Assembly: GCA_027491075.1 (NCBI GenBank)
Contig: JAIXWX010000011.1
Location: forward strand, 1 to 64,000
Direction of reading: 5' to 3'
DNA: 64,000 bases
Source: Flavobacteriales bacterium
GTDB taxonomy: Bacteria; Bacteroidota; Bacteroidia; Flavobacteriales_D; Sanyastnellaceae
Part shown: piece by piece, positions 1 through 64,000 of the stretch
How positions within the stretch are numbered: the first letter of the stretch is position 1
Layout: each line of letters starts with the position of its first letter
Position numbers and translations under genes: made by a program
The notes under the pieces: generated by a model
Told to the model about the DNA's origin: nothing
Databases searched by the model: none
What the model saw: only the letters and a program-made list of their open reading frames with translations

Positions 1-1575
1 AATAACGCTTCCGATAACTACCCTGTGGGAACAACTACAGTGGAATACACAGTAACTGATATCCACGGTAATGTTTCTACTTGTACCTTCACGGTAACGG
101 TCATCGATGATGAAGCGCCTGCGTTCTCATGCAATGGTACTATCACCGCAAATAGCTCAGTTGGAGCCTGCGAAACATTTGTCGAAGTTCAAACACCCAA
201 TGCAACAGATAACTGTGGAATGCTGTCCATTACTAACTCATATACCAACAACGAAGACGCATCAGCCATTTACCCAGTAGGCATTACTGCCGTAACCTGG
301 ACATTCACCGACATACATGGCAATGTATCCAACTGCTCTCATGATGTTGTAGTGATTGACAACGAAACACCTCAAATCAATTGTCCCGCACCTATTACGG
401 TAATAAACGAGTCAGGCCTTTGTAACGCCAACGTCACAATTCCAGCACCTAGTGTAAGCGATAATTGTGGAATACTTTCAGTTCTCAACGATTACAATGG
501 CACCGCAGACGCAAGCGATACCTATCCAGTTGGAACAACTATAGTAGAATGGACAGTAACTGATCTAAGTGGAAATACAACCACTTGCACTGTTATAGTA
601 AACGTTCAAGATACAGAAGAACCTGTAGTTATTTGCAACGCCAACATTAACCAAGTCAACGACCAAGGTCAATGCAGTGCATTTGTAACTATTCTTCCAC
701 CATCCACCGCAGACAATTGCGGCGTATCAGAAATAGTTAATGACTTTAATGGTACATCCAACGCAAGTGACACTTATCCATTAGGTACAACGATTGTAAC
801 TTGGACAGTAACAGATTTAGCGGGAAATACGACCACTTGTTCCTTCGAGGTAACAATCGTTGACGAAGAATCCCCTCTGATGAACTGCGGAGTCACGCAA
901 ACATTTGCATCCGATCCTGGGCAATGCGGAGCTATTGTGAACTATACCATTCCAACGGCAGTCGATAATTGTGGCACAGCAAACGTATCACTCTTATCGG
1001 GTCCTGCTGTTGGTGGCTTCTTCCCTATAGGAAGCACCATAGTTACGTACAGTGCAGTTGATGAATTCGGAAACACCTCTAGCTGTTCATTTGAAGTTAT
1101 CGTTGAAGACTCTGAACTTCCAGTAATTACTTGTACTGAACCTATCACAATCAATGCTGATCCGGATCAGTGTGGAGCAATTGTCAACTATATAGAACCA
1201 AGCTACACCGACAATTGTACAACAGCAACACCCGTGCGGATTGAAGGTCCTGCACCTGGCTCTTTCTTCCCTGTTGGAATCACTCAAGTGAGTTACGAAA
1301 CAATTGATGAAAGCGGAAATGTTACTATATGTACATTCACAATAACCGTGTTAGACTCACAAGCTCCAATTAACTTGAATTGTCCAGAAGATATCAATCA
1401 AGAAGACGCAATAGCAAACTATGCTCTTCCAACCTTCTCCGACAATTGTTCCTATGAGCTAGTGTTGATAGCGGGTCCAGAGTCTGGAGAGGTATTCCCA
1501 CACGGAATTACAGAGGTAGTATATCAGGCAATAGATCCTTCTGGAAATATTGCAACCTGTAGTTTCTTCGTAACG
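1..1575 (+). repeat. Tandem HYR module repeats, ~252-base period
   Basis: The Asp-Asn-Cys motif codons recur at 208, 460, 712, 964, 1210 and 1441. The first three intervals are exactly 252 bases (84 codons), then 246 and 231. The units are diverged in DNA but regular in protein, as in tandemly duplicated HYR domains. Confidence 0.8.
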
Positions 1576-2145
1576 ATTAATACAGCACCTGTTGCAGAAG
1601 ACGATGTTGTCAATTACTTCGAGGAAGATGAATCTATAGACATTGACGTAATCGACAACGACTTTGACGCAGATGACGATGACCTCACTGTAACTTCCGT
1701 CACCTCCTCTAACGGCACAGCAGTGATTAATCCAGATGGTACCATCGGCTATTCTGTAGACCCATCAGTATTCTGCGGAGTGGACACACTAACTTATGTT
1801 GTGTGCGATCCATTTGGAGGCTGCGACTCTGCTCAAATATTCATCAATGTGGAGTGCTTCATTGGACTAATCATTCCACAAGGATTCTCTCCGAATGGAG
1901 ACCGAGTGAATGACTTCTTTGAAATAATCGGTATAGAAGACTTCCCAGATAATACCATTGCTATATTCAATAGAAATGGACATAAAGTATTTGAGGCAGA
2001 AGGCTATCAGAATGACTGGGATGGTACCTCTCAATCACCATTGACCATAGGTTCTGGCATACTACCAAAAGGAACGTACTTCTACGTGCTCGACTTGGGC
2101 AATGGCGAAAAACTACTTAAAGGATTCATTTACATAAATAGATAA
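1..2145 (+). CDS. HYR-repeat secreted protein with gliding-motility C-terminal domain (5' partial)
   Basis: The reading frame is open from the first base, so the true start lies upstream. The visible ~714 residues are a chain of about six HYR-type Ig-like modules, each with a Thr-Val-Thr-Asp strand, a Cys pair and an Asp-Asn-Cys-Gly motif. A Cadherin/VCBS-like module follows (about residues 525-620, with an acidic run of Asp). The last ~90 residues are a CHU_C / gliding-motility domain (IIPQGFSPNGDRVNDFF, later NDWDG and KGTYFYVLDL), the type B signal for export by T9SS. This implies a secreted or cell-surface protein, probably adhesive; ligand unknown. PorP/SprF follows five bases downstream, the usual partner of such type B cargo. 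HYR and CHU_C assignments are firm; adhesion is inferred. Confidence 0.88.
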   Translation, partial: NNASDNYPVGTTTVEYTVTDIHGNVSTCTFTVTVIDDEAPAFSCNGTITANSSVGACETFVEVQTPNATDNCGMLSITNSYTNNEDASAIYPVGITAVTWTFTDIHGNVSNCSHDVVVIDNETPQINCPAPITVINESGLCNANVTIPAPSVSDNCGILSVLNDYNGTADASDTYPVGTTIVEWTVTDLSGNTTTCTVIVNVQDTEEPVVICNANINQVNDQGQCSAFVTILPPSTADNCGVSEIVNDFNGTSNASDTYPLGTTIVTWTVTDLAGNTTTCSFEVTIVDEESPLMNCGVTQTFASDPGQCGAIVNYTIPTAVDNCGTANVSLLSGPAVGGFFPIGSTIVTYSAVDEFGNTSSCSFEVIVEDSELPVITCTEPITINADPDQCGAIVNYIEPSYTDNCTTATPVRIEGPAPGSFFPVGITQVSYETIDESGNVTICTFTITVLDSQAPINLNCPEDINQEDAIANYALPTFSDNCSYELVLIAGPESGEVFPHGITEVVYQAIDPSGNIATCSFFVTINTAPVAEDDVVNYFEEDESIDIDVIDNDFDADDDDLTVTSVTSSNGTAVINPDGTIGYSVDPSVFCGVDTLTYVVCDPFGGCDSAQIFINVECFIGLIIPQGFSPNGDRVNDFFEIIGIEDFPDNTIAIFNRNGHKVFEAEGYQNDWDGTSQSPLTIGSGILPKGTYFYVLDLGNGEKLLKGFIYINR

Positions 2146-2150
2146 GAAAA

Positions 2151-3101
2151 ATGAAAACAGTCATTCAACGTATAATACTTATCGCTATTTCAGTGCAGCT
2201 TGCGGTGTCAACTTTTGCGCAGCAAGAACCAATGAATGCGCAATATGTAATGAATAAACTCTTCATAAACCCAGCTTATGCTGGCTATAAAGAATCCACC
2301 AACTTCGTAGCAATGCACCGCAGTCAATGGATAGGATTCAAGGGTGCGCCGATGACCCAAGTGCTCACCTTTGACATGCCCCTGAAAAAGAACGAATTTG
2401 CCATGGGCGCTACGTTGTTGCATGACAGAATTGGTCCAAGCACAAGAATCGGATTGAGTTTAGACTTCGCCTACCGTGCACGACTTACCAATAAAGCTAC
2501 ACTAGCGTTTGGTTTAAAGGGAACCGTTGAAATGTACCAAGCCAATCTCACAGATCTGACGCTTGCAAGCGATTACTATGGTTTGAACGATGAAGCGTTT
2601 ATGACCAACACTGAAGGACTCGTAATTCCTAATGCTGGATTCGGTATCTACTATTATAAAAGAGATCATTTCTTTGGTTTATCCATTCCGCGGATGATAC
2701 GTCCTGAGCTTGAGAGAAGAGGCAGTGTGGCGTTTGATTTACTTGACGGCAGACATGAACCACAAATACACTTAATGGCAGGGAAGCTTTGGAAAATTAA
2801 TAGACAAGTAAAACTCCAGCCCAATATTATTATGCGTACTGTTGTAAATGCCCCAGTAAGTTTATCCATTTTCAGCAATGTTATTCTTATGGATCAGTTT
2901 ACAATAGGTCTATTCTACGGAATCAAGGAGAATTTAGGCGCATTGTTTCAATGGCAAGTTGACAAGTCACTTCGCTTTGGATATAGTGTAGATTTCCCTG
3001 CTAACAGGTTAATCAGGACCAATTTTGGTAGCCATGAAATAACTGTGGGATACGCCATCCCATCAAAGAGAAAGAGAATTGTTTATCCCCGATACTTCTA
3101 A
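2151..3101 (+). CDS. Type IX secretion system membrane protein, PorP/SprF family
   Basis: A 316-residue protein with a signal peptide (about residues 1-23, ending TFAQ) followed by the family hallmark PMNAQYVMNKLFINPAYAGY and alternating aromatic/glycine strands typical of an outer-membrane beta-barrel. PorP/SprF proteins help export and anchor T9SS cargo, especially type B CHU_C proteins. It lies five bases after just such a cargo gene and directly before an OmpA-family T9SS-type protein, so the three probably form one operon. In Flavobacterium, sprF follows the adhesin gene sprB in the same way; whether this protein serves only its neighbour is inferred. Confidence 0.92.
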   Translation: MKTVIQRIILIAISVQLAVSTFAQQEPMNAQYVMNKLFINPAYAGYKESTNFVAMHRSQWIGFKGAPMTQVLTFDMPLKKNEFAMGATLLHDRIGPSTRIGLSLDFAYRARLTNKATLAFGLKGTVEMYQANLTDLTLASDYYGLNDEAFMTNTEGLVIPNAGFGIYYYKRDHFFGLSIPRMIRPELERRGSVAFDLLDGRHEPQIHLMAGKLWKINRQVKLQPNIIMRTVVNAPVSLSIFSNVILMDQFTIGLFYGIKENLGALFQWQVDKSLRFGYSVDFPANRLIRTNFGSHEITVGYAIPSKRKRIVYPRYF

Positions 3102-3105
3102 TTTT

Positions 3106-5388
3106 ATGAAGAAAGAATTCTATTTAAAAAACATCATGGTCTTCATTATCCTTTGGATGATACATAGCCATGAATGCTCTGCTCAAAGTGGATTAGAAAT
3201 TGACAAAGGTGATAAGGCCTTTGATGAAATGCTCTACGATGAAGCGCTCTATAACTACGAACAGGCTTTCGATCAAAGTCCAAATGAACCGAGCATATCC
3301 AGACGAATTGCTAAAGTATATCGCAGAATAGGCTTACCGAATCTTTCTGCTGAATGGTTTAAGAAAACGATTGATCTTGGTAGCAATGATGCAATGGATC
3401 TACTTTATTACGCAGAAGCTCTTAAGGCACTTGGGCAATATGATGAAGCGGTAAATTGGTATAAGAAATTTGCTGAAAAAACCCCCGCAGATAAAAGAGC
3501 TCAAAGTCATGTTAGGGATGAATTGTACTTTAAAGATCTTTATGCGGATACCGCAAAATATGAATCACGAAAGTTAAAAATCAATAATCCGGAGCCCGTT
3601 ATTGGTGTAACTCCTTTCGAAAAAGGCAAACTACTCATTTCAGCAGTGAATCTCGAACAGAAGATGATCGATTCTACAAAGCTCGAAATGACGAATTACT
3701 TGGATATCTACCAAATAACTCAGCTCACTGATTTCGAATTGACAAAGCCAGTAAAGCTTGGCGCAAATGTGAACACCAAGTATCACGACGGTCCTGCTTC
3801 ATATTGTTCATGGGACAACTCTTTATTCATCACAAGAAATAACGTGAAAAAAAATAAAGGCGTGATTGACAAAACAGGAAGTGTGAATACTAAAATATAT
3901 CAAAGCAAGCTAAATAACGGAAGCTGGGCACCTGCCATTGAACTACCATTCAATGGAGATGATTACTCCAATGCACATCCATCCGTATCTAGTGACGGTC
4001 AGTATTTGTACTTTATGTCAAACAGACCTGGAGGCTTTGGAGGAACGGATATCTACGTTTGTCAACGCTCTGGGCATTCTTGGGGTGCTCCAAAAAATCT
4101 CGGACCTTCCATCAATACAGAGGGAAATGAGATGTTTCCCTACATCTCCAATATTGGAACACTTTACTTCGCCAGCGATGGACATGCTGGCCTCGGTGGA
4201 CTGGATATTTTCTTCTCAGAAGAAAACAAAGGAAATTGGCTACCACCTCTAAATATGGGCGCACCGATCAATGGCACCTCTGACGATTTTTCGCTTTACT
4301 ATGATGATACGGCGGATAGAGGATACTTCTGTTCAAATAGAGCGGGTAGAGGAAATGACGATATCTACTTCTTCCAGTTCAAAACATTGAAGGAAATGAT
4401 TCTCGCAGGCAACATTAAACTCAACGATCCAGACATCTCTCTAGAAGGCGAAAATGTGAGAATAGAATCTGTAAACAGAGGAGATATATCCGAAAGAAGA
4501 CTAGACGAAAAAGGATCTTTTCAATATGTAGCGCAACCTGGAGATAAAGTGGAAGTAAGACTCACAGATACTAAGTACATTTTGGACGATGGCCCAATTT
4601 TCACCTATCAAGTGCCAGAGATCATCACAGATCCATATTTAAATATTGGAAAGAAAGAGGTAAACTTAAAATACCCTCTTAACTATAAAGGTAAACTCTC
4701 AGACTTCAAGAATCCCGAACTAAAAACTGGAAGCACTACCCTTGAATCAAAGAGCATTTCAAAAGAAACTTTGAATTCCAAAAATGAAACTGCCGTACAA
4801 AAGCAAAAGGAAAACTCTGAGAAGTTTGATAACTTAATTAAAGAAGGAGATGAACTTGCTTCACAGGAGAAGCACGAAGAGGCCATCACCAAATACAAAG
4901 ACGCTCTTCTCATTTATCCTACAAAAGAATTCGTGAAGAAAAAAGTGAAAGATCAAGAAAGGTTGTTTGAACAGAAAAACGGAAAAAAACCGAGAACTGA
5001 ATATGAAAAAGCCACCTCTCTTATTGATCTAGAAACGCTTAATATCGACAACATTCTATTCGATTATAACAAGGCGTTCATCAGAGATACCGACAAAGTC
5101 AATTTGGATAAAATTGCCGACATCATGAAAAATGATCCGGATCTTAAAGTGCTGATAAAAGCCTTTTGTGACTCAAGAGGTTCCATTACTTATAACCAAC
5201 AACTATCGATGAATCGTGCTATGGCTGTTCAAGGCTACCTCATGAGAAAAGGAATTTCTAGAGATCGAATACAAACTGAATGGTTTGGAGAAAGCATGCC
5301 TCTCAATACGTGCGGAGACGGTGTTCCGTGCAGTGAACAAGAATATGAAGTAAACAGAAGAGCAGAATTCAAACTGGTTCGGAAATAA
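3106..5388 (+). CDS. PorE-like protein: TPR, PD40 propeller, CRD and OmpA C-terminal domain
   Basis: About 760 residues from ATG 3106. An upstream in-frame ATG at 3079 would overlap porP by 23 bases and put nine residues before the signal peptide (MKKEFYLKNIMVF...ECSAQ), so 3106 is preferred. Order seen: TPR-like helices (about 30-140); PD40/WD40-type blades (about 200-440) with repeated SNRPGG..DIY and SNRAGRGNDDIY motifs; a small carboxypeptidase-regulatory-like beta domain (about 445-530); a second TPR (about 600-630); and an OmpA peptidoglycan-binding domain (about 650-760). This matches PorE, which tethers the T9SS to peptidoglycan in the periplasm, and similar OmpA proteins encoded after PorP/SprF paralogues. 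Which of the two it is cannot be settled here. Confidence 0.85.
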   Translation: MKKEFYLKNIMVFIILWMIHSHECSAQSGLEIDKGDKAFDEMLYDEALYNYEQAFDQSPNEPSISRRIAKVYRRIGLPNLSAEWFKKTIDLGSNDAMDLLYYAEALKALGQYDEAVNWYKKFAEKTPADKRAQSHVRDELYFKDLYADTAKYESRKLKINNPEPVIGVTPFEKGKLLISAVNLEQKMIDSTKLEMTNYLDIYQITQLTDFELTKPVKLGANVNTKYHDGPASYCSWDNSLFITRNNVKKNKGVIDKTGSVNTKIYQSKLNNGSWAPAIELPFNGDDYSNAHPSVSSDGQYLYFMSNRPGGFGGTDIYVCQRSGHSWGAPKNLGPSINTEGNEMFPYISNIGTLYFASDGHAGLGGLDIFFSEENKGNWLPPLNMGAPINGTSDDFSLYYDDTADRGYFCSNRAGRGNDDIYFFQFKTLKEMILAGNIKLNDPDISLEGENVRIESVNRGDISERRLDEKGSFQYVAQPGDKVEVRLTDTKYILDDGPIFTYQVPEIITDPYLNIGKKEVNLKYPLNYKGKLSDFKNPELKTGSTTLESKSISKETLNSKNETAVQKQKENSEKFDNLIKEGDELASQEKHEEAITKYKDALLIYPTKEFVKKKVKDQERLFEQKNGKKPRTEYEKATSLIDLETLNIDNILFDYNKAFIRDTDKVNLDKIADIMKNDPDLKVLIKAFCDSRGSITYNQQLSMNRAMAVQGYLMRKGISRDRIQTEWFGESMPLNTCGDGVPCSEQEYEVNRRAEFKLVRK

Positions 5389-5391
5389 AAA

Positions 5392-5422
5392 AAATTGAGC
5401 AAGGTTAAACCTTGCTCAATTT
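5392..5422 (-). terminator. 13-bp hairpin terminator at the 3' end of pyk
   Basis: Perfect inverted repeat: AAATTGAGCAAGG (5392-5404), loop TTAAA, CCTTGCTCAATTT (5410-5422). On the minus strand it is followed by a T run (complement of the A run at 5386-5394), the form of an intrinsic terminator for pyk. It also lies just after the PorE-like stop and may act on both strands. The last pyk codons and its stop lie within the hairpin. Confidence 0.8.
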
Positions 5423-6847
5423 AATCATATTGGTCATGCCTTTTTCGAAAATAGGCATAGATGCAATGTTTATTATGAACTCCCCTTCCCGTATGTACTC
5501 ATGCTTTCTTAAAAAATAACGAATGTCAGCTATGGTTTGATCGGTTGAAACCATTTTATCATAATAAAACGCTTTCACACCCCAAACCAAGTTCAGTTGT
5601 GTTAGAATTTTCTTATTCCCTGTGAAAACAAATATGTTCGACTTTGGTCTCCAACTCGCAATTTTATAGCCTGTATAACCGCTGAAGCTATTGGTAACGA
5701 TGGCTGCCGCGTGTACTCTCTTTGCTAATCTACATGCGCTGAAGCAAACACTGTCCGTCACGAAACGGCTTTCGTCTGCAGCCAACGGAGCTTCTTCTTT
5801 ATAATACAAACCCTCATACATCTCTGCCTGACCGATAATGCTGTTCATCATGCGGATTGCTTCAACGGGATACTTGCCTACCGAAGTTTCTCCACTCAAC
5901 ATGACGGCGTCTGCTCCATCCAAAACGGCATTGGCCACATCGGTTACTTCAGCGCGCGTTGGAGTCATATTGATAACCATACTTTCCATCATCTGAGTGG
6001 CCACAATAACAGGACGACCGTGTTCCACGCATTTGTTTACAATCATCTTTTGTACAAGAGGAACATTTTGCAAAGGAATTTCCACTCCCAAATCACCTCT
6101 TGCCACCATCACCGCATCCGTAGATGCAATGATTCCATCTATCTCTTCTACCGCTTCAGGTTTTTCAATTTTTGCTACAATCTTCGCATGCTTTTCTGTG
6201 GAATCGATGATTTCTCTCAATTCACTCACATCTTTCGCTGTTCGAACAAAAGAAAGACCAATCCAATCCACATTCTCGCCCAAGGCAAAATGCAAATCAC
6301 TCAAATCTTTCTCCGAAAGCGAGGGCAAGGAAACTTTGGTATTTGGCAAGTTCAAACCTTTCTTTGAAGACAAAGGACCGCCTTGAATAATTACACACTC
6401 TACATTATCCTTTCCATTGGTAGAGAGAATCTCCATTACAATTTTACCATCGTCTAAAAGTACCCTTTCCCCTGCTTTCACGTCTTGTGCAAACTCTTTA
6501 TAATTGGTATAAAGCACAGAAGATGTGCCGATCTGCTTGACGGTAGAAATCTGAATCTTCTGCCCAACTATAAGCTCCACACTGCCGTTCTCCATCTCAC
6601 CAACTCTCAACTTTGGTCCTTGAAGATCCGCAAGTAAACTCGTATTGGTTCCTAGTTCCGCATCTATTTCCCTCACAAAATCAATCACTTTCTTATGATC
6701 TTCATGTGCACCATGAGAGAAATTGAGCCTTACTACATCCAGCCCTTCTATAATCATCGAACGAAGTACTTCCTTGGAAGACGATGCAGGACCGATGGTG
6801 GCCACAATTTTCGTCTTCTTCATCTCACTCAAAATTTTCTTATGCAT
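5405..6847 (-). CDS. pyk: Pyruvate kinase
   Basis: A 480-residue cytoplasmic enzyme that converts phosphoenolpyruvate and ADP to pyruvate and ATP, the last step of glycolysis. Seen: N-terminal KIVATIGPASSS, the LNFSHG motif, catalytic-site KIEKPEAVEEID, GDLGVEIP, and the MLSGETSVGKYPVEA segment, then the C-terminal alpha/beta domain. Length fits the ~475-residue family. The start at 6847 sits three bases after the IPExxxVDY stop; a second ATG at 6823 (MKKTKIV...) also fits the family and may be the true start. The upstream IPExxxVDY gene is its usual Bacteroidota partner. Transcription probably ends at the hairpin 5392-5422. Confidence 0.97.
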   Translation of the reverse strand: MHKKILSEMKKTKIVATIGPASSSKEVLRSMIIEGLDVVRLNFSHGAHEDHKKVIDFVREIDAELGTNTSLLADLQGPKLRVGEMENGSVELIVGQKIQISTVKQIGTSSVLYTNYKEFAQDVKAGERVLLDDGKIVMEILSTNGKDNVECVIIQGGPLSSKKGLNLPNTKVSLPSLSEKDLSDLHFALGENVDWIGLSFVRTAKDVSELREIIDSTEKHAKIVAKIEKPEAVEEIDGIIASTDAVMVARGDLGVEIPLQNVPLVQKMIVNKCVEHGRPVIVATQMMESMVINMTPTRAEVTDVANAVLDGADAVMLSGETSVGKYPVEAIRMMNSIIGQAEMYEGLYYKEEAPLAADESRFVTDSVCFSACRLAKRVHAAAIVTNSFSGYTGYKIASWRPKSNIFVFTGNKKILTQLNLVWGVKAFYYDKMVSTDQTIADIRYFLRKHEYIREGEFIINIASMPIFEKGMTNMIKLSKV

Positions 6848-6850
6848 AAC

Positions 6851-7264
6851 TTATTCTATAAGCAAATTGTATTTCGACTTTACACTCATTACTGAAAGCT
6901 CCATTAAGGTAATGATAAATGGGATTTTCCTTAGTGTTTGCTTCAGCTCCTTTACCTCCAAAAACTCCCTGCCACTTACCAGCAAGAAAAAATCAAATCC
7001 TCCATATTCCGGAAGCAATTTTCCCCCATTCCCATTATTAGAAAGCAAAGTGTATGTCAAGCATTCGTTTTCATCAACATAGGTATACCGCTCAAAAACC
7101 TGCCTTCTACCCTTTTCTAACACCACGTGATCTCGGTCATATAAAAGATTCCATCCAAAATGCACATTTAATGACCATACCAGGCGATAATCCTTCTCAT
7201 GACAGGAAATAGCTATCACTTCAAAATCAAAGTCGGGTTCTATGTCTATGATTTGCGTGCCCAA
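6851..7264 (-). CDS. IPExxxVDY family protein
   Basis: About 137 residues. The family-naming motif appears as LPEYGGFDFFL (a conservative variant of I-P-E-x3-V-D-Y), after an N-terminal EVIAISCHEKDYRLVWSLN region typical of the family. Function is unknown; members sit immediately upstream of pyk in many Flavobacteriales, as here (three-base gap), which hints at a link to pyruvate kinase, though this is inference. No ATG precedes the conserved region: the frame is closed by a stop near 7297, and the best start is TTG at 7264. No signal peptide or membrane segment is seen. Confidence 0.82.
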   Translation of the reverse strand: MGTQIIDIEPDFDFEVIAISCHEKDYRLVWSLNVHFGWNLLYDRDHVVLEKGRRQVFERYTYVDENECLTYTLLSNNGNGGKLLPEYGGFDFFLLVSGREFLEVKELKQTLRKIPFIITLMELSVMSVKSKYNLLIE

Positions 7265-7369
7265 TGTACGATGCTTAGTGTATAAAATACACTTTTATTC
7301 CTTAAAAAGTGTTTGCGCAGTAAAAATCATTCTTTATCAGTTCATTTCTCTAAGAAAAAAAGGAACTTC

Positions 7370-8293
7370 TCAAACTCCCCATGTCAATTGTGCCCGCCCT
7401 TTTTCTACCTCTAAGCGGACCATTTGGCCATGATAAAATGCTCTATTATCGCTCAAATGCCCGGCGGGTAAACCATCGATCACGGGAATATTTAGTCGTC
7501 TTGTTATATCCACAATGGCCTCTAACGATGTCTGACCCCATGGATTATCACTTGGAAAACCGCAAGCGATCGTATTGTCTCTCATTTTTGAAAATCCACC
7601 CAGAACTATCGCTTTTATATGTTCTAAGGCTCCTGCCCTCAGCAGTCCCGTCGTCATTCGGTGGATGTGATAGACCATTTCATCCACATCTTCTAAAAAA
7701 AGAATAGCAGGACCCTTAGGGTAGCTCGAAGAACCCAACAAGCTGTATAAAACTGATAGATTTCCACCCACCAAAGGAGCAACGATGTTTGCGCTTCCAT
7801 GCATGGATGTCTTCCATTCAACATGATCAAGACTTCCACTCAAAGCCTGACAAAGCTGTTCTAAAGCAATTTCTGTGGCGTCGTGAAAACTGACTGGCAT
7901 GGTGCTATGAATAGAACTTACCCCATGGCTATAGCACTCACAAAGCAAAGCCGTGACATCACTATAACCACAAATCCAACTTGGCTTATTCAGCCAGTTT
8001 CCCCAATCAAGGCTGTCCAAAATCTCCACAGTACCATAGCCTCCACGTCCAACTATTATTGCGGAAAGCTCCGAATCATCCAGCATTTTTTGAAAACAAG
8101 ATCGACGTCTTTCGGCATTACCCGCCAATTGAAAATGATGCTCAAAGACGTTATCCGCCAACTTAACGTTCCAACCGTAACGATGAAACAACTCTATTGC
8201 TCTATCCACATGGGCTTGTTCTATCCACCGCGCTGTAGCCGCAATACCAATCGTATCGCCAGGCTTCAAAAAATCAGGTCTTTTAATTAACAT
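7370..8293 (-). CDS. S66 family LD-carboxypeptidase (LdcA/MccF-like)
   Basis: 307 residues. The S66 catalytic triad can be placed: Ser111 in the nucleophile elbow GYSDVTALL, Glu201 in LFLEDVDE and His279 in GLPAGHL. The opening LKPGDTIGIAATA is also typical. LdcA enzymes remove the terminal D-Ala from muramoyl-tetrapeptides during cytoplasmic cell-wall recycling, and MccF relatives inactivate microcin C. With no signal peptide, the recycling role is favoured. Divergent from metG across 40 bases; separated from the IPExxxVDY gene by about 105 bases with no clear element. Confidence 0.92.
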   Translation of the reverse strand: MLIKRPDFLKPGDTIGIAATARWIEQAHVDRAIELFHRYGWNVKLADNVFEHHFQLAGNAERRRSCFQKMLDDSELSAIIVGRGGYGTVEILDSLDWGNWLNKPSWICGYSDVTALLCECYSHGVSSIHSTMPVSFHDATEIALEQLCQALSGSLDHVEWKTSMHGSANIVAPLVGGNLSVLYSLLGSSSYPKGPAILFLEDVDEMVYHIHRMTTGLLRAGALEHIKAIVLGGFSKMRDNTIACGFPSDNPWGQTSLEAIVDITRRLNIPVIDGLPAGHLSDNRAFYHGQMVRLEVEKGRAQLTWGV

Positions 8294-8302
8294 ACTTGGG
8301 TC

Positions 8303-8310
8303 TATCTTTG
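8303..8310 (+). promoter_or_regulatory. Promoter -7 element for metG (TATCTTTG)
   Basis: Perfect match to the Bacteroidota -7 consensus TAnnTTTG, ending 23 nt before the metG ATG. No convincing TTG -33 element lies 19-21 bases upstream. Confidence 0.55.
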
Positions 8311-8333
8311 TCCGCAGTAAGCGTTTTGATTTT

Positions 8334-10400
8334 ATGACAAAGGAACCAAAAAGATATCTAGTTACCTCCGCCTTGCCATATGCAAATGGTCCTCTTCATA
8401 TTGGACACATTGCAGGGGCCTATCTACCTGCCGATATTTACGTACGGTACTTACGCGCCAAAGGTAAGGATGTAGCATTCATCTGTGGTTCTGATGAACA
8501 CGGAGCAGCAATCACATTGCGCGCAAAAAAAGAAAATAAGCACCCCAAAGAAATAGTTGATTACTACCACCTCCTTATGGGCGGTGCATTCAAAGATTTC
8601 GGAATTTCATTCGACGAATATTACCGCACCAGCAGTGAAGAACACCGTCAAATGAGCTCGGATATTTTTTTAAAGCTAAACAGCAAAGGTGTTTTTGATA
8701 AGCAAACTTCTCGTCAATACTATGACGAGGAACAAAACCAGTTTCTTGCAGATCGCTATATCATGGGAACTTGCCCCAACTGCGGCAATGATAAAGCGTA
8801 TGGAGATCAATGCGAAAAATGCGGAACAGCTTTGAGTCCTCTCGATTTGATTGATCCAAAAAGTACCATCAGCGGCTCTAAACCCGTACTTAAAGAAACC
8901 TCTCATTGGTATCTGCCGATGTCACATCATCAAAGCTGGATCGGCGACTTCATTCAAAATGGATCATTAAATGGAAAATTTCATCATGACCCTAAAGAAT
9001 GGAAGGCCCATGTAGTCGGTCAATGCATGAGTTGGATAGATGGAGGATTGCACAGCAGAGCCATGACTCGCGACTTGGATTGGGGAGTACCCGTGCCTCT
9101 TGAAGATGCTGAAGGAAAAGTCTTGTACGTCTGGTTGGACGCCCCCATTGGATATATTACCAATACCAAAGTATGGGCGGATAAAAATGGAAAAAACTGG
9201 GAGGATTATTGGAAAAGCGAGGATTGTCAGCTGATCCATTTTATCGGAAAAGACAATATCGTATTTCACTGTATCATCTTCCCGATTATTCTTAAAGCAC
9301 ATGGAGAATTCATTCTTCCCTCCAATGTGCCTGCCAATGAATTCATGAACTTAGAAGGTGACAAAATCTCCACTTCTCGCAATTGGGCTGTCTGGCTTCA
9401 TGAGTATCTACAAGAGTTTCCCGGAAAACAAGACGAAATGCGCTATGTACTTGGCTCGATAATGCCTGAGCAAAAAGACAGCGAATTTACATGGGTCGAC
9501 TTCAAAGATCGTGTCAATAATGAATTAGCCGATATTCTAGGAAACTTCGTCAATCGGGTATTCGTGCTCACGCAAAAATATTACGAAGGAAAAGCACCAG
9601 GAACATTCGATGCTTTGCCCGTGGACGAACAAATCATGGCTGCCGTGACGGATGCATTTCAAACTACTGGTAGCAAGATTGAACAATTCCGCTTTCGTGA
9701 AGCACTCGCTGAGGCAATGAACATTGCACGACTCGGCAACAAATACCTCACAGAAACAGAACCCTGGAAACTTCTAAAATCCGAGCCCAATCGTACCGCT
9801 ACCATACTTCACAATTGCTTAAATATTGTAGCAACGCTATCTGTAGCTATTCGTCCCTTTCTTCCATTTACTTCAGCCAAACTTCAACAGGGACTGAATA
9901 TTGAAGACCAACCATGGTCTGATGATGCCTCCAATGTTATCAAAAAAGAACATGTTATAGGAAACCTTCCTATCCTTTTCGAGAAAATAACAGACGAAAT
10001 TGTTGCTGCTCAAATGGCAAAACTTTCAGCATCTAAAGAAGATATCAATACAAGCGCCGCTGAGCCCTTAAAAGAAAATATTGCATTTGACGAATTTCAA
10101 AAAATGGATATTCGTGTGGGCATCATTAAAGCTGCAGAAAAAATCGCAAAGACTAAAAAGCTTTTGAAACTACTCGTAGATACAGGAGTGGATGAAAGAA
10201 CTATTGTAAGCGGTATTGCTGAGTTCTACGAGCCAGAACATTGTATCGGTAAAAAAGTGATTCTACTCGCCAATCTAGCACCTCGTGAAATTAAAGGAGT
10301 AATGAGTCAAGGTATGATTTTGATGGCAGAAAATAATTCGGGAGAACTTTCATTTATTAGTCCCGAAAAAGACTTTTTAGCTGGGGCCACTGTTAGATAA
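8334..10400 (+). CDS. metG: Methionyl-tRNA synthetase
   Basis: A 688-residue class I aminoacyl-tRNA synthetase that charges tRNA-Met. Seen: HIGH motif in PLHIGHIAGAY near the N-terminus; a zinc knuckle CPNCG..CEKCG at about residues 146-161; the signature lysine loop as KISTS in GDKISTSRNWAV; an anticodon-binding helical domain; and a C-terminal Trbp111-type tRNA-binding domain (about residues 585-688, FDEFQKMDIRVG to the end) that supports dimerisation. Length matches long MetG enzymes. The gene converges on a serine hydrolase, and its stop codon lies in a shared terminator-like hairpin. Confidence 0.98.
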   Translation: MTKEPKRYLVTSALPYANGPLHIGHIAGAYLPADIYVRYLRAKGKDVAFICGSDEHGAAITLRAKKENKHPKEIVDYYHLLMGGAFKDFGISFDEYYRTSSEEHRQMSSDIFLKLNSKGVFDKQTSRQYYDEEQNQFLADRYIMGTCPNCGNDKAYGDQCEKCGTALSPLDLIDPKSTISGSKPVLKETSHWYLPMSHHQSWIGDFIQNGSLNGKFHHDPKEWKAHVVGQCMSWIDGGLHSRAMTRDLDWGVPVPLEDAEGKVLYVWLDAPIGYITNTKVWADKNGKNWEDYWKSEDCQLIHFIGKDNIVFHCIIFPIILKAHGEFILPSNVPANEFMNLEGDKISTSRNWAVWLHEYLQEFPGKQDEMRYVLGSIMPEQKDSEFTWVDFKDRVNNELADILGNFVNRVFVLTQKYYEGKAPGTFDALPVDEQIMAAVTDAFQTTGSKIEQFRFREALAEAMNIARLGNKYLTETEPWKLLKSEPNRTATILHNCLNIVATLSVAIRPFLPFTSAKLQQGLNIEDQPWSDDASNVIKKEHVIGNLPILFEKITDEIVAAQMAKLSASKEDINTSAAEPLKENIAFDEFQKMDIRVGIIKAAEKIAKTKKLLKLLVDTGVDERTIVSGIAEFYEPEHCIGKKVILLANLAPREIKGVMSQGMILMAENNSGELSFISPEKDFLAGATVR

Positions 10401-10419
10401 CCGAATATTTATTCGGTTA
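10398..10419. terminator. Hairpin shared by convergent metG and serine hydrolase
   Basis: Perfect 9-bp inverted repeat TAACCGAAT / ATTCGGTTA with a 4-base ATTT loop. The metG stop (10398-10400) is the left end and the opposite-strand stop (10417-10419) the right end, so one small hairpin can serve both transcripts. Neither side has a long T run, so strength as an intrinsic terminator is uncertain. Confidence 0.6.
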
Positions 10420-11445
10420 CATGGCAGATAATCCGTCATAGCAAATTTTCGAAACATCTGCAATTACTTCCGGCAAAAGCATGGAGTTCTTTCCTTTAGT
10501 CATCACCACTATGGCATAGGGATTTCCCTTTAAATAAACAATTCCACCTTCGTGAAAATTAAACCCGTTATCGGAAGGACGCTCTCCAAACTTGTGCGCT
10601 ACACTCACTCCTGCGGGCAAAGCTTTAGTGAGCCCTCCTTTAAAATTCGTTCTTGATAGCAACTCCAAAGCATACAAACTTTTCTCTCTATTCAAATACG
10701 AGGTATTGTATAAAACTCTCAAGTAACGATTGTATTCCATTACACTGAGTGCATAGTTTGGATCTGAAATATCTGGTGTGCGACCGCTGATATCCCCCAT
10801 CACCCTTGAGAATAGCTCTTTGTCGATGTAATCAATAAGTAATTGAGTAGCATCATTATCGCTATTGACGATCATTTCTTCGATAAGTCTTTCAACAGAA
10901 TAATTCTTGTTGAGCTCCAAAGGTGCACTTGTTCTTATTTGATTAAGCCCAGTGTTTTGACCGAACGAACTTGTCAACTTCAATTCTCTTTTCAAAAAAG
11001 CTGGATCCTGCTCCGACTTCTTCAAATAAGTCATCAGGATCGCTATCTTCATCATTGAACCAGGCTCATACTGTTGAGTTCCGTTCACCTCAAACCACAA
11101 GCCTGTGCGGAGCGATTTAACATAAACGGATGCTTGATCAATGGCTCCAGACTTCTTTCTATCGTTGATTACATCAGAAACTTTTCTTTTTAAACTATCC
11201 AGCTCCGGTGAAGAACAGGTAACATCAGCGAACAACAATGGCCCAATCAACTCACTGGAACTATTAGGAATTCGGACCAATTCAATAGGACAATTAGGAG
11301 TTGTAACTGCTTTCATTGCCTTCTTATCTTTGTATGCAACGGGCTTTGGAGAAAATTCCTGGGTAAATAAATACGTCAACAAAGAACTCACTATAGCGGT
11401 AGCTACAAGTGAACCGATAAATACCGATTTTTTCATTTGGTTCAA
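10417..11445 (-). CDS. Membrane-anchored serine hydrolase, class A beta-lactamase-like fold
   Basis: 342 residues with an N-terminal signal anchor (about 7-27). The penicillin-interacting motifs are present: S130-M-M-K133 (SxxK), S195-D-N197 (SDN), and K285-F-G287 in place of K-T/S-G. I could not place the Glu of the class A omega loop, so hydrolysis of beta-lactams is not supported. It may instead be a periplasmic peptidoglycan-interacting or other serine hydrolase. About residues 30-85 are a linker with two Cys. Convergent with metG and divergent from the methyltransferase over 62 bases. Confidence 0.82.
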   Translation of the reverse strand: MNQMKKSVFIGSLVATAIVSSLLTYLFTQEFSPKPVAYKDKKAMKAVTTPNCPIELVRIPNSSSELIGPLLFADVTCSSPELDSLKRKVSDVINDRKKSGAIDQASVYVKSLRTGLWFEVNGTQQYEPGSMMKIAILMTYLKKSEQDPAFLKRELKLTSSFGQNTGLNQIRTSAPLELNKNYSVERLIEEMIVNSDNDATQLLIDYIDKELFSRVMGDISGRTPDISDPNYALSVMEYNRYLRVLYNTSYLNREKSLYALELLSRTNFKGGLTKALPAGVSVAHKFGERPSDNGFNFHEGGIVYLKGNPYAIVVMTKGKNSMLLPEVIADVSKICYDGLSAM

Positions 11446-11495
11446 AATTCCGAGGTGCTACAAAGAAAATCAATATTTCCCTACAAGAGGTTGGT

Positions 11496-11503
11496 TAAAT
11501 TTG
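11496..11503 (+). promoter_or_regulatory. Promoter -7 element (TAAATTTG) abutting the methyltransferase start
   Basis: Perfect TAnnTTTG, ending only four bases before ATG 11508. If used, transcription would start at or next to the A of the ATG, giving a leaderless mRNA. No TTG -33 is visible. Confidence 0.5.
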
Positions 11504-11507
11504 CCCT

Positions 11508-12203
11508 ATGAATGTTCCTAACGAAAAAGAAGTCGCAGATTTCTACAATCAATACGCTGATTCTCAAAAGAGAATAGGCGTAAATATTCGCCACCGACAT
11601 ATTTTAAAGAAGATGTCTTCTTTGGGCCTGAACGCCCAATCCAAGGTCATGGAAATCGGTTGTGGAATCGGTACCCTAACCTCTCTTCTCGCTACAAAAT
11701 CACAGAACATAACCGCTATTGATATTAGTCCCAGTAGCGTCGAAATGGCAACCACTAGACTTTCTAAATACAAGAGCATTCGTTGGATCGTGTCTGACAT
11801 GAAGGGACTTGATCTTTCTGAGAAGTATGACTTCATCGTTCTTCCCGATGTTTTAGAACACATCCCAATAGAAGCTCATGAGAACTTATTTCAAGTAATT
11901 AAAGCGCACCTCGCAGAAAACGGTCAGGTCTGTATTCACATCCCCGACCCTTACGCTCTAGAGTGGATTCGAAAAAACCAACCACATCTGCTTCAAATAA
12001 TTGATCAAAGCTTATATACGAATCTACTTATAGAAAACATTTATAACAGCGGTTTAATTCTTCACCGCCTGGAAAGATATACACTTCAAAAAACACAGCC
12101 CGACTACCAGTGGATCGAGTTACGCCATCGCCCAAGTTATACTTCTCTAGACAACAAAAAATATCACAATCGATTTATCGATGAGGTCAAATCTAGGCTA
12201 TGA
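11508..12203 (+). CDS. Class I SAM-dependent methyltransferase
   Basis: 231 residues. The SAM-binding motif I is VMEIGCGIGTL (about 46-56), followed by an acidic residue in ITAIDIS and the motif IV-like region FIVLPDVLEHIP (about 108-119), the pattern of the Methyltransf_11/23 group. The N-terminal FYNQYADSQKRIG helix resembles caps of small-molecule or quinone methyltransferases. The substrate cannot be read from the sequence. The gene ends tail-to-tail with asd, the two stop codons lying side by side at 12198-12203. Confidence 0.85.
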   Translation: MNVPNEKEVADFYNQYADSQKRIGVNIRHRHILKKMSSLGLNAQSKVMEIGCGIGTLTSLLATKSQNITAIDISPSSVEMATTRLSKYKSIRWIVSDMKGLDLSEKYDFIVLPDVLEHIPIEAHENLFQVIKAHLAENGQVCIHIPDPYALEWIRKNQPHLLQIIDQSLYTNLLIENIYNSGLILHRLERYTLQKTQPDYQWIELRHRPSYTSLDNKKYHNRFIDEVKSRL

Positions 12204-13196
12204 ACGTAGAATACCCTTTGCAATCAGGTGTTCTGCGATTTGAATTGCATTGGTAGCAGCGCCTTTGCGCAAATTGTCGCTTACCACCCAGCAGTTGATC
12301 GTATTCTCTTGACTCTCGTCAAGACGAATGCGCCCTACAAATACCTCATCGCTGTCTTGCGCATGTATCAGGGGCATTGGATATTCAAAATCCGCTACAT
12401 TGTCGACTACAGTTACGCCAGCGCACCTCGATAATGCGCTTCGAATTTCTTTAAGATCGGGCGTTCTTTCAAACTCTATATTGATAGATTCTGAGTGCCC
12501 TCCCATTACAGGCGCTCTCACGGTCGTTGCCGTAACTTTTATTCTATCGTCACCCATAATTTTCTTGGTTTCATTAATCATCTTCATTTCCTCTTTAGTA
12601 TAACCGTTTTCTAAGAAAACATCGATCTGAGGAATCAAATTCAAATCAATAGGATACTTATAGGCCATTTCCCCATCAATACCCGCGCGCTCATTCATCA
12701 GTTGCGCCACCGCCTTGGCTCCCGTTCCTGTAACACTCTGGTAGGTACTCACCACTGCTCGGCGAATCGTGTACAAATCATGCAATGGTTTAAAAACCAT
12801 TACCATTTGAATCGTGCTGCAATTGGGATTGGCAATAATAAAATCCTCACTGCTTAATGAGTCCCCATTAATTTCAGGCACAACTAGCTTCTTGGTAGCG
12901 TCCATGCGCCAAGCAGAAGAATTGTCTATGACTCTGCAGCCCACTGCCGCAAATTGAGGCGCCCATTCTAAACTAGTAGCTCCCCCTGCAGAGAATAACG
13001 CCACATCTGGCCTTCTCGAAATGGCCTCGCTCATGCCTATCACTGCGTATTCCTTACCCTTCCATGTTATCTTCTTTCCTACCGACTTATCTGAGGCTAC
13101 CGGTAATAGATCTGTTACCGGAAAGTTACGCTCTCCCAATATCTCTAACATTTTCGTCCCCACCAGTCCAGTGGCTCCAACTACTGCTACTTTCAT
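12198..13196 (-). CDS. asd: Aspartate-semialdehyde dehydrogenase
   Basis: 332 residues. It reduces aspartyl-4-phosphate to aspartate semialdehyde with NADPH, the branch point to lysine/diaminopimelate, threonine and methionine. Seen: N-terminal Rossmann motif VVGATGLVGTKM, active-site Cys126 in IANPNCSTIQM, and VTATTVRAPVMGGHSE with the catalytic-site His near residue 235. Length and motifs fit the Gram-positive/Bacteroidota-type Asd. Monocistronic by position, with a good -7 element upstream at 13214-13221. Confidence 0.97.
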   Translation of the reverse strand: MKVAVVGATGLVGTKMLEILGERNFPVTDLLPVASDKSVGKKITWKGKEYAVIGMSEAISRRPDVALFSAGGATSLEWAPQFAAVGCRVIDNSSAWRMDATKKLVVPEINGDSLSSEDFIIANPNCSTIQMVMVFKPLHDLYTIRRAVVSTYQSVTGTGAKAVAQLMNERAGIDGEMAYKYPIDLNLIPQIDVFLENGYTKEEMKMINETKKIMGDDRIKVTATTVRAPVMGGHSESINIEFERTPDLKEIRSALSRCAGVTVVDNVADFEYPMPLIHAQDSDEVFVGRIRLDESQENTINCWVVSDNLRKGAATNAIQIAEHLIAKGILRS

Positions 13197-13213
13197 TCTT
13201 TAAATTTTGGTTT

Positions 13214-13221
13214 CAAAACTA
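13214..13221 (-). promoter_or_regulatory. Promoter -7 element for asd (TAGTTTTG, minus strand)
   Basis: Perfect TAnnTTTG on the minus strand, ending 17 nt before the asd ATG. No clear -33 TTG. Confidence 0.5.
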
Positions 13222-13270
13222 TCATGAATTTTCCATTATGCCTTAACTTGTCCGGGTTTTTGATTCATCT

Positions 13271-16200
13271 ATGAAAAAAATTAGGAATTTTATTACTCTT
13301 GTTTTTTTGCTGTGGTCATTCACAGCTTTTTCTCAACTCTCTGATAACTTCAGCGACGGTGATTTTCTTACGAATCCGACTTGGACAGGATCTGAATCAT
13401 TATTTGCGATAAACTCTCTAGGACAATTGCAAACGGTAGGTACAACTGCTGGTCAGGCATACTTGAATACATCGTTTTCCCAAACTTCTTTAGACAACAA
13501 AGAATGGAATCTCTTTGTCAGACAAACATTTTCAGGAAGTGACAACAACCAATCTAGAATATACATCTCGTCGAATGGCCCCATTACTGCCTACACGGGA
13601 AATGGGACGGCAGGAGTTCAAGGTTATTTTTTAAAATTAGGAGAAGGGGGTTCAACGGATGCCATTCGTTTATTTCTTGACAACGGGGTGGACAATCCAG
13701 TGGAACTCGCTTCTTGCACTTCGGGAGCTATAGCCTCTTCTTTTTCAGCAAGAATAAAAATCACGCGGTCTGCCGCTGACCTGTGGTCTATTGCTGTCGA
13801 TTATACTGGAGGCTTCAATTTCATTGAAGAGGCGTCGTTCACCGAAAACTCCTACACCACCTCTTCATCATTGGGATTGATATGTTCTTACACTGTGTCC
13901 AATGCGGACAATTTCTTTTTCGATGACTTTTATTTTGGAGAAATTATAGTAGACACAACACCTCCATCTGTTCTATCCGTAGCGGCTACTTCCACTACCG
14001 TTGTGGAGGTACTTTTCAATGAACCTGTTTCAGAAAACAGTGGCGAAAATCCTGCGAACTATGCTCTGAACGGAACTCAAGCGCCTATCTCAGCAATCCG
14101 AGATAATGCTAATAATGCATTGGTCACGCTTACCTTTAATCCTGCATTTGCTGGTAACACGGACCAAGAACTATCTATTTCTAATATTCAGGATTTAGAG
14201 GCAAATACCATGGCCGCCTTTAACACCACTTTTCAATTTTTCATTCCTGCCGCACCCGAGTTTCGCTCTGTAGTATTCAACGAGGTGCTTGCGGACCCCT
14301 CGCCTTCTGCAGGATTGCCGGAGTTTGAGTTCGTAGAAATTTTCAATGCTTCACAAGAAACCTTTTTACTTGAAAATTGGCAATTTGTAAACTCAACTAC
14401 ATCCAAGTTACTGCCAGCAGTGACTATGTCACCAGGTCAGTATTATATTCTTTGCGATGTAACGGCCGCTCCTAATTTTTCAAACGCTATCCCTATTAGT
14501 TCTTTCACAGCTCTTACAAATGCTGGGGATAGCTTGACTTTGATTGACAATAATGGAAACATTATTGATTTACTTGTATACTCTGACGACTGGTTTGCCA
14601 CCGCAGAAAAACTGAATGGAGGCTGGACTTTGGAACAAAAGAATCCATTCTTTCCTTGTGCGAGTTCAGCAAACTGGTCGGAAAGCAATGCACCTCAGGG
14701 TGGAACGCCTGCTAGTCAAAACTCGGTTTACATTGACGTTCCAGACACCACTCCTCCTGCATTAGTCCAATCATCAGCCACAGCCAATAGTATAATCCTT
14801 GCTTTTAATGAAACAATGGAAGATGATGATCCATCGAGTTTCAATATTACAATCACACCAACGGTGCCGATTCAAAATATTCAGTGGATCAATAATTTGA
14901 GCGCTTTACTTATATCTTTAAATGGATCCTTGGAAACCGGTGTATCATACAGCTTAAACATAACAGGGCCGAATGATTGTTCGGGTAATGGCAATGATCC
15001 ATATAATGCTACGATTGTGCTTGGCTTTACTCCTCAAATTAACGATTTAAAAATTAACGAAATACTTGCAGACCCCGATCCTCCCGTTTCAGGAGCACCT
15101 CAGCTCGCAGAATTCATCGAAATCTATAATCGATCTGAGAAAGTACTCGATCTTACAGGGCTTAAAGTAAATAGTGGAACGCTCGTTGGTTCGCTGCTCA
15201 TGTACCCCGATGAATATTTGATTCTTACTTCTACTTCCAATATCGACTTGTTTACCTCATTCAATAATGCCGCTGCGGTTACAAGTTTTCCAGGCCTAAC
15301 CAATACTGGAACCACGGTGAACATATCTCATCCTGAATCAGGAATTATTGACGAAGTAACATATTCCTCGATTTGGTATAATGATGAAGAAAAAGAAGAT
15401 GGAGGCTACTCGTTGGAGTTGATTAACCCAGATTTTCCTTGTGCTTCTGTTTTTAACTGGTCTGCCAGTCAATCTTCCCTTGGCACAACAGCCGGTGCGG
15501 TAAACAGTGTATATAGCAACACCCTTGATAACACAGCACCAACTGTAGCAGGAATTTTTGCACCAGCCACTGGTACATTTATAATCGTCTTTAATGAAAC
15601 CATGTCCTCGGACATTCCATCTTCCGATAATATACTCATTTCACCAGATCTCGGGATTGTCAATTCAACTTGGCTTCCTGGAGGAAATGGTCTACAGTTG
15701 TTTCTAAATCAAAGCTGGCAGTCTGGAATTACTTATTCCCTCTCTTTTAATGATCTCACTGATTGTTCGGGCAATTTCTTAAATGATACGATTATTGATT
15801 TTGTAAAAGGCTTTCAACCGCAACAAGGAGATCTTATCATCAATGAAATCATGGCAGCGCCAAGTCAGACCATAAACACTTATAGAGCCGAGTTTTTCGA
15901 AATCTATAATAAATCTGACAAGCTGATTGATTTGAGTTTCATTCTTGTAAATGATATACCTCTTGGTTTAAGCGCGTCTATTGGCCCTGGAGAATACCGT
16001 GTTGTGGCAGATGATGCATCAGAATCACTTCTATCGTCCATCGATGAAGCCCTATTCATGACGTCCTTTCCATCATTGACAAATTCAGGAGACACCATTC
16101 GTCTTTCGCATCCAGATACGGGACTACTAGACATTGTCGGCTACACAGATCAATGGTATAGAGACAACTCAAAAAATGATGGAGGCTGGTCTATAGAACT

Positions 16201-17449
16201 CGTAAACCCTCTTGATCCTTGCAGTACAGCTGACAATTGGAGAGCATCCGTGTCTATCGAAGGCGCCACTCCTGGGTCCGTGAACTCTGTGCTGAACTTA
16301 GCCCCAGACACACAAGGTCCAGCTCTTTTAGCTGTTTATTCCGGTATATTCTCTCCAGTAACCCTTGTATTTAATGAACCCGTTTCTGAAGAATCTTTAT
16401 CGGAGTTTTCATGGACTGTGAATGGACAATCTTCTACACCTGTTTTTATTGAGTTCGGAAATGCTGACCGAACAATTATTCGGGTAACAACTTCTGGAGT
16501 CATATCTGGTCAAGTGTATAACTTTACCATATCAAGTATTGAAGACTGTTGGGGCAATATTTCTTCGAATGTAACGGGGGTTTATTCGGGAGCAGAAGAT
16601 GCCACACCAGGAGACCTCATCATCAATGAAGTATTATCCAATCCATTTGAAGACGGTTTTGATTTTGTAGAGATCTACAATCGCTCACAAAAAATTATAT
16701 CCCTTTCCTCTTGGCTGATTGCAACAGAAACCGATGGTGCGATAAGCAATTCTGAAATTATTACAGATTTTGGATACAATCTCCTGCCCGGACAATACCT
16801 GGTGCTAACAGAAGATGGCACTGAGTTGCAGACTTATTATCCCTTTACCGAAAATTCTCGCATTCTTCAAGTCGCAGACTTGCCGTCTTATAACAATACA
16901 GAAGGCATCGTTGTTTTACAATTGCCCAATACGGAGGTGTCCGATCGATTTGAGTACAAAGAGTCCATGCATTTCCCTCTCATTGAGGATCTCGACGGTG
17001 TTTCATTAGAGCGCATTGACCCTAAACGCCCAGCTTCGGATGATACCAATTGGAGTTCTGCGGCTGCTTCTCAAGGCTATGCTACGCCAGGATATCAAAA
17101 TTCTCAAGCACTCGCTGCAGTTTTCGGTGATGATGACATTACTATTTCTCCAGAGATCTTTTCACCTGACAACGATGGTTTCAATGATGTAGTAACCATC
17201 ACTTACCAAAACCTAGACCCCAGCCTTATCGCCAACATCTTTATTTATGATGGAGCTGGAAGACCTGTTAAACACCTGACAAAATCAGAACTCCTTGGTG
17301 TGAATGGAGCCATTAGTTGGAACGGTACCAATGAGGACAACCTATTAGCCTCAATAGGTGTCTATATTGTTTATTTCGAGGTCTTCTCACAAGATGGAAA
17401 AACCTCTAGATTTAAAAAAACGGTTGTCCTAGCCCAAAGATTAGACTAA
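13271..17449 (+). CDS. Large secreted lamin-tail-domain (LTD) protein with T9SS-type C-terminus
   Basis: 1392 residues. Signal peptide about 1-22 (ends AFSQ). Residues ~23-235 form a LamG-like beta domain. Four alternating pairs follow: an SbsA-type Ig-like module opening DTTPP/DTxxP with LxFNExx, then a lamin-tail module opening with INE(I/V) and FxEIYN. LTD modules begin near 14280, 15056, 15841 and 16624. The final ~95 residues (ISPEIFSPDNDGFNDVV, then a FlgD-Ig-like fold with NGTNED and GVYIVYFEV) are a gliding-motility/T9SS sorting domain. Expected at the cell surface or released. LTD proteins often carry nucleases or phosphatases, but no enzyme domain is visible here. The stop overlaps the next start (TAATG), implying translational coupling. 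Confidence 0.88.
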   Translation: MKKIRNFITLVFLLWSFTAFSQLSDNFSDGDFLTNPTWTGSESLFAINSLGQLQTVGTTAGQAYLNTSFSQTSLDNKEWNLFVRQTFSGSDNNQSRIYISSNGPITAYTGNGTAGVQGYFLKLGEGGSTDAIRLFLDNGVDNPVELASCTSGAIASSFSARIKITRSAADLWSIAVDYTGGFNFIEEASFTENSYTTSSSLGLICSYTVSNADNFFFDDFYFGEIIVDTTPPSVLSVAATSTTVVEVLFNEPVSENSGENPANYALNGTQAPISAIRDNANNALVTLTFNPAFAGNTDQELSISNIQDLEANTMAAFNTTFQFFIPAAPEFRSVVFNEVLADPSPSAGLPEFEFVEIFNASQETFLLENWQFVNSTTSKLLPAVTMSPGQYYILCDVTAAPNFSNAIPISSFTALTNAGDSLTLIDNNGNIIDLLVYSDDWFATAEKLNGGWTLEQKNPFFPCASSANWSESNAPQGGTPASQNSVYIDVPDTTPPALVQSSATANSIILAFNETMEDDDPSSFNITITPTVPIQNIQWINNLSALLISLNGSLETGVSYSLNITGPNDCSGNGNDPYNATIVLGFTPQINDLKINEILADPDPPVSGAPQLAEFIEIYNRSEKVLDLTGLKVNSGTLVGSLLMYPDEYLILTSTSNIDLFTSFNNAAAVTSFPGLTNTGTTVNISHPESGIIDEVTYSSIWYNDEEKEDGGYSLELINPDFPCASVFNWSASQSSLGTTAGAVNSVYSNTLDNTAPTVAGIFAPATGTFIIVFNETMSSDIPSSDNILISPDLGIVNSTWLPGGNGLQLFLNQSWQSGITYSLSFNDLTDCSGNFLNDTIIDFVKGFQPQQGDLIINEIMAAPSQTINTYRAEFFEIYNKSDKLIDLSFILVNDIPLGLSASIGPGEYRVVADDASESLLSSIDEALFMTSFPSLTNSGDTIRLSHPDTGLLDIVGYTDQWYRDNSKNDGGWSIELVNPLDPCSTADNWRASVSIEGATPGSVNSVLNLAPDTQGPALLAVYSGIFSPVTLVFNEPVSEESLSEFSWTVNGQSSTPVFIEFGNADRTIIRVTTSGVISGQVYNFTISSIEDCWGNISSNVTGVYSGAEDATPGDLIINEVLSNPFEDGFDFVEIYNRSQKIISLSSWLIATETDGAISNSEIITDFGYNLLPGQYLVLTEDGTELQTYYPFTENSRILQVADLPSYNNTEGIVVLQLPNTEVSDRFEYKESMHFPLIEDLDGVSLERIDPKRPASDDTNWSSAAASQGYATPGYQNSQALAAVFGDDDITISPEIFSPDNDGFNDVVTITYQNLDPSLIANIFIYDGAGRPVKHLTKSELLGVNGAISWNGTNEDNLLASIGVYIVYFEVFSQDGKTSRFKKTVVLAQRLD
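14250..17100 (+). repeat. Four Ig-like/lamin-tail repeat units, ~780-base period
   Basis: Equivalent Asn-Glu codons of successive lamin-tail modules lie about 777, 785 and 783 bases apart (near 14280, 15056, 15841, 16624). Units are clearly diverged at the DNA level. Confidence 0.7.
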
Positions 17450-18066
17450 TGTATTTTGTAAAAACTCCAGAAATGCTGCAGCCGTTGGTTTCCGACTTGC
17501 TCTGGAGTGTTCATACATTTGATAAAGAAATATTTCTAACATTCGACGATGGCCCCATTCCCGATGTTACAGAACAAGTATTAGACATTTTAAAATCCTA
17601 TAATGCCAAAGCCACGTTCTTTTGCATCGGTAAGAATGTAAAGAAGCATCCTGAGATTTATCGCAGAATTTCCGCGGAAGGTCATAGTATCGGTAACCAT
17701 ACACAAGATCACCTCAATGGCGTTAAAACAAAACAATACCGATATCTAAAAAATGTAGTGGGTGCTGCAGAAGTCATAGACAGTAGACTCTTCAGACCCC
17801 CTTATGGTCGAATCACACCTGCTCAAATAAGCGCTCTCAAGTCGAGGTTTACCATTGTAATGTGGGATATTATTACCGGAGACTTTGATAAAACCAACGG
17901 TGTGGAAAAAGTCGTCAGAAATGTCCTAGATCATGTTCGGGAAGGAAGCATTATCGTATTTCATGATAGTATCAAGGCCGCACCGCGAATGATTCCTGCG
18001 TTGAAAATTGTAATGGAAGAACTTTCCAAGGCTGGATACAAATTCTCCGCACTTCCTCAAAATTAA
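17449..18066 (+). CDS. NodB-type polysaccharide deacetylase family protein
   Basis: 205 residues. All NodB motifs are visible: LTFDDGPIPD (metal Asp and base), HTQDH (the HxxxH metal pair), RPPYGR, MWDIITGDFD and IIVFHDS. These carbohydrate esterase family 4 enzymes remove N-acetyl groups from GlcNAc-containing polymers using a divalent metal. No signal peptide is seen, which is common for the short Bacteroidota version and leaves its location open. The start overlaps the stop of the lamin-tail gene by one base (TAATG) and rsmA follows 15 bases later, so it sits inside an operon. Confidence 0.92.
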   Translation: MYFVKTPEMLQPLVSDLLWSVHTFDKEIFLTFDDGPIPDVTEQVLDILKSYNAKATFFCIGKNVKKHPEIYRRISAEGHSIGNHTQDHLNGVKTKQYRYLKNVVGAAEVIDSRLFRPPYGRITPAQISALKSRFTIVMWDIITGDFDKTNGVEKVVRNVLDHVREGSIIVFHDSIKAAPRMIPALKIVMEELSKAGYKFSALPQN

Positions 18067-18081
18067 AACTACCTTAGCAGC

Positions 18082-18852
18082 ATGTACGTACGGCCTAAAA
18101 AGCACCTTGGTCAACACTTCTTAAAAAACCCAGAGATATGCCAGCAAATTGCAGAAGCCCTCACTGGTTTTCAAGGCTACAAACAAATCATTGAAATTGG
18201 CCCTGGAACAGGCGCACTCACTTCATTTCTCTTAAAAAGAAAAGAATTTGATTTATTTCTCTCTGAAATAGACACAGAAAGTATTGAATATCTGAAAGCC
18301 TACTTTCCTGAAGTCAGACAAAAAATCATCGATCGTGACTTTCTATCGCTACCCTTAAATGAAATTTTTCAAGAGTCTTTTGCCGTTGTTGGGAACTTTC
18401 CTTACAACATATCATCACAAATCTTATTCAAGGTATTAGACTTTAAAGAACAAATTCCTGAAGTGGTGGGTATGTTTCAAAAAGAAGTAGCAGAAAGAGT
18501 CGCCGGAAAACCCGGTAACAAAGACTATGGAATTCTTTCGGTGCTCATCCAGGCATATTATCAAACAGAATATCTTTTTACTGTTAGTGAACTAGAATTT
18601 GATCCACCACCAAAAGTAAAAAGTGGAGTTATTCGATTACAAAGAATCCCAGAGCAATCATTCGGTTGTGATGAAGTGAAGTTCAAACTTGTGGTAAAGA
18701 CCGCTTTTAATCAAAGAAGAAAGACACTTAGAAATTCGGTCAAATCCCTCACCTCCATTGAAGTAGACACCTCACTTCCTGTTTTCAATCAAAGACCAGA
18801 ACAATTGAGTGTAGCCGAATTTAAATCGCTGACCAATTTGTTGTTTCCGTGA
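18082..18852 (+). CDS. rsmA: 16S rRNA (adenine1518-N6/adenine1519-N6) dimethyltransferase
   Basis: 256 residues; KsgA/RsmA dimethylates two adjacent adenines in helix 45 of 16S rRNA late in small-subunit assembly. Seen: N-terminal KKHLGQHFLKNP, SAM motif IEIGPGTGALT, and the catalytic motif IV NFPYNISS, then PPPKVKSGVIRL and the C-terminal helical domain with FNQRRKTLRNS. Length typical. The stop shares a base with the next gene's start. Confidence 0.97.
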   Translation: MYVRPKKHLGQHFLKNPEICQQIAEALTGFQGYKQIIEIGPGTGALTSFLLKRKEFDLFLSEIDTESIEYLKAYFPEVRQKIIDRDFLSLPLNEIFQESFAVVGNFPYNISSQILFKVLDFKEQIPEVVGMFQKEVAERVAGKPGNKDYGILSVLIQAYYQTEYLFTVSELEFDPPPKVKSGVIRLQRIPEQSFGCDEVKFKLVVKTAFNQRRKTLRNSVKSLTSIEVDTSLPVFNQRPEQLSVAEFKSLTNLLFP

Positions 18853-19310
18853 TGAGTACAATCAATCGTTTTAATATTCGTGCTTATTTCTTGCTCTTAA
18901 ACGATGACAATGAGCTATTGGTTAGTGATGAAATAATCGCAGGAAAGCAGTATACAAAGCTCCCTGGCGGAGGAGTAGAATTCGGAGAAGGAATTGAAGA
19001 TGCAGTAAAAAGAGAGGCGTTAGAAGAACTCGGACAAGAAGTTGAAATAGTAAAGCACGTTTACACCACCGGCTTTTTTATACAAAGCGCTTTCAAACCT
19101 ACTGATCAGGTCATTTCGGTTTACTACCAAGTCCGATTACTGGAATTACCAAAGTTTAAAATTGCCTCCCGTCGCTTTGATTTTGACCTCGAAAATCACC
19201 AAACCGAGAGTTTCCGATGGGTGCATATCGGAGAAATCAATCTCAAAGAATTTGCATTTCCCGCGGATCGCTTCATTCTAGAGCGTATTGCTACCGATAC
19301 CCCCCTTTAA
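18852..19310 (+). CDS. Nudix hydrolase family protein
   Basis: About 152 residues from ATG 18852, whose A is the last base of the rsmA stop (TGATG); GTG at 18849 is an alternative. The Nudix box is intact: G-GVEFG-E-GIEDAVK-RE-A-LEELGQE, with the REALEELG metal-binding helix. Nudix enzymes cleave nucleoside diphosphates linked to another moiety; the substrate here is not predictable. Translationally coupled to rsmA and followed 27 bases later by dnaG. Confidence 0.93.
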   Translation: MSTINRFNIRAYFLLLNDDNELLVSDEIIAGKQYTKLPGGGVEFGEGIEDAVKREALEELGQEVEIVKHVYTTGFFIQSAFKPTDQVISVYYQVRLLELPKFKIASRRFDFDLENHQTESFRWVHIGEINLKEFAFPADRFILERIATDTPL

Positions 19311-19325
19311 GACACGAGTAAATCT

Positions 19326-19333
19326 TATATTTG
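19326..19333 (+). promoter_or_regulatory. Promoter -7 element (TATATTTG) abutting the dnaG start
   Basis: Perfect TAnnTTTG ending four bases before ATG 19338, the same spacing as before the methyltransferase gene at 11508. It implies a leaderless dnaG mRNA if used. No -33 TTG at the usual spacing. Confidence 0.5.
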
Positions 19334-19337
19334 GGCC

Positions 19338-21284
19338 ATGATCAGTCGTGCCACCATTGACCGAATTTATGCTGCCGCCATTATCGAAGATGTAATTGGC
19401 GACTTTGTGCATTTAAAAAAGTCTGGCTCATCATGGAAAGGACTCTCTCCTTTCTCTAAAGAAAGAACCCCTAGTTTTTTTGTTGTTCCCGCTAAAGGAA
19501 TCTACAAGGACTTCTCTTCTGGTAAGGGAGGAAATGTGATCGACTTTCTCATGGAACACGAAAAGTTCTCCTATCCTGAAGCACTTCGATGGCTGGCGAA
19601 TCGTTACAATATTGAAATCGAAGAAGAGCAACAATCCACAGAACAGCTTCAAGAAAAAACCGAACGAGAGCAACTATCTATTGTTACTGAATGGGCGGCA
19701 AAGTGGTTTCAGCAACAAATGATAGAAACAGAGGAAGGACAAGCCATCGGATTAAGTTATTTTCAAGAAAGAGGATTTAGACCGGAAACCATTCGCACTT
19801 TTCAACTCGGTTATTCTCCAGATAGATGGGACGCTCTCATCAAAGCAGCTACTGAAGCTGGATACAATACTGAATATCTCATAAAGACAGGACTTGTAAA
19901 AGAAAAAGAAGATAAACTTTTTGATTTCTTTAAGGGCAGAGTCATGTTTCCCATACACAATATCAGCGGGAAAGTAATTGCCTTTGGAGGAAGAACGCTT
20001 CGAAGCGATAAGAACATCGCCAAATATTTCAATTCACCTGAAAGCGAATTGTATGTAAAAAGCAATGTACTGTTTGGCCTCCACCTTGCTAAAAATGCAA
20101 TCGTTAGAGAAGATGTCTGCTTTCTGGTGGAAGGATACACCGACGTAATTTCACTTCATCAGGCCGGTGTAGAAAATGTAGTCGCATCCAGCGGAACTTC
20201 TCTTACAGAAGGCCAAATTAGACTTATTAAACGCTACACCCCGAATATTACTATTCTCTATGACGGTGACAGCGCAGGAATCAGAGCCAGTTTCAGGGGA
20301 ATTGATATGATCTTGAAAGAAGGTTTGAATGTTAAAGTTCTTCTTTTTCCAGACGGCGATGACCCCGACAGCTTTGCACGAAAAAATAGCAGTGAAGCTA
20401 TCCAAGAATTCATATCGAAGAACGCTCAAGATTTCATCACTTTCAAAACCTCGCTTCTACTGAGCGAAACTGGAGGAGATCCAGTAAAAAAAGCAGCCTT
20501 GATCAGAGGCATTGTAGATAGTATCGCACTCATTCCCGATGCAATCACTCGATCCGTTTACACTCAAGAATGCAGCCGTTTGCTTCAAATTAGCGAACAA
20601 GTGCTATTAACAGAGCTCAATAAATCCATTCTTCAAAAATTAAAAAAAGATAAAGAGGAGCCTCTTCCCATTCTTGACGAACCTGAAAAATCCGGTATTC
20701 CTGAAAACGATTATGTTCAAGATGAAATCAACTTACATCATCAAGAAAGAGAGCTCATTCGTATTTTGCTTTCCTACGGAGAATATCCAATAACGATAGT
20801 CGCTAAAAACGAGCTCGATGAATTGGAACCCATGACCATTAGCGTATCAGAGTTTCTAATAACAGGTCTCCAACAGGATGAAATTACGTTAGAGCATGAA
20901 ACCTATAGACGAATTTTATTCGAGTATATCGAGTTTATCGGGAGGGAAGAGTTCCCAGAGGTAAGAGCCTTTACCCTGCACCCTGATCAGGAAATATCCG
21001 GAGAAACATCTCGCATTGTTACTAGTCAACATCAACTAAGTAGCAATTGGAAAATAAAGCACAACATAAACACAGAAACAGAAGATCTCATTCTGAAGAA
21101 ATCCGCTACTGCTTCTTTATTCCGATTGAAATTGAGAAAAGTAATTCAAGAAATTCAAAGGATCGAAGCAGAAATTAAATCAACCGAAGACCCTGCTTCT
21201 GTTGACGCCCTTTTACAAGAAAAAATACTCCTCGATAAAGTTAAGGCACGTATTGCATCACATTTTGGAACCGTGATTATATAA
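19338..21284 (+). CDS. dnaG: DNA primase without N-terminal zinc ligands
   Basis: 648 residues; makes RNA primers for replication. The core is intact: Toprim motifs LVEGYTDVISLHQAGVENVVASSG in two parts and LYDGDSAGIRAS, and an RNA-polymerase-like basic region near 140-230. The N-terminal CHC2-type module is present in fold (GLSPFSKERTPSF, then YKDFSSGKGGNVIDF), but every expected zinc ligand is replaced: Ser37, Ser40, Asp58 and Ser61 stand where Cys, His, Cys and Cys are usual. The C-terminal ~200 residues would contact DnaB helicase. I recall similar loss in some Flavobacteriia, so it may be lineage-wide. Function as primase is very likely retained. Confidence 0.95.
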   Translation: MISRATIDRIYAAAIIEDVIGDFVHLKKSGSSWKGLSPFSKERTPSFFVVPAKGIYKDFSSGKGGNVIDFLMEHEKFSYPEALRWLANRYNIEIEEEQQSTEQLQEKTEREQLSIVTEWAAKWFQQQMIETEEGQAIGLSYFQERGFRPETIRTFQLGYSPDRWDALIKAATEAGYNTEYLIKTGLVKEKEDKLFDFFKGRVMFPIHNISGKVIAFGGRTLRSDKNIAKYFNSPESELYVKSNVLFGLHLAKNAIVREDVCFLVEGYTDVISLHQAGVENVVASSGTSLTEGQIRLIKRYTPNITILYDGDSAGIRASFRGIDMILKEGLNVKVLLFPDGDDPDSFARKNSSEAIQEFISKNAQDFITFKTSLLLSETGGDPVKKAALIRGIVDSIALIPDAITRSVYTQECSRLLQISEQVLLTELNKSILQKLKKDKEEPLPILDEPEKSGIPENDYVQDEINLHHQERELIRILLSYGEYPITIVAKNELDELEPMTISVSEFLITGLQQDEITLEHETYRRILFEYIEFIGREEFPEVRAFTLHPDQEISGETSRIVTSQHQLSSNWKIKHNINTETEDLILKKSATASLFRLKLRKVIQEIQRIEAEIKSTEDPASVDALLQEKILLDKVKARIASHFGTVII

Positions 21285-21288
21285 ACAA

Positions 21289-23244
21289 TTGCAATCCGAA
21301 AGAAAATATATTCATGAATATACAAGCTCACTTCATCAAGTGCTCGCTTCTACTGTATTATTCTTTCGGGAGAATATCAAAAACGAGAGTATTCCTTTTA
21401 CTGATTTATTCGAAGAATTTCTTTCTGCCATATCGTCAAATACTTCCTTTAAACAAGCGTTTGTTGCCGAGTTAGAAAGTTTACTGAATCGCCCTGGATT
21501 CAATCTAGCCATTGAAAATAAAGGCATCAGCAATCACACCTCTTTTTGGCAAGAACTTACGGCAAGAATAAGACACTCATTAATTCCTGAACTGAAGGGC
21601 AACAACCTGTTCTTGCTAAGACTCTCCAAGATAATCAATGCCGAATTAGATCATCTTTGGATAAAACAAATTCATCCCGAACACATTACCGCCCTGCAAC
21701 AGCGATTGGGAAAAGTAGAATATCCCATTGAAAAATTCGCCACGAGTATACAGATATTGACCATTCGAACTTCTAATATAGGATTTGACTACCGAATGAA
21801 TATTCGGGATAGAGAAGAAAAACATTTATCTTTATTCTTAGAACTTCAAAAAAATAGTGGTGCTTTCATTAATGCTATAACCAGTAACACAAGGAAAGAA
21901 GAAACCAAGGATGAGCTGCGTTTTTCTATAGAAAAGTGTCGAATGCACTTTAAAGACATCATTGATGCTTCCGAACGATTCGGAGCCAATGTAGATGTCA
22001 TATTTACTATTTCGAAAGCCTTGGACATGTTGAGGCGCATTGAAGACCTCATCAATATTTGTCAGCCCGGCAATCAATCATCAGCACATGCCACATTCTC
22101 TATTTTTTCGAGTATTGTGAATGCTGAGAAAAATTCAAAGGGCTTTAGTCATTTTATGAAAAAGAACTTAAAGGTTCTTTCCCTCCGAATAAGCGAACAT
22201 TCAAGCAATACCGGCGAGCATTACATCGCTGCGGATTTTCGCGACTATTCTGCATTCCTTGGGGCAGCGGCAGGCGCAGGCCTGATAGTATCGGTCCTGG
22301 TGTTCTTCAAAGCTTGGCTTCATGAAGCAAGTTTACCCGTATTCTGGGAAGCATTGGTCTATTCGATCAACTATGTTTTAGGCTTTGTACTTATCAATTC
22401 CTTTCACTTCACCTTGGCTACCAAACAACCTGCAATGACGGCCTCCACCATTGCAAAATCGTTAGGAAATAATATAGAAAAAGCTAATATCCCAGAATTA
22501 GGAATTACGATTGCAAAAGTATTCCATACCCAGACCATCAGCTTTATCGGGAATTTGATTATCGTTTTTCCATTGCCTTTCCTGTTTGCTTGGATGTTGC
22601 ACTGGGGATTTGACTATAAACTATTTGGTACCGAACAATCATTCGGTGTGATGGACGCTCAGCATCCGTGGCGCAGTGGTGCATTATGGTTTGCCGCCAT
22701 CACTGGGGTATTTCTATTTATGAGCGGGCTTATAGCAGGATATACCGACAATCGAATCATCTACAGCCGAATCCCAGAAAGAATACGCGAAATGAAAGGT
22801 CTCCATCGCATTTTGGGAATGAAACGCGTTACTAAAATTTCTACATTCCTTTCCGCTAATGCAGGTTCGTTGGCGGGAAATATTTCATTGGGCTTCCTGT
22901 TAGGAACCGCGACCTTTATTGGCTATATCACAGGACTTCCTTACGATATCAGACACATCACCTTTGCGGCAGGTACGTTCAGTGCCGCACTCTATTGTTC
23001 TGATGGGCTATTTTCACTCGTTGATGTCGTGGTTACAGTGATCGGAATACTGATGATCGGTGCCATAAACTTTTCCGTTTCATTCGGTCTTGCGTTTTAT
23101 ACGGCTTGTAAAAGCCGTGATATCGGCCTGTCCGAGCTCAGAGAATTATGGATATTCTTGAAAATATACATCAGAAAGTATCCCTTGGATTTCATTCGCG
23201 CACCTTTGACACCGCGAAAAGTGTCAGATATTCTGAAAAGCTGA
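21289..23244 (+). CDS. Gcr-family 'site-specific recombinase' membrane protein (PF10136-like)
   Basis: 651 residues. The first ~320 are soluble and helical, the rest hydrophobic with about six to eight membrane segments (for example about 325-345, 360-385, 420-445, 470-490, 530-560, 585-610). Composition and layout, including SFHFTLATKQPAMTAS, match the family named after a gonococcal recombinase (Gcr). The recombinase label is historical and poorly supported: no tyrosine or serine recombinase motif is visible, and the membrane topology argues against DNA recombination. The start is TTG 21289, four bases after dnaG; a stop at 21274 closes the frame and no early ATG exists. Confidence 0.75.
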   Translation: MQSERKYIHEYTSSLHQVLASTVLFFRENIKNESIPFTDLFEEFLSAISSNTSFKQAFVAELESLLNRPGFNLAIENKGISNHTSFWQELTARIRHSLIPELKGNNLFLLRLSKIINAELDHLWIKQIHPEHITALQQRLGKVEYPIEKFATSIQILTIRTSNIGFDYRMNIRDREEKHLSLFLELQKNSGAFINAITSNTRKEETKDELRFSIEKCRMHFKDIIDASERFGANVDVIFTISKALDMLRRIEDLINICQPGNQSSAHATFSIFSSIVNAEKNSKGFSHFMKKNLKVLSLRISEHSSNTGEHYIAADFRDYSAFLGAAAGAGLIVSVLVFFKAWLHEASLPVFWEALVYSINYVLGFVLINSFHFTLATKQPAMTASTIAKSLGNNIEKANIPELGITIAKVFHTQTISFIGNLIIVFPLPFLFAWMLHWGFDYKLFGTEQSFGVMDAQHPWRSGALWFAAITGVFLFMSGLIAGYTDNRIIYSRIPERIREMKGLHRILGMKRVTKISTFLSANAGSLAGNISLGFLLGTATFIGYITGLPYDIRHITFAAGTFSAALYCSDGLFSLVDVVVTVIGILMIGAINFSVSFGLAFYTACKSRDIGLSELRELWIFLKIYIRKYPLDFIRAPLTPRKVSDILKS

Positions 23245-23271
23245 TCATTTTCACTCAATTTCACATCTTCG

Positions 23272-23304
23272 TTTGGTTTCAATACCTTAAACATGGTATT
23301 TTTG
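23272..23304 (+). promoter_or_regulatory. suf operon promoter (TTTG -33, TATTTTTG -7)
   Basis: TTTG at 23272-23275 and TATTTTTG at 23297-23304 (perfect TAnnTTTG), 21 bases apart, a full Bacteroidota-type promoter. The predicted leader before the first suf gene is long (~85-90 nt), leaving room for 5' UTR regulation. The rest of the 152-base gap after 23244 shows no other element. Confidence 0.7.
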
Positions 23305-23396
23305 CATCCCTTATTCAATTTAGAAGCGTTCCAAATAATTCCTGAAACGCTGAACATATAGGGGTTATAATTGGTTTTTACATAAATCAGATACTC

Positions 23397-23723
23397 ATGA
23401 TAAAAGTAAATGATAGTGCGAAAGAGCAGGTTACCAAACTTTTAGTGGATGAGAAGCATCCCCAAGGCGCATTTGTGCGTGTAGGAGTAGAAGGTGGAGG
23501 TTGTTCTGGTCTAATGTATCAGCTCACCTTTGATACAGAAATGAAGGAAGGTGATCAAGTATTCGAAGACAACGGTGTCAAGGTAGTGGTCGACAGAAAG
23601 TCGTTTCTATACCTTGTGGGCACCGAATTAGAGTATACCGGCGGACTCAACGGCAAAGGCTTTGTTTTCAAAAATCCCAACGCATCAAGAACATGCGGAT
23701 GCGGTGAAAGTTTTTCCATTTAA
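23397..23723 (+). CDS. Fe-S cluster assembly accessory/carrier protein (SufA/IscA/ErpA family)
   Basis: 108 residues. A-type carrier: the three cluster-binding Cys are present, one in GGGCSGLMY and two in the C-terminal CGCGESF. These proteins accept Fe-S clusters from the SufBCD scaffold and pass them to apo-proteins. First gene of the suf operon, 11 bases before sufB. SufA, IscA and ErpA cannot be told apart from sequence alone; position favours SufA. Confidence 0.95.
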
Positions 23724-23734
23724 CCCGATTAACA

Positions 23735-25183
23735 ATGGCTTACGAAGGAGATGAAATACTGGATTCAGTTACTTCCAAAGAGTACGAATTCGGCTTTACA
23801 ACCAATATTGAAACAGATAAGGCACCAGCAGGGCTAAATGAAGATATCATCCGATTGATTTCTTCGAAAAAAGAAGAACCCGAATGGCTCTTAGAATGGA
23901 GACTCGATGCGTTTCGTCAATGGCTTAAAATGACAGAACCAGAGTGGGCGCACGTGCACTATACCAAGCCTGATTTTCAAGCGATTTCCTATTATGCTGC
24001 TCCCAAAAAAAGACCGAAATACAATAGCATCGATGAGATAGATCCAGAGCTCCGAAGAACGATGGAAAAACTAGGGATTTCTTTGGAAGAACAAAAAAGA
24101 CTATCAGGAGTGGCGGTAGACTTCGTGTTAGACTCCGTCTCTGTGGCCACCTCTTTCAAAGAAAAGCTAGCAGAATTGGGAATCATCTTTTGCTCTATGA
24201 GCGAAGCCGTTCATGAACACCCAGATCTTGTTAGAAAGTATATTGGAACGGTAGTTCCCAAGAGCGATAATTTCTATGCAGCGTTAAATAGTGCCGTCTT
24301 TACAGATGGTTCTTTTTGCTATATACCCAAAGGGGTAAGATGTCCGATGGAATTAAGTACTTACTTCAGAATTAATGAAGCGGGAACTGGACAATTTGAA
24401 AGAACACTGGTTATTGCCGATGAAGGCGCCTATGTTAGCTACTTAGAAGGCTGCACTGCTCCTCAAAGAGACGAAAACCAACTGCATGCCGCCGTAGTAG
24501 AACTTGTGGCACTTGACAATGCTGAAATAAAATACAGTACTGTTCAAAACTGGTATCCTGGCGACAAAGACGGGAAGGGCGGCGTGTTCAATTTCGTTAC
24601 CAAGAGAGGTTTGTGCGAAGGCATTAACAGTAAGATTTCTTGGACGCAAGTTGAAACGGGAAGTGCGATTACGTGGAAGTATCCCAGTTGTGTGCTTAAA
24701 GGAGACAATAGTATCGGTGAATTTTACTCCGTGGCTGTTACCAATAATGCCCAACAAGCAGATACTGGAACAAAGATGATTCACATTGGGAAGAATACCA
24801 GCAGCACTATAATATCCAAAGGAATTAGCGCGGGATCAAGCCAAAACTCCTACAGAGGTTTGGTTCAAATAAATCCCTCCGCGGATCATGCTCGCAATTT
24901 CTCACAGTGTGACTCCTTGCTTATGACCGATCACTGCGGTGCACACACCTTTCCATATATCGAGGTAAAAAACAAAACCGCCAAAGTAGAACACGAGGCC
25001 ACTACTTCAAAGATCGGTGAAGATCAAATATTCTATTGTTTACAAAGAGGATTGAGTGAAGAAAAAGCAATTTCTCTTATTGTAAATGGATATGCAAAAG
25101 AAGTACTCAATCAACTTCCCATGGAATTTGCAGTGGAGGCTCAAAAACTTCTTTCTATTTCATTGGAAGGAAGTGTTGGATAA
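23735..25183 (+). CDS. sufB: Fe-S cluster assembly protein SufB
   Basis: 482 residues; forms the SufBC2D scaffold on which Fe-S clusters are built in the cytoplasm. Seen: an N-terminal helical part, then the right-handed beta-helix core with [35 protein letters not shown] and the C-terminal [20 protein letters not shown] region, which holds the conserved Cys and His of the cluster-forming site. Length typical. Part of the seven-gene suf run plus dxr. Confidence 0.98.
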
Positions 25184-25213
25184 ATAGACTAGTTACAATC
25201 ACAGATAAACATC

Positions 25214-25972
25214 ATGTTGACGATTAAAAATTTGCAGGCCAGAGTAGAAGAAAAAGAAATTCTTAAAGGCTTAAATTTCGAAGTAAAGCCTGGGGAGGTT
25301 CATGCTATCATGGGACCCAATGGTTCTGGAAAATCTACCCTTGCATCAGTGCTTGCTGGAAAAGAAGATTATGAAATAACCGGCGGAGAGATAATCTTCA
25401 AAGAAAAAAATCTTCTGGAAATGAGCCCTGAAGTTCGCGCAAGAGAAGGTCTATTCTTGGCGTTTCAATACCCAGTTGAAATACCAGGAGTGAGCAATAT
25501 CAACTTTCTAAAAGCTGCGCTTTCTGAGATAAGAGCATACAGAGGACTGCCTCCATTGACGGCTAAAGAATTCCTTCAACTGGTAAATGAAAAATCAAAG
25601 TTGGTGGAATTGGATGGTCAACTAACCAATCGCTCTTTGAACGAAGGATTTAGTGGTGGAGAAAAGAAAAGAAATGAGATCTTTCAAATGGCAATGCTGG
25701 ATCCTACTCTTGCCATTTTGGATGAAACAGACTCTGGTCTTGATATCGACGCTTTGAGAATTGTTGCCAATGGCGTGAATGCCATGCGTAGTCCTGAAAA
25801 ATCATTTGTAGTGATTACCCACTATCAAAGACTCCTCGACTTTATCGTTCCCGACTTTGTTCACGTACTCTACAAAGGAAAAATCGTGAAGTCTGGAACA
25901 AAAGAACTAGCCCTCGAATTAGAAGAACGAGGATACGATTGGATTAAAGAAGAAGTAGAAGCGCAAGCCTAA
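25214..25972 (+). CDS. sufC: Fe-S cluster assembly ATPase SufC
   Basis: 252 residues; ABC-type ATPase that drives the SufB-SufD scaffold. Walker A GPNGSGKST, Q-loop FLAFQYPVE, signature motif FSGGEKKRNE, Walker B LAILDETDSGLDID with the SufC-specific Asp-Ser-Gly-Leu, and H-loop VITHYQR are all present. No membrane segment, as expected for this soluble ABC protein. sufD begins two bases after its stop. Confidence 0.98.
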   Translation: MLTIKNLQARVEEKEILKGLNFEVKPGEVHAIMGPNGSGKSTLASVLAGKEDYEITGGEIIFKEKNLLEMSPEVRAREGLFLAFQYPVEIPGVSNINFLKAALSEIRAYRGLPPLTAKEFLQLVNEKSKLVELDGQLTNRSLNEGFSGGEKKRNEIFQMAMLDPTLAILDETDSGLDIDALRIVANGVNAMRSPEKSFVVITHYQRLLDFIVPDFVHVLYKGKIVKSGTKELALELEERGYDWIKEEVEAQA

Positions 25973-25974
25973 TC

Positions 25975-27243
25975 ATGGAAACAACCATCGTCAACCATAA
26001 AAGCAAGTTTCTGGCAATAGCTGAACAAACAAAATCAAGTTTGATTAGTGCACTGCCGCTTGTAGTCTCTGAAGCTCAAACAGCATTAGAGAACCTTGAC
26101 ATTCCCACTTCCCGTCATGAAGAATGGAAGTATACTCGTACAACAAAGCTCCAGAATGAGCGCTTCTCCATTCAGAAGTCCTCGACTGCTTCAATTGATT
26201 ACAGACCTTTTGAAGCGCTTCGCTTGGTTTTTGTCAATGGTGTTTACAATGCTTCTCTTAGTGATCATGAGAAAATAGATGGACTTTCCATTCGGTTCGA
26301 TGAAGAAATAAAAGAGCAAACCTTAATCGGTTTTGATATCGCTTCTTCTTCCAACTTCTTCGAGGCACTTCAGAGAGCAACAAGTACCTCGGCACTTCAT
26401 ATCCAGGCAGAAAAAGGAGCCGTCATCGAAAAACCAATCCACATCGTTCATCTAATCGATGCCGCTCAAACACTTGCTACGCCTAGCATTTTCGTGAAAG
26501 TACATCAAAGCGCATCCTTGGAAATCAATGAAAGTTTCATTTCCAGCGACGCAACTGCATCTGGTCTTACGATTCGCCAATTATGGGCTCAAGTAGACAA
26601 AAATGCTCGTCTTGAATACAATAAAATGCAAGATGAAAATGATCTTTCTTATCAAATGTGTTTGGAAGATATTCAACTTGCTGATGACGCTTATTCCAAT
26701 TTCAATACACTCACTCTGAATGGAGGTTGGGTGCGCAATGACCTGCGCATTGCACTCAACGGAAAGAATATTGAAAGTAACTTAAGCGGTTTTTATTTAC
26801 CTCGAAACAAACAACTCATCGATAACCATACTAAAGTAGATCATCGTTATCCGCACTGTGTAAGCAATGAGTTGTATAAAGGCATTCTCTTCGACCAAAG
26901 CACTGGCGTATTCAATGGTAAAGTATATGTAAGAAAAGACGCACAGAAAACCAATGCGTATCAGAATAACGCTAATATAATAGCAGGCGATCAAGCGGTA
27001 ATGAATACCAAGCCAGAGTTAGAAATTTATGCCGACGATGTAAAATGTAGTCATGGAACTACTACTGGTCAACTCGACGAAAGTGCCATGTGGTATCTGC
27101 GATCTAGAGGTATTGGAGTAGATGCGGCTAGAAGACTTCTCACTTCTGCTTTCATCAATGATGTTATTTCTAAAATTTCAAATCAGCAGGTGGCAGAATT
27201 CGTGATTGCAGATTTAACCGAAAAGAATTTATTATACGTTTAA
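25975..27243 (+). CDS. sufD: Fe-S cluster assembly protein SufD
   Basis: 422 residues; paralogue and partner of SufB in the SufBC2D scaffold. Recognised by EEWKYTRT near residue 43, the beta-helix core, and the C-terminal CSHGTTTGQLDESAMWYLRSRGI motif with the conserved His. Tightly packed between sufC (2-base gap) and sufS (2-base gap). Confidence 0.97.
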   Translation: METTIVNHKSKFLAIAEQTKSSLISALPLVVSEAQTALENLDIPTSRHEEWKYTRTTKLQNERFSIQKSSTASIDYRPFEALRLVFVNGVYNASLSDHEKIDGLSIRFDEEIKEQTLIGFDIASSSNFFEALQRATSTSALHIQAEKGAVIEKPIHIVHLIDAAQTLATPSIFVKVHQSASLEINESFISSDATASGLTIRQLWAQVDKNARLEYNKMQDENDLSYQMCLEDIQLADDAYSNFNTLTLNGGWVRNDLRIALNGKNIESNLSGFYLPRNKQLIDNHTKVDHRYPHCVSNELYKGILFDQSTGVFNGKVYVRKDAQKTNAYQNNANIIAGDQAVMNTKPELEIYADDVKCSHGTTTGQLDESAMWYLRSRGIGVDAARRLLTSAFINDVISKISNQQVAEFVIADLTEKNLLYV

Positions 27244-27245
27244 TC

Positions 27246-28481
27246 ATGGATGATGTGGTAAGCATTGGAGCAGTTGAAAAAATCAGAAAACACTTTCCGA
27301 TTCTCCAACAAGAGGTCAATGGAAAACCTTTGATTTACTTCGACAACGCCGCCACCTCGCAAAAGCCGCTTTCTGTTATTGAAAGCATCACAGAATACTA
27401 CCAAGAATACAATTCCAATATACACAGGGGTGTACATCATTTGGCCAATATCGCCACTGGAAAATTTGAAAGTACACGACAAAAAGTAGCAGATTTCTTA
27501 GGCACTGATGACTTAGGTGAAATAATCTTTACCTCTGGAACTACCGACTCCATTAATCTGGTCGCACAGGCTTGGGGCAGATTGAATATTCATTCGGGAG
27601 ATGAAATTCTTGTTAGTGAGCTAGAACATCACAGCAATATTGTTCCGTGGCAAATTTTGGCTCAAGAAAAAAATGCCATCATCAAGGTAATACCCGTTAC
27701 AGATAAGGGTGAATGGGATCTGAGCAATCTGGAAGAGCTACTCTCTGAGCGCACTAAAATAGTCGCTGTAAACCATGTGTCAAATGCGCTAGGGACTATC
27801 AATCCCATTGAAATAATCATCAACCGCAGCAGGCAAGTAGGAGCGAAAATTTTAATAGATGGCGCTCAAAGTGTAGTGCATTTCGAAGTGAATGTAAAAT
27901 CCATTGATTGTGATTTTTATTGCTTCAGTGCTCACAAACTATATGGACCAACTGGCGTTGGTGTGCTCTATGGTAAAAGAGAAGTACTCGAATCCATGGC
28001 TCCATACAGAGGTGGAGGCGAAATGATCAAGACAGTATCATTCAAAGGCACCACGTATAACGAATTACCTCACAAATTCGAAGCTGGAACACCCAACATT
28101 GAAGGCATCATTGCCTTTGGCTCGGCAATCGATTTTGCTACGTCGCTGGATAAGGACTGGGTACAATTTCATGAAAAACAGCTTTTAGATACTGCAACAA
28201 CATTCCTTCAAGAAATAGAAGGCATGAAGATTTATGGAACATCCGCGCAAAAGGTTTCTGTTGTTTCCTTCCTCGTGGATGGAATACACCCTTATGATTT
28301 AGGAACCTTGCTCGATCAACAAGGGATCGCGGTGCGGACGGGGCATCATTGCACTCAACCGCTGATGGAACGATTTAAAATTCCAGGAACAGTGCGCGCA
28401 TCATTTGCCATTTATAATTCTATTGAAGAAGTAAATATCTTCGCAGACGCCTTGAGAAAATCAGTAAAAATGCTCCGATAA
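27246..28481 (+). CDS. sufS: Cysteine desulfurase SufS
   Basis: 411 residues; PLP enzyme that takes sulfur from L-cysteine as a persulfide for Fe-S assembly. Seen: YFDNAATSQKP at the N-terminus, NIHRGVHHLA, the PLP Lys in CFSAHKLYGPTGVG, and the active-site Cys in RTGHHCTQPLMERF, the group II (SufS/CsdA) form. SufE, encoded next, is its sulfur acceptor. Confidence 0.98.
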   Translation: MDDVVSIGAVEKIRKHFPILQQEVNGKPLIYFDNAATSQKPLSVIESITEYYQEYNSNIHRGVHHLANIATGKFESTRQKVADFLGTDDLGEIIFTSGTTDSINLVAQAWGRLNIHSGDEILVSELEHHSNIVPWQILAQEKNAIIKVIPVTDKGEWDLSNLEELLSERTKIVAVNHVSNALGTINPIEIIINRSRQVGAKILIDGAQSVVHFEVNVKSIDCDFYCFSAHKLYGPTGVGVLYGKREVLESMAPYRGGGEMIKTVSFKGTTYNELPHKFEAGTPNIEGIIAFGSAIDFATSLDKDWVQFHEKQLLDTATTFLQEIEGMKIYGTSAQKVSVVSFLVDGIHPYDLGTLLDQQGIAVRTGHHCTQPLMERFKIPGTVRASFAIYNSIEEVNIFADALRKSVKMLR

Positions 28482-28484
28482 ACT

Positions 28485-28919
28485 ATGGAAACCATAGAAG
28501 ACAGACAGAAAGAAATAATCCAAGAATTTGGAATGTTTGATGATTGGATGCAGAAATACGAATACATCATTGAGCTTGGGAAAGACCTACCCGTAATCGA
28601 ACAAGAGTTTAAAACAGAAGATCATCTCATTAAAGGATGTCAATCCAAAGTGTGGCTACACGCTGATTTCGGAGCAGACGGAATGGTTCGATTCACCGCT
28701 GACAGTGATGCAATTATTACAAAAGGATTGGTATCTCTTGTGATTCGAGTATTAGATGGAATGAATGGACAAGATATCGCACAAAGTGACCTTCACTTTG
28801 TTAATGACATAGGTTTAACTAGTCATCTGAGTCCAACCCGAAGCAATGGCCTAGCTTCCATGATTAAACAAATGAAAATTTATGGAATGCTAGCAGCAAA
28901 TCAGCAACCTCAACCATGA
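28485..28919 (+). CDS. sufE: Sulfur acceptor protein SufE
   Basis: 144 residues; receives persulfide sulfur from SufS and passes it to SufB. The reactive Cys52 lies in IKGCQSKVWL, and EEF-type N-terminal helices plus SNGLASMI at the C-terminus fit the family. Starts three bases after sufS; its stop overlaps the next start by four bases. Confidence 0.96.
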   Translation: METIEDRQKEIIQEFGMFDDWMQKYEYIIELGKDLPVIEQEFKTEDHLIKGCQSKVWLHADFGADGMVRFTADSDAIITKGLVSLVIRVLDGMNGQDIAQSDLHFVNDIGLTSHLSPTRSNGLASMIKQMKIYGMLAANQQPQP

Positions 28920-29224
28920 AGACAGAACTTCAAAACAAGATAATAGAAGTACTCAAGACCATTTATGATCCTGAGATACCCGTAGATATTTATGAGCTGG
29001 GTTTGGTATATGCTATTGATATTGACGAAGCACAATTCGCAACTATCACCATGACGCTTACCTCCCCGTCTTGCCCAGTAGCAGAAACACTTCCACCCGA
29101 TGTAGAAAATAAGGTAGCGTCCGTTGAAGGCATCACTGGGTGCAAGGTAGAAATTACTTGGGAACCACCATGGGATAAGAGCATGATGAGCCAGGAAGCG
29201 ATGTTAGAACTAGGATTTCTTTAG
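28916..29224 (+). CDS. DUF59/MIP18 family protein, SufT-like
   Basis: 102 residues. MIP18 features: IYDPEIPVDIYELGLVY near the N-terminus, and the conserved Cys in MTLTSPSCPVAETLP. SufT-type proteins help mature Fe-S proteins and are common as the last gene of suf operons. Overlap with sufE (ATGA) argues for shared translation. PaaD-type function is less likely with no phenylacetate genes nearby. Confidence 0.93.
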   Translation: MKTELQNKIIEVLKTIYDPEIPVDIYELGLVYAIDIDEAQFATITMTLTSPSCPVAETLPPDVENKVASVEGITGCKVEITWEPPWDKSMMSQEAMLELGFL

Positions 29225-29240
29225 TACCTTTCAACTCTTT

Positions 29241-30377
29241 ATGAAAAGAATAGCCATCCTCGGTTCTACCGGCTCTATAGGAACACAAGCACTTGATGTT
29301 ATCGCGTCGCATCCGGAAACCTTCGCAGTGGAAACACTTTGTGCTGGTTCTAATGCAGATCTACTTATTCAACAAGCCATCCAATTCAAGCCAAATGCAG
29401 TGGTAATTGGTGATGAGAGTAAGTACGAATACGTTAAAGAAGCGCTGTGGAACCATGATATAAAAGTCTATGCAGGATCAGAGGCTTTAGAACAAATCGT
29501 AGAATCAGGAGAAATCGATTTGGTGTTAACTGCACTGGTCGGTGCTGCTGGACTAAAGCCTACCCTCCGTGCTATTGAAGCAGGTAAAACCATTGCGCTT
29601 GCAAACAAAGAAACACTTGTTGTTGCAGGTGACTTAGTCACTCGCTTGGCTAAAGAAAAAGCAGTAAACATTTACCCCGTAGATAGTGAGCACAGTGCTA
29701 TTTTCCAATGCCTCGCAGGAGAATGGAATAATACAATAGAGAAAATTATCTTAACCGCAAGCGGTGGTCCATTTCGCGGTAAGAAAAAAGAAGAACTTTC
29801 TGAGGTAACCAAAGCTCAAGCACTCAAGCACCCCAATTGGAGCATGGGTGCAAAAATTACCATCGATAGCGCATCGTTGATGAACAAAGGTTTAGAGGTC
29901 ATTGAAGCGAAATGGCTTTTCGGATTGAAACCAGAACAAATCGAGGTAATTGTACATCCGCAAAGTATTATACATAGCATCGTACAATTTGAAGATGGCA
30001 GCATGAAGGCACAAATGGGGCTACCCGATATGAAACTGCCGATTCAATATGCAATGGCCTATCCCGATCGTTTGTCCTCTGATTTTCCTCGTTTCGATTT
30101 TACAAAATATCCTCAGTTGACATTTGAAGCTCCCGACCTCGATACATTCCGTTGTTTAGGACTGGCGTTTGAGGCTTTGAAAATGGGAGGAAACATGCCT
30201 TGTGTTTTAAACGCTGCAAACGAGGTAGCGGTAGCGCGTTTCTTAAAGGATGAAATAAAGTTTCTTCAGATCGCCGATGTCGTTGAAAATGCAATGCAAA
30301 ATGCCACCTTCATCGCTCAGCCAACATTAGAGGACTATCTTCACTCTGATCAGTTGGCGCGTGAAATAGCGCAGTGA
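29241..30377 (+). CDS. dxr: 1-deoxy-D-xylulose 5-phosphate reductoisomerase
   Basis: 378 residues; converts DXP to MEP with NADPH, the first committed step of the MEP isoprenoid pathway. Seen: NADPH motif ILGSTGSIGTQALDV, metal-site VDSEHSAIFQ, and SASLMNKGLEVIEAKWLF and HPQSIIHSIVQFEDGS. Lies 16 bases after the SufT-like gene, so it is probably read through from the suf promoter. The final MEP enzymes IspG and IspH need 4Fe-4S clusters, a plausible reason for the grouping. Confidence 0.97.
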   Translation: MKRIAILGSTGSIGTQALDVIASHPETFAVETLCAGSNADLLIQQAIQFKPNAVVIGDESKYEYVKEALWNHDIKVYAGSEALEQIVESGEIDLVLTALVGAAGLKPTLRAIEAGKTIALANKETLVVAGDLVTRLAKEKAVNIYPVDSEHSAIFQCLAGEWNNTIEKIILTASGGPFRGKKKEELSEVTKAQALKHPNWSMGAKITIDSASLMNKGLEVIEAKWLFGLKPEQIEVIVHPQSIIHSIVQFEDGSMKAQMGLPDMKLPIQYAMAYPDRLSSDFPRFDFTKYPQLTFEAPDLDTFRCLGLAFEALKMGGNMPCVLNAANEVAVARFLKDEIKFLQIADVVENAMQNATFIAQPTLEDYLHSDQLAREIAQ

Positions 30378-30426
30378 GTGAGGTACATTTAAGATCTCAA
30401 AACCTTTTGGACTCAATTCCATTAAC

Positions 30427-32694
30427 TCACGGATAATCTGTAATGATACCGTCTACTCCAACTTTTAATAGCTCAGCTACTATTGCAGAATCATTAACCG
30501 TCCAAGGAATAATTCGAAGACCGCGTTCATGACAGAATTGAACAACGGAATCGGTCACGAGCAAATAATTCGGACTATATATTTCTGGAATATATCCCAA
30601 AACTTCGATCACTTTCGTAGGACTTACTTCCTCCTCCACCAATACCGCGGTAGATATATCTTGGTTTATTTTTTTTACTTCTTGCAAAGCTTTCACATCA
30701 AAAGATTGAACTACGGAACGATCAAGGACATCGCATTTCTCCAAAACTTGAATCAAAAGTTGAGCAAAGACATCCTGTGTGGGATGAAAACTATGCGCCC
30801 CATCCACAATAGACTTAATTTCAATATTATAAAAAGGCTTAGATCTGTTCAACTCTGTTGCTCTTTGCTCCGAAAATTTTATGACCTCTTCGAGCGTGGG
30901 TATTTTCACTTCCAACTTCTTTTGATCTGGAAATCTTGGATTCGCAATTTGCCCACAACTATACAACTGAACCTCCTTTAGACTCAAACTAAAAATAGCA
31001 ATCGGCTGCTCGACGTCACAAAGACTTGGCAGAATCTCTAGATCGTGACAAACGACAACAACGCTATCCCTCGTAACAACGCAATCCATTTCCAAGGTTG
31101 TAACTCCGAGCTCGAGGGCCCTATTAAACCCTGGTATACTGTTTTCAGGCATAAGACCACGACAACCTCTGTGTCCTTGTAGATCAAATGCTCCTTTCAG
31201 ACGCACACGATAAATGAAGACATACTCTACAATTTTGCTGCGTTTATAAACAGGAAACTTCTCTATCAACTGAAATTGCAAAAAATCCTCATTCTTTTCA
31301 GGATCTTGAAAGAAATGTGAAGTTGTTATATAAAAATGCCAGTCATTGACAGAAGGACTTTGTTTCTGTTCATTTATAAAAGAAAAATGATGCAGGGCAT
31401 TTAAAGAACCAATACCAAAATAATCCACATCATTTGGCTCTGCAACATAGTGAGCTATATGCGCTCCCGGAAACCACTTGGAAAACAAAACCTGTGCATT
31501 CTTCTTTACCAAACCCTCTTCCTCTGCCCTTTCACGAATTCCTTTAAAATATATTCCTATATCCTCCCATCCGTACATGTCTAGGGTAAAATCGAATCTA
31601 CCAAGTCTATTTTGTAATGTGTTTTGGTGATCAAAAGAAATAGTATTTACAGCTATAGGACCAATAAAAAGAACAAACACTGAGAGAAAAAAAGCAGATA
31701 TAATAATGTATATCCTTTTAGCAAAAATCACCCCTGCTGGAAGAAGTAATAAGGTATAGGCTGGAGCACTCCAGTGAGGAAGTGTTTCATGCTGAAAAGA
31801 AAGAAATAAAAAAACTATTATTACTGGCAATGTTGTACATAGAATTAGTCTGTCCAGCTTTCTGGTAAGTACTCTTCTCCTAAATAACCAGAAGAGAGTG
31901 ATAACAATGAGTACAAATACGATTGGATTATTATAGGCTATACTGCCTCCCAATTCTTTGAAAAACCAGTCCCAATGCCAATTTTGGCCACTTGAAACTC
32001 GATTTCCTTGAAATACGAATGACACAAAATCATTTTGTGCATTCCAAATAATAACCGGCAGAGTTAACATACCAGTCACTAGTGCCCCTGCATAGATATG
32101 GGGAGATAAGAACCACTTTCTTTGAAAAAAAATGGCGTACACACCTATTCCAAACCACAAGAAAAGAACATGAATTTTGGAAAGAAAACCTAGTCCGCAA
32201 AAAAGACCTAAAAGAAACCAACGCAGATATGAATACTCCCCTTTTATAACGATTCGAATCAACTGATAGAATGCCAATAACAAAAAAAACAACATTCCTG
32301 TATCCGGCATGATAAATAAACCTGCAATGACTGATAAATAGAATGAGGAGCAACTTAGTAATGCTGCAGCAACAGCCGCTCTTCTTTCCGAAAACAATAG
32401 AACACTTCGATAGATAATCACAATATTGAGTGTACCTAGAATAATCGGGAAAAGACGGATAAAAAATTCCTGATGAAAGGTATTACCTGCTGTCCCCAGC
32501 CAGATTAGCCATCCCACCATCGGAGGGTGATCAAAAAAACTTAGCTGCGGAAACTTAGAATAAAAAGTATAATATACCTCATCATTTCCCAGTTCTAGGA
32601 AGCAAGCTCCTACGATTCGCAACACTACGAACAGCGCGACGATATGATAAATCGCCCAAGGATTTACCATCCAATTTTCTAGAGATCTTCTCAT
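30427..32694 (-). CDS. Fusion of GT-C (PMT/ArnT-like) glycosyltransferase and glycerophosphodiester phosphodiesterase
   Basis: 755 residues in one unbroken frame. Residues ~10-365 hold about 11 membrane segments with the GT-C catalytic loop LGNDEVYYTFY and FFDHPP after TM1, as in polyprenyl-phosphate-sugar-dependent PMT/ArnT enzymes. Residues ~366-505 are a soluble part. Residues 507-755 are a full GDPD domain: H508-R-G, PEN 516-518, E535 and D537 in LEMD, H550 in VVCHD, E625 and K627 in IEIKS, and the closing GIITDYP. With the N-terminus inside and 11 segments, the GDPD domain would be periplasmic. The GT half could glycosylate a lipid or envelope acceptor while the GDPD half cleaves a glycerophosphodiester. 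The pairing is unusual; the substrate is unknown. Its start overlaps the PHP gene by 113 bases. Confidence 0.85.
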   Translation of the reverse strand: MRRSLENWMVNPWAIYHIVALFVVLRIVGACFLELGNDEVYYTFYSKFPQLSFFDHPPMVGWLIWLGTAGNTFHQEFFIRLFPIILGTLNIVIIYRSVLLFSERRAAVAAALLSCSSFYLSVIAGLFIMPDTGMLFFLLLAFYQLIRIVIKGEYSYLRWFLLGLFCGLGFLSKIHVLFLWFGIGVYAIFFQRKWFLSPHIYAGALVTGMLTLPVIIWNAQNDFVSFVFQGNRVSSGQNWHWDWFFKELGGSIAYNNPIVFVLIVITLFWLFRRRVLTRKLDRLILCTTLPVIIVFLFLSFQHETLPHWSAPAYTLLLLPAGVIFAKRIYIIISAFFLSVFVLFIGPIAVNTISFDHQNTLQNRLGRFDFTLDMYGWEDIGIYFKGIRERAEEEGLVKKNAQVLFSKWFPGAHIAHYVAEPNDVDYFGIGSLNALHHFSFINEQKQSPSVNDWHFYITTSHFFQDPEKNEDFLQFQLIEKFPVYKRSKIVEYVFIYRVRLKGAFDLQGHRGCRGLMPENSIPGFNRALELGVTTLEMDCVVTRDSVVVVCHDLEILPSLCDVEQPIAIFSLSLKEVQLYSCGQIANPRFPDQKKLEVKIPTLEEVIKFSEQRATELNRSKPFYNIEIKSIVDGAHSFHPTQDVFAQLLIQVLEKCDVLDRSVVQSFDVKALQEVKKINQDISTAVLVEEEVSPTKVIEVLGYIPEIYSPNYLLVTDSVVQFCHERGLRIIPWTVNDSAIVAELLKVGVDGIITDYP

Positions 32695-33889
32695 TTCGTC
32701 TGACGAAGATAAAAATCCAAGTAAACCCTACTATGAAGATAATGATAAATCGATAAATTGCCGTTTTTAATGGGTTCACCACAGCGCCTTGTGAACTTTT
32801 CAATACTTCGCTACCGCCTCTTACTATTGGATTGGTGTATAACACTCTGCCGTCGGTTGTTACTAATTCAAATCTGGCATAAGAATAATCTCCTGGAAGT
32901 CGAAAGGATAAGTCCTTTACGTCGGAATAACGTCTTAAGGTGTCACTGTGATCACCAATTATCATAACCGACTTGAAGCTAACCAACGACTCAAGAATAA
33001 TGGTGTCTACCCTCACAGAAATCGAATGCAAGGGACTTTCCTTTGTCACCTCAGTTCTTTTAGTGTTACAATCTGAATTCGTAGCCTCAAGGAATTCTAC
33101 TGCTATGGTTCTACCACTCTTCAATGCATGACCAAGCAACAGCGGATTTGGATTCTGAGAAAAAACAAAGGTCCCACATCGACCAATATCTCGTGGTTTT
33201 CGGATATCATGACAATCATCACTACCCACAATGGGAAGATATTTTCCTCTTGTCAATACTTCATCCCATAACCACTTCGACTTTCTAAGCTTATTTATAA
33301 CCTCAAAGCAGTGCGCTCCGTCCAAAGAAGCAATATCCTCAGCGGAGTATGCCTCTCTTAAAGATGGATGGGCAAGCACAATTACACCTTTGGGATTCTT
33401 ATCTCTCAACTTGTATAGAATGGTTTGTTTTTGGTGGACATTCTGAAAAAAAGGAAAATCCAACCATTCAATTTGACTCCCACCTATCACTAGTTGATGA
33501 GTTTTACTTATGCCCCAACCATGCTCATAGGTGTGTAAACCCGATGTTGATGAGTGTGAAAGCTTATGATAATTTGAAACTTCATAAAGATCATATCCTA
33601 AATTCTTGTAAGTGTCCATTACCTGTTGCTCGGTTCCATATCCATTCAACATGCCACCCCAACAGTCCGAATGGGCATGAAAGTTAGACATGAAACCTCT
33701 GGATAAATCTACGTTCTCATAAGGATTAAACAAGATCTCACCATGAAAAGGACTTGAAGGTGTCAAGTCAAACCAAAAGCACTGGGTATATAAAAGAACA
33801 GCAACGCTGAGTAACCCGAGCAAACTCAAACCTAAAATTCGAGCAAAATTCCGAAACCTCATTACCCATCGTGCACAATTCATATTCAA
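32582..33889 (-). CDS. Membrane-anchored PHP-domain phosphoesterase-like protein
   Basis: 435 residues. TM1 about 15-37; then a PHP-type domain with metal-site motifs HAHSD (71-75), Glu103 in YEVSNY, His174 in LAHPSL, and a D-x-H (D225, H227) in GSDDCHD; then a beta-rich region (~285-360); TM2 about 379-396. The predicted topology places the PHP domain outside the cytoplasm. PHP domains hydrolyse phosphoesters (polymerase-associated, histidinol phosphatase, and others); the substrate here is unknown. The last ~37 residues (from about 399) lie in the overlap with the next gene, are Arg/Ser-rich, and may be incidental. Likely cotranscribed and coupled with the GT-GDPD gene. Confidence 0.72.
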   Translation of the reverse strand: MNMNCARWVMRFRNFARILGLSLLGLLSVAVLLYTQCFWFDLTPSSPFHGEILFNPYENVDLSRGFMSNFHAHSDCWGGMLNGYGTEQQVMDTYKNLGYDLYEVSNYHKLSHSSTSGLHTYEHGWGISKTHQLVIGGSQIEWLDFPFFQNVHQKQTILYKLRDKNPKGVIVLAHPSLREAYSAEDIASLDGAHCFEVINKLRKSKWLWDEVLTRGKYLPIVGSDDCHDIRKPRDIGRCGTFVFSQNPNPLLLGHALKSGRTIAVEFLEATNSDCNTKRTEVTKESPLHSISVRVDTIILESLVSFKSVMIIGDHSDTLRRYSDVKDLSFRLPGDYSYARFELVTTDGRVLYTNPIVRGGSEVLKSSQGAVVNPLKTAIYRFIIIFIVGFTWIFIFVRRNEKISRKLDGKSLGDLSYRRAVRSVANRRSLLPRTGK

Positions 33890-34010
33890 ATTTCTACTCT
33901 CGCAGTTAATTTTCTATTGAATAGAAGTCAGTAATCCATTAAAATAATGGCATTCTCTGGTATCCTTTTACATTACTGAAACTTCATCCTAACAAAAGCG
34001 AACGAATCAT

Positions 34011-34033
34011 TTAACACGTCTGATATGTGTTAA
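34011..34033. promoter_or_regulatory. Perfect inverted repeat TTAACAC-N9-GTGTTAA (candidate operator)
   Basis: A perfect 7-bp palindromic pair (34011-34017 and 34027-34033) in the 171-base gap between the divergent PHP gene and the Crp/Fnr gene. Its right arm overlaps the -7-like TAACTTCG of the Crp/Fnr gene. It resembles a dimeric regulator site; autoregulation by the Crp/Fnr protein is inferred. Confidence 0.55.
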
Positions 34034-34038
34034 CTTCG
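34031..34038 (+). promoter_or_regulatory. Promoter -7-like element for the Crp/Fnr gene (TAACTTCG)
   Basis: One mismatch to TAnnTTTG, ending 22 nt before the ATG, the same spacing as the perfect elements before pyrH and the PBP1A gene. Overlaps the palindrome above. Confidence 0.4.
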
Positions 34039-34060
34039 TACCAGTAAATTCTATTGAGTA

Positions 34061-34705
34061 ATGGAGCCTATTTCATCTCGATCTAAACTTGAAAACCTTT
34101 TTGAGAGTGCCCTGGTGCATGAGCTTTTTGAGTTTGGAGAAACTCAAAATTTCAAAGAAGGCGATGTCATTATGGACTACGGAAAATATGTTCGAATGAT
34201 GCCGGTCATACTAAGTGGTACTGTAAAAGTGCTTCGTCAAGACGACGAAGGAAACGAAATTCTCTTATACTATCTCTCCGACAGTGAGAGTTGCTCAATG
34301 GCCTACGGCTGTTGTATTTCATCTAAAAAAAGCGAGATAAAAGCAGTCGCTGAAGAAGATGGGCAATTGCTCGCTATACCCTACCCCAAACTTTCCGAAT
34401 GGCTTTGTAAATATGAAAGCTGGAGAAACTATATTTTCAATGGCTTTAATGATCGATTTGGAGAGCTGCTTGCTTCGATTGATATTATCGCATTTGGCAA
34501 TATGGAACAACGCCTGCGGCAATATTTATTAGAAAAATCTAAAATTGCTGAAAGCTCCTTAATCAAAGTTTCACATCACAAGATTGCGGAAGAACTAGCC
34601 ACTACTCGAGTTGTCATATCCAGAATTTTAAAGCAGTATGAGAATCACAATAAATTGATCCTTTATCGCAACGAGATAAAGCTTTTAAAGTCTTTTTATG
34701 AGTAA
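34061..34705 (+). CDS. Crp/Fnr family transcriptional regulator
   Basis: 214 residues. N-terminal cNMP-binding-like beta-barrel (about 20-120; FKEGDVIMDYGKYVRMMPVIL and GTVKVLRQDDEGNEILLYYL), a dimerisation helix, and a C-terminal winged HTH with SHHKIAEELATTRVVISRIL (about 170-190). A Cys-rich stretch CSMAYGCC (about 77-84) is shared by a Bacteroidota subgroup and could sense redox or sulfur state, but the Fnr four-Cys arrangement is not visible. Divergent from the PHP/GT-GDPD unit, whose expression it may control through the palindrome 34011-34033; convergent with the receiver-like gene, four bases apart. Confidence 0.92.
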   Translation: MEPISSRSKLENLFESALVHELFEFGETQNFKEGDVIMDYGKYVRMMPVILSGTVKVLRQDDEGNEILLYYLSDSESCSMAYGCCISSKKSEIKAVAEEDGQLLAIPYPKLSEWLCKYESWRNYIFNGFNDRFGELLASIDIIAFGNMEQRLRQYLLEKSKIAESSLIKVSHHKIAEELATTRVVISRILKQYENHNKLILYRNEIKLLKSFYE

Positions 34706-34709
34706 AACG

Positions 34710-35099
34710 TTAGTTCAGATTATAATCCCTTATATCGAAAAGCAGTCGCATCAGTGATTCAAACTGGATCTGTTCTTTGGATATCCCCATGGCATTGAAC
34801 TCATGGAGTATAGCAGAAGTCTTGTTATCCAACTCTTTGTATAGAAAAATATTCAAGCTATTTTGAAGCAACGGAGCATCTCGCAACGCCCCCTCAAAAT
34901 ACTCTTCATAATCACCCAATACATCGACCACTGTAGCAAAAACGCCCCCCTCATTGAAACACTCTAAAAGCTCTTCCCAAGTCTTTACTACATTCACCTC
35001 TACTGGCGTTATCATTCGATTAGAAATAAGCCCGATCTCACTCTGCAAACCAGAGATAAGCCAATCCTCCTCTGAGAGAATTACCAATCTTCGCTTCAT
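34710..35099 (-). CDS. Uncharacterised protein with a degenerate response-regulator receiver-like pattern
   Basis: 129 residues, no membrane segment or signal. The start RRLVILSEEDWLISGLQSEI mirrors the first strand, acidic pocket and helix of a receiver domain. A later strand ends in Asp (FATVVDVLGD) where the phosphoacceptor would be, then FLYKE and an AMGISKEQ turn. There is no DNA-binding output domain. I read it as a stand-alone, partly degenerate receiver-like protein; the match is by eye. It sits 102 bases after folB and tail-to-tail with the Crp/Fnr gene. No function can be assigned. Confidence 0.6.
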   Translation of the reverse strand: MKRRLVILSEEDWLISGLQSEIGLISNRMITPVEVNVVKTWEELLECFNEGGVFATVVDVLGDYEEYFEGALRDAPLLQNSLNIFLYKELDNKTSAILHEFNAMGISKEQIQFESLMRLLFDIRDYNLN

Positions 35100-35201
35100 A
35101 AGAACACTTTAGATTAAGATTCGGGCACGAATAAAGAACCATTTTAAGAAAAACCCAATCAGGAACTTGAGTAAATCTTCACTTCTTAACTCTTAGAATA
35201 G

Positions 35202-35576
35202 CTACGACTGGTCTCTTGTTTCTACTTCCGATCCGAAAAGGGATACACTGACATTTTCTACTTGCCCTCCCATAGGAGCATTAATCTTAACGATTTCAAC
35301 CCACTGATCCGAGCTGTTGGGAAAGGTGGTTCTTAACCTTTGAATGATCCGCAGTGCTACAGCTTCAATGAGTTTTGAAGGTATCGCCATCTCTTGGTAA
35401 ACAATCTCTTTTACCAAAACATAATCAACTGTTTTGCTTAAATCATCACTTTTGGCGGCTTCGGAAAAATCAAAATCAATGGATACATTTACAATGTAAT
35501 CACCTCCAATAACAGTTTCCTCTGGCCAACATCCATGATTAGCCCGAACGTTTATTCGGTTGAGACGAATATTCAT
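35202..35576 (-). CDS. folB: Dihydroneopterin aldolase
   Basis: 124 residues; converts 7,8-dihydroneopterin to 6-hydroxymethyl-dihydropterin and glycolaldehyde in folate synthesis. Seen: NVRANHGCWPEE, DYIVNVSIDFDF, SKTVDYVLVKEIV with the catalytic-site Glu region, LIEAVALRI, and a C-terminal KINAP with the conserved Lys. Last gene of the pyrH-frr-gltX-folB run, five bases after gltX. folC lies elsewhere in this window (56403). Confidence 0.92.
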   Translation of the reverse strand: MNIRLNRINVRANHGCWPEETVIGGDYIVNVSIDFDFSEAAKSDDLSKTVDYVLVKEIVYQEMAIPSKLIEAVALRIIQRLRTTFPNSSDQWVEIVKINAPMGGQVENVSVSLFGSEVETRDQS

Positions 35577-35581
35577 TCGAT

Positions 35582-37105
35582 CTATCCTAGTTTTGAAATA
35601 GCACTATTAATACGCGATTGTGACTCCTCTCTTCCAATCAGAGCCGCTACCTCGCTACTCGCAGGACCAGTAAGGACTCCTGTCAAGCACAATCTGAATA
35701 AAGGCATCACTGCTCCCATTCCTAAGGATTTCTCAGTAATGAAATCTTTGAAGGCCTGTTCTATCACGTCAGATTTAAAGTCTTGAATACTGCTTAATCG
35801 TTCAGACCATTCCGCCATTAAAGCGGCACTCTCCGAGGGTTTCCACTTTTTAGAAACCGCATCTCTATCGAATTCCTTAGGCGCTTCGAATAAAAAAGGA
35901 CCGTCCAGCAAATCTTGAATAAATATCGCTCGCTCCTTCATTAGTGCGCAAACTCCTGCGGCATATTCCTTCGTAACGTTCCAGCCTTTTTCTTGCGCGA
36001 GCGGAAGAATCAAATCTGCCAACTCTTCGTTGCTCTTTGCTCTTAGATACTGTTGATTGAACCATTTGGTTTTTTCGGGATCAAACTTGGACCCACTCTT
36101 TCCGATTCGTTCAATAGTAAAGGCTTCAATCATTTCTTGCTCCGTGAAAATTTCTTGGTTATTGCTTGGAGCCCAACCGAGCAGAAGAAGCATGTTGACA
36201 AATGCCTTTGGAAAATAGCCACGTTCGCGGTATCCGGAACTTTGCTCTCCAGTAGTAGGATCTGACCAGTTCAAAGGGAATACAGGGAATCCTAAACGAT
36301 CGCCGTCTCTCTTACTAAGTTTACCATTGCCATCGGGTTTCAAAATCAATGGCAAGTGAGCAAACTGCGGTGCTTCCCATTCAAACGCTTTGTACATCAT
36401 CACGTGCAGAGGCGCCGAAGGCAACCACTCTTCCCCGCGAATAACGTGCGTAATCTCCATGGTGTGATCGTCTACAATATTCGCCAAATGATAAGTAGGC
36501 ATGCCATCACTTTTGAAAAGCACTTTATCATCCAATTCATTGGTATTGAAAACCACCCAGCCGCGTATAATATCGTGAAAACGGACCTCTTCATTTCGTG
36601 GCATTTTGAAACGAATCACATATGCCTCACCATTCGAAATGCGTTGCGCCACCTCATCTGCAGGAAGAGTTAGCGAGTTTTTCATCGTATTTCTACTGAT
36701 GCTATTGTATTGCCAATTGGGCATTTTGGCAAGCTCCGCTTGTTTGCGAATATGATCCAATTCCTCCGATGAATCAAAAGCATAGTACGCCCATCCTTTC
36801 GCCACCAATTCTTCAGCGTATTGTCTATACATGGGCTTGCGCTCACTTTGGCGATATGGTGCATGCGGACCACCATAGCCGACACCTTCGTTGGGCTCAA
36901 TACCACACCAACGCAAAGCTTCTAGAATATACTCTTCAGCACCAGGAACAAATCTTCCCTGATCGGTATCTTCAATGCGCAACAAAAAATCACCTCCGTG
37001 TTTTTTTGCAAAAAGATAATTATAAAGCGCAGTACGCACACCGCCCATGTGTAATGGACCTGTTGGGCTAGGGGCAAAACGCACCCTTACACGTTTGTCG
37101 GACAT
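35582..37105 (-). CDS. gltX: Glutamyl-tRNA synthetase
   Basis: 507 residues, class I synthetase charging tRNA-Glu. The HIGH-equivalent is PSPTGPLHMGGVRTALYN, and the KMSKS-equivalent is KLSKRDGD, both normal for bacterial GltX. The anticodon-binding C-terminal region covers about 330-507. Discriminating GluRS versus a Gln-tRNA-mischarging form cannot be judged here. Nine bases after frr. Confidence 0.97.
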   Translation of the reverse strand: MSDKRVRVRFAPSPTGPLHMGGVRTALYNYLFAKKHGGDFLLRIEDTDQGRFVPGAEEYILEALRWCGIEPNEGVGYGGPHAPYRQSERKPMYRQYAEELVAKGWAYYAFDSSEELDHIRKQAELAKMPNWQYNSISRNTMKNSLTLPADEVAQRISNGEAYVIRFKMPRNEEVRFHDIIRGWVVFNTNELDDKVLFKSDGMPTYHLANIVDDHTMEITHVIRGEEWLPSAPLHVMMYKAFEWEAPQFAHLPLILKPDGNGKLSKRDGDRLGFPVFPLNWSDPTTGEQSSGYRERGYFPKAFVNMLLLLGWAPSNNQEIFTEQEMIEAFTIERIGKSGSKFDPEKTKWFNQQYLRAKSNEELADLILPLAQEKGWNVTKEYAAGVCALMKERAIFIQDLLDGPFLFEAPKEFDRDAVSKKWKPSESAALMAEWSERLSSIQDFKSDVIEQAFKDFITEKSLGMGAVMPLFRLCLTGVLTGPASSEVAALIGREESQSRINSAISKLG

Positions 37106-37114
37106 GAATTAAAA

Positions 37115-37678
37115 TTATATAGTCATGATGTCCTTGTCCTTTGCGGCAAGCACCTCTTCTACTTTCTTATTGAATTTGTCTGTCAGTTCTTGAACCTTGG
37201 TCTCGCCACCTTTCGCTTCATCTTCAGGAAGTCCGTCTTTCTGCGATTGCTTGATGAAATCAAGTGCTTCTTTTCTAGCAGTGCGAATGCTCACTCTTGC
37301 ATGTTCACCTTCTGCATGGGCACGCTTGCTGAGATCCTTGCGGCGCTCTTCGGTAAGCATCGGCACTGAGATAATTACTATTTCCCCGTTATTCTGTGGG
37401 TTCAAGCCGAGATTGGCTTCTAGAATACCTTTGCATATTGGCTCTAACATACTCTTCTCCCAAGCTTGCACGGTGATGGTGCGGGCATCAGGAGTATTCA
37501 CATTTGCCACATTTTTCAAAGGGGTTGGTACGCCGTAATAATCCACCTTCACGCTATCGAGCATGGATGGACTAGCCTTTCCCGCCCGAATTTTATTGAG
37601 CTCAAACTCCAGGTGATCAATGGCTTTGTTCATTGCATCAGTGGCTTCATCTAGAGCCATTTTAACTTCATCTGACAT
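37115..37678 (-). CDS. frr: Ribosome recycling factor
   Basis: 187 residues; with EF-G it splits the post-termination ribosome. Typical features: HLEFELNKIRAGKASPSMLDSVKVDYYG, the hinge, TPDARTITVQAWEKSML, and the C-terminal three-helix bundle with LTEERRKDLSKR. Placed between pyrH and gltX; pyrH-frr is a widely conserved pair. Confidence 0.98.
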   Translation of the reverse strand: MSDEVKMALDEATDAMNKAIDHLEFELNKIRAGKASPSMLDSVKVDYYGVPTPLKNVANVNTPDARTITVQAWEKSMLEPICKGILEANLGLNPQNNGEIVIISVPMLTEERRKDLSKRAHAEGEHARVSIRTARKEALDFIKQSQKDGLPEDEAKGGETKVQELTDKFNKKVEEVLAAKDKDIMTI

Positions 37679-37713
37679 ACACTGAATTATATTTAGTTCT
37701 ATAATTATGTTTC

Positions 37714-38424
37714 TTATTCAAAATCTACCAAGGTACCTACTTTTTCTCCTTGAATCAGCTTAAGTAGATTTCCTTCTTTGTTCATATCAAAAACAATGAT
37801 AGGCAATTTGTTCTCATTGCAGAGGGTAAAAGCCGTCATATCCATTACGTTAAGATTCTTTTTATACACTTCTACAAAAGAAACCCGATCGTACTTGACT
37901 GCAGTTGGGTCTTTTTCTGGATCAGCGGTATAGATACCATCCACGCGTGTCCCCTTTAAAATAACATCAGCCTCCACTTCTATGGCTCTCAGAGAAGCTG
38001 CAGTATCTGTTGTAAAAAAAGGATTTCCAGTACCCGCACCAAAAATGACGACACGGCCTTTTTCCAAATGCCTGACAGCTCTGCGCTTGATAAACGGTTC
38101 AGCTATGGTTTTCATCTCAATAGCCGATTGCAAGCGGGTTTGTACACCCATGGTTTCTAAAGCACTTTGAAGTGCCATAGAATTGATCATCGTAGCCAAC
38201 ATCCCCATGTAGTCGCCTTGGGTACGTTCCATTCCACCTTGTTCTGCTTGAACTCCACGAAAAATATTCCCTCCACCAATGACTATGGCTACTTGAACTC
38301 CTGCCTGCCATGCAGCACGAATTTCTTCTGCATACTTTAATAAACGAATATTATCGATACCAAACTGCTTGTCACCCATAAGGGCTTCACCGCTGAGCTT
38401 GAGAAGAATGCGCTTGTATTTCAT
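37714..38424 (-). CDS. pyrH: UMP kinase
   Basis: 236 residues from ATG 38424 ([17 protein letters not shown]). An upstream in-frame ATG at 38496 would add 24 residues of low similarity and read through the promoter, so it is rejected. PyrH phosphorylates UMP to UDP and belongs to the amino-acid kinase fold: GGGNIFRG, the [13 protein letters not shown] phosphate loop, and [18 protein letters not shown]. First gene of the run to folB. Confidence 0.97.
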
Positions 38425-38446
38425 AAGGTCATAAAGGAATATGCCG

Positions 38447-38454
38447 CAAAGATA
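38447..38454 (-). promoter_or_regulatory. Promoter -7 element for pyrH operon (TATCTTTG, minus strand)
   Basis: Perfect TAnnTTTG on the minus strand, ending 22 nt before the pyrH ATG and supporting that start over the longer ORF. No good -33 TTG at standard spacing. Confidence 0.6.
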
Positions 38455-38506
38455 ACCAAACTGACCTTCTTTTTCCGTCCTGCAAATGCCCCACAAAAGC
38501 GTGGTT

Positions 38507-38514
38507 TATTTTTG
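38507..38514 (+). promoter_or_regulatory. Promoter -7 element for aldehyde dehydrogenase (TATTTTTG)
   Basis: Perfect TAnnTTTG ending 30 nt before ATG 38545. The divergent pyrH element lies 52 bases away. No good -33 seen. Confidence 0.45.
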
Positions 38515-38544
38515 ACTTAACTTTATCCTCTCTAAAAGAAACCA

Positions 38545-39909
38545 ATGGACATTCCAAACCTCATATCCAGACAACGTCAATTCTTTAAATCCCATGTTAC
38601 TTTAGCTATTTCGTACCGTAAAAATGCTTTACACAAATTGAAGGCACTTTTACAATCGCAAGAAGAACACTTGCAGAAAGCCATTTATACTGACTTTGGA
38701 AAATCGGCTTTTGACAGCTACGCTACTGAACTGGGAATTCTCTATAAAGAAATTGACTTTTACCTTCGGAAAATCGATGGCCTCAGCGCTCCTCAGCGTG
38801 TAAAAACCAACTTAGCAAATCTCCCCGGTAGCAGCTATATCTATCCAGAACCATACGGTTGCACATTGGTAATTGGCGCATGGAATTATCCTTATCAACT
38901 TTCCTTTGGGCCTGCTATTGCCGCCATTGCAGCAGGAAATACGTGCGTCATCAAACCTAGCGAATTGCCAAAGAACACAATGATGCTTATGGCGGATTTA
39001 ATCAATAAAAATTTTCCTTCAGAATTCTTACACGTCGTTGTTGGCGGTGTAGAAGAAACCACCCTATTACTAAAAGAAAAGTTCGATAAGATATTTTTTA
39101 CAGGCAGTACAAGAGTAGGAAAAATTGTCTACGAGGCCGCAGCAAAACACCTTACTCCAGTAACGCTTGAATTGGGTGGCAAGTCGCCTGTTATCGTCAC
39201 ACGATCTGCAAACTTGGAGTCAGCGGTGAAACGTATTGTTTGGGGAAAATTTCTCAATTGCGGACAAACATGTATCGCACCGGATTACATCCTTGTAGAA
39301 GAAAAGATTAAAGCACAGTTCGTTGACCTTCTTCTGAAAAAAATTCAATCTTCGAACTATACGGAAGGTGCATCGCATTATACGCGCATAATCAATGAAA
39401 GAAACTTTGATCGATTGGTAAAAATGATCGATCATAAAAAAGTGATTTTCGGTGGTGACTTCAAAAAAGAAACGCTGCATATTTCACCCACAGTTATGAC
39501 GGATATTTCTTGGGATGATCTTGTCATGCAAGATGAAATCTTTGGTCCTATTCTTCCAATCATTTCATTCAAAACTTACGATGAGGCAATACAGGCTATC
39601 TTGGAAAAAGAGAAACCCCTTTCGGCCTATTTATTCAGTGAAGACGATAAAGAAAAAGCACAGTTCACCCAAGAACTTTCATTCGGCGGTGGCTGCATCA
39701 ACGATGTAATCATACACATTGCCAATGAGCATTTGCCCTTTGGTGGAGTTGGAGGTTCGGGGATAGGCAGCTATCACGGCAAATATGGTTTCGACTGCTT
39801 TTCGCATTCTAAATCTATTTTAAAAAAACCGACGTGGGGAGAACCCTCTCTAAAATATCCACCCTATAACTCCTCTAAACTTGCTTGGATTAAGCGATTG
39901 CTTGGATGA
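38545..39909 (+). CDS. Aldehyde dehydrogenase family protein (ALDH3-like)
   Basis: 454 residues, short for ALDH and lacking the N-terminal extension of ALDH1/2, as in class 3 enzymes. Seen: GAWNYPYQLSFGPAIAAIAAGNT for cofactor binding, FFTGSTRVGKIV, catalytic Glu in TLELGGKSP, and nucleophile Cys in NCGQTCIAPDY, then GPILPII and the closing FGGVGGSGIGSYHGK. It oxidises an aldehyde to an acid with NAD(P)+, perhaps long-chain or aromatic aldehydes by family habit. A hydrophobic C-terminal anchor is not evident. Monocistronic by position. Confidence 0.95.
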   Translation: MDIPNLISRQRQFFKSHVTLAISYRKNALHKLKALLQSQEEHLQKAIYTDFGKSAFDSYATELGILYKEIDFYLRKIDGLSAPQRVKTNLANLPGSSYIYPEPYGCTLVIGAWNYPYQLSFGPAIAAIAAGNTCVIKPSELPKNTMMLMADLINKNFPSEFLHVVVGGVEETTLLLKEKFDKIFFTGSTRVGKIVYEAAAKHLTPVTLELGGKSPVIVTRSANLESAVKRIVWGKFLNCGQTCIAPDYILVEEKIKAQFVDLLLKKIQSSNYTEGASHYTRIINERNFDRLVKMIDHKKVIFGGDFKKETLHISPTVMTDISWDDLVMQDEIFGPILPIISFKTYDEAIQAILEKEKPLSAYLFSEDDKEKAQFTQELSFGGGCINDVIIHIANEHLPFGGVGGSGIGSYHGKYGFDCFSHSKSILKKPTWGEPSLKYPPYNSSKLAWIKRLLG

Positions 39910-39970
39910 TACTTGAAGAGATTATACGACCAACAAAAATTCGCAGGAAATTACCCATTGGACCTATTCT

Positions 39971-39996
39971 GAAATGCAAAGTGCATCTCGCATTTC
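39971..39996. terminator. Weak inverted repeat between convergent aldehyde dehydrogenase and scoB
   Basis: GAAATGC (39971-39977) and GCATTTC (39990-39996) can pair around a 12-base loop, in the 159-base gap between two convergent genes. No T run follows on either strand, so a terminator role is only possible. Nothing else was recognised in this gap. Confidence 0.25.
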
Positions 39997-40068
39997 TCCT
40001 GAATAGTGCGCATGCTTTAGTGCTTACACTGGGGCCATTGGGTAGAGTCCGCTATTGAATGACATTTA

Positions 40069-40722
40069 CTAATCTTCTATTTCAGGCACCTCACCAACTA
40101 CAATTAACTTTCCCGCTGTCTTGGCGACAATTTCATCTACACTCACTCCTGGCGCACGTTCTAGCAGGTGAAACGCACCGTCTTTTACCTCTAATACAGC
40201 CAAGTCTGTCACAATTTTTTTAACACATTTAACTCCGGTCAATGGCAAACTACATGACGACAAAAGCTTTGAGTTGCCCGCTTTATCGCAATGTTGCATG
40301 GCCACGATAATATTTTTTGCACTGGCCACCAAATCCATCGCTCCTCCCATTCCTTTTACCATTTTTCCTGGTACTTTCCAGTTGGCGATATCTCCATTTT
40401 CACTTACTTCCATTGCACCAAGAATAGTCAAATCCACTTTTCGAGCGCGGATCATTCCAAAACTCATTGCACTATCAAAGAACACAGAGCCGGGCAGTGT
40501 GGTGATGGTTTGCTTCCCTGCATTGATGAGATCGGCGTCTTCTTCTCCCGAAATAGGAAACGGACCCATTCCCAATAATCCGTTTTCCGATTGTAGCATC
40601 ACTTCTATTCCTTGGGGAATAAAATTCGCTACAAGTGTTGGAATACCTATTCCCAAATTCACATACATTCCGTCCGTTACTTCTTTCGCAATGCGTTTTG
40701 CGATTCCATTCTTATCTAGCAT
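40069..40722 (-). CDS. scoB: 3-oxoacid CoA-transferase subunit B
   Basis: 217 residues. The catalytic Glu lies in LQSENGLLGMGPFP. The N-terminal GMYVNLGIGIPTLVANF and LTGVKCVKKIVTDLAV are typical. With subunit A it moves CoA between succinyl-CoA and acetoacetate (ketone-body or branched-chain acid breakdown). 14 bases after scoA. Confidence 0.94.
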   Translation of the reverse strand: MLDKNGIAKRIAKEVTDGMYVNLGIGIPTLVANFIPQGIEVMLQSENGLLGMGPFPISGEEDADLINAGKQTITTLPGSVFFDSAMSFGMIRARKVDLTILGAMEVSENGDIANWKVPGKMVKGMGGAMDLVASAKNIIVAMQHCDKAGNSKLLSSCSLPLTGVKCVKKIVTDLAVLEVKDGAFHLLERAPGVSVDEIVAKTAGKLIVVGEVPEIED

Positions 40723-40736
40723 TTTTTCTTCTAATA

Positions 40737-41435
40737 TTATTGTCTGACGGTTCTTTGTTCAATTCTCTTTTCGTAGTGCTCTCCCTTGAAAATGCGGTGC
40801 ACATAAATACCAGGAGTATGAATTTCATTGGGATCTAAGTCCCCTGGCTCAACGAGTTCCTCTACTTCTGCTATGGTAATTTTTCCAGCCATGGCCATCA
40901 ATGGATTGAAATTTCTTGCTGTGGCTCTAAAGACCAAATTGCCCATGGTGTCGCCCTTACACGCCTTTACGATTGCAAAATCTGCGTCAAAGGCCATTTC
41001 CAATAAATAGTCTCTTCCGTGGAAATTTCTAACCTCCTTCCCTTCTGCTACCTCAGTACCGACACCGGCTGGAGTGAAAACCGCTGGCATTCCGTAGCCT
41101 GCTGCCAAACAGCGCGTTGCGAGTGTCCCTTGTGGAATCAATTCAACTTCCAACTCACCACTGAGCATTTGTCTTTCGAATTCAGCGTTTTCTCCAACGT
41201 AGGAAGAAATCATCTTCTTCACCTGACGTTGGTGAAGCAATAGACCTAAACCAAAATCATCCACTCCTGCGTTGTTGGAAATACACGTGAGCCCTTTCAC
41301 CCCTTGGCGAACGAGTTCAGCAATACAATTTTCTGGAATGCCGCAAAGACCGAATCCTCCCAGCATCAAAGTCATATTGTCTTGTATATCTGCACATGCT
41401 TCCTGTGCGTTCTTCACTACTTTGTTCAACGGCAT
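40737..41435 (-). CDS. scoA: 3-oxoacid CoA-transferase subunit A
   Basis: 232 residues. CoA-binding [13 protein letters not shown] near the N-terminus, [15 protein letters not shown], and a C-terminal [15 protein letters not shown] all fit the SCOT alpha subunit. Partner of scoB directly downstream. Begins 24 bases after PBP1A on the same strand and may be cotranscribed with it; the functional link is not obvious. Confidence 0.94.
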
Positions 41436-41459
41436 ATTGTCTACTTTATCGAGAGCAAA

Positions 41460-43916
41460 TTAATCATTAATTGAATCAGTCGGGAGCTTTCCAGATTCAT
41501 CACCAATACCCTCTGGAGTTTCCTGCGGCGGACCTGTCTGAATCGGTCCACCATCACTGTCCCAGTCGAAATCTTCAAGTGATGCGCCCTCATTGATATT
41601 CAAGCTCGCCTGGGTTTCTCGAAACCCTTCTGGCATTTTAAAGTCTCCCTTCGAAATTTTTATATCTGGGTCAGCATATACTTTTTTCATAAAGTATCCA
41701 TAGATCGGCAGCCCCGTGTTTGCACCTTGACCGAGAGCAGTGCTAGCAAAGCGCACCGTCGGGTCCTGTGCTCCTACCCAAACACCGGTCACTAAATCGG
41801 GAGTCAATCCCATAAACCATCCGTCGGTGTTATTTTGCGTAGTTCCCGTCTTGCCCGCGGTTGGATAAGAAATACCGCCGTATGCTTTGCCACCACGAAG
41901 TCGCACCCCCGTTCCACTTCCGCAAGATCCATCTACTACCGACTTCATCATACTGATCATTTGATAAGCCACCGAAGGATCCAACGCTTGATCAATAATT
42001 GGATCACTTTCGTAAATCACGCTTCCGTTTTTATCCTCAATTCGTAAGATAAAAGTTGGTTCAATGTACACGCCATTATTGGCAAAAGTGGATGTCGCAC
42101 CTACCATTTCATACAACGGCAATTCCGCAACTCCTAAAGACAAGGAAGGCACTCTCGGCAAGGGTGTTTTTATCCCCATTTTCTTTGCAAGATGTACGAC
42201 GTTGTCTACTCCATAATCGTTCATTAGTCGCGCACTGACCGTATTGACAGAATTGGCCAATGCACATTTCATAGAATAATCACCATAACCACCGCCGCTA
42301 TTATCTGGACACCAATTTCCAATGCAAATGCGAGCTGCACTCACCATATCAGAGGGTCGCTTGCCCATCCGAAGCGCCGTGGCATATACCAATGGTTTGA
42401 ATGTTGACCCCACTTGACGACGCGACTGATACACATTATCAAACTTGAAATACTTGAAATCAATTCCTCCGACCCATGCTTTCACATGACCTGTAGAAGG
42501 CTCCACCGCCATCAAACTCGCATGCAGAATTGCCTTATGGTATTTGATGCTATCCATCGGGCTGAGCAAGGTATCTTTATACCCCTTATGACTATACACC
42601 TTCATTTTGACTGGAGTAGACATCACTTGAACGATGGCCTCATCCGATAGCTGCTCCCATTCTTCTCCGCATCCACCTTTATCCTCGGCACACGTGAAGT
42701 AAGATTTCCCATCTCTTCTAATGATACTGATGTAAGACTTAGGACGCTTGCATTCCGGACATAACTTTCCCGTTAATACCTGATGGCGCTCACTTTCGTC
42801 AATGGCTTGTTGCAAAATACGATCGCGATCCTTTGAGGCAATACCATTGTAAAACGGATAATTCTCTTTTTTTCTTCGACTCAAGTCTTTTGAGAATGCA
42901 GCTTGAAGTTCCTTGCTCAAATGTTCTTCAACAGCCCATTCAGCATGAGACTGCATGCGACTATCGATACTTGTATAGACCTTTAAACCATCTTGGTATA
43001 AATTGAAAGCAGTGCCGTCGGCCTTTTTACGAATCAGTTGACCATTCTCGTCTTTTTCTCCTAAGATGTCTTCAATCTTGCTGCGGAGTACCTCTCTGAA
43101 ATATGGAGCAGGTCCTTCATCATGACTCACTCTCTGGAAGTCGATGCCGCGAGGCTTTTGTCTGTATGAATTATAATCATCTTCACTAAGAAAGCCGTAC
43201 TTGGTCATTTGGCTCAACACCACTTCTCTGCGTTTAAGCACCAGCGTGGTATCTTTTCTCATGGGGTTCCATCTTGATGGATTCTGAAGCATTCCAACAA
43301 GCATCGCACTTTGTTCGATATTCAAAGAGTCTGGAATGGTATTGAAATACACTCGTGCTGCGCTTTTCACCCCAACAGCTTGGTATAGAAAGTCAACTTG
43401 ATTTAAGTAAAGCGCGATAATTTCATCTTTCGTGTAGGTTCGCTCAATGCGCGCTGCAATAATCATTTCTCTGATTTTCTGCCACACACGTCGAAATATC
43501 GACACATTTTCGTACTCTTTGGTAAATTGTAATTTCGCCAATTGCTGGGTCAGGGTGGAAGCTCCTCCATCGCTACCCAATTTCAACACTGCTCTCAATA
43601 GTCCCTTGAAATCAATACCGCTGTGCTCTCTGAACCTTGCATCCTCCGTTGCAATCAACGCATTCACCATGTGCGTAGGGATGTTCTCAAACCGAACGTC
43701 CGATCGGTTTTCTTTGTAATACGATCCCAGTACCTTACCATCAGAGGAAATGATCTCCGTAGCCAAGTTGATCTTTGGATTTGCTAAAGCCTCTACATTC
43801 GGCAAGCCGCTCATGAATGCAGTGAGCATCAACAAGGTTACAAGAATGAGTGGTGATAATCCTATCCACCAAAGTCTCTTGGCGTAATTGGGTTTGGTTG
43901 ATTTTTGAGCTGACAT
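41460..43916 (-). CDS. Class A penicillin-binding protein 1A with a zinc-ribbon-like insert
   Basis: 818 residues; polymerises and cross-links peptidoglycan at the outer face of the inner membrane. TM about 15-35; glycosyltransferase (GT51) motifs EDARFREHSG (91-100, catalytic Glu91) and GASTLTQQLAK (118-128); transpeptidase motifs S504-T-F-K507, S556-V-N558 and K689-T-G691. Between the two domains lies C386-x2-C389...C409-x6-C416, an insert shaped like a zinc ribbon (DNA 42669-42761). The C-terminal ~45 residues are acidic and probably disordered. Own promoter likely at 43939-43946. Confidence 0.95.
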   Translation of the reverse strand: MSAQKSTKPNYAKRLWWIGLSPLILVTLLMLTAFMSGLPNVEALANPKINLATEIISSDGKVLGSYYKENRSDVRFENIPTHMVNALIATEDARFREHSGIDFKGLLRAVLKLGSDGGASTLTQQLAKLQFTKEYENVSIFRRVWQKIREMIIAARIERTYTKDEIIALYLNQVDFLYQAVGVKSAARVYFNTIPDSLNIEQSAMLVGMLQNPSRWNPMRKDTTLVLKRREVVLSQMTKYGFLSEDDYNSYRQKPRGIDFQRVSHDEGPAPYFREVLRSKIEDILGEKDENGQLIRKKADGTAFNLYQDGLKVYTSIDSRMQSHAEWAVEEHLSKELQAAFSKDLSRRKKENYPFYNGIASKDRDRILQQAIDESERHQVLTGKLCPECKRPKSYISIIRRDGKSYFTCAEDKGGCGEEWEQLSDEAIVQVMSTPVKMKVYSHKGYKDTLLSPMDSIKYHKAILHASLMAVEPSTGHVKAWVGGIDFKYFKFDNVYQSRRQVGSTFKPLVYATALRMGKRPSDMVSAARICIGNWCPDNSGGGYGDYSMKCALANSVNTVSARLMNDYGVDNVVHLAKKMGIKTPLPRVPSLSLGVAELPLYEMVGATSTFANNGVYIEPTFILRIEDKNGSVIYESDPIIDQALDPSVAYQMISMMKSVVDGSCGSGTGVRLRGGKAYGGISYPTAGKTGTTQNNTDGWFMGLTPDLVTGVWVGAQDPTVRFASTALGQGANTGLPIYGYFMKKVYADPDIKISKGDFKMPEGFRETQASLNINEGASLEDFDWDSDGGPIQTGPPQETPEGIGDESGKLPTDSIND

Positions 43917-43938
43917 ATTGTGGCGAACGGTTGAGTAG

Positions 43939-43946
43939 CAAATTTA
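43939..43946 (-). promoter_or_regulatory. Promoter -7 element for the PBP1A gene (TAAATTTG, minus strand)
   Basis: Perfect TAnnTTTG on the minus strand, in the short gap after the uvrC stop, ending 22 nt before the PBP1A ATG. Suggests PBP1A is also transcribed on its own. Confidence 0.55.
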
Positions 43947-43947
43947 T

Positions 43948-45771
43948 TCAGACCTGGTCGCCTTTTTCGATTTCCTTTGAAAAATAATCAAAAACCAATC
44001 GTGCAATTTTCTTATTGACCACTCCCTCCAATTCTTCCAGGGTCGCCTCTTTGACCTTTTTTACCGTTTTGAAATGAAACAATAGCTGTTGAACGGTTCG
44101 AAAACCCACCCCTGGAATCTCAGTAAGTTCACTGCGCAGGGCGTCTTTACTCCTCCGATCGCGGTGGTGGGAAAGTCCAAATCTGTGGGCCTCATCCCGG
44201 AGTTGTTGAATTAACTTGAGCGATTCACTTCGTTTATCTAGATAGATGGGTAAACTATCTCCTGGAAAGTATATTTCTTCCAATCTTTTTGCAATGCCAA
44301 TCACCGCGATTTTACCTCTAAGACCCAGTAATTCCAGACTTTCTAAAGCAGCTCCCAACTGACCCTTTCCTCCATCAATGATGATCAAGTGAGGAAGTGC
44401 TTCCCCCTCATCAAGAAGTCGGCTATAACGGCGGAACACCGCCTCCCTCATTGTATCGAAATCATTCGGACCTTCTACACTTTTAACATTAAACTTTCTA
44501 TAATCATTTTTACTTGGACGGGCATTCTTAAAAACCACACAAGCACTCACCGGATGCGTTCCTTGAATATTAGAGTTGTCAAAACATTCAATATGACGGG
44601 GAAACTCAGCAAGATGCAAATCGTTCTTCATCGTTTCCAAAATCCGATTGATGTGTCGGTCTGGATCTACTATCTCTTGTTGCTTCTGCATATCGAGCAT
44701 GTAGTGTAAACTATTTCTCGCAGAGAGTTCCAACAATTTTTTCTTATCTCCTTTCTGAGGAACGCCCCATCTTACATTGGGAATTTCTAATTCAATATCA
44801 AACGGCACAATCAATTCACGGCTTCGCGATTGAAGTCGCTCTCTTATTTCAATAATCGCATATTCCAATAACTCTTGGTCGCTCTCCTCCATCTTTTTCT
44901 TCACCTCCGCGGTATAGCCTTGAACAATCACCCCGTTATTTACCTTCATAAAGTTCACATAGCCAGAATGCGTGTCGGACGCAATGCTGTATACCTCCAC
45001 ATCATGAATCGTTGGACTCACAATGGTACTTCGTGCCTGGAAGTTTTCCAGTGTTTCAATTTTCTCCTTAAACTGTTGTGCTTCTTCAAAGCGGTACTCC
45101 TCCGCACTCTTTGCCATGAGTGCCTTCAACTCTTTTAACGCCTCAGAAAAATCGCCTTTAATAATTCTTCTGATTTGCTCGACATTGGCCTCGTAATCGT
45201 CCAATGCCTGCTTTCCTTCACATGGGCCCTTGCAATTTCCCAAATGATACTCCAAACATACCTTGAACTTTCCGGCCTGAATATTCGCTGCCGTCAGAGG
45301 TAGCGTACAACTTCGAATGGGATAAAGCTTTCGAATCAGATCCAAAACTGTGTGCATCACCTTTACCGATGCGTATGGTCCGTGGTACTCGCTTCCGTCC
45401 TTTATCAGTTGACGTGTGGAAAAAATCCTTGGAAATGGTTCTTTTTTTATAACGATGCTTGGATAACTTTTATCGTCCTTCCATACTATGTTATATCGTG
45501 GCTTATGCTTTTTGATTAAAGAATTCTCTAACAACAGCGCATCTATCTCGCTCTCTACGACGATATACTTGATATCCGCAATTTTTCTTACCAAGACAGC
45601 CGTCTTGCCATTTTCATATTGCTGTTTGTTAAAATAACTGCTCACACGATTCTTCAGGCTCTTTGCCTTCCCTACATAAATGATCTGACCAGAGGAATCA
45701 AAATACTGATACACTCCGGGCTGATGAGGCAATACCTTCAAAATCGATTCTATGTGTGAGGACTTCTCCAC
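43948..45771 (-). CDS. uvrC: Excinuclease ABC subunit C
   Basis: 607 residues; the dual-incision nuclease of nucleotide excision repair. Seen: GIY-YIG domain (HQPGVYQYFDSSGQIIYVGKAK in two blocks), Cys-bearing central domain with CLEYHLGNCKGPCEG, UVR motif near EEYRFEEAQQFKEKIE, the RNase H-like C-terminal nuclease (CFDNSNIQGTHPV, IIDGGKGQL) and C-terminal HhH (LTEIPGVGFRTVQQLL). Start is GTG at 45771: the codon before it is a stop, and the family's N-terminus begins at this distance before the GIY motif. Confidence 0.97.
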   Translation of the reverse strand: MEKSSHIESILKVLPHQPGVYQYFDSSGQIIYVGKAKSLKNRVSSYFNKQQYENGKTAVLVRKIADIKYIVVESEIDALLLENSLIKKHKPRYNIVWKDDKSYPSIVIKKEPFPRIFSTRQLIKDGSEYHGPYASVKVMHTVLDLIRKLYPIRSCTLPLTAANIQAGKFKVCLEYHLGNCKGPCEGKQALDDYEANVEQIRRIIKGDFSEALKELKALMAKSAEEYRFEEAQQFKEKIETLENFQARSTIVSPTIHDVEVYSIASDTHSGYVNFMKVNNGVIVQGYTAEVKKKMEESDQELLEYAIIEIRERLQSRSRELIVPFDIELEIPNVRWGVPQKGDKKKLLELSARNSLHYMLDMQKQQEIVDPDRHINRILETMKNDLHLAEFPRHIECFDNSNIQGTHPVSACVVFKNARPSKNDYRKFNVKSVEGPNDFDTMREAVFRRYSRLLDEGEALPHLIIIDGGKGQLGAALESLELLGLRGKIAVIGIAKRLEEIYFPGDSLPIYLDKRSESLKLIQQLRDEAHRFGLSHHRDRRSKDALRSELTEIPGVGFRTVQQLLFHFKTVKKVKEATLEELEGVVNKKIARLVFDYFSKEIEKGDQV

Positions 45772-45787
45772 CTACCCCCAAAAAAAA

Positions 45788-46801
45788 TTATTGAATCTTT
45801 GCGCGGCCGCTTTTAAAAAATGCTGCACCGTCGCGAATGGATTGTTCTACGCTACTAAACTGCATGCCCAAATCATTTACAATTTTATCAGAAGAATAAT
45901 AAAATCGAACCGAGGCATTCTTCACTGATTCCCTAGTAACGAGTGCTTTGTTACCAAAAAACAACTGCTTCATCCACTCCCAAATTCGCGCTGCTTCAAG
46001 CATCCATTGTTTTGCTTCTCTATACGGAGCTGGCTTATCCAAGGCCAAACTTATTGAGCTGAATAAATCCTTCATCGACATATTTTCCGCAACTGCAATA
46101 TACCTTTCACCGCATACTCCTCTTTCGCGGAGTATCACCGCTGCGTGAGCAACATCTTGCACACCCACAACTCCTGTTCCACCAGGGGGGTAAAAAGAAA
46201 ACCCTTCGTTGAGTTTGCTAAAAAGACTCGAGCTACTTCTTGTAAAATCTCCCGGCCCCACTATCAATCCTGGATTTAAGACTACAGCATCCAAACCCTC
46301 AACAATGGCGCGATGCACTTCCATCTCTGCTAAATGTTTGGTAATACCGTAATGTGTATTTACTGGATCGTCTGCCCATTCACCTCTTTCATCAATAGGT
46401 TCAGCAGCATTCTTCCTTCGTAGTGCTGCAATAGAGCTAACATGTACGAATCTCTTAACAGACAATTCCAATGCAACGTTCAAAACATTTGCCGTTCCTT
46501 CAACATTGATCTTATACATCCCATTGCGGTCACTTTGGTGATAAGAAACAATCGCTGCACAATGATAAACCGCTGTTACACCCTGCATTGCATCCAGCAA
46601 TGAATCAACATCCAATACATCGCCCCTGTGCCATTCTATGCGATCATAGGCTGATGCTTTGCCATAGAAAGAAAATAGACTTTTCACCCACGCTTGCCCC
46701 TCTGAGGTTCTATAAAATGCTCGCACTGGCTTGTTTCCATCCAATAACTCGAGCATAATGTGCGCTCCTAAAAATCCTGTTGCTCCGGTGATAAAATTCA
46801 T
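45788..46801 (-). CDS. NAD(P)-dependent epimerase/dehydratase family (extended SDR)
   Basis: 337 residues. N-terminal Rossmann motif ITGATGFLGAHI, and the catalytic YxxxK as Tyr-Gly-Ile-Thr-Lys in THYGITKHLAEME, with Ser from VHVSSIAALR. Resembles dihydroflavonol-4-reductase-like or hopanoid-associated sugar epimerases. Substrate unknown. Overlaps the DUF4296 gene by four bases and is part of the run from 49990. Confidence 0.88.
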   Translation of the reverse strand: MNFITGATGFLGAHIMLELLDGNKPVRAFYRTSEGQAWVKSLFSFYGKASAYDRIEWHRGDVLDVDSLLDAMQGVTAVYHCAAIVSYHQSDRNGMYKINVEGTANVLNVALELSVKRFVHVSSIAALRRKNAAEPIDERGEWADDPVNTHYGITKHLAEMEVHRAIVEGLDAVVLNPGLIVGPGDFTRSSSSLFSKLNEGFSFYPPGGTGVVGVQDVAHAAVILRERGVCGERYIAVAENMSMKDLFSSISLALDKPAPYREAKQWMLEAARIWEWMKQLFFGNKALVTRESVKNASVRFYYSSDKIVNDLGMQFSSVEQSIRDGAAFFKSGRAKIQ

Positions 46802-47151
46802 TTCTGTAAATTCTCAGAGGTTTCTTCACTCATTCGCTGCAAGCGTTGTAAGACGCTATCCTCGGCTTCCTCCATGAGTTTGGGTTCGAGTTGATACATG
46901 ACAAATGCATCTTCGAATTGTTTTCTAGAAATCTGATGTTTTTGAAAAACTTGGGCATAATACTCTTGCAATGCCCCTGCGCTGGAATCGATGCTCTGAT
47001 ACTTTACCGTATAAGCACCTTCCAATAGTCGAACATCGGTCAATACCTCAATAAATTTATCCTTTGGCATCGCCTCCAATGCCTTGCTACTCTTTGATTC
47101 ATTGCAAGAAAATAGCACTGCAAGAATCCCTATTAGCACAATTATTCTCAT
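46798..47151 (-). CDS. DUF4296 lipoprotein
   Basis: 117 residues. Signal peptide ending in a lipobox-like LFSC at residues 13-16, so a lipoprotein, likely periplasmic-facing. Pattern MPKDKFIEVLTDVRLLEGAY followed by a helical domain with YAQVFQKHQISRKQFEDAF is DUF4296. Function unknown; the gene is regularly next to pyrC and an SDR in Bacteroidota, as here, overlapping both by four bases. Confidence 0.87.
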   Translation of the reverse strand: MRIIVLIGILAVLFSCNESKSSKALEAMPKDKFIEVLTDVRLLEGAYTVKYQSIDSSAGALQEYYAQVFQKHQISRKQFEDAFVMYQLEPKLMEEAEDSVLQRLQRMSEETSENLQK

Positions 47152-48488
47152 CGATTAAAATTCAATCTCATTCCTTTTACACTTTCGTCAAACTTACCCT
47201 GATCATACACTAAACGCCCGTTTACAAAAGTTTTCTCCACAGAGGAATGAAATGTAGTGCCTTCAAAGGGCGACCAACCGCACTTATATAGAAGATTCTC
47301 TTTTGAAACAGTCCAAGGCTTATTTAAGTCAACTAAAACAAGATCTGCATAATACCCTTCGCGAATAAATCCACGACGATCAATTTCAAACATGTCAGCC
47401 ACGTTATGCGCCATTTTTTGCACCACTTTCTCAATGGATATTTTTCCTCTTCTCGAAAGTTCTAACATCGCTACCAAAGCATGCTGAACCAGCGGACCTC
47501 CAGAAGGAGCTTTGAAATAAGATTGTGACTTTTCCTCCAACGTGTGCGGTGCATGATCGGTAGCTATGACATCAATTTTATCATCCACAACTGCTTGCAG
47601 AATGGCATCGCGGTCAGCAGCCGTTTTAACAGCGGGATTCCATTTGATGAAAGATCCTTTCGTGTCATAGTCTTCTTGAGCAAACCACAAATGATGAACA
47701 CAAGCCTCTGAAGTAATGTGTTTCTCTTTCATTGGAATATCGTTGCGGAATAATTCCAATTCCTTCGCTGTGCTAATGTGCAAAATATGCAATCGCGTAT
47801 TGTACTTCTTAGCCAGACTGCAAGCAAAAGCACTTGACTTATAACATGCCTCCTCGCTGCGAATGAGCGGATGATACTTCATTGGCAAGTCCTCACCAAA
47901 CTTCTGACGGTACTCTGCAGCAGTTTTTTTAATCATGGGATCATCCTCACAATGTGTGGTAATGATTGTTTTTACCTTGGAAAAAACGGCATCGAGAGCA
48001 TCAGGATCATCCACCAACATATCGCCCGTCGAACTGCCCATGAATATTTTCACGCCACAATGTATCTTTGGATCTACCCTTAAAAGCTCGTTGATATTCG
48101 TATTGGTCGTTCCCATGTAAAAGGAATAATTCGCCAAACTCACCTCAGACGCACGGGTATATTTTTCCTCAAGTAATTCCAGTGTTACTGCGGAGGGAAC
48201 CGTATTTGGCATTTCCATAAATGAAGTAATTCCCCCAGCTACAGCAGCTTTTGGCTCAGTGTATAGATCTCCTTTTTGGGTTAGACCTGGCTCGCGAAAA
48301 TGCACTTGATCGTCAATGCATCCAGGAAGTAAATGTTTTCCTGTACCATCAATGACTTGAACCGATCCCTCTGTAGAAATACTGAAAGGCTCACGAATGG
48401 CTTCAATCTGCTCATTATGGATAAGTACGTCTGCTAATCTGGACTCACCCTCATTCACCAGTGTAATATTTTGTAAAAGATATTTCAT
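47148..48488 (-). CDS. pyrC: Dihydroorotase
   Basis: 446 residues, the long class I form; cyclises carbamoyl-aspartate to dihydroorotate in pyrimidine synthesis. Metal site HFREPGLT near the N-terminus, the carboxylated Lys likely in GVKIFMGSSTG, later His residues in THCEDD and HILHIST, and catalytic Asp in IDVIATDHAPHT. pyrH for UMP phosphorylation is also in the window. Confidence 0.95.
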   Translation of the reverse strand: MKYLLQNITLVNEGESRLADVLIHNEQIEAIREPFSISTEGSVQVIDGTGKHLLPGCIDDQVHFREPGLTQKGDLYTEPKAAVAGGITSFMEMPNTVPSAVTLELLEEKYTRASEVSLANYSFYMGTTNTNINELLRVDPKIHCGVKIFMGSSTGDMLVDDPDALDAVFSKVKTIITTHCEDDPMIKKTAAEYRQKFGEDLPMKYHPLIRSEEACYKSSAFACSLAKKYNTRLHILHISTAKELELFRNDIPMKEKHITSEACVHHLWFAQEDYDTKGSFIKWNPAVKTAADRDAILQAVVDDKIDVIATDHAPHTLEEKSQSYFKAPSGGPLVQHALVAMLELSRRGKISIEKVVQKMAHNVADMFEIDRRGFIREGYYADLVLVDLNKPWTVSKENLLYKCGWSPFEGTTFHSSVEKTFVNGRLVYDQGKFDESVKGMRLNFNR

Positions 48489-48498
48489 TTTAAACCCG

Positions 48499-49263
48499 TT
48501 AAATTCCGTAATTAATATCTATCGCCCCCCCTTGCTTGTATGCTAAATAAATCAATATAGCTACAACTACAATGATCGAAATCATAAGATAGTTGAGTAC
48601 CCAAGCGATCATTGGATACAAAACATTCTTCCAACTTGATTTAAAGTTCACTAACTGAGAAAACACCACTGCTGAATATCCAAAGGAAATGGCAGCAGAC
48701 AATAACGAACCGAACAACTGAAGTTTTGCGCCTCCAACTGTAGTAGTGATCAAAGAAATTAAAGAGAGCCAATTGAGATGTCCTAAGGTGAAACACAATA
48801 CCGTGAAAATCTCTATGTAGTTCAAAAACTTTCTTATAAAAATCCAACTAATCAGAGCTTGCAGTGGAAGCAGGGCAAGGTTTATAGCATTAAAAAACTT
48901 CCCTTGGTATTTCTGATATTGTTGAAGTAAAGCCTGGGTAGCTTCGTCCCTCGCAAAAGCAGAATCTACTCCAACATTGGAATAGATAAGCCCTGCAATG
49001 GTTCCTGTAATGAGCAGATACATCAGTGGTCTAAAATGATTGACTCTCTTACCATTCAGAAATTCGCGAATGGTGCTAGCAGGCCGAACCGACAATTCTT
49101 TAATGGTAAAAAAGATTCCTTTGTCGAGATGCAAAATGGAATGCGGTAAATCATGCCAGAGATAATGCCAATCCAAGCGGTGTATATCCGCCTTTTGCCC
49201 ACATGAAGAACAGTACTTGCCTTCTAATGTGGTATTGCAATTCAAACAATGATTTTCTTTCAT
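48499..49263 (-). CDS. DUF3667 membrane protein with N-terminal zinc ribbon
   Basis: 254 residues. CLNC...CSSC knuckle (residues 6-21) like a small zinc ribbon, then WHYLWHDLPHSILHLDKGIFFTIKELSVRP, the DUF3667 signature, and about four or five membrane segments. Role unknown. Between pyrC and the GT2 gene on the same strand (10- and 13-base gaps). Confidence 0.87.
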   Translation of the reverse strand: MKENHCLNCNTTLEGKYCSSCGQKADIHRLDWHYLWHDLPHSILHLDKGIFFTIKELSVRPASTIREFLNGKRVNHFRPLMYLLITGTIAGLIYSNVGVDSAFARDEATQALLQQYQKYQGKFFNAINLALLPLQALISWIFIRKFLNYIEIFTVLCFTLGHLNWLSLISLITTTVGGAKLQLFGSLLSAAISFGYSAVVFSQLVNFKSSWKNVLYPMIAWVLNYLMISIIVVVAILIYLAYKQGGAIDINYGI

Positions 49264-49276
49264 AGAAGTTTTCTTG

Positions 49277-49990
49277 TTAGATGTCTCTGCTAAACCGCAT
49301 TTTCAACACCCCCAAAAAAGCTTCTTTAAAAATGTTCATACTCATCTTGCTCACTCCATAGAGTCTATCAGCAAAGCGAATGGGAACCTCTACAATTTTA
49401 AACCCTGCTTTCTTGGATTTGTATTTCATCTCAATTTGGAAGGCATAACCAATAAATTTAATGCCATCTAAATTCAATTTTTCTAATACTCTTCTCCTAT
49501 AGCAAACGAAACCAGCTGTAGCGTCTTTCACACCTAAACCCAAAACGAGACTAACATATATGCCAGCACCTCTGGATATCAATAGCCGATGAAACGGCCA
49601 ATTATCGACGGAACCTCCCTTCACATATCTTGAACCAACTGCCACATCGCCCTTATTGGTGCATGCTTCGTGCAATTCGACAAGTTTCTCAGGTGGGTGT
49701 GAAAAATCACAATCCATTTCGAAGATATACTCATAACTTCCTTGAAGTGCCCATTTGAAGCCAGCTATGTAAGCAGTTCCTAATCCTAATTTTCCTTTTC
49801 TCTCTAGAATAAAAAGTCGGCCCTTAAACTCCTCCATCAACTCCTTCACCTTGTTCGCTGTACCGTCCGGACTACCGTCGTCTACAATCAATAAATGAAA
49901 GGGGAGCGCCAATGAGAACACTTTACGAATCATCGGTTCGATGTTCTCGATTTCATTGTAGGTCGGTATAATTACCAGAGAGTCGCTCAC
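49277..49990 (-). CDS. Polyprenol monophosphomannose synthase-like GT2 glycosyltransferase
   Basis: 237 residues. GT2 features: IIPTYNEIENIEPMIR, LIVDDGSPDGTANKV, IFEMDCDFSHPPE (DXD-type), and GGSVDNWPFHRLLISRGAGIYV typical of DPM1-like enzymes. They transfer mannose (or a similar sugar) from GDP-sugar to a polyprenyl phosphate on the cytoplasmic face. Such lipid-linked sugars are the donors of GT-C enzymes, of which one half-member lies at 30427-32694. No C-terminal membrane segment, so the soluble form. Confidence 0.9.
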   Translation of the reverse strand: MSDSLVIIPTYNEIENIEPMIRKVFSLALPFHLLIVDDGSPDGTANKVKELMEEFKGRLFILERKGKLGLGTAYIAGFKWALQGSYEYIFEMDCDFSHPPEKLVELHEACTNKGDVAVGSRYVKGGSVDNWPFHRLLISRGAGIYVSLVLGLGVKDATAGFVCYRRRVLEKLNLDGIKFIGYAFQIEMKYKSKKAGFKIVEVPIRFADRLYGVSKMSMNIFKEAFLGVLKMRFSRDI

Positions 49991-50008
49991 AAAAGGGATT
50001 TATTGGTC

Positions 50009-50016
50009 CAAAGATA
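50009..50016 (-). promoter_or_regulatory. Promoter -7 element for the GT2-DUF3667-pyrC operon (TATCTTTG, minus strand)
   Basis: Perfect TAnnTTTG on the minus strand, ending 18 nt before the GT2 ATG, in the 69-base gap after fbp. No proper -33 TTG. Confidence 0.5.
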
Positions 50017-50059
50017 GCATTTTGCCCTTTAGAACCTAGGTGTGTAAATCAAAGCCTGG

Positions 50060-51067
50060 TCAAATATTCTCTGCAGCAATCAACTCCAACACTTTACCCA
50101 CCATGTTTTTACTTCCAATAATAAGCGGAGTGCGTTGATGCAAATCTTTCGGTTTAATATCCATGATGCGTTGTTGACCATCTGTAGCAGAGCCTCCGGC
50201 TTGTTCAACAATAAATGCCAATGGATTTGCTTCGTACATCAATCGCAGCTTTCCTTGGGGAGAGGATTTTGTACCGGGATATAAATAAATTCCTCCTTTG
50301 ATGAGATTGCGATGAAAATCCGCCACCAACGACCCGATGTATCTCCCACTATAAGGGCGACCACTCTTTTTATCTGTTTGCTTACACCAATCAATGTACT
50401 CGCGAACACCGCTGCTGCATGCGTATAAATTTCCTTCATTGACAGAGAATATTTTTCCATCCGCTGGAATTTGCATATTCTCATGCGACAAGCAAAACTC
50501 ACCTATGCTTGGCTCAAGGGTAAAACCATTAACGCCGTGACCTGTCGTATAAACCAACATCGTTGAAGAACCATAGATGACGTATCCGGCAGCTACTTGC
50601 TCGGCTCCTGATTGTAAAAAATCATTCACATTGGCCAAATCTCCAATACTCGACTTTCTTCGAAAAATAGAAAAAATAGTACCTATTGAAACATTGACAT
50701 CAATATTGGAGCTACCATCCAATGGATCGAAGAGTATAACATACTTCGACTTTCTATGCACCTCAGAGTCGAAAGCAAAATAGCGATCGTTCTCCTCGCT
50801 TCCAATGCCACAAACCTGCCCGCCCCATTTGATGGCGTTGATGAGTGCATTGTCTGCGAAGACATCTAACTTCATTTGCGTCTCCCCTTGGATGTTTGTT
50901 GTGCCCACCGCACCGAGAATGTCTTGCAGCCCTGCCTTATTGACCTTGTGATTGATGATCTTTGATGCAATACCGATATCGGCCAGCAGTCTCGATAAAT
51001 CTCCAGAAGCGTAGGGGAAATCCGCCTGACGCTCCATAATAAACTCACTGAGTGTTACAATACTCAT
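50060..51067 (-). CDS. fbp: Class 1 fructose-1,6-bisphosphatase
   Basis: 335 residues; hydrolyses fructose-1,6-bisphosphate in gluconeogenesis. Metal/phosphate motif [28 protein letters not shown], and the C-terminal [30 protein letters not shown] are present. Length fits class I. 52 bases after leuS; no element recognised in that gap. The opposing pyk gene at 5405 completes the reverse direction. Confidence 0.97.
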
Positions 51068-51119
51068 TTTAGGATGTATTTGCGCAATGGAATCATTGTC
51101 ACATTGCTGTTTAAAAACA

Positions 51120-53933
51120 CTACACTACAATATTCACGATCCGCTTCGGCACGACGATCACCTTCTTAGGTGTCTTCCCTTCAAGCCACTGAATCGCCTT
51201 CTCGTGCGACAAAGCCGCCACTTCAACTTCTTGAACACTGGCACCGACTGGCATAGTTACAAAAAATCGAGTCTTCCCATTGAAGGAAACCGGATACTCG
51301 AACGCATCGTCCTGCAAATGCTCTTCTTTCCATTCGGGCCAAGGTTGTGTAGTCACAGAATCTTCATGGCCTAAACGCTCCCATAACTCCTCCGCGATGT
51401 GCGGAGCATAAGGAGAAATCAAGATCGCCAACGGTTCGAGTATAGAACGCTTGTTGCATTTCAAATCGGTGAGCTCATTGACCGCTATCATACAGGTGGA
51501 AACCACGGTGTTCCATGAAAACCTTTGAAGATCATCGTTGATCTTCTTGATGGTCTTATGAAGCACTTTCAACTCCGCTTTAGATGCCGCTTCCTCTGAT
51601 ATAGAAATGGTATTCTCTGCGTTATGGTATAGTCTCCATAGCTTTCTCAAGAAATTGTGTACTCCATTGATCCCTTTGGTATCCCATGGCTTACTCTGTT
51701 CTACAGGACCTAAAAACATCTCATAGCAACGCAACGTATCTGCTCCGAATTTCTCCACAAGTTCATCGGGAGTTTGAACGTTGTACTTTGACTTAGACAT
51801 TTTTTCCACCTCTGTTCCACAGAGATATTTCCCTTCGCTATTGAGGACAAACGTTGCGTCTTTAAACTCTGGTCGCCACTGCTTAAATGCTTCTATATCC
51901 AACACATCGTTGTCGACCATGGAAATATCTACGTGCAGTTGCTGTGTTTGGTATTCGCCTTTCAAATCTGAAGAAACAAAAGTTTGAGAATCCTTTATTC
52001 GATATACGAAACTACTTCTCCCGAGGATCATTCCTTGATTAATCATCTTCTTAAAGGGCTCATCAAACGGAACAAATCCTAAGTCATGCAATATTTTTGT
52101 CCAGAAACGCGCATACAGCAAGTGACCTGTTCCATGTTCTGATCCTCCCATGTATAAGTCAACCTGCCCCCAATAATTTACTTTTTCTTTAGAAACAAAC
52201 TCCTTCTCATTATGAGCATCCATGTACCTTAAAAAGTACCATGAGCTTCCTGCCCATCCCGGCATGGTGTTCCATTCGTAGCGTTGGCCATTGTAATTCC
52301 AATTAGAAGCACGCGCCAAAGGAGGTTCTCCATCCTCGGTTGGCAGGTACTTATCAACCTCAGGCAAAACAACGGGCAATTCATCATCGTTTAATACCGC
52401 CGGAATTTCTTCTTTATACACTATTGGAAAAGGTTCTCCCCAATAGCGTTGACGACTAAATACAGCATCTCGAAGTCGGTAATTTATCTTTCCTTTACCA
52501 CACGCTGCCTTCTCTATTTCCTCAATGATCTTCCCTGTGGCTTCTTCATAGTTCAATCCATTGAGGAAAGAAGAATTAATAAAGCGTATTTCTTTTCCAA
52601 CCTCTGCTTTCTCCGTGATATCGACTCCTTCAAAAATATTGGGTATAGGTAAATCAAATTTTTTGGCAAAATCGAAGTCCCGTTGATCTCCTGCAGGAAC
52701 CGCCATCACAGCACCTGTTCCATAACCCGCAAGTACATACTCTCCTATCCATATTGGAATTTTCTCTCCAGAAAAAGGATGCAAAGCAAAAGCTCCAGTG
52801 AACTGTCCGCTCACATTTTTTACATCGCTCTGACGATCTCTTTCTGTCTTGAGCTTGGCTCCAGCAATATATTGTTCCACTGCATCACGATATTCGTCTG
52901 TAGTAATGCTTTGAACCAACGGGTGTTCAGGAGCGAGTGTTAGAAAAGAAACTCCAAAAATGGTATCCGGTCTTGTCGTGAAAACCTCTATTTCTTGATT
53001 TGATTTTTCTAGAGAAAAACGAACGGAAGCACCTGAAGAACGTCCAATCCAATTGCGCTGTACCTCTTTGATGCTATCGCTCCAATCGATATGATCAAGG
53101 CCATCCAGTAATCGTTGGGCATAAGCAGTAATGCGCATACTCCATTGGCGCATTTTCATTTGAACTACCGCATGTCCGCCTCTTTCGCTCACTCCGTCCT
53201 TGATCTCATCGTTGGCCAAAACAGTACCCAATGCAGGACACCAATTAACTACTGAGTCTGCTAAATATGTTAATCGATAATGCATGAGCAAGAGCTCCTT
53301 TTGCTTATCGCTCATGCTTTTCCAATCGGTTGCGCTAAAATCACCTTGCCAATTTTCCCCGAAGAAAAATGCTTCTGCAGGAATTTGCTTGAACCAATCT
53401 TCGTCTTGTGCAGCATTGACGTTGTAATTCCCGTTTTGCTCGAATTTCTCAATGAGTGTAGCGATGGGCTCTGCCTTATTCGAATCTTGGTTGTACCAAG
53501 CATTATATATGCATTTAAAAATCCACTGCGTCCATTTATAATAGGATGGGTCGCTCGTTCTTACCTCACGCTCCCAGTCATAAGAGAATCCAATTTTATC
53601 CAATTGCTCTCGGTATCGGGCAATATTCTTTTCTGTAGTAATGGCAGGATGTTGCCCAGTTTGAATGGCATATTGCTCTGCTGGAAGTCCAAAACTATCA
53701 TACCCCATCGGATGCAACACATTGTATCCCTTATGGCGCAAGAATCGAGCATAAATATCACTGGCGATATATCCAAGAGGGTGACCAACGTGCAGACCTG
53801 CTCCACTGGGGTAGGGAAACATATCCAATACATAGAACTTAGGTCGTTCGGATGTTTCAGTTACCTTGTAGGTTTTACTCGCTTGCCAGCGAGCACGCCA
53901 TTTCTCTTCAATCGATCGAAAATCGTATTCCAT
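51120..53933 (-). CDS. leuS: Leucyl-tRNA synthetase
   Basis: 937 residues, larger than E. coli LeuS (860) because of an insert before the KMSKS loop (about 670-740), usual in Bacteroidota. HIGH region [19 protein letters not shown]1 editing domain about 310-520 with [23 protein letters not shown]; anticodon-binding end. Charges tRNA-Leu. Divergent from porZ. Confidence 0.97.
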
Positions 53934-53958
53934 AATGCAAGGAAAAAATTCTTCGCCG

Positions 53959-53966
53959 CGAAGATA
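53959..53966 (-). promoter_or_regulatory. Promoter -7-like element for leuS (TATCTTCG, minus strand)
   Basis: One mismatch (TTCG for TTTG), ending 25 nt before the leuS ATG. The same TTCG variant precedes the Crp/Fnr gene. No -33 TTG at the right spacing. Confidence 0.35.
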
Positions 53967-54052
53967 CTCGCGATTTCAGCCTAATTTTACCCACACACAC
54001 GAAATCAAACTATTTTTCGTTGTGGACTGCCTTTGGAATCCAAATCGCTTGC

Positions 54053-56389
54053 ATGAAACGACTTTGCCTCACTCTATTTTGTATTGCCCATTCACTTTTG
54101 AATACGGCTCAAACAGAACTTCCTCTTGGCTCCTGGAAGGATCATCTTTCCTATTCGCAATTGCTTTATTTGGCCGAGGGCGAAAACGAAATGATCTACG
54201 CGGCAGGGAATTCGGGCATGATAGCTTTCAACAAGATTGAAAACTCATTCGAGCGTATTTCTAAGATAAATCGATTGACCGATGTGGGTATTTCAGCGCT
54301 CCAATACGACTTCATTAATCACTTCCTCATCGTGGGATATGAGAATGGAAACCTTGACTTACTTCGACCAGACGGCACAACTATCAATATTGTAGACATC
54401 AAAATCAGCAGTATTATTGGAGACAAGCGCATTTATTCCATCTTACCTTACAACGATCGAATTTACCTGGCCACAGGTCTAGGTATTGTTGTTATTGATC
54501 CTATTCGGCTGGAGGTAAAAGAAACGTATATCATTGGAGTGAACGGCTCAAGGGCGAAGGTTTCCGATATTCTTATCCATGACAATATCATTTATGCAGC
54601 ACTGCCAGATGGTGTCTTGCAAACCTCATTAAGCAATACCGTGCTTGCAGACTATAGCAATTGGTCCTATATGAACGGATTTCCGAATGCTGGGGATGGC
54701 GTTTCCTCCTTGGCATTGGTAGACAACAAACTGGTGGCGGAAATTGAATTTGAAAATCGCGACGATCTCTACTACTCTACCTTGGGCAGCGACACATGGA
54801 CTCCATTTTTGTCTTTTGACGGTTTAAAGATCAATCAAATTCATACATTCAATAATCAACTCTGGTGCGCTGGAATTTATAGCACGATCGTTTATGATGA
54901 AAATCTCAGCAATCCACAAGAAACCTTTTCCTTTCAAAACGTTCCGGTTCGTCCATGGGATGTTTGGCTAGACAGTGATGGTGAACAATGGATTACCGAT
55001 GATAGCAGAGGTTTGCTGCGCAAAAATACTTCCAACGGAGAGTCTGTTATTCTTCCCAACGGACCTCGTTCCAATTTAAATCGACGAATCACTGCCTACA
55101 ACAACAACCTATGGCTCGCTCCTGGAGGCGTAACTTCATTTTTTGGAAACTCTTTTAGAAATCAACCAGCCGAATACAATCTGGATGGAACATGGAATAC
55201 TATGACAAGCACCAATGGTGAAAATTCACTGGAAGGCATTCTGGATGTCTTAAGCATTGCTGTCGATCCCCAAGATAACTCCAAAGTATATGCTGCGTCT
55301 TTTGAGGAAGGATTAATTGAAATATCGGGAAATCAGATTGCTGAAATATTCAACGCAGGGAATAGTACCTTGCGAAATGCCCCATTCCCTTGGATTGATG
55401 ACTGGGTGGGAGTTTCAGGAGTCAGTTTTGATCAAGATGCTAATCTTTGGATATCCAATGCCAACACTCCGTTCGCATTGCATGTAAAGGAAAAAGAATC
55501 TGGACAATTCTTTGGATACAATCTGAGTCCAGCACTTACTTCAGATGATGTCGTGATCGACGTGTATGCAGCTAGAAGTGGCTTCGTTTGGCTAATGGTT
55601 GAAGGAAGGGGTTTGATTGGCTATAATCCCAATGGAACGCTAAACGCATCCAGTGATGATACTTTTCGTTTACTCATTGATGAGGAAGGCAGTGGAAATT
55701 TACCAGGAAAAGACGTTTACTGTGTTGCTGAAGATCTTGAAGGAGAACTTTGGATCGGTGGACTTCAAGGCCTCACAGTACTTTACAATCAAGATGCTGT
55801 TTTCAACAGTGAGAATTTCGATGCAGAAACGATAAAAATTCAACAAGGAGGAAATACACAAGAATTGCTCGCTACAGAGGCCATCACATCCATAGAAATT
55901 GATGGTGGGAATCGCAAATGGATCTCCACACAGAACAGCGGAGTTTTCCTTTTCAGCCCGGATGGTCAACAGGAGATTTTACACTTTACTTCAGAAAACA
56001 GTCCTTTGTATTCCAACAACGTTTTAGACATTGCCATTAATCAAGCAAACGGAGAGGTATTCTTTGTGACCGACCAAGGAATGCAGAGTTATTTCGGCGA
56101 TGCGACGAATTTCGACAATGAAATGAAAGACGTATTTGCCTACCCCAACCCAGTGCAAGCGGACTTTACAGGAGACATCGTGATTCAAGGACTAGCGTAT
56201 AATTCCATTGTTAAAATCACCGATCTGCGAGGAAATCTGGTTAGTGAGTTTCCTAGTGAAGGAGGCAGAGCCATTTGGAACGGTAAAAATCTCGCCGGTG
56301 AAAAACCAGCGACAGGAGTCTATTTGATTTTCTCCGCTAGTGAAGATGGCTCAGCGGATCACGTTGGAAAGATTGCCTTCATCCGCTAA
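54053..56389 (+). CDS. porZ: Type IX secretion system protein PorZ
   Basis: 778 residues from ATG 54053, which opens a signal peptide (MKRLCLTLF...LLNTAQT); an in-frame ATG at 54020 would bury it. Beta-propeller repeats fill about 25-680; the opening WKDHLSYSQ and FERISKINRLTDVGISALQYD are PorZ hallmarks. The last ~85 residues (YPNPVQADF..., NGKNLAGEKPATGVYL) are a T9SS-type C-terminal domain. In Porphyromonas PorZ is part of the surface attachment complex that delivers anionic LPS to cargo. Nearest T9SS genes are over 48 kb away in this window. Confidence 0.9.
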   Translation: MKRLCLTLFCIAHSLLNTAQTELPLGSWKDHLSYSQLLYLAEGENEMIYAAGNSGMIAFNKIENSFERISKINRLTDVGISALQYDFINHFLIVGYENGNLDLLRPDGTTINIVDIKISSIIGDKRIYSILPYNDRIYLATGLGIVVIDPIRLEVKETYIIGVNGSRAKVSDILIHDNIIYAALPDGVLQTSLSNTVLADYSNWSYMNGFPNAGDGVSSLALVDNKLVAEIEFENRDDLYYSTLGSDTWTPFLSFDGLKINQIHTFNNQLWCAGIYSTIVYDENLSNPQETFSFQNVPVRPWDVWLDSDGEQWITDDSRGLLRKNTSNGESVILPNGPRSNLNRRITAYNNNLWLAPGGVTSFFGNSFRNQPAEYNLDGTWNTMTSTNGENSLEGILDVLSIAVDPQDNSKVYAASFEEGLIEISGNQIAEIFNAGNSTLRNAPFPWIDDWVGVSGVSFDQDANLWISNANTPFALHVKEKESGQFFGYNLSPALTSDDVVIDVYAARSGFVWLMVEGRGLIGYNPNGTLNASSDDTFRLLIDEEGSGNLPGKDVYCVAEDLEGELWIGGLQGLTVLYNQDAVFNSENFDAETIKIQQGGNTQELLATEAITSIEIDGGNRKWISTQNSGVFLFSPDGQQEILHFTSENSPLYSNNVLDIAINQANGEVFFVTDQGMQSYFGDATNFDNEMKDVFAYPNPVQADFTGDIVIQGLAYNSIVKITDLRGNLVSEFPSEGGRAIWNGKNLAGEKPATGVYLIFSASEDGSADHVGKIAFIR

Positions 56390-56402
56390 CTTTGTTGGGA
56401 TT

Positions 56403-57617
56403 ATGAACTATGAGGACGTTATAGAATACCTTTTTCAGGCTCTTCCCATGTTTCATCGTGTAGGACCCGCCGCCTACAAGCCTGATTTATCGAACACCGT
56501 TGCCCTTTGTAATATTCTTGGCAATCCTCAACGAGAACTAAAATACGTTCATGTAGCGGGTACCAATGGTAAAGGGTCCACTTCTCATTTAATGGCCTCT
56601 GTGCTTCAAGAAGCAGGTTATAGAACCGGCCTTTGCACATCCCCTCATCTCATCGACTTTCGAGAGCGCATTAAGGTCAATGGACACATGATACCGAAAG
56701 AAGATGTCGTTGAATTTGTAACTACCTACAAAGATCAATGGGAGACAATCGCTCCGAGTTTTTTTGAAATGAGCATTGCGATGGCTTTTTGGTATTTTCA
56801 GAAAGTAAAATGCGACATAGTAATCCTAGAAACAGGCTTAGGTGGAAGACTAGACTCCACGAATATAATTACTCCTGAAGTAGCAGTAATCACCAATGTC
56901 AGTTGGGATCACATGAATCTGTTGGGAGATACTCTAGAAAAAATAGCCACTGAAAAAGCTGGAATCATCAAGAAAGACATTCCATTAGTTTTGGGAGAAA
57001 TGCTACCGAATGTTCGTTCGGTCATTACCGAATATACACTTGGTATGAATGTAAATGTTTTCCATGCCGAAATAGAAGATGATGCACCACAGACCGAGTT
57101 GGCCGGTTATTATCAAGAACAGAATCGCCGTACCGCCTATGTTGCACTCAAAGTATTATCCAATAAGGGATTCAACATAAATAGAAACCATATCGAACAA
57201 GGGTTTCAACACGTGGTTCGCAACACCAGTTTGCAAGGGCGTTGGCAGCAACTTTCCGAACATCCGCTCATAGTTGCCGATGTGGCCCATAACACGGATG
57301 GGATACACCATCTAATGAAACAAGTACAAGATCAAAAATACGATCGGCTGCACATCGTACTTGGAATGGTAAATGATAAAGATCTGACCACAGTATTAAA
57401 GCTTCTTCCTAAAGAAGCTATTTATTATTTCTGCAAAGCCAATATACCGCGAGGGCTTCCTGCCGAAGAACTCAGGGAAAGGGCGCTACAACAAGGATTA
57501 CTAGGTAAAACATACAACTCCGTCCGTGATGCCTTTGAGAGTGCAAAAGAAGAAGCCTCCGAAAAGGACATGATCCTAGTTGGAGGCTCGGTATTTACTG
57601 TTGCGGAAGTCCTTTAA
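56403..57617 (+). CDS. folC: Bifunctional folylpolyglutamate synthase/dihydrofolate synthase
   Basis: 404 residues from ATG 56403; a longer frame from 56340 would overlap porZ and add residues without family similarity. ATP loop VAGTNGKGSTSHLMA, TSPHLIDFRERI, LETGLGGRLDSTN, and NVSWDHMNLLGDTLEKIATEKAGI (read in two blocks) identify the Mur-ligase-like FolC. Adds glutamates to folates. Ends convergently, sharing TTAA with the TonB-like gene; 13 bases after porZ. Confidence 0.95.
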   Translation: MNYEDVIEYLFQALPMFHRVGPAAYKPDLSNTVALCNILGNPQRELKYVHVAGTNGKGSTSHLMASVLQEAGYRTGLCTSPHLIDFRERIKVNGHMIPKEDVVEFVTTYKDQWETIAPSFFEMSIAMAFWYFQKVKCDIVILETGLGGRLDSTNIITPEVAVITNVSWDHMNLLGDTLEKIATEKAGIIKKDIPLVLGEMLPNVRSVITEYTLGMNVNVFHAEIEDDAPQTELAGYYQEQNRRTAYVALKVLSNKGFNINRNHIEQGFQHVVRNTSLQGRWQQLSEHPLIVADVAHNTDGIHHLMKQVQDQKYDRLHIVLGMVNDKDLTTVLKLLPKEAIYYFCKANIPRGLPAEELRERALQQGLLGKTYNSVRDAFESAKEEASEKDMILVGGSVFTVAEVL

Positions 57618-58393
57618 ATCAATTTGAAATTGATGGTCACGGTACCTTGCTGGTTGCCAACTCCATCCTTTGGGGTAAACACCGCTGACTTTGCTGCCTT
57701 TTCTGCTAAGGCATAAAGTTTTGTTGCGCCACTTGCAGAAACGGTTGACTTACTGCTGTTTGCTCTAGCTGATATCACTGTGCCATTCTTATCTACTACT
57801 ATATCCACCACAACAGTTCCACTTTCAGTAGGCTTTTCATCTAAGCTCGGATTCTTTGACATTCCTCTGCCGGATAAGGCCCAAGACCCGCTTCCGCCAC
57901 CTCCACTAAAAATACCTTTACCGTTGATGCTTCCATCCGGACGACCCTCATTGCCTGTTCCCGTTGAAGTGCCGCTACTGCCGCCATTTCCAGGTTTCCC
58001 CAATGCATTTAAAGCATTGTTGGTCGCAGTAGTGGTAGTAGGAGCTGGTTTAGGATTGGGTGTTGGACTTGGATTGGGATTGGGCGTAGGGGTTGGATTA
58101 GGCGTGGGTTTTGGTGCAGTCACTGGAGCATCGTCTTGAGTAGCTACACTTTCCTCCTGAACTGGCTCTGAGGGAGCTGTGGCTGATTCAGCCGCTGGAG
58201 GTTGGGGTTCTCCTTGACCTTGATCAGAGTCGCCCAAAGCAGCCACGTTGAGCGACATATATTCCACTCCATCGCCACCTCCACCTTCGCAGTCGTGCAT
58301 CATTAATAGTAAGAGCATGGCTAAAACTAAATGCACTCCGAAACTGCCCACGGCAGATACAATTCTTTCGTTTGATGTTGTTGTTTCTTGCAT
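57614..58393 (-). CDS. TonB-like energy transducer
   Basis: 259 residues. One N-terminal TM (about 12-31) with the TonB-type S-x3-H spacing (Ser17, His21); then Glu/Gln-rich and a Pro-Thr-Asn-Pro low-complexity linker (about 85-118), a Gly/Ser-rich stretch, and a C-terminal TonB-like beta region (about 185-259: GTVVVDIVVDKNGTV, AVFTPKDG). With the ExbB and ExbD genes upstream it would carry proton-motive energy to outer-membrane receptors. The partner receptor is not in this window. Confidence 0.85.
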   Translation of the reverse strand: MQETTTSNERIVSAVGSFGVHLVLAMLLLLMMHDCEGGGGDGVEYMSLNVAALGDSDQGQGEPQPPAAESATAPSEPVQEESVATQDDAPVTAPKPTPNPTPTPNPNPSPTPNPKPAPTTTTATNNALNALGKPGNGGSSGTSTGTGNEGRPDGSINGKGIFSGGGGSGSWALSGRGMSKNPSLDEKPTESGTVVVDIVVDKNGTVISARANSSKSTVSASGATKLYALAEKAAKSAVFTPKDGVGNQQGTVTINFKLI

Positions 58394-58797
58394 TATTCTT
58401 CACTTTTGGTTCTGGTGGCAACCACCGGATTGCATCGCAGTACCTTTAAAGTCGAAAAAAGTTCAATGGTCTCCCCCGTAGGAACATCACGGTCAACATT
58501 CAAGATAACAGTGCGCTTGCCATCTTCCTTGCCAGCCATCAACACAGTGAGTTTATCTTTTATTTGATCCTTTGTCACCACTTCATTATTGACCATGTAT
58601 TGCAAATCCTTCGTGATGGTTACCGAAGCTGAGCCAGCAACCGATTCTCCCGTGCTTGTCTTCGGCAAGTTTACCATTTCTCCGTTTACCGCCATGGTAG
58701 ACATGATGATAAAGAAGATCAACAATAGAAATACCAAATCCGAAATGGAAGACATGTTTGCCTCGGCGGATACTTTATTTCTTCTACCAAAATCCAT
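58393..58797 (-). CDS. ExbD/TolR family biopolymer transporter
   Basis: 134 residues. One TM with the protonatable Asp in SSISDLVFLLLIFF (about residues 16-30), then a periplasmic domain. Stator partner of ExbB (next gene upstream). Stop overlaps the TonB-like start by one base; begins 12 bases after ExbB. Confidence 0.94.
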   Translation of the reverse strand: MDFGRRNKVSAEANMSSISDLVFLLLIFFIIMSTMAVNGEMVNLPKTSTGESVAGSASVTITKDLQYMVNNEVVTKDQIKDKLTVLMAGKEDGKRTVILNVDRDVPTGETIELFSTLKVLRCNPVVATRTKSEE

Positions 58798-58809
58798 AAT
58801 TGGTTGGTG

Positions 58810-59526
58810 TTAGTTGGTTGGTGTTTCGAGAATATCAATGAATTCAACAGCGCGTGCCTCCATTTTATGAATTACCTTGCCGATGCGGGCCACCAACGTA
58901 TTGTATGCCACATAAGCAATGATACCAACAATCAACCCGACAACTGTAGTGATCATGGCAAGCATCATATCTCCACCCATGGACGTAAGATCAGGGCCGT
59001 TTTTCTTGATGGAATTAAACACCCCAACCATTCCGATAACAGTACCTAAGAATCCAAGCATTGGAGCAGCTCCTGAGGCCGTGGCCAAGAAGGATACATT
59101 TTTCTCTAGGTTGTAAATCTCCAGTTTTCCTACGTTCTCAATCGCTGCCTTGATATCTCCCATGTCCTTTCCGATACGAGAAATCCCTTTTTCAATCATT
59201 CGCGCTACAGGTGTTTTTGTAGTAGAACAAAGATTGCGGGCACTGTCCAATTTGCCTTGATTGATGTATTCCTTAATTTGACTCATGAAATTCCCCTCTT
59301 CCTTCATCGCTTTGTTGATAGCCTGAGTTCTTTCAAAGAAAATGTAAACGGAGATAATACTTAAAATGATTTGAGGAATATAGATATACGAACCTTTGAT
59401 GAATTCAGCCATGATGTCTATTCCTTCTTCTTGGGCATCAGGTAGATTCACACCTCCTGGGGTTCCTCCTACAGTGAGATTGTCTTGAACGAAGAAAATC
59501 AAATCAAAAAATTCCATAGTTGTCAT
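58810..59526 (-). CDS. MotA/TolQ/ExbB proton channel family protein
   Basis: 238 residues. First TM about 48-66 (YIPQIILSIISVYIFFE), cytoplasmic loop, and two further TMs (about 150-175, 190-215) with GFLGTVIGMVGVF and TTVVGLIVGI, the ExbB/TolQ core. With ExbD it forms an ion channel using the proton (or sodium) gradient. A second ATG at residue 4 is a possible start. First gene of ExbB-ExbD-TonB. Confidence 0.94.
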   Translation of the reverse strand: MTTMEFFDLIFFVQDNLTVGGTPGGVNLPDAQEEGIDIMAEFIKGSYIYIPQIILSIISVYIFFERTQAINKAMKEEGNFMSQIKEYINQGKLDSARNLCSTTKTPVARMIEKGISRIGKDMGDIKAAIENVGKLEIYNLEKNVSFLATASGAAPMLGFLGTVIGMVGVFNSIKKNGPDLTSMGGDMMLAMITTVVGLIVGIIAYVAYNTLVARIGKVIHKMEARAVEFIDILETPTN

Positions 59527-59626
59527 ATTTAGGTCGCAAATTGTCGATTTTGTGGCAAACTAAATGGCATACTTGCCTTTTGATTTCACCATCCGCCCGT
59601 GAATAACTCAGCTTTGAAAATGAATA

Positions 59627-59656
59627 TTGTGTATTCGAAAGATTCGTCTACCTTTG
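59627..59656 (+). promoter_or_regulatory. kup promoter (TTG -33, TACCTTTG -7)
   Basis: TTG at 59627-59629 and perfect TACCTTTG at 59649-59656, 19 bases apart, a complete Bacteroidota-type promoter; the ATG is 27 nt later. The rest of the 157-base divergent gap shows no clear ExbB promoter. Confidence 0.7.
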
Positions 59657-59683
59657 ATTCCTCAAGTATGATTTTCTCACTTC

Positions 59684-61621
59684 ATGCATCCTAATCTTAA
59701 GAAAGTTAGTGCCGCCGGAATGTTGGTGACACTCGGCATCGTATTCGGCGACATTGGCACCTCCCCGCTTTACGTATTAAAAGCCATTATCGGTGATAAA
59801 CAGATCACGGAACAACTGGTACTCGGAGGAATCTCCTGTGTATTTTGGACGTTGACGCTTCAAACCACACTGAAGTATATTATTCTCACCCTTCAAGCAG
59901 ACAACAACGGTGAAGGCGGAATCTTTTCTCTGTATGCGTTAGTAAGGAGAAGAGGAAAATGGCTCTTCATACCGGCGATCATTGGGGCAGGTACTCTTCT
60001 AGGGGATGGTATCATTACACCTCCCATTTCCGTAGCCAGTGCCATTGAAGGATTGGAAAAGATTTACCACGGTATTCCCGTTGTGCAAATTGTAATAGCC
60101 ATCATCACTGTTCTCTTCGTTTTTCAGCGATTCGGAACAAAAGTCGTTGGTGCCACCTTCGGGCCTATCATGCTATTGTGGTTTTCAATGCTGTTTATTT
60201 TGGGAATTGTTCAAGTGTCGCACTTTCCAGATGTGCTCCGAGCAATCAATCCCATGTATGCCTACGATTTATTGGTTAACTATCCTCATGGTTTCTGGTT
60301 GTTGGGTGCCGTTTTCCTCTGCACTACTGGAGCGGAAGCCTTGTACTCCGACCTTGGGCATTGTGGCAAAAAGAATATTCAAGCAAGCTGGATCCTTGTA
60401 AAACTATGTTTGATCACAAACTATATGGGTCAAGCTGCATGGCTGCTTCATTCTGATATTTCTTACATCGGCGACATGAATCCATTTTATGAAATCATGC
60501 CACGATGGTTCCTTTTCACCGGGATCATCATTGCTACAGCAGCAGCTATTATCGCATCACAAGCTTTGATCACGGGATCCTTTACTTTGATATCTGAAGC
60601 TGTTTCTTTGAACTTTTGGCCCCGCATCACCATCAAATATCCGAGCGATGTACGCGGTCAAATTTACATTCCAAGCATCAACTGGATATTGTGGGCAGGT
60701 TGCGTGGCGGTAATGCTTTATTTCAAAGAATCCTCTAAAATGGAAGCTGCTTATGGTCTGTTTATCACCGTGACCATGTTGATGACCACCATTCTTGTTT
60801 CTCGCTACCTTATTTGGAAAAGACATTGGAGACCTTACGCTGTCTATCCTCTTATTTCCGTATTCGTGATCGTGGAATTATCCTTTTTGATTGCTAACCT
60901 CTCTAAGCTTTCTCAAATATGGCTTTTCCTAGGATTGGGATTGGCAGCCATCTTCGTGATGTATGTTTGGTTTAGAGCTAGAAAGATAAACAATAAGCTC
61001 CTGAGTTTTGTCAAGCTAGAAGATCAAATCGATCTGCTCACTGACCTTAGCCAAGATACCACTGTATCCAAGTTTGCTACACATTGCATTTATCTTACAA
61101 AAGCAGATAATCCTACAGAAGTAGAGCAGAAAATTATTTATTCCATTTTCTCTCATACGCCCAAACGTGCAGACATTTATTGGTTCATACACATCGACCG
61201 CACCGACGATCCTTATCACGTCAGCTATTCTGTTCGCGAGCTAGAAAATGACAAAGTCATCCGTGTTGAATTCAAGCTAGGATTCCGCGTTCAGCCTCGA
61301 ATTGGTATGCTCTTCCGCAAAGTGGTGGATGAGATGGTGGCCAATGGAGAATTGGATATTCAAAGTAAATATCCTTCCTTAAAGAAGTACAACCTCGCTG
61401 CAGATTTCAAATTCGTGATTCTCGAGAAATTCATTAGCTACGAAAATGAAATTTCTATCAAGAACAACTGGGTATTGAACGTGTATTTCGCGATCAAAGA
61501 TTTAGCTCAAGCCAATGAAAAGGCTTTTGGATTAGATCCTAGTGAAACACATATTGAGATGATCCCAATGGTGATTGATCCTGTGGAAGACGTGGAGATG
61601 AAGCGAGACGCCTGCCGTTAA
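59684..61621 (+). CDS. kup: Kup-type potassium uptake protein
   Basis: 645 residues with about 12 membrane segments and a C-terminal soluble domain (about 450-645). Family motifs: GIVFGDIGTSPLYVLKA, NNGEGGIFSLYAL, and GDGIITPPISV. H+-coupled K+ import. Converges on nhaD; the two stops share TTAA at 61618-61621. Confidence 0.95.
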   Translation: MHPNLKKVSAAGMLVTLGIVFGDIGTSPLYVLKAIIGDKQITEQLVLGGISCVFWTLTLQTTLKYIILTLQADNNGEGGIFSLYALVRRRGKWLFIPAIIGAGTLLGDGIITPPISVASAIEGLEKIYHGIPVVQIVIAIITVLFVFQRFGTKVVGATFGPIMLLWFSMLFILGIVQVSHFPDVLRAINPMYAYDLLVNYPHGFWLLGAVFLCTTGAEALYSDLGHCGKKNIQASWILVKLCLITNYMGQAAWLLHSDISYIGDMNPFYEIMPRWFLFTGIIIATAAAIIASQALITGSFTLISEAVSLNFWPRITIKYPSDVRGQIYIPSINWILWAGCVAVMLYFKESSKMEAAYGLFITVTMLMTTILVSRYLIWKRHWRPYAVYPLISVFVIVELSFLIANLSKLSQIWLFLGLGLAAIFVMYVWFRARKINNKLLSFVKLEDQIDLLTDLSQDTTVSKFATHCIYLTKADNPTEVEQKIIYSIFSHTPKRADIYWFIHIDRTDDPYHVSYSVRELENDKVIRVEFKLGFRVQPRIGMLFRKVVDEMVANGELDIQSKYPSLKKYNLAADFKFVILEKFISYENEISIKNNWVLNVYFAIKDLAQANEKAFGLDPSETHIEMIPMVIDPVEDVEMKRDACR

Positions 61622-62991
61622 AACAAGGTTTTCTCCGCAATAAATACCAAAGCCCCGGCAATATATCCTATAAGTGCCCAAAGGCTGATATTGCGCAGGT
61701 ACCATATGAAGCTTATCTTTTCTAATCCCATGACAGCTACTCCGGCTGCGCTTCCAATGATTAGAATGCTGCCTCCTGTTCCCGCGCAATAGGCAAGAAA
61801 ATGCCAAAAAGTTCCATCTTGAACAAAAGAATCCGTCCAAGTATCACCTGTGGCTGCGGCGCTTATCTCATACATGTTCATACTCGCTGCAACGAGAGGC
61901 ACGTTGTCAATCACTGCAGAGAGCAAGCCTATCGCGATGTTGATGGAATAAACATTTCCTAATTGATCCCTGAGCGCGATGGCCATTGTTTTTAAATGAC
62001 CGACTTCTTGTAAAGCTGCAACTGCAAGCAATATTCCTAGAAAAAACAACACCGAAGGCATATCAATTTTTCGCAAGGCATGCAATGCGCTGAATTTAGA
62101 TTTTTGTGCTTCCGCCTTTTTTCCATGCATTAATTCCGTTGCAAACCAAACCACACCAAGGCTAAACATTATTCCCATGAATGGAGGAAGATGAGTTAGT
62201 CCTTTAAAAACTGGTACAAAAAGCAATCCTCCCACTCCAAGGGCGAATGCAGTAAATCGTTCTGATGCTGAAATCATCAATGCATGATCTTCCGAACGAT
62301 TTGGCCGTTCCACTTTTCCTTTCAAGACAAAGCTCAAAACTATCAGTGGCGCAAGGAGATTGAAGAGGCTTGCGAGAAAAACCTCTTTCATGATGCTTGC
62401 TGAAGTTATTTGCTTGCCTATCCATAACATCGTTGTGGTGACATCCCCAATTGGAGACCATGCTCCACCGGCATTAGCAGCAATCACGATCAAACCTCCA
62501 AAAAACCAACGTGTCTTTTGATCCGCAACAAGCTTCCGAGTCAAGCTCACCATCACTATGGCTGTAGTCAGATTGTCCAGAGCAGCAGATAAGAAAAAAG
62601 TAAGAATGGTGATGACCCAGAGCAGACGTACTTTCGAAGTGGACTGAATGCGATCTGTGATGATGCGAAATCCTTCATGAGCATCTACAATTTCCACGAT
62701 CGTCATTGCCCCCATTAGGAATAAAAGTATTCCCGCAATTTCTTGTAAGTGCTCCAGTAACCGATGATCGAAAAATTCACTGAGTGCTAGTTCGTTCTTG
62801 TTTCCTAAAACAAGCAATGCATTATAATCTCCCAATAAATGCGGAGGAATTGCATTGGCTCCTACTACGAGAATGGCCCAGCATAAAACTCCTGTGAGCA
62901 GTGCAGTGGCAGCTTTATCGACGTGAATATTGTGCTCGAAGGCAATAGCGAGATAGCCGATGATGAATACGGCTAGGATGGCAAATTCCAT
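61618..62991 (-). CDS. nhaD: NhaD-type sodium:proton antiporter
   Basis: 457 residues, about 11-12 membrane segments. NhaD/ArsB-like ion transporter pattern: FALAL-type repeats, SAALDNLTTAIVMV and SAVIDNVPLVAASMNMY (the paired Asp-Asn re-entrant loops), GGAWSPIGDVTTTMLW. Exchanges Na+ (or Li+) out for H+ in, consistent with a saline habitat. Nine bases after the second ExbD, so likely cotranscribed with ExbB-ExbD. Confidence 0.93.
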   Translation of the reverse strand: MEFAILAVFIIGYLAIAFEHNIHVDKAATALLTGVLCWAILVVGANAIPPHLLGDYNALLVLGNKNELALSEFFDHRLLEHLQEIAGILLFLMGAMTIVEIVDAHEGFRIITDRIQSTSKVRLLWVITILTFFLSAALDNLTTAIVMVSLTRKLVADQKTRWFFGGLIVIAANAGGAWSPIGDVTTTMLWIGKQITSASIMKEVFLASLFNLLAPLIVLSFVLKGKVERPNRSEDHALMISASERFTAFALGVGGLLFVPVFKGLTHLPPFMGIMFSLGVVWFATELMHGKKAEAQKSKFSALHALRKIDMPSVLFFLGILLAVAALQEVGHLKTMAIALRDQLGNVYSINIAIGLLSAVIDNVPLVAASMNMYEISAAATGDTWTDSFVQDGTFWHFLAYCAGTGGSILIIGSAAGVAVMGLEKISFIWYLRNISLWALIGYIAGALVFIAEKTLF

Positions 62992-63000
62992 AACGATTAA

Positions 63001-63402
63001 TTATTGGGGTTGACCTGTTTTGATGTACATCTTCATATTGTGGCGCGCACCCATTTCCATTACATCCACCAAATCCTGAACAGAAAGAGTTCGATCAATA
63101 TTGATGGCACAAGCAATTTCAGGATTCTTCTTCACTAATGCTTCCAGTCGAATCTCCAATTGTTCGCGGCTCAAAAGCTCAGCATCTATATAATAATTCT
63201 TCGATGCATCAACGGTGAGTTGCACATTCTTCTTGGCTTCCTTCTCTTTGTTATCAGAGGCTTCTGGCAAAAGAACCTTAATCACATTGGGATTTGCCAT
63301 GGTAGATAGAATTAGAAAAAAAAGCAACAAGAAAAACATGATATCATTCAACGAATGAGTGCTCACCTCTGCTTTATTTCTATTTCGACGTGTCAGTTTC
63401 AT
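63001..63402 (-). CDS. ExbD/TolR family biopolymer transporter (second copy)
   Basis: 133 residues. TM with Asp in SLNDIMFFLLLFFLILS (about residues 17-33), then a periplasmic domain. Clearly different from the 58393 copy in sequence, so a separate lineage, not a recent duplicate. Three bases after the second ExbB. Confidence 0.93.
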   Translation of the reverse strand: MKLTRRNRNKAEVSTHSLNDIMFFLLLFFLILSTMANPNVIKVLLPEASDNKEKEAKKNVQLTVDASKNYYIDAELLSREQLEIRLEALVKKNPEIACAINIDRTLSVQDLVDVMEMGARHNMKMYIKTGQPQ

Positions 63403-63405
63403 GTA

Positions 63406-63996
63406 TTACTTTTTGGAGCTAACACGTATTAGAAGCGATTCCTCCTGCATCTTCGCAATGAACTGATCTATTCTATTCTGAAATAATTGATGTGCTGTAA
63501 ATGCAATGATTCCAACAAAAAGACCCGCTGCGGAGGTGACCATTTTTTGATACAACCCTTCCGTGATGGAGGAAATTGAAATGTCTTGCGTAGTAGAGAT
63601 ACTATAAAAAATAGTGATCACACCAGCGATCGTACCAATGAAACCCAATAATGGAGCAAGCCCCGCAATCATGGAGAGATAATTCAAGTTCTTCTCCAGT
63701 CTGCTGATCTCAACTGCTGCAGCATCCTCCATCACCTTATCCATTTCTGCTCCAGACATTTGACCAGATATAGTTGCGTAAACAAACACTCTTCCCCAGC
63801 TTGTTTTTTCAGCGGATGCTATTTGCTCTGCTTCTTGATTTTTTCCTTGTGAAAATGCAGTGGCGAATTTCTCAAAAGTCTTCTTTGATGTTTTTAGATT
63901 TTGACTAAAAAACATCAAGCGCTCGATGATGATGATGAGTGCTATAACTGATAAAAACAATAGAGGTATCATAACGACACCGCCTTTCATCAGCAA
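63406..63996 (-). CDS. MotA/TolQ/ExbB proton channel family protein (second copy, start possibly beyond window)
   Basis: At least 196 residues. GGVVMIPLLFLSVIALIIIIERL is TM1 (read in two blocks), with GFIGTIAGVITIFYSI and GLYQKMVTSAAGLFVGIIAF as the later TMs of the ExbB core. The frame is open to the window edge; possible starts are TTG 63996 and ATG 63990, but homologues usually have a few more residues, so the true start is probably past 64000. Confidence 0.9.
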   Translation of the reverse strand: MLMKGGVVMIPLLFLSVIALIIIIERLMFFSQNLKTSKKTFEKFATAFSQGKNQEAEQIASAEKTSWGRVFVYATISGQMSGAEMDKVMEDAAAVEISRLEKNLNYLSMIAGLAPLLGFIGTIAGVITIFYSISTTQDISISSITEGLYQKMVTSAAGLFVGIIAFTAHQLFQNRIDQFIAKMQEESLLIRVSSKK

Positions 63997-64000
63997 AGGG

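Follow-up and report, generated by a model that had tools for sequence, protein, structure and literature searches.

The window that we analyzed, a stretch of 64,000 nucleotides of contig JAIXWX010000011.1 from a Flavobacteriales bacterium (genome G000), carries on its negative strand a gene that joins a membrane glycosyltransferase (GT) to a glycerophosphodiesterase (GDPD). The open reading frame (30427 to 32694) runs from ATG to stop without interruption over 755 codons, as the original prediction had read it, and it has a full-length homologue in another genome. Residues 1 to 500 constitute a PMT_2/GT-C glycosyltransferase and residues 508 to 755 a GDPD domain; a search against the Pfam database matched PMT_2 at residues 55 to 217 (E value of 1.1 × 10−25, 91.2 bits at a cutoff of 26.1) and GDPD (PF03009) at residues 508 to 755 (E value of 1.3 × 10−34, 120.9 bits at a cutoff of 23.6). 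Read from its start, the gene encodes an 11-transmembrane (TM) GT-C core (31639 to 32694, residues 1 to 352) with the LGNDEVYY, FDHPP, and LPHW motifs and the PMT_2 match, then a predicted periplasmic C-terminal domain of the GT (31195 to 31638, residues 353 to 500), a junction (31174 to 31212, residues 495 to 507, comprising RVRLKGAFDLQG and its flank), and finally the GDPD TIM barrel (30430 to 31173). The fusion is present as a single copy in its genome, a draft assembly of 3.02 Mb in 34 contigs. Immediately upstream and on the same strand lies a gene (32582 to 33889) for a membrane-anchored PHP/CehA-McbA-like metallohydrolase, whose start codon is uncertain. The end of this PHP gene overlaps the start of the fusion gene by 113 bp (32582 to 32694, negative strand), out of frame, which suggests that the two genes are translationally coupled.

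The first half had been proposed, from the letters alone, to be a PMT/ArnT-like GT-C enzyme with an LGNDEVYY catalytic loop, and both the PMT_2 score and the presence of the loop bear this out. The acidic N-D-E motif (residues 37 to 39) falls within the predicted first extracytoplasmic loop (residues 35 to 75) of the multispanning core. In an alignment of 22 GT homologues, the invariant residues E39, Y41, Y42, and F54-D55-H56-P57 are all present in the fusion, and R80, P130-D131, K173, W217, R232, and L305-P-H-W308 are likewise invariant, as are W376, W407, Y416, G429, and H435 in the periplasmic C-terminal domain. Unfused Bacteroidota PMT_2 glycosyltransferases (GT39/ArnT-like) share these motifs and this C-terminal domain; the nearest ones are 38 to 40% identical over approximately residues 8 to 506, and those of the family terminate a few residues at most from the start of the GDPD in the fusion. 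A profile built from 20 GTs recovered ArnT (5ezm; E value of 0.0019), matched weakly over positions 32 to 339, and protein mannosyltransferase 2 (6p25; E value of 0.0022) as the only solved relatives, and the NCBIfam ArnT model gave no match to the GT at an E value of 0.001 and none listed at 0.1. Because only 7 sequences could be aligned, the GT half of the AlphaFold model was poor (pLDDT mostly below 60), and the best 50 matches of the structure search listed GDPD-type structures.

Membrane topology was assessed by the positive-inside rule, with helix limits taken from the low-confidence AlphaFold model. When 11 segments are assumed, K and R residues of the GT number 18 among 82 cytoplasmic loop residues versus 4 among 128 periplasmic ones, and the homologous fusion from the second genome displays the same charge pattern (16 versus 4). 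Given the low confidence of the GT model, the topology is based on hydrophobicity and charge; it predicts that the N terminus lies inside and that the GT tail and the GDPD lie outside, on the periplasmic face. The charge counts thus support the earlier suggestion that an 11-segment topology brings the GDPD to the membrane side on which GT-C enzymes are active.

The catalytic residues named for the GDPD half, H508-R509, E535, D537, H550, and E625, were all correctly assigned and are invariant across 55 aligned GDPDs; moreover, every fully invariant position of the GDPD family in this alignment is retained in both known fusions. The near-invariant proline that follows the catalytic H550 (HDP/HEP) is replaced by L552 in the window (31040 to 31042) and is a proline in the second fusion, and in both fusions the GDPD insert lacks a short segment. 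The GDPD region of the AlphaFold model has pLDDT values mostly between 80 and 95. The closest solved GDPD is 3ch0 from Cytophaga hutchinsonii, at 38% identity (phmmer E value of 4.5 × 10−54), and a Foldseek comparison with this structure yielded a TM-score of 0.87, normalized by the target, i.e., a TIM-barrel fold. Free secreted or lipoprotein Bacteroidota GDPDs of the 3ch0 type, which share the catalytic residues of the fusion, are mostly proteins of about 300 amino acids with a hydrophobic leader. Such a leader precedes the GHRG motif in 42 of the 53 free GDPD relatives, many of them of the lipoprotein type, whereas the fused GDPD has none: in its place stands the 11-TM glycosyltransferase, whose tail enters the first GDPD strand at about residue 503. 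The 11 membrane segments and periplasmic tail of the GT would stand in for the GDPD signal peptide. The genome of the window encodes no other leader-bearing GDPD, its only further GDPD being leaderless and 37% identical, and none was found in the genome with the second fusion, where a free GDPD could have been missed because the assembly is 87% complete. In the GDPD tree, the fused domains have as their nearest row a GDPD from G001, of the same genus, that does carry a leader; the support for this placement is weak (82/88). We infer that the fusion probably captured an exported GDPD.

The second fusion comes from a genome of the same family but a different genus (G049, contig CAMAYP010000165.1) and shows the same architecture over residues 1 to 755, with 60% identity and one gap; at the junction, the two proteins are identical at 13 of 13 positions. 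Maximum-likelihood trees were built separately for the GT part (22 rows) and the GDPD part (55 rows), and the two fusions are sisters with support of 100/100 in each. Their end branches are also similar, 0.29 and 0.37 in the GT tree and 0.41 and 0.43 in the GDPD tree, which together with the sister relationship indicates one fusion event followed by codivergence of the two halves. Amino acid identity between the fusions is 0.59 to 0.61 in each of three segments that span both halves, whereas their 4-fold degenerate sites agree at 0.26 to 0.29, i.e., are saturated, and this disparity points to purifying selection on both halves.

The pairing, which had been flagged as an unfamiliar one, was indeed rare. 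It occurs in 2 of approximately 115 genomes of the family, and no fusion besides that of the window was detected among 395 genomes of the class (E values up to 1 × 10−40) or 395 genomes of the phylum (E values up to 1 × 10−65), two overlapping samples that are confined to this phylum. Two genomes of the same genus, G001 (69% complete) and G002 (99% complete), yielded no copy, so the distribution is patchy. The plasmid collection held no record covering 80% of the fusion query, and the viral contigs contained no GT relative and four distant GDPDs. One GDPD that is 35% identical to the Bacteroidota ones lies on a 348-kb contig cataloged as viral (L096, IMGVR_UViG_3300012582_000004), which may be host DNA. 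Several other long GDPD frames were considered as GT-GDPD fusions and rejected: in G018 the frame contains a free 280-amino-acid GDPD, in G080 the GDPD is followed by other domains, and in G016 an 803-amino-acid frame (L075:1469-3880) encodes GNAT and nitrilase domains followed by a lipoprotein-like signal and a GDPD, being either a GDPD joined to an unrelated neighbor or a case of an internal start. A 1,419-residue open frame of G957 was also set aside, the GT there being a separate 528-amino-acid open reading frame. Our literature searches found no paper on a PMT_2/GT-C and GDPD pairing; as far as the searched literature reaches, the joint architecture is undescribed, while each half is a member of a known family. 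Collectively, the fusion is a real, maintained, and rare pairing of two familiar enzymes.

The upstream metallohydrolase, which the original prediction had not mentioned, revealed a broader linkage. The PHP protein possesses one N-terminal and one C-terminal TM segment and the metal motifs HAH, EHG, HP, and DDxH (HAH, H123, H131, H174, E196, D224/D225, and H227). Its score against the NCBIfam CehA/McbA model is 33.8 bits, below the cutoff of 80, and CehA/McbA was matched at E values up to 0.001 by all 17 proteins of the PHP alignment. A Pfam search with the window protein returned no family at E values up to 1, the PHP model included, and a PHP profile search for solved structures found none. 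A PHP homologue also adjoins the second fusion, but in convergent orientation, and PHP genes adjoin unfused GT genes in five genomes of the family (G007, G042, G012, G132, and G016) and in two of another class (G922 and G957). In G851 (L101:283-3066), a PHP-type hydrolase and a GT39-like GT are encoded in one open reading frame of 927 amino acids, which argues that the two enzymes share one pathway. Three further genomes (G024, G055, and G047) carry the PHP gene on a contig other than that of the GT. Overall, the PHP protein was found in 10 of the 10 family genomes that have this GT versus 1 of the 9 (G008) tested without it, counts that are not independent because the genomes are related. Neighborhood and co-occurrence thus make the PHP protein and the GT look like one pathway. 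Elsewhere, PHP homologues lie beside other PMT_2 proteins (G815, G738, G570, and G808) and beside GT2 enzymes resembling polyprenyl-phosphate sugar synthases (G713, G698, G805, and G808).

Some further features of these loci deserve mention. Three PHP proteins (L082, L083, and L085, from G042, G132, and G016) carry QxQ (NFQIQS/NFQVQS) instead of HxH as motif I and keep the other metal motifs, possibly reflecting altered metal use or lost catalysis. In three distant genomes, gltX is located close to the GT/PHP locus (35202 to 37105 in the window, L093:4153-7988, and L146:2790-7984); it is adjoined by folB in the window and in G066 and is accompanied by GT2, PMT_2, and PHP genes in G808. The GT39 gene has a PAP2 phosphatase gene adjoining or next to it in two further families of this class (L089:5601-6251 and L092:8798-9439).

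The same comparison excluded the GDPD as a general partner of the GT. No free GDPD gene was found next to a GT or PHP gene in the loci inspected, and no GDPD gene at all was detected in G024 and G055, both of which carry the GT and the PHP protein, so the GDPD appears to be an accessory. By these gene neighborhoods, the stable partner of the GT is the PHP metallohydrolase and not the GDPD.

GT-C enzymes use lipid-linked donors and act outside the cytoplasm, three-component systems of this kind having been described (PMC11127046), and GDPDs cleave glycerophosphodiesters and lysophospholipids in a divalent-metal-dependent manner via a cyclic phosphate (PMC10404611). Against this background, we consider it rather likely that the single-origin fusion is a bifunctional enzyme of the inner membrane whose two active sites face the periplasm. 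On this side of the membrane, the GT half would draw its sugar from a polyprenyl-phosphate donor, the donor class being carried over from its family, and would share a pathway with the neighboring PHP-type metallohydrolase. The periplasmic tail of the GT would lead with almost no linker into the GDPD barrel, replacing a free exported GDPD, and on that same side the barrel would hydrolyze glycerophosphodiesters or lysophospholipids, removing headgroups by the cyclic-phosphate mechanism. The fusion would thereby provide the GDPD with export, anchoring, and colocalization with the GT, and sequence evidence, to the extent that it can, supports this tethering and colocalization. The nearest analogies are partial. 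LpgD, the lysophosphatidylglycerol phospholipase D of Staphylococcus aureus (PMC10404611, where the cyclic-phosphate mechanism was proposed for the GDPD group), resembles the fusion in that a hydrophobic element at the N terminus keeps a GDPD barrel at the membrane. However, its anchor is one helix, whereas here an enzyme serves as the anchor; the identity in structural alignment is 18 to 19%, and the LpgD NCBIfam model scores the fusion at 28.8 bits versus a cutoff of 450. In the PHP-GT protein of G851, the same GT family is fused to an envelope hydrolase, but that hydrolase is of the PHP type and N-terminal, and no GDPD is present.

A stronger reading, which extends the coupling put forward in the original prediction, is that both halves act on a single acceptor: the lipid or glycan glycosylated by the GT would also lose a glycerophosphoryl or headgroup substituent to the combined action of the GDPD and the PHP protein, making the locus a three-enzyme, periplasmic envelope-remodeling unit. 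Three points speak for it: the fusion has survived deep divergence with every junction residue kept, the GT has as its conserved partner a further hydrolase, from a superfamily rich in phosphoesterases, and all three domains are predicted to be periplasmic. On the other hand, G024 and G055 have the GT and the PHP protein with no detected GDPD, free GDPDs were not found beside either gene in the inspected loci, and no known product requires all three enzymes. The fusion itself, its rarity, and the predicted side of the GDPD are supported, but orthologous GTs with neither a fused nor a neighboring GDPD speak against an obligatory coupling, and we regard this reading as possible but unlikely. If true, coupled remodeling by PHP, GT-C, and GDPD enzymes would represent a pathway so far undescribed in Bacteroidota.

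Even less probable, in our assessment, is a neutral or near-neutral read-through of two neighboring genes, by which the halves would share only an anchor and one of them might be inactive. Free GDPDs do join unrelated neighbors, as in the GNAT-nitrilase-GDPD frame of G016, but the catalytic residues and purifying selection are maintained in both halves and both species, the signal peptide region has been excised cleanly, and the junction does not vary. The idea that two genes were joined near position 31177 by faulty assembly or sequencing (an assembly error there had been named in advance as a potential refutation) finds no support beyond the draft status of the 34 contigs and is effectively refuted by the second, independent genome, whose fusion of the same kind is 60% identical.

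Gene fusions and fixed neighbors are clues to pathways. The bifunctional, membrane-tethered enzyme that we favor sits within a linkage that ties an uncharacterized Bacteroidota GT-C family to a PHP-like hydrolase and, in the two species with the fusion, to a GDPD, and the locus thereby leads to a three-enzyme hypothesis for the modification of envelope lipids or glycans.
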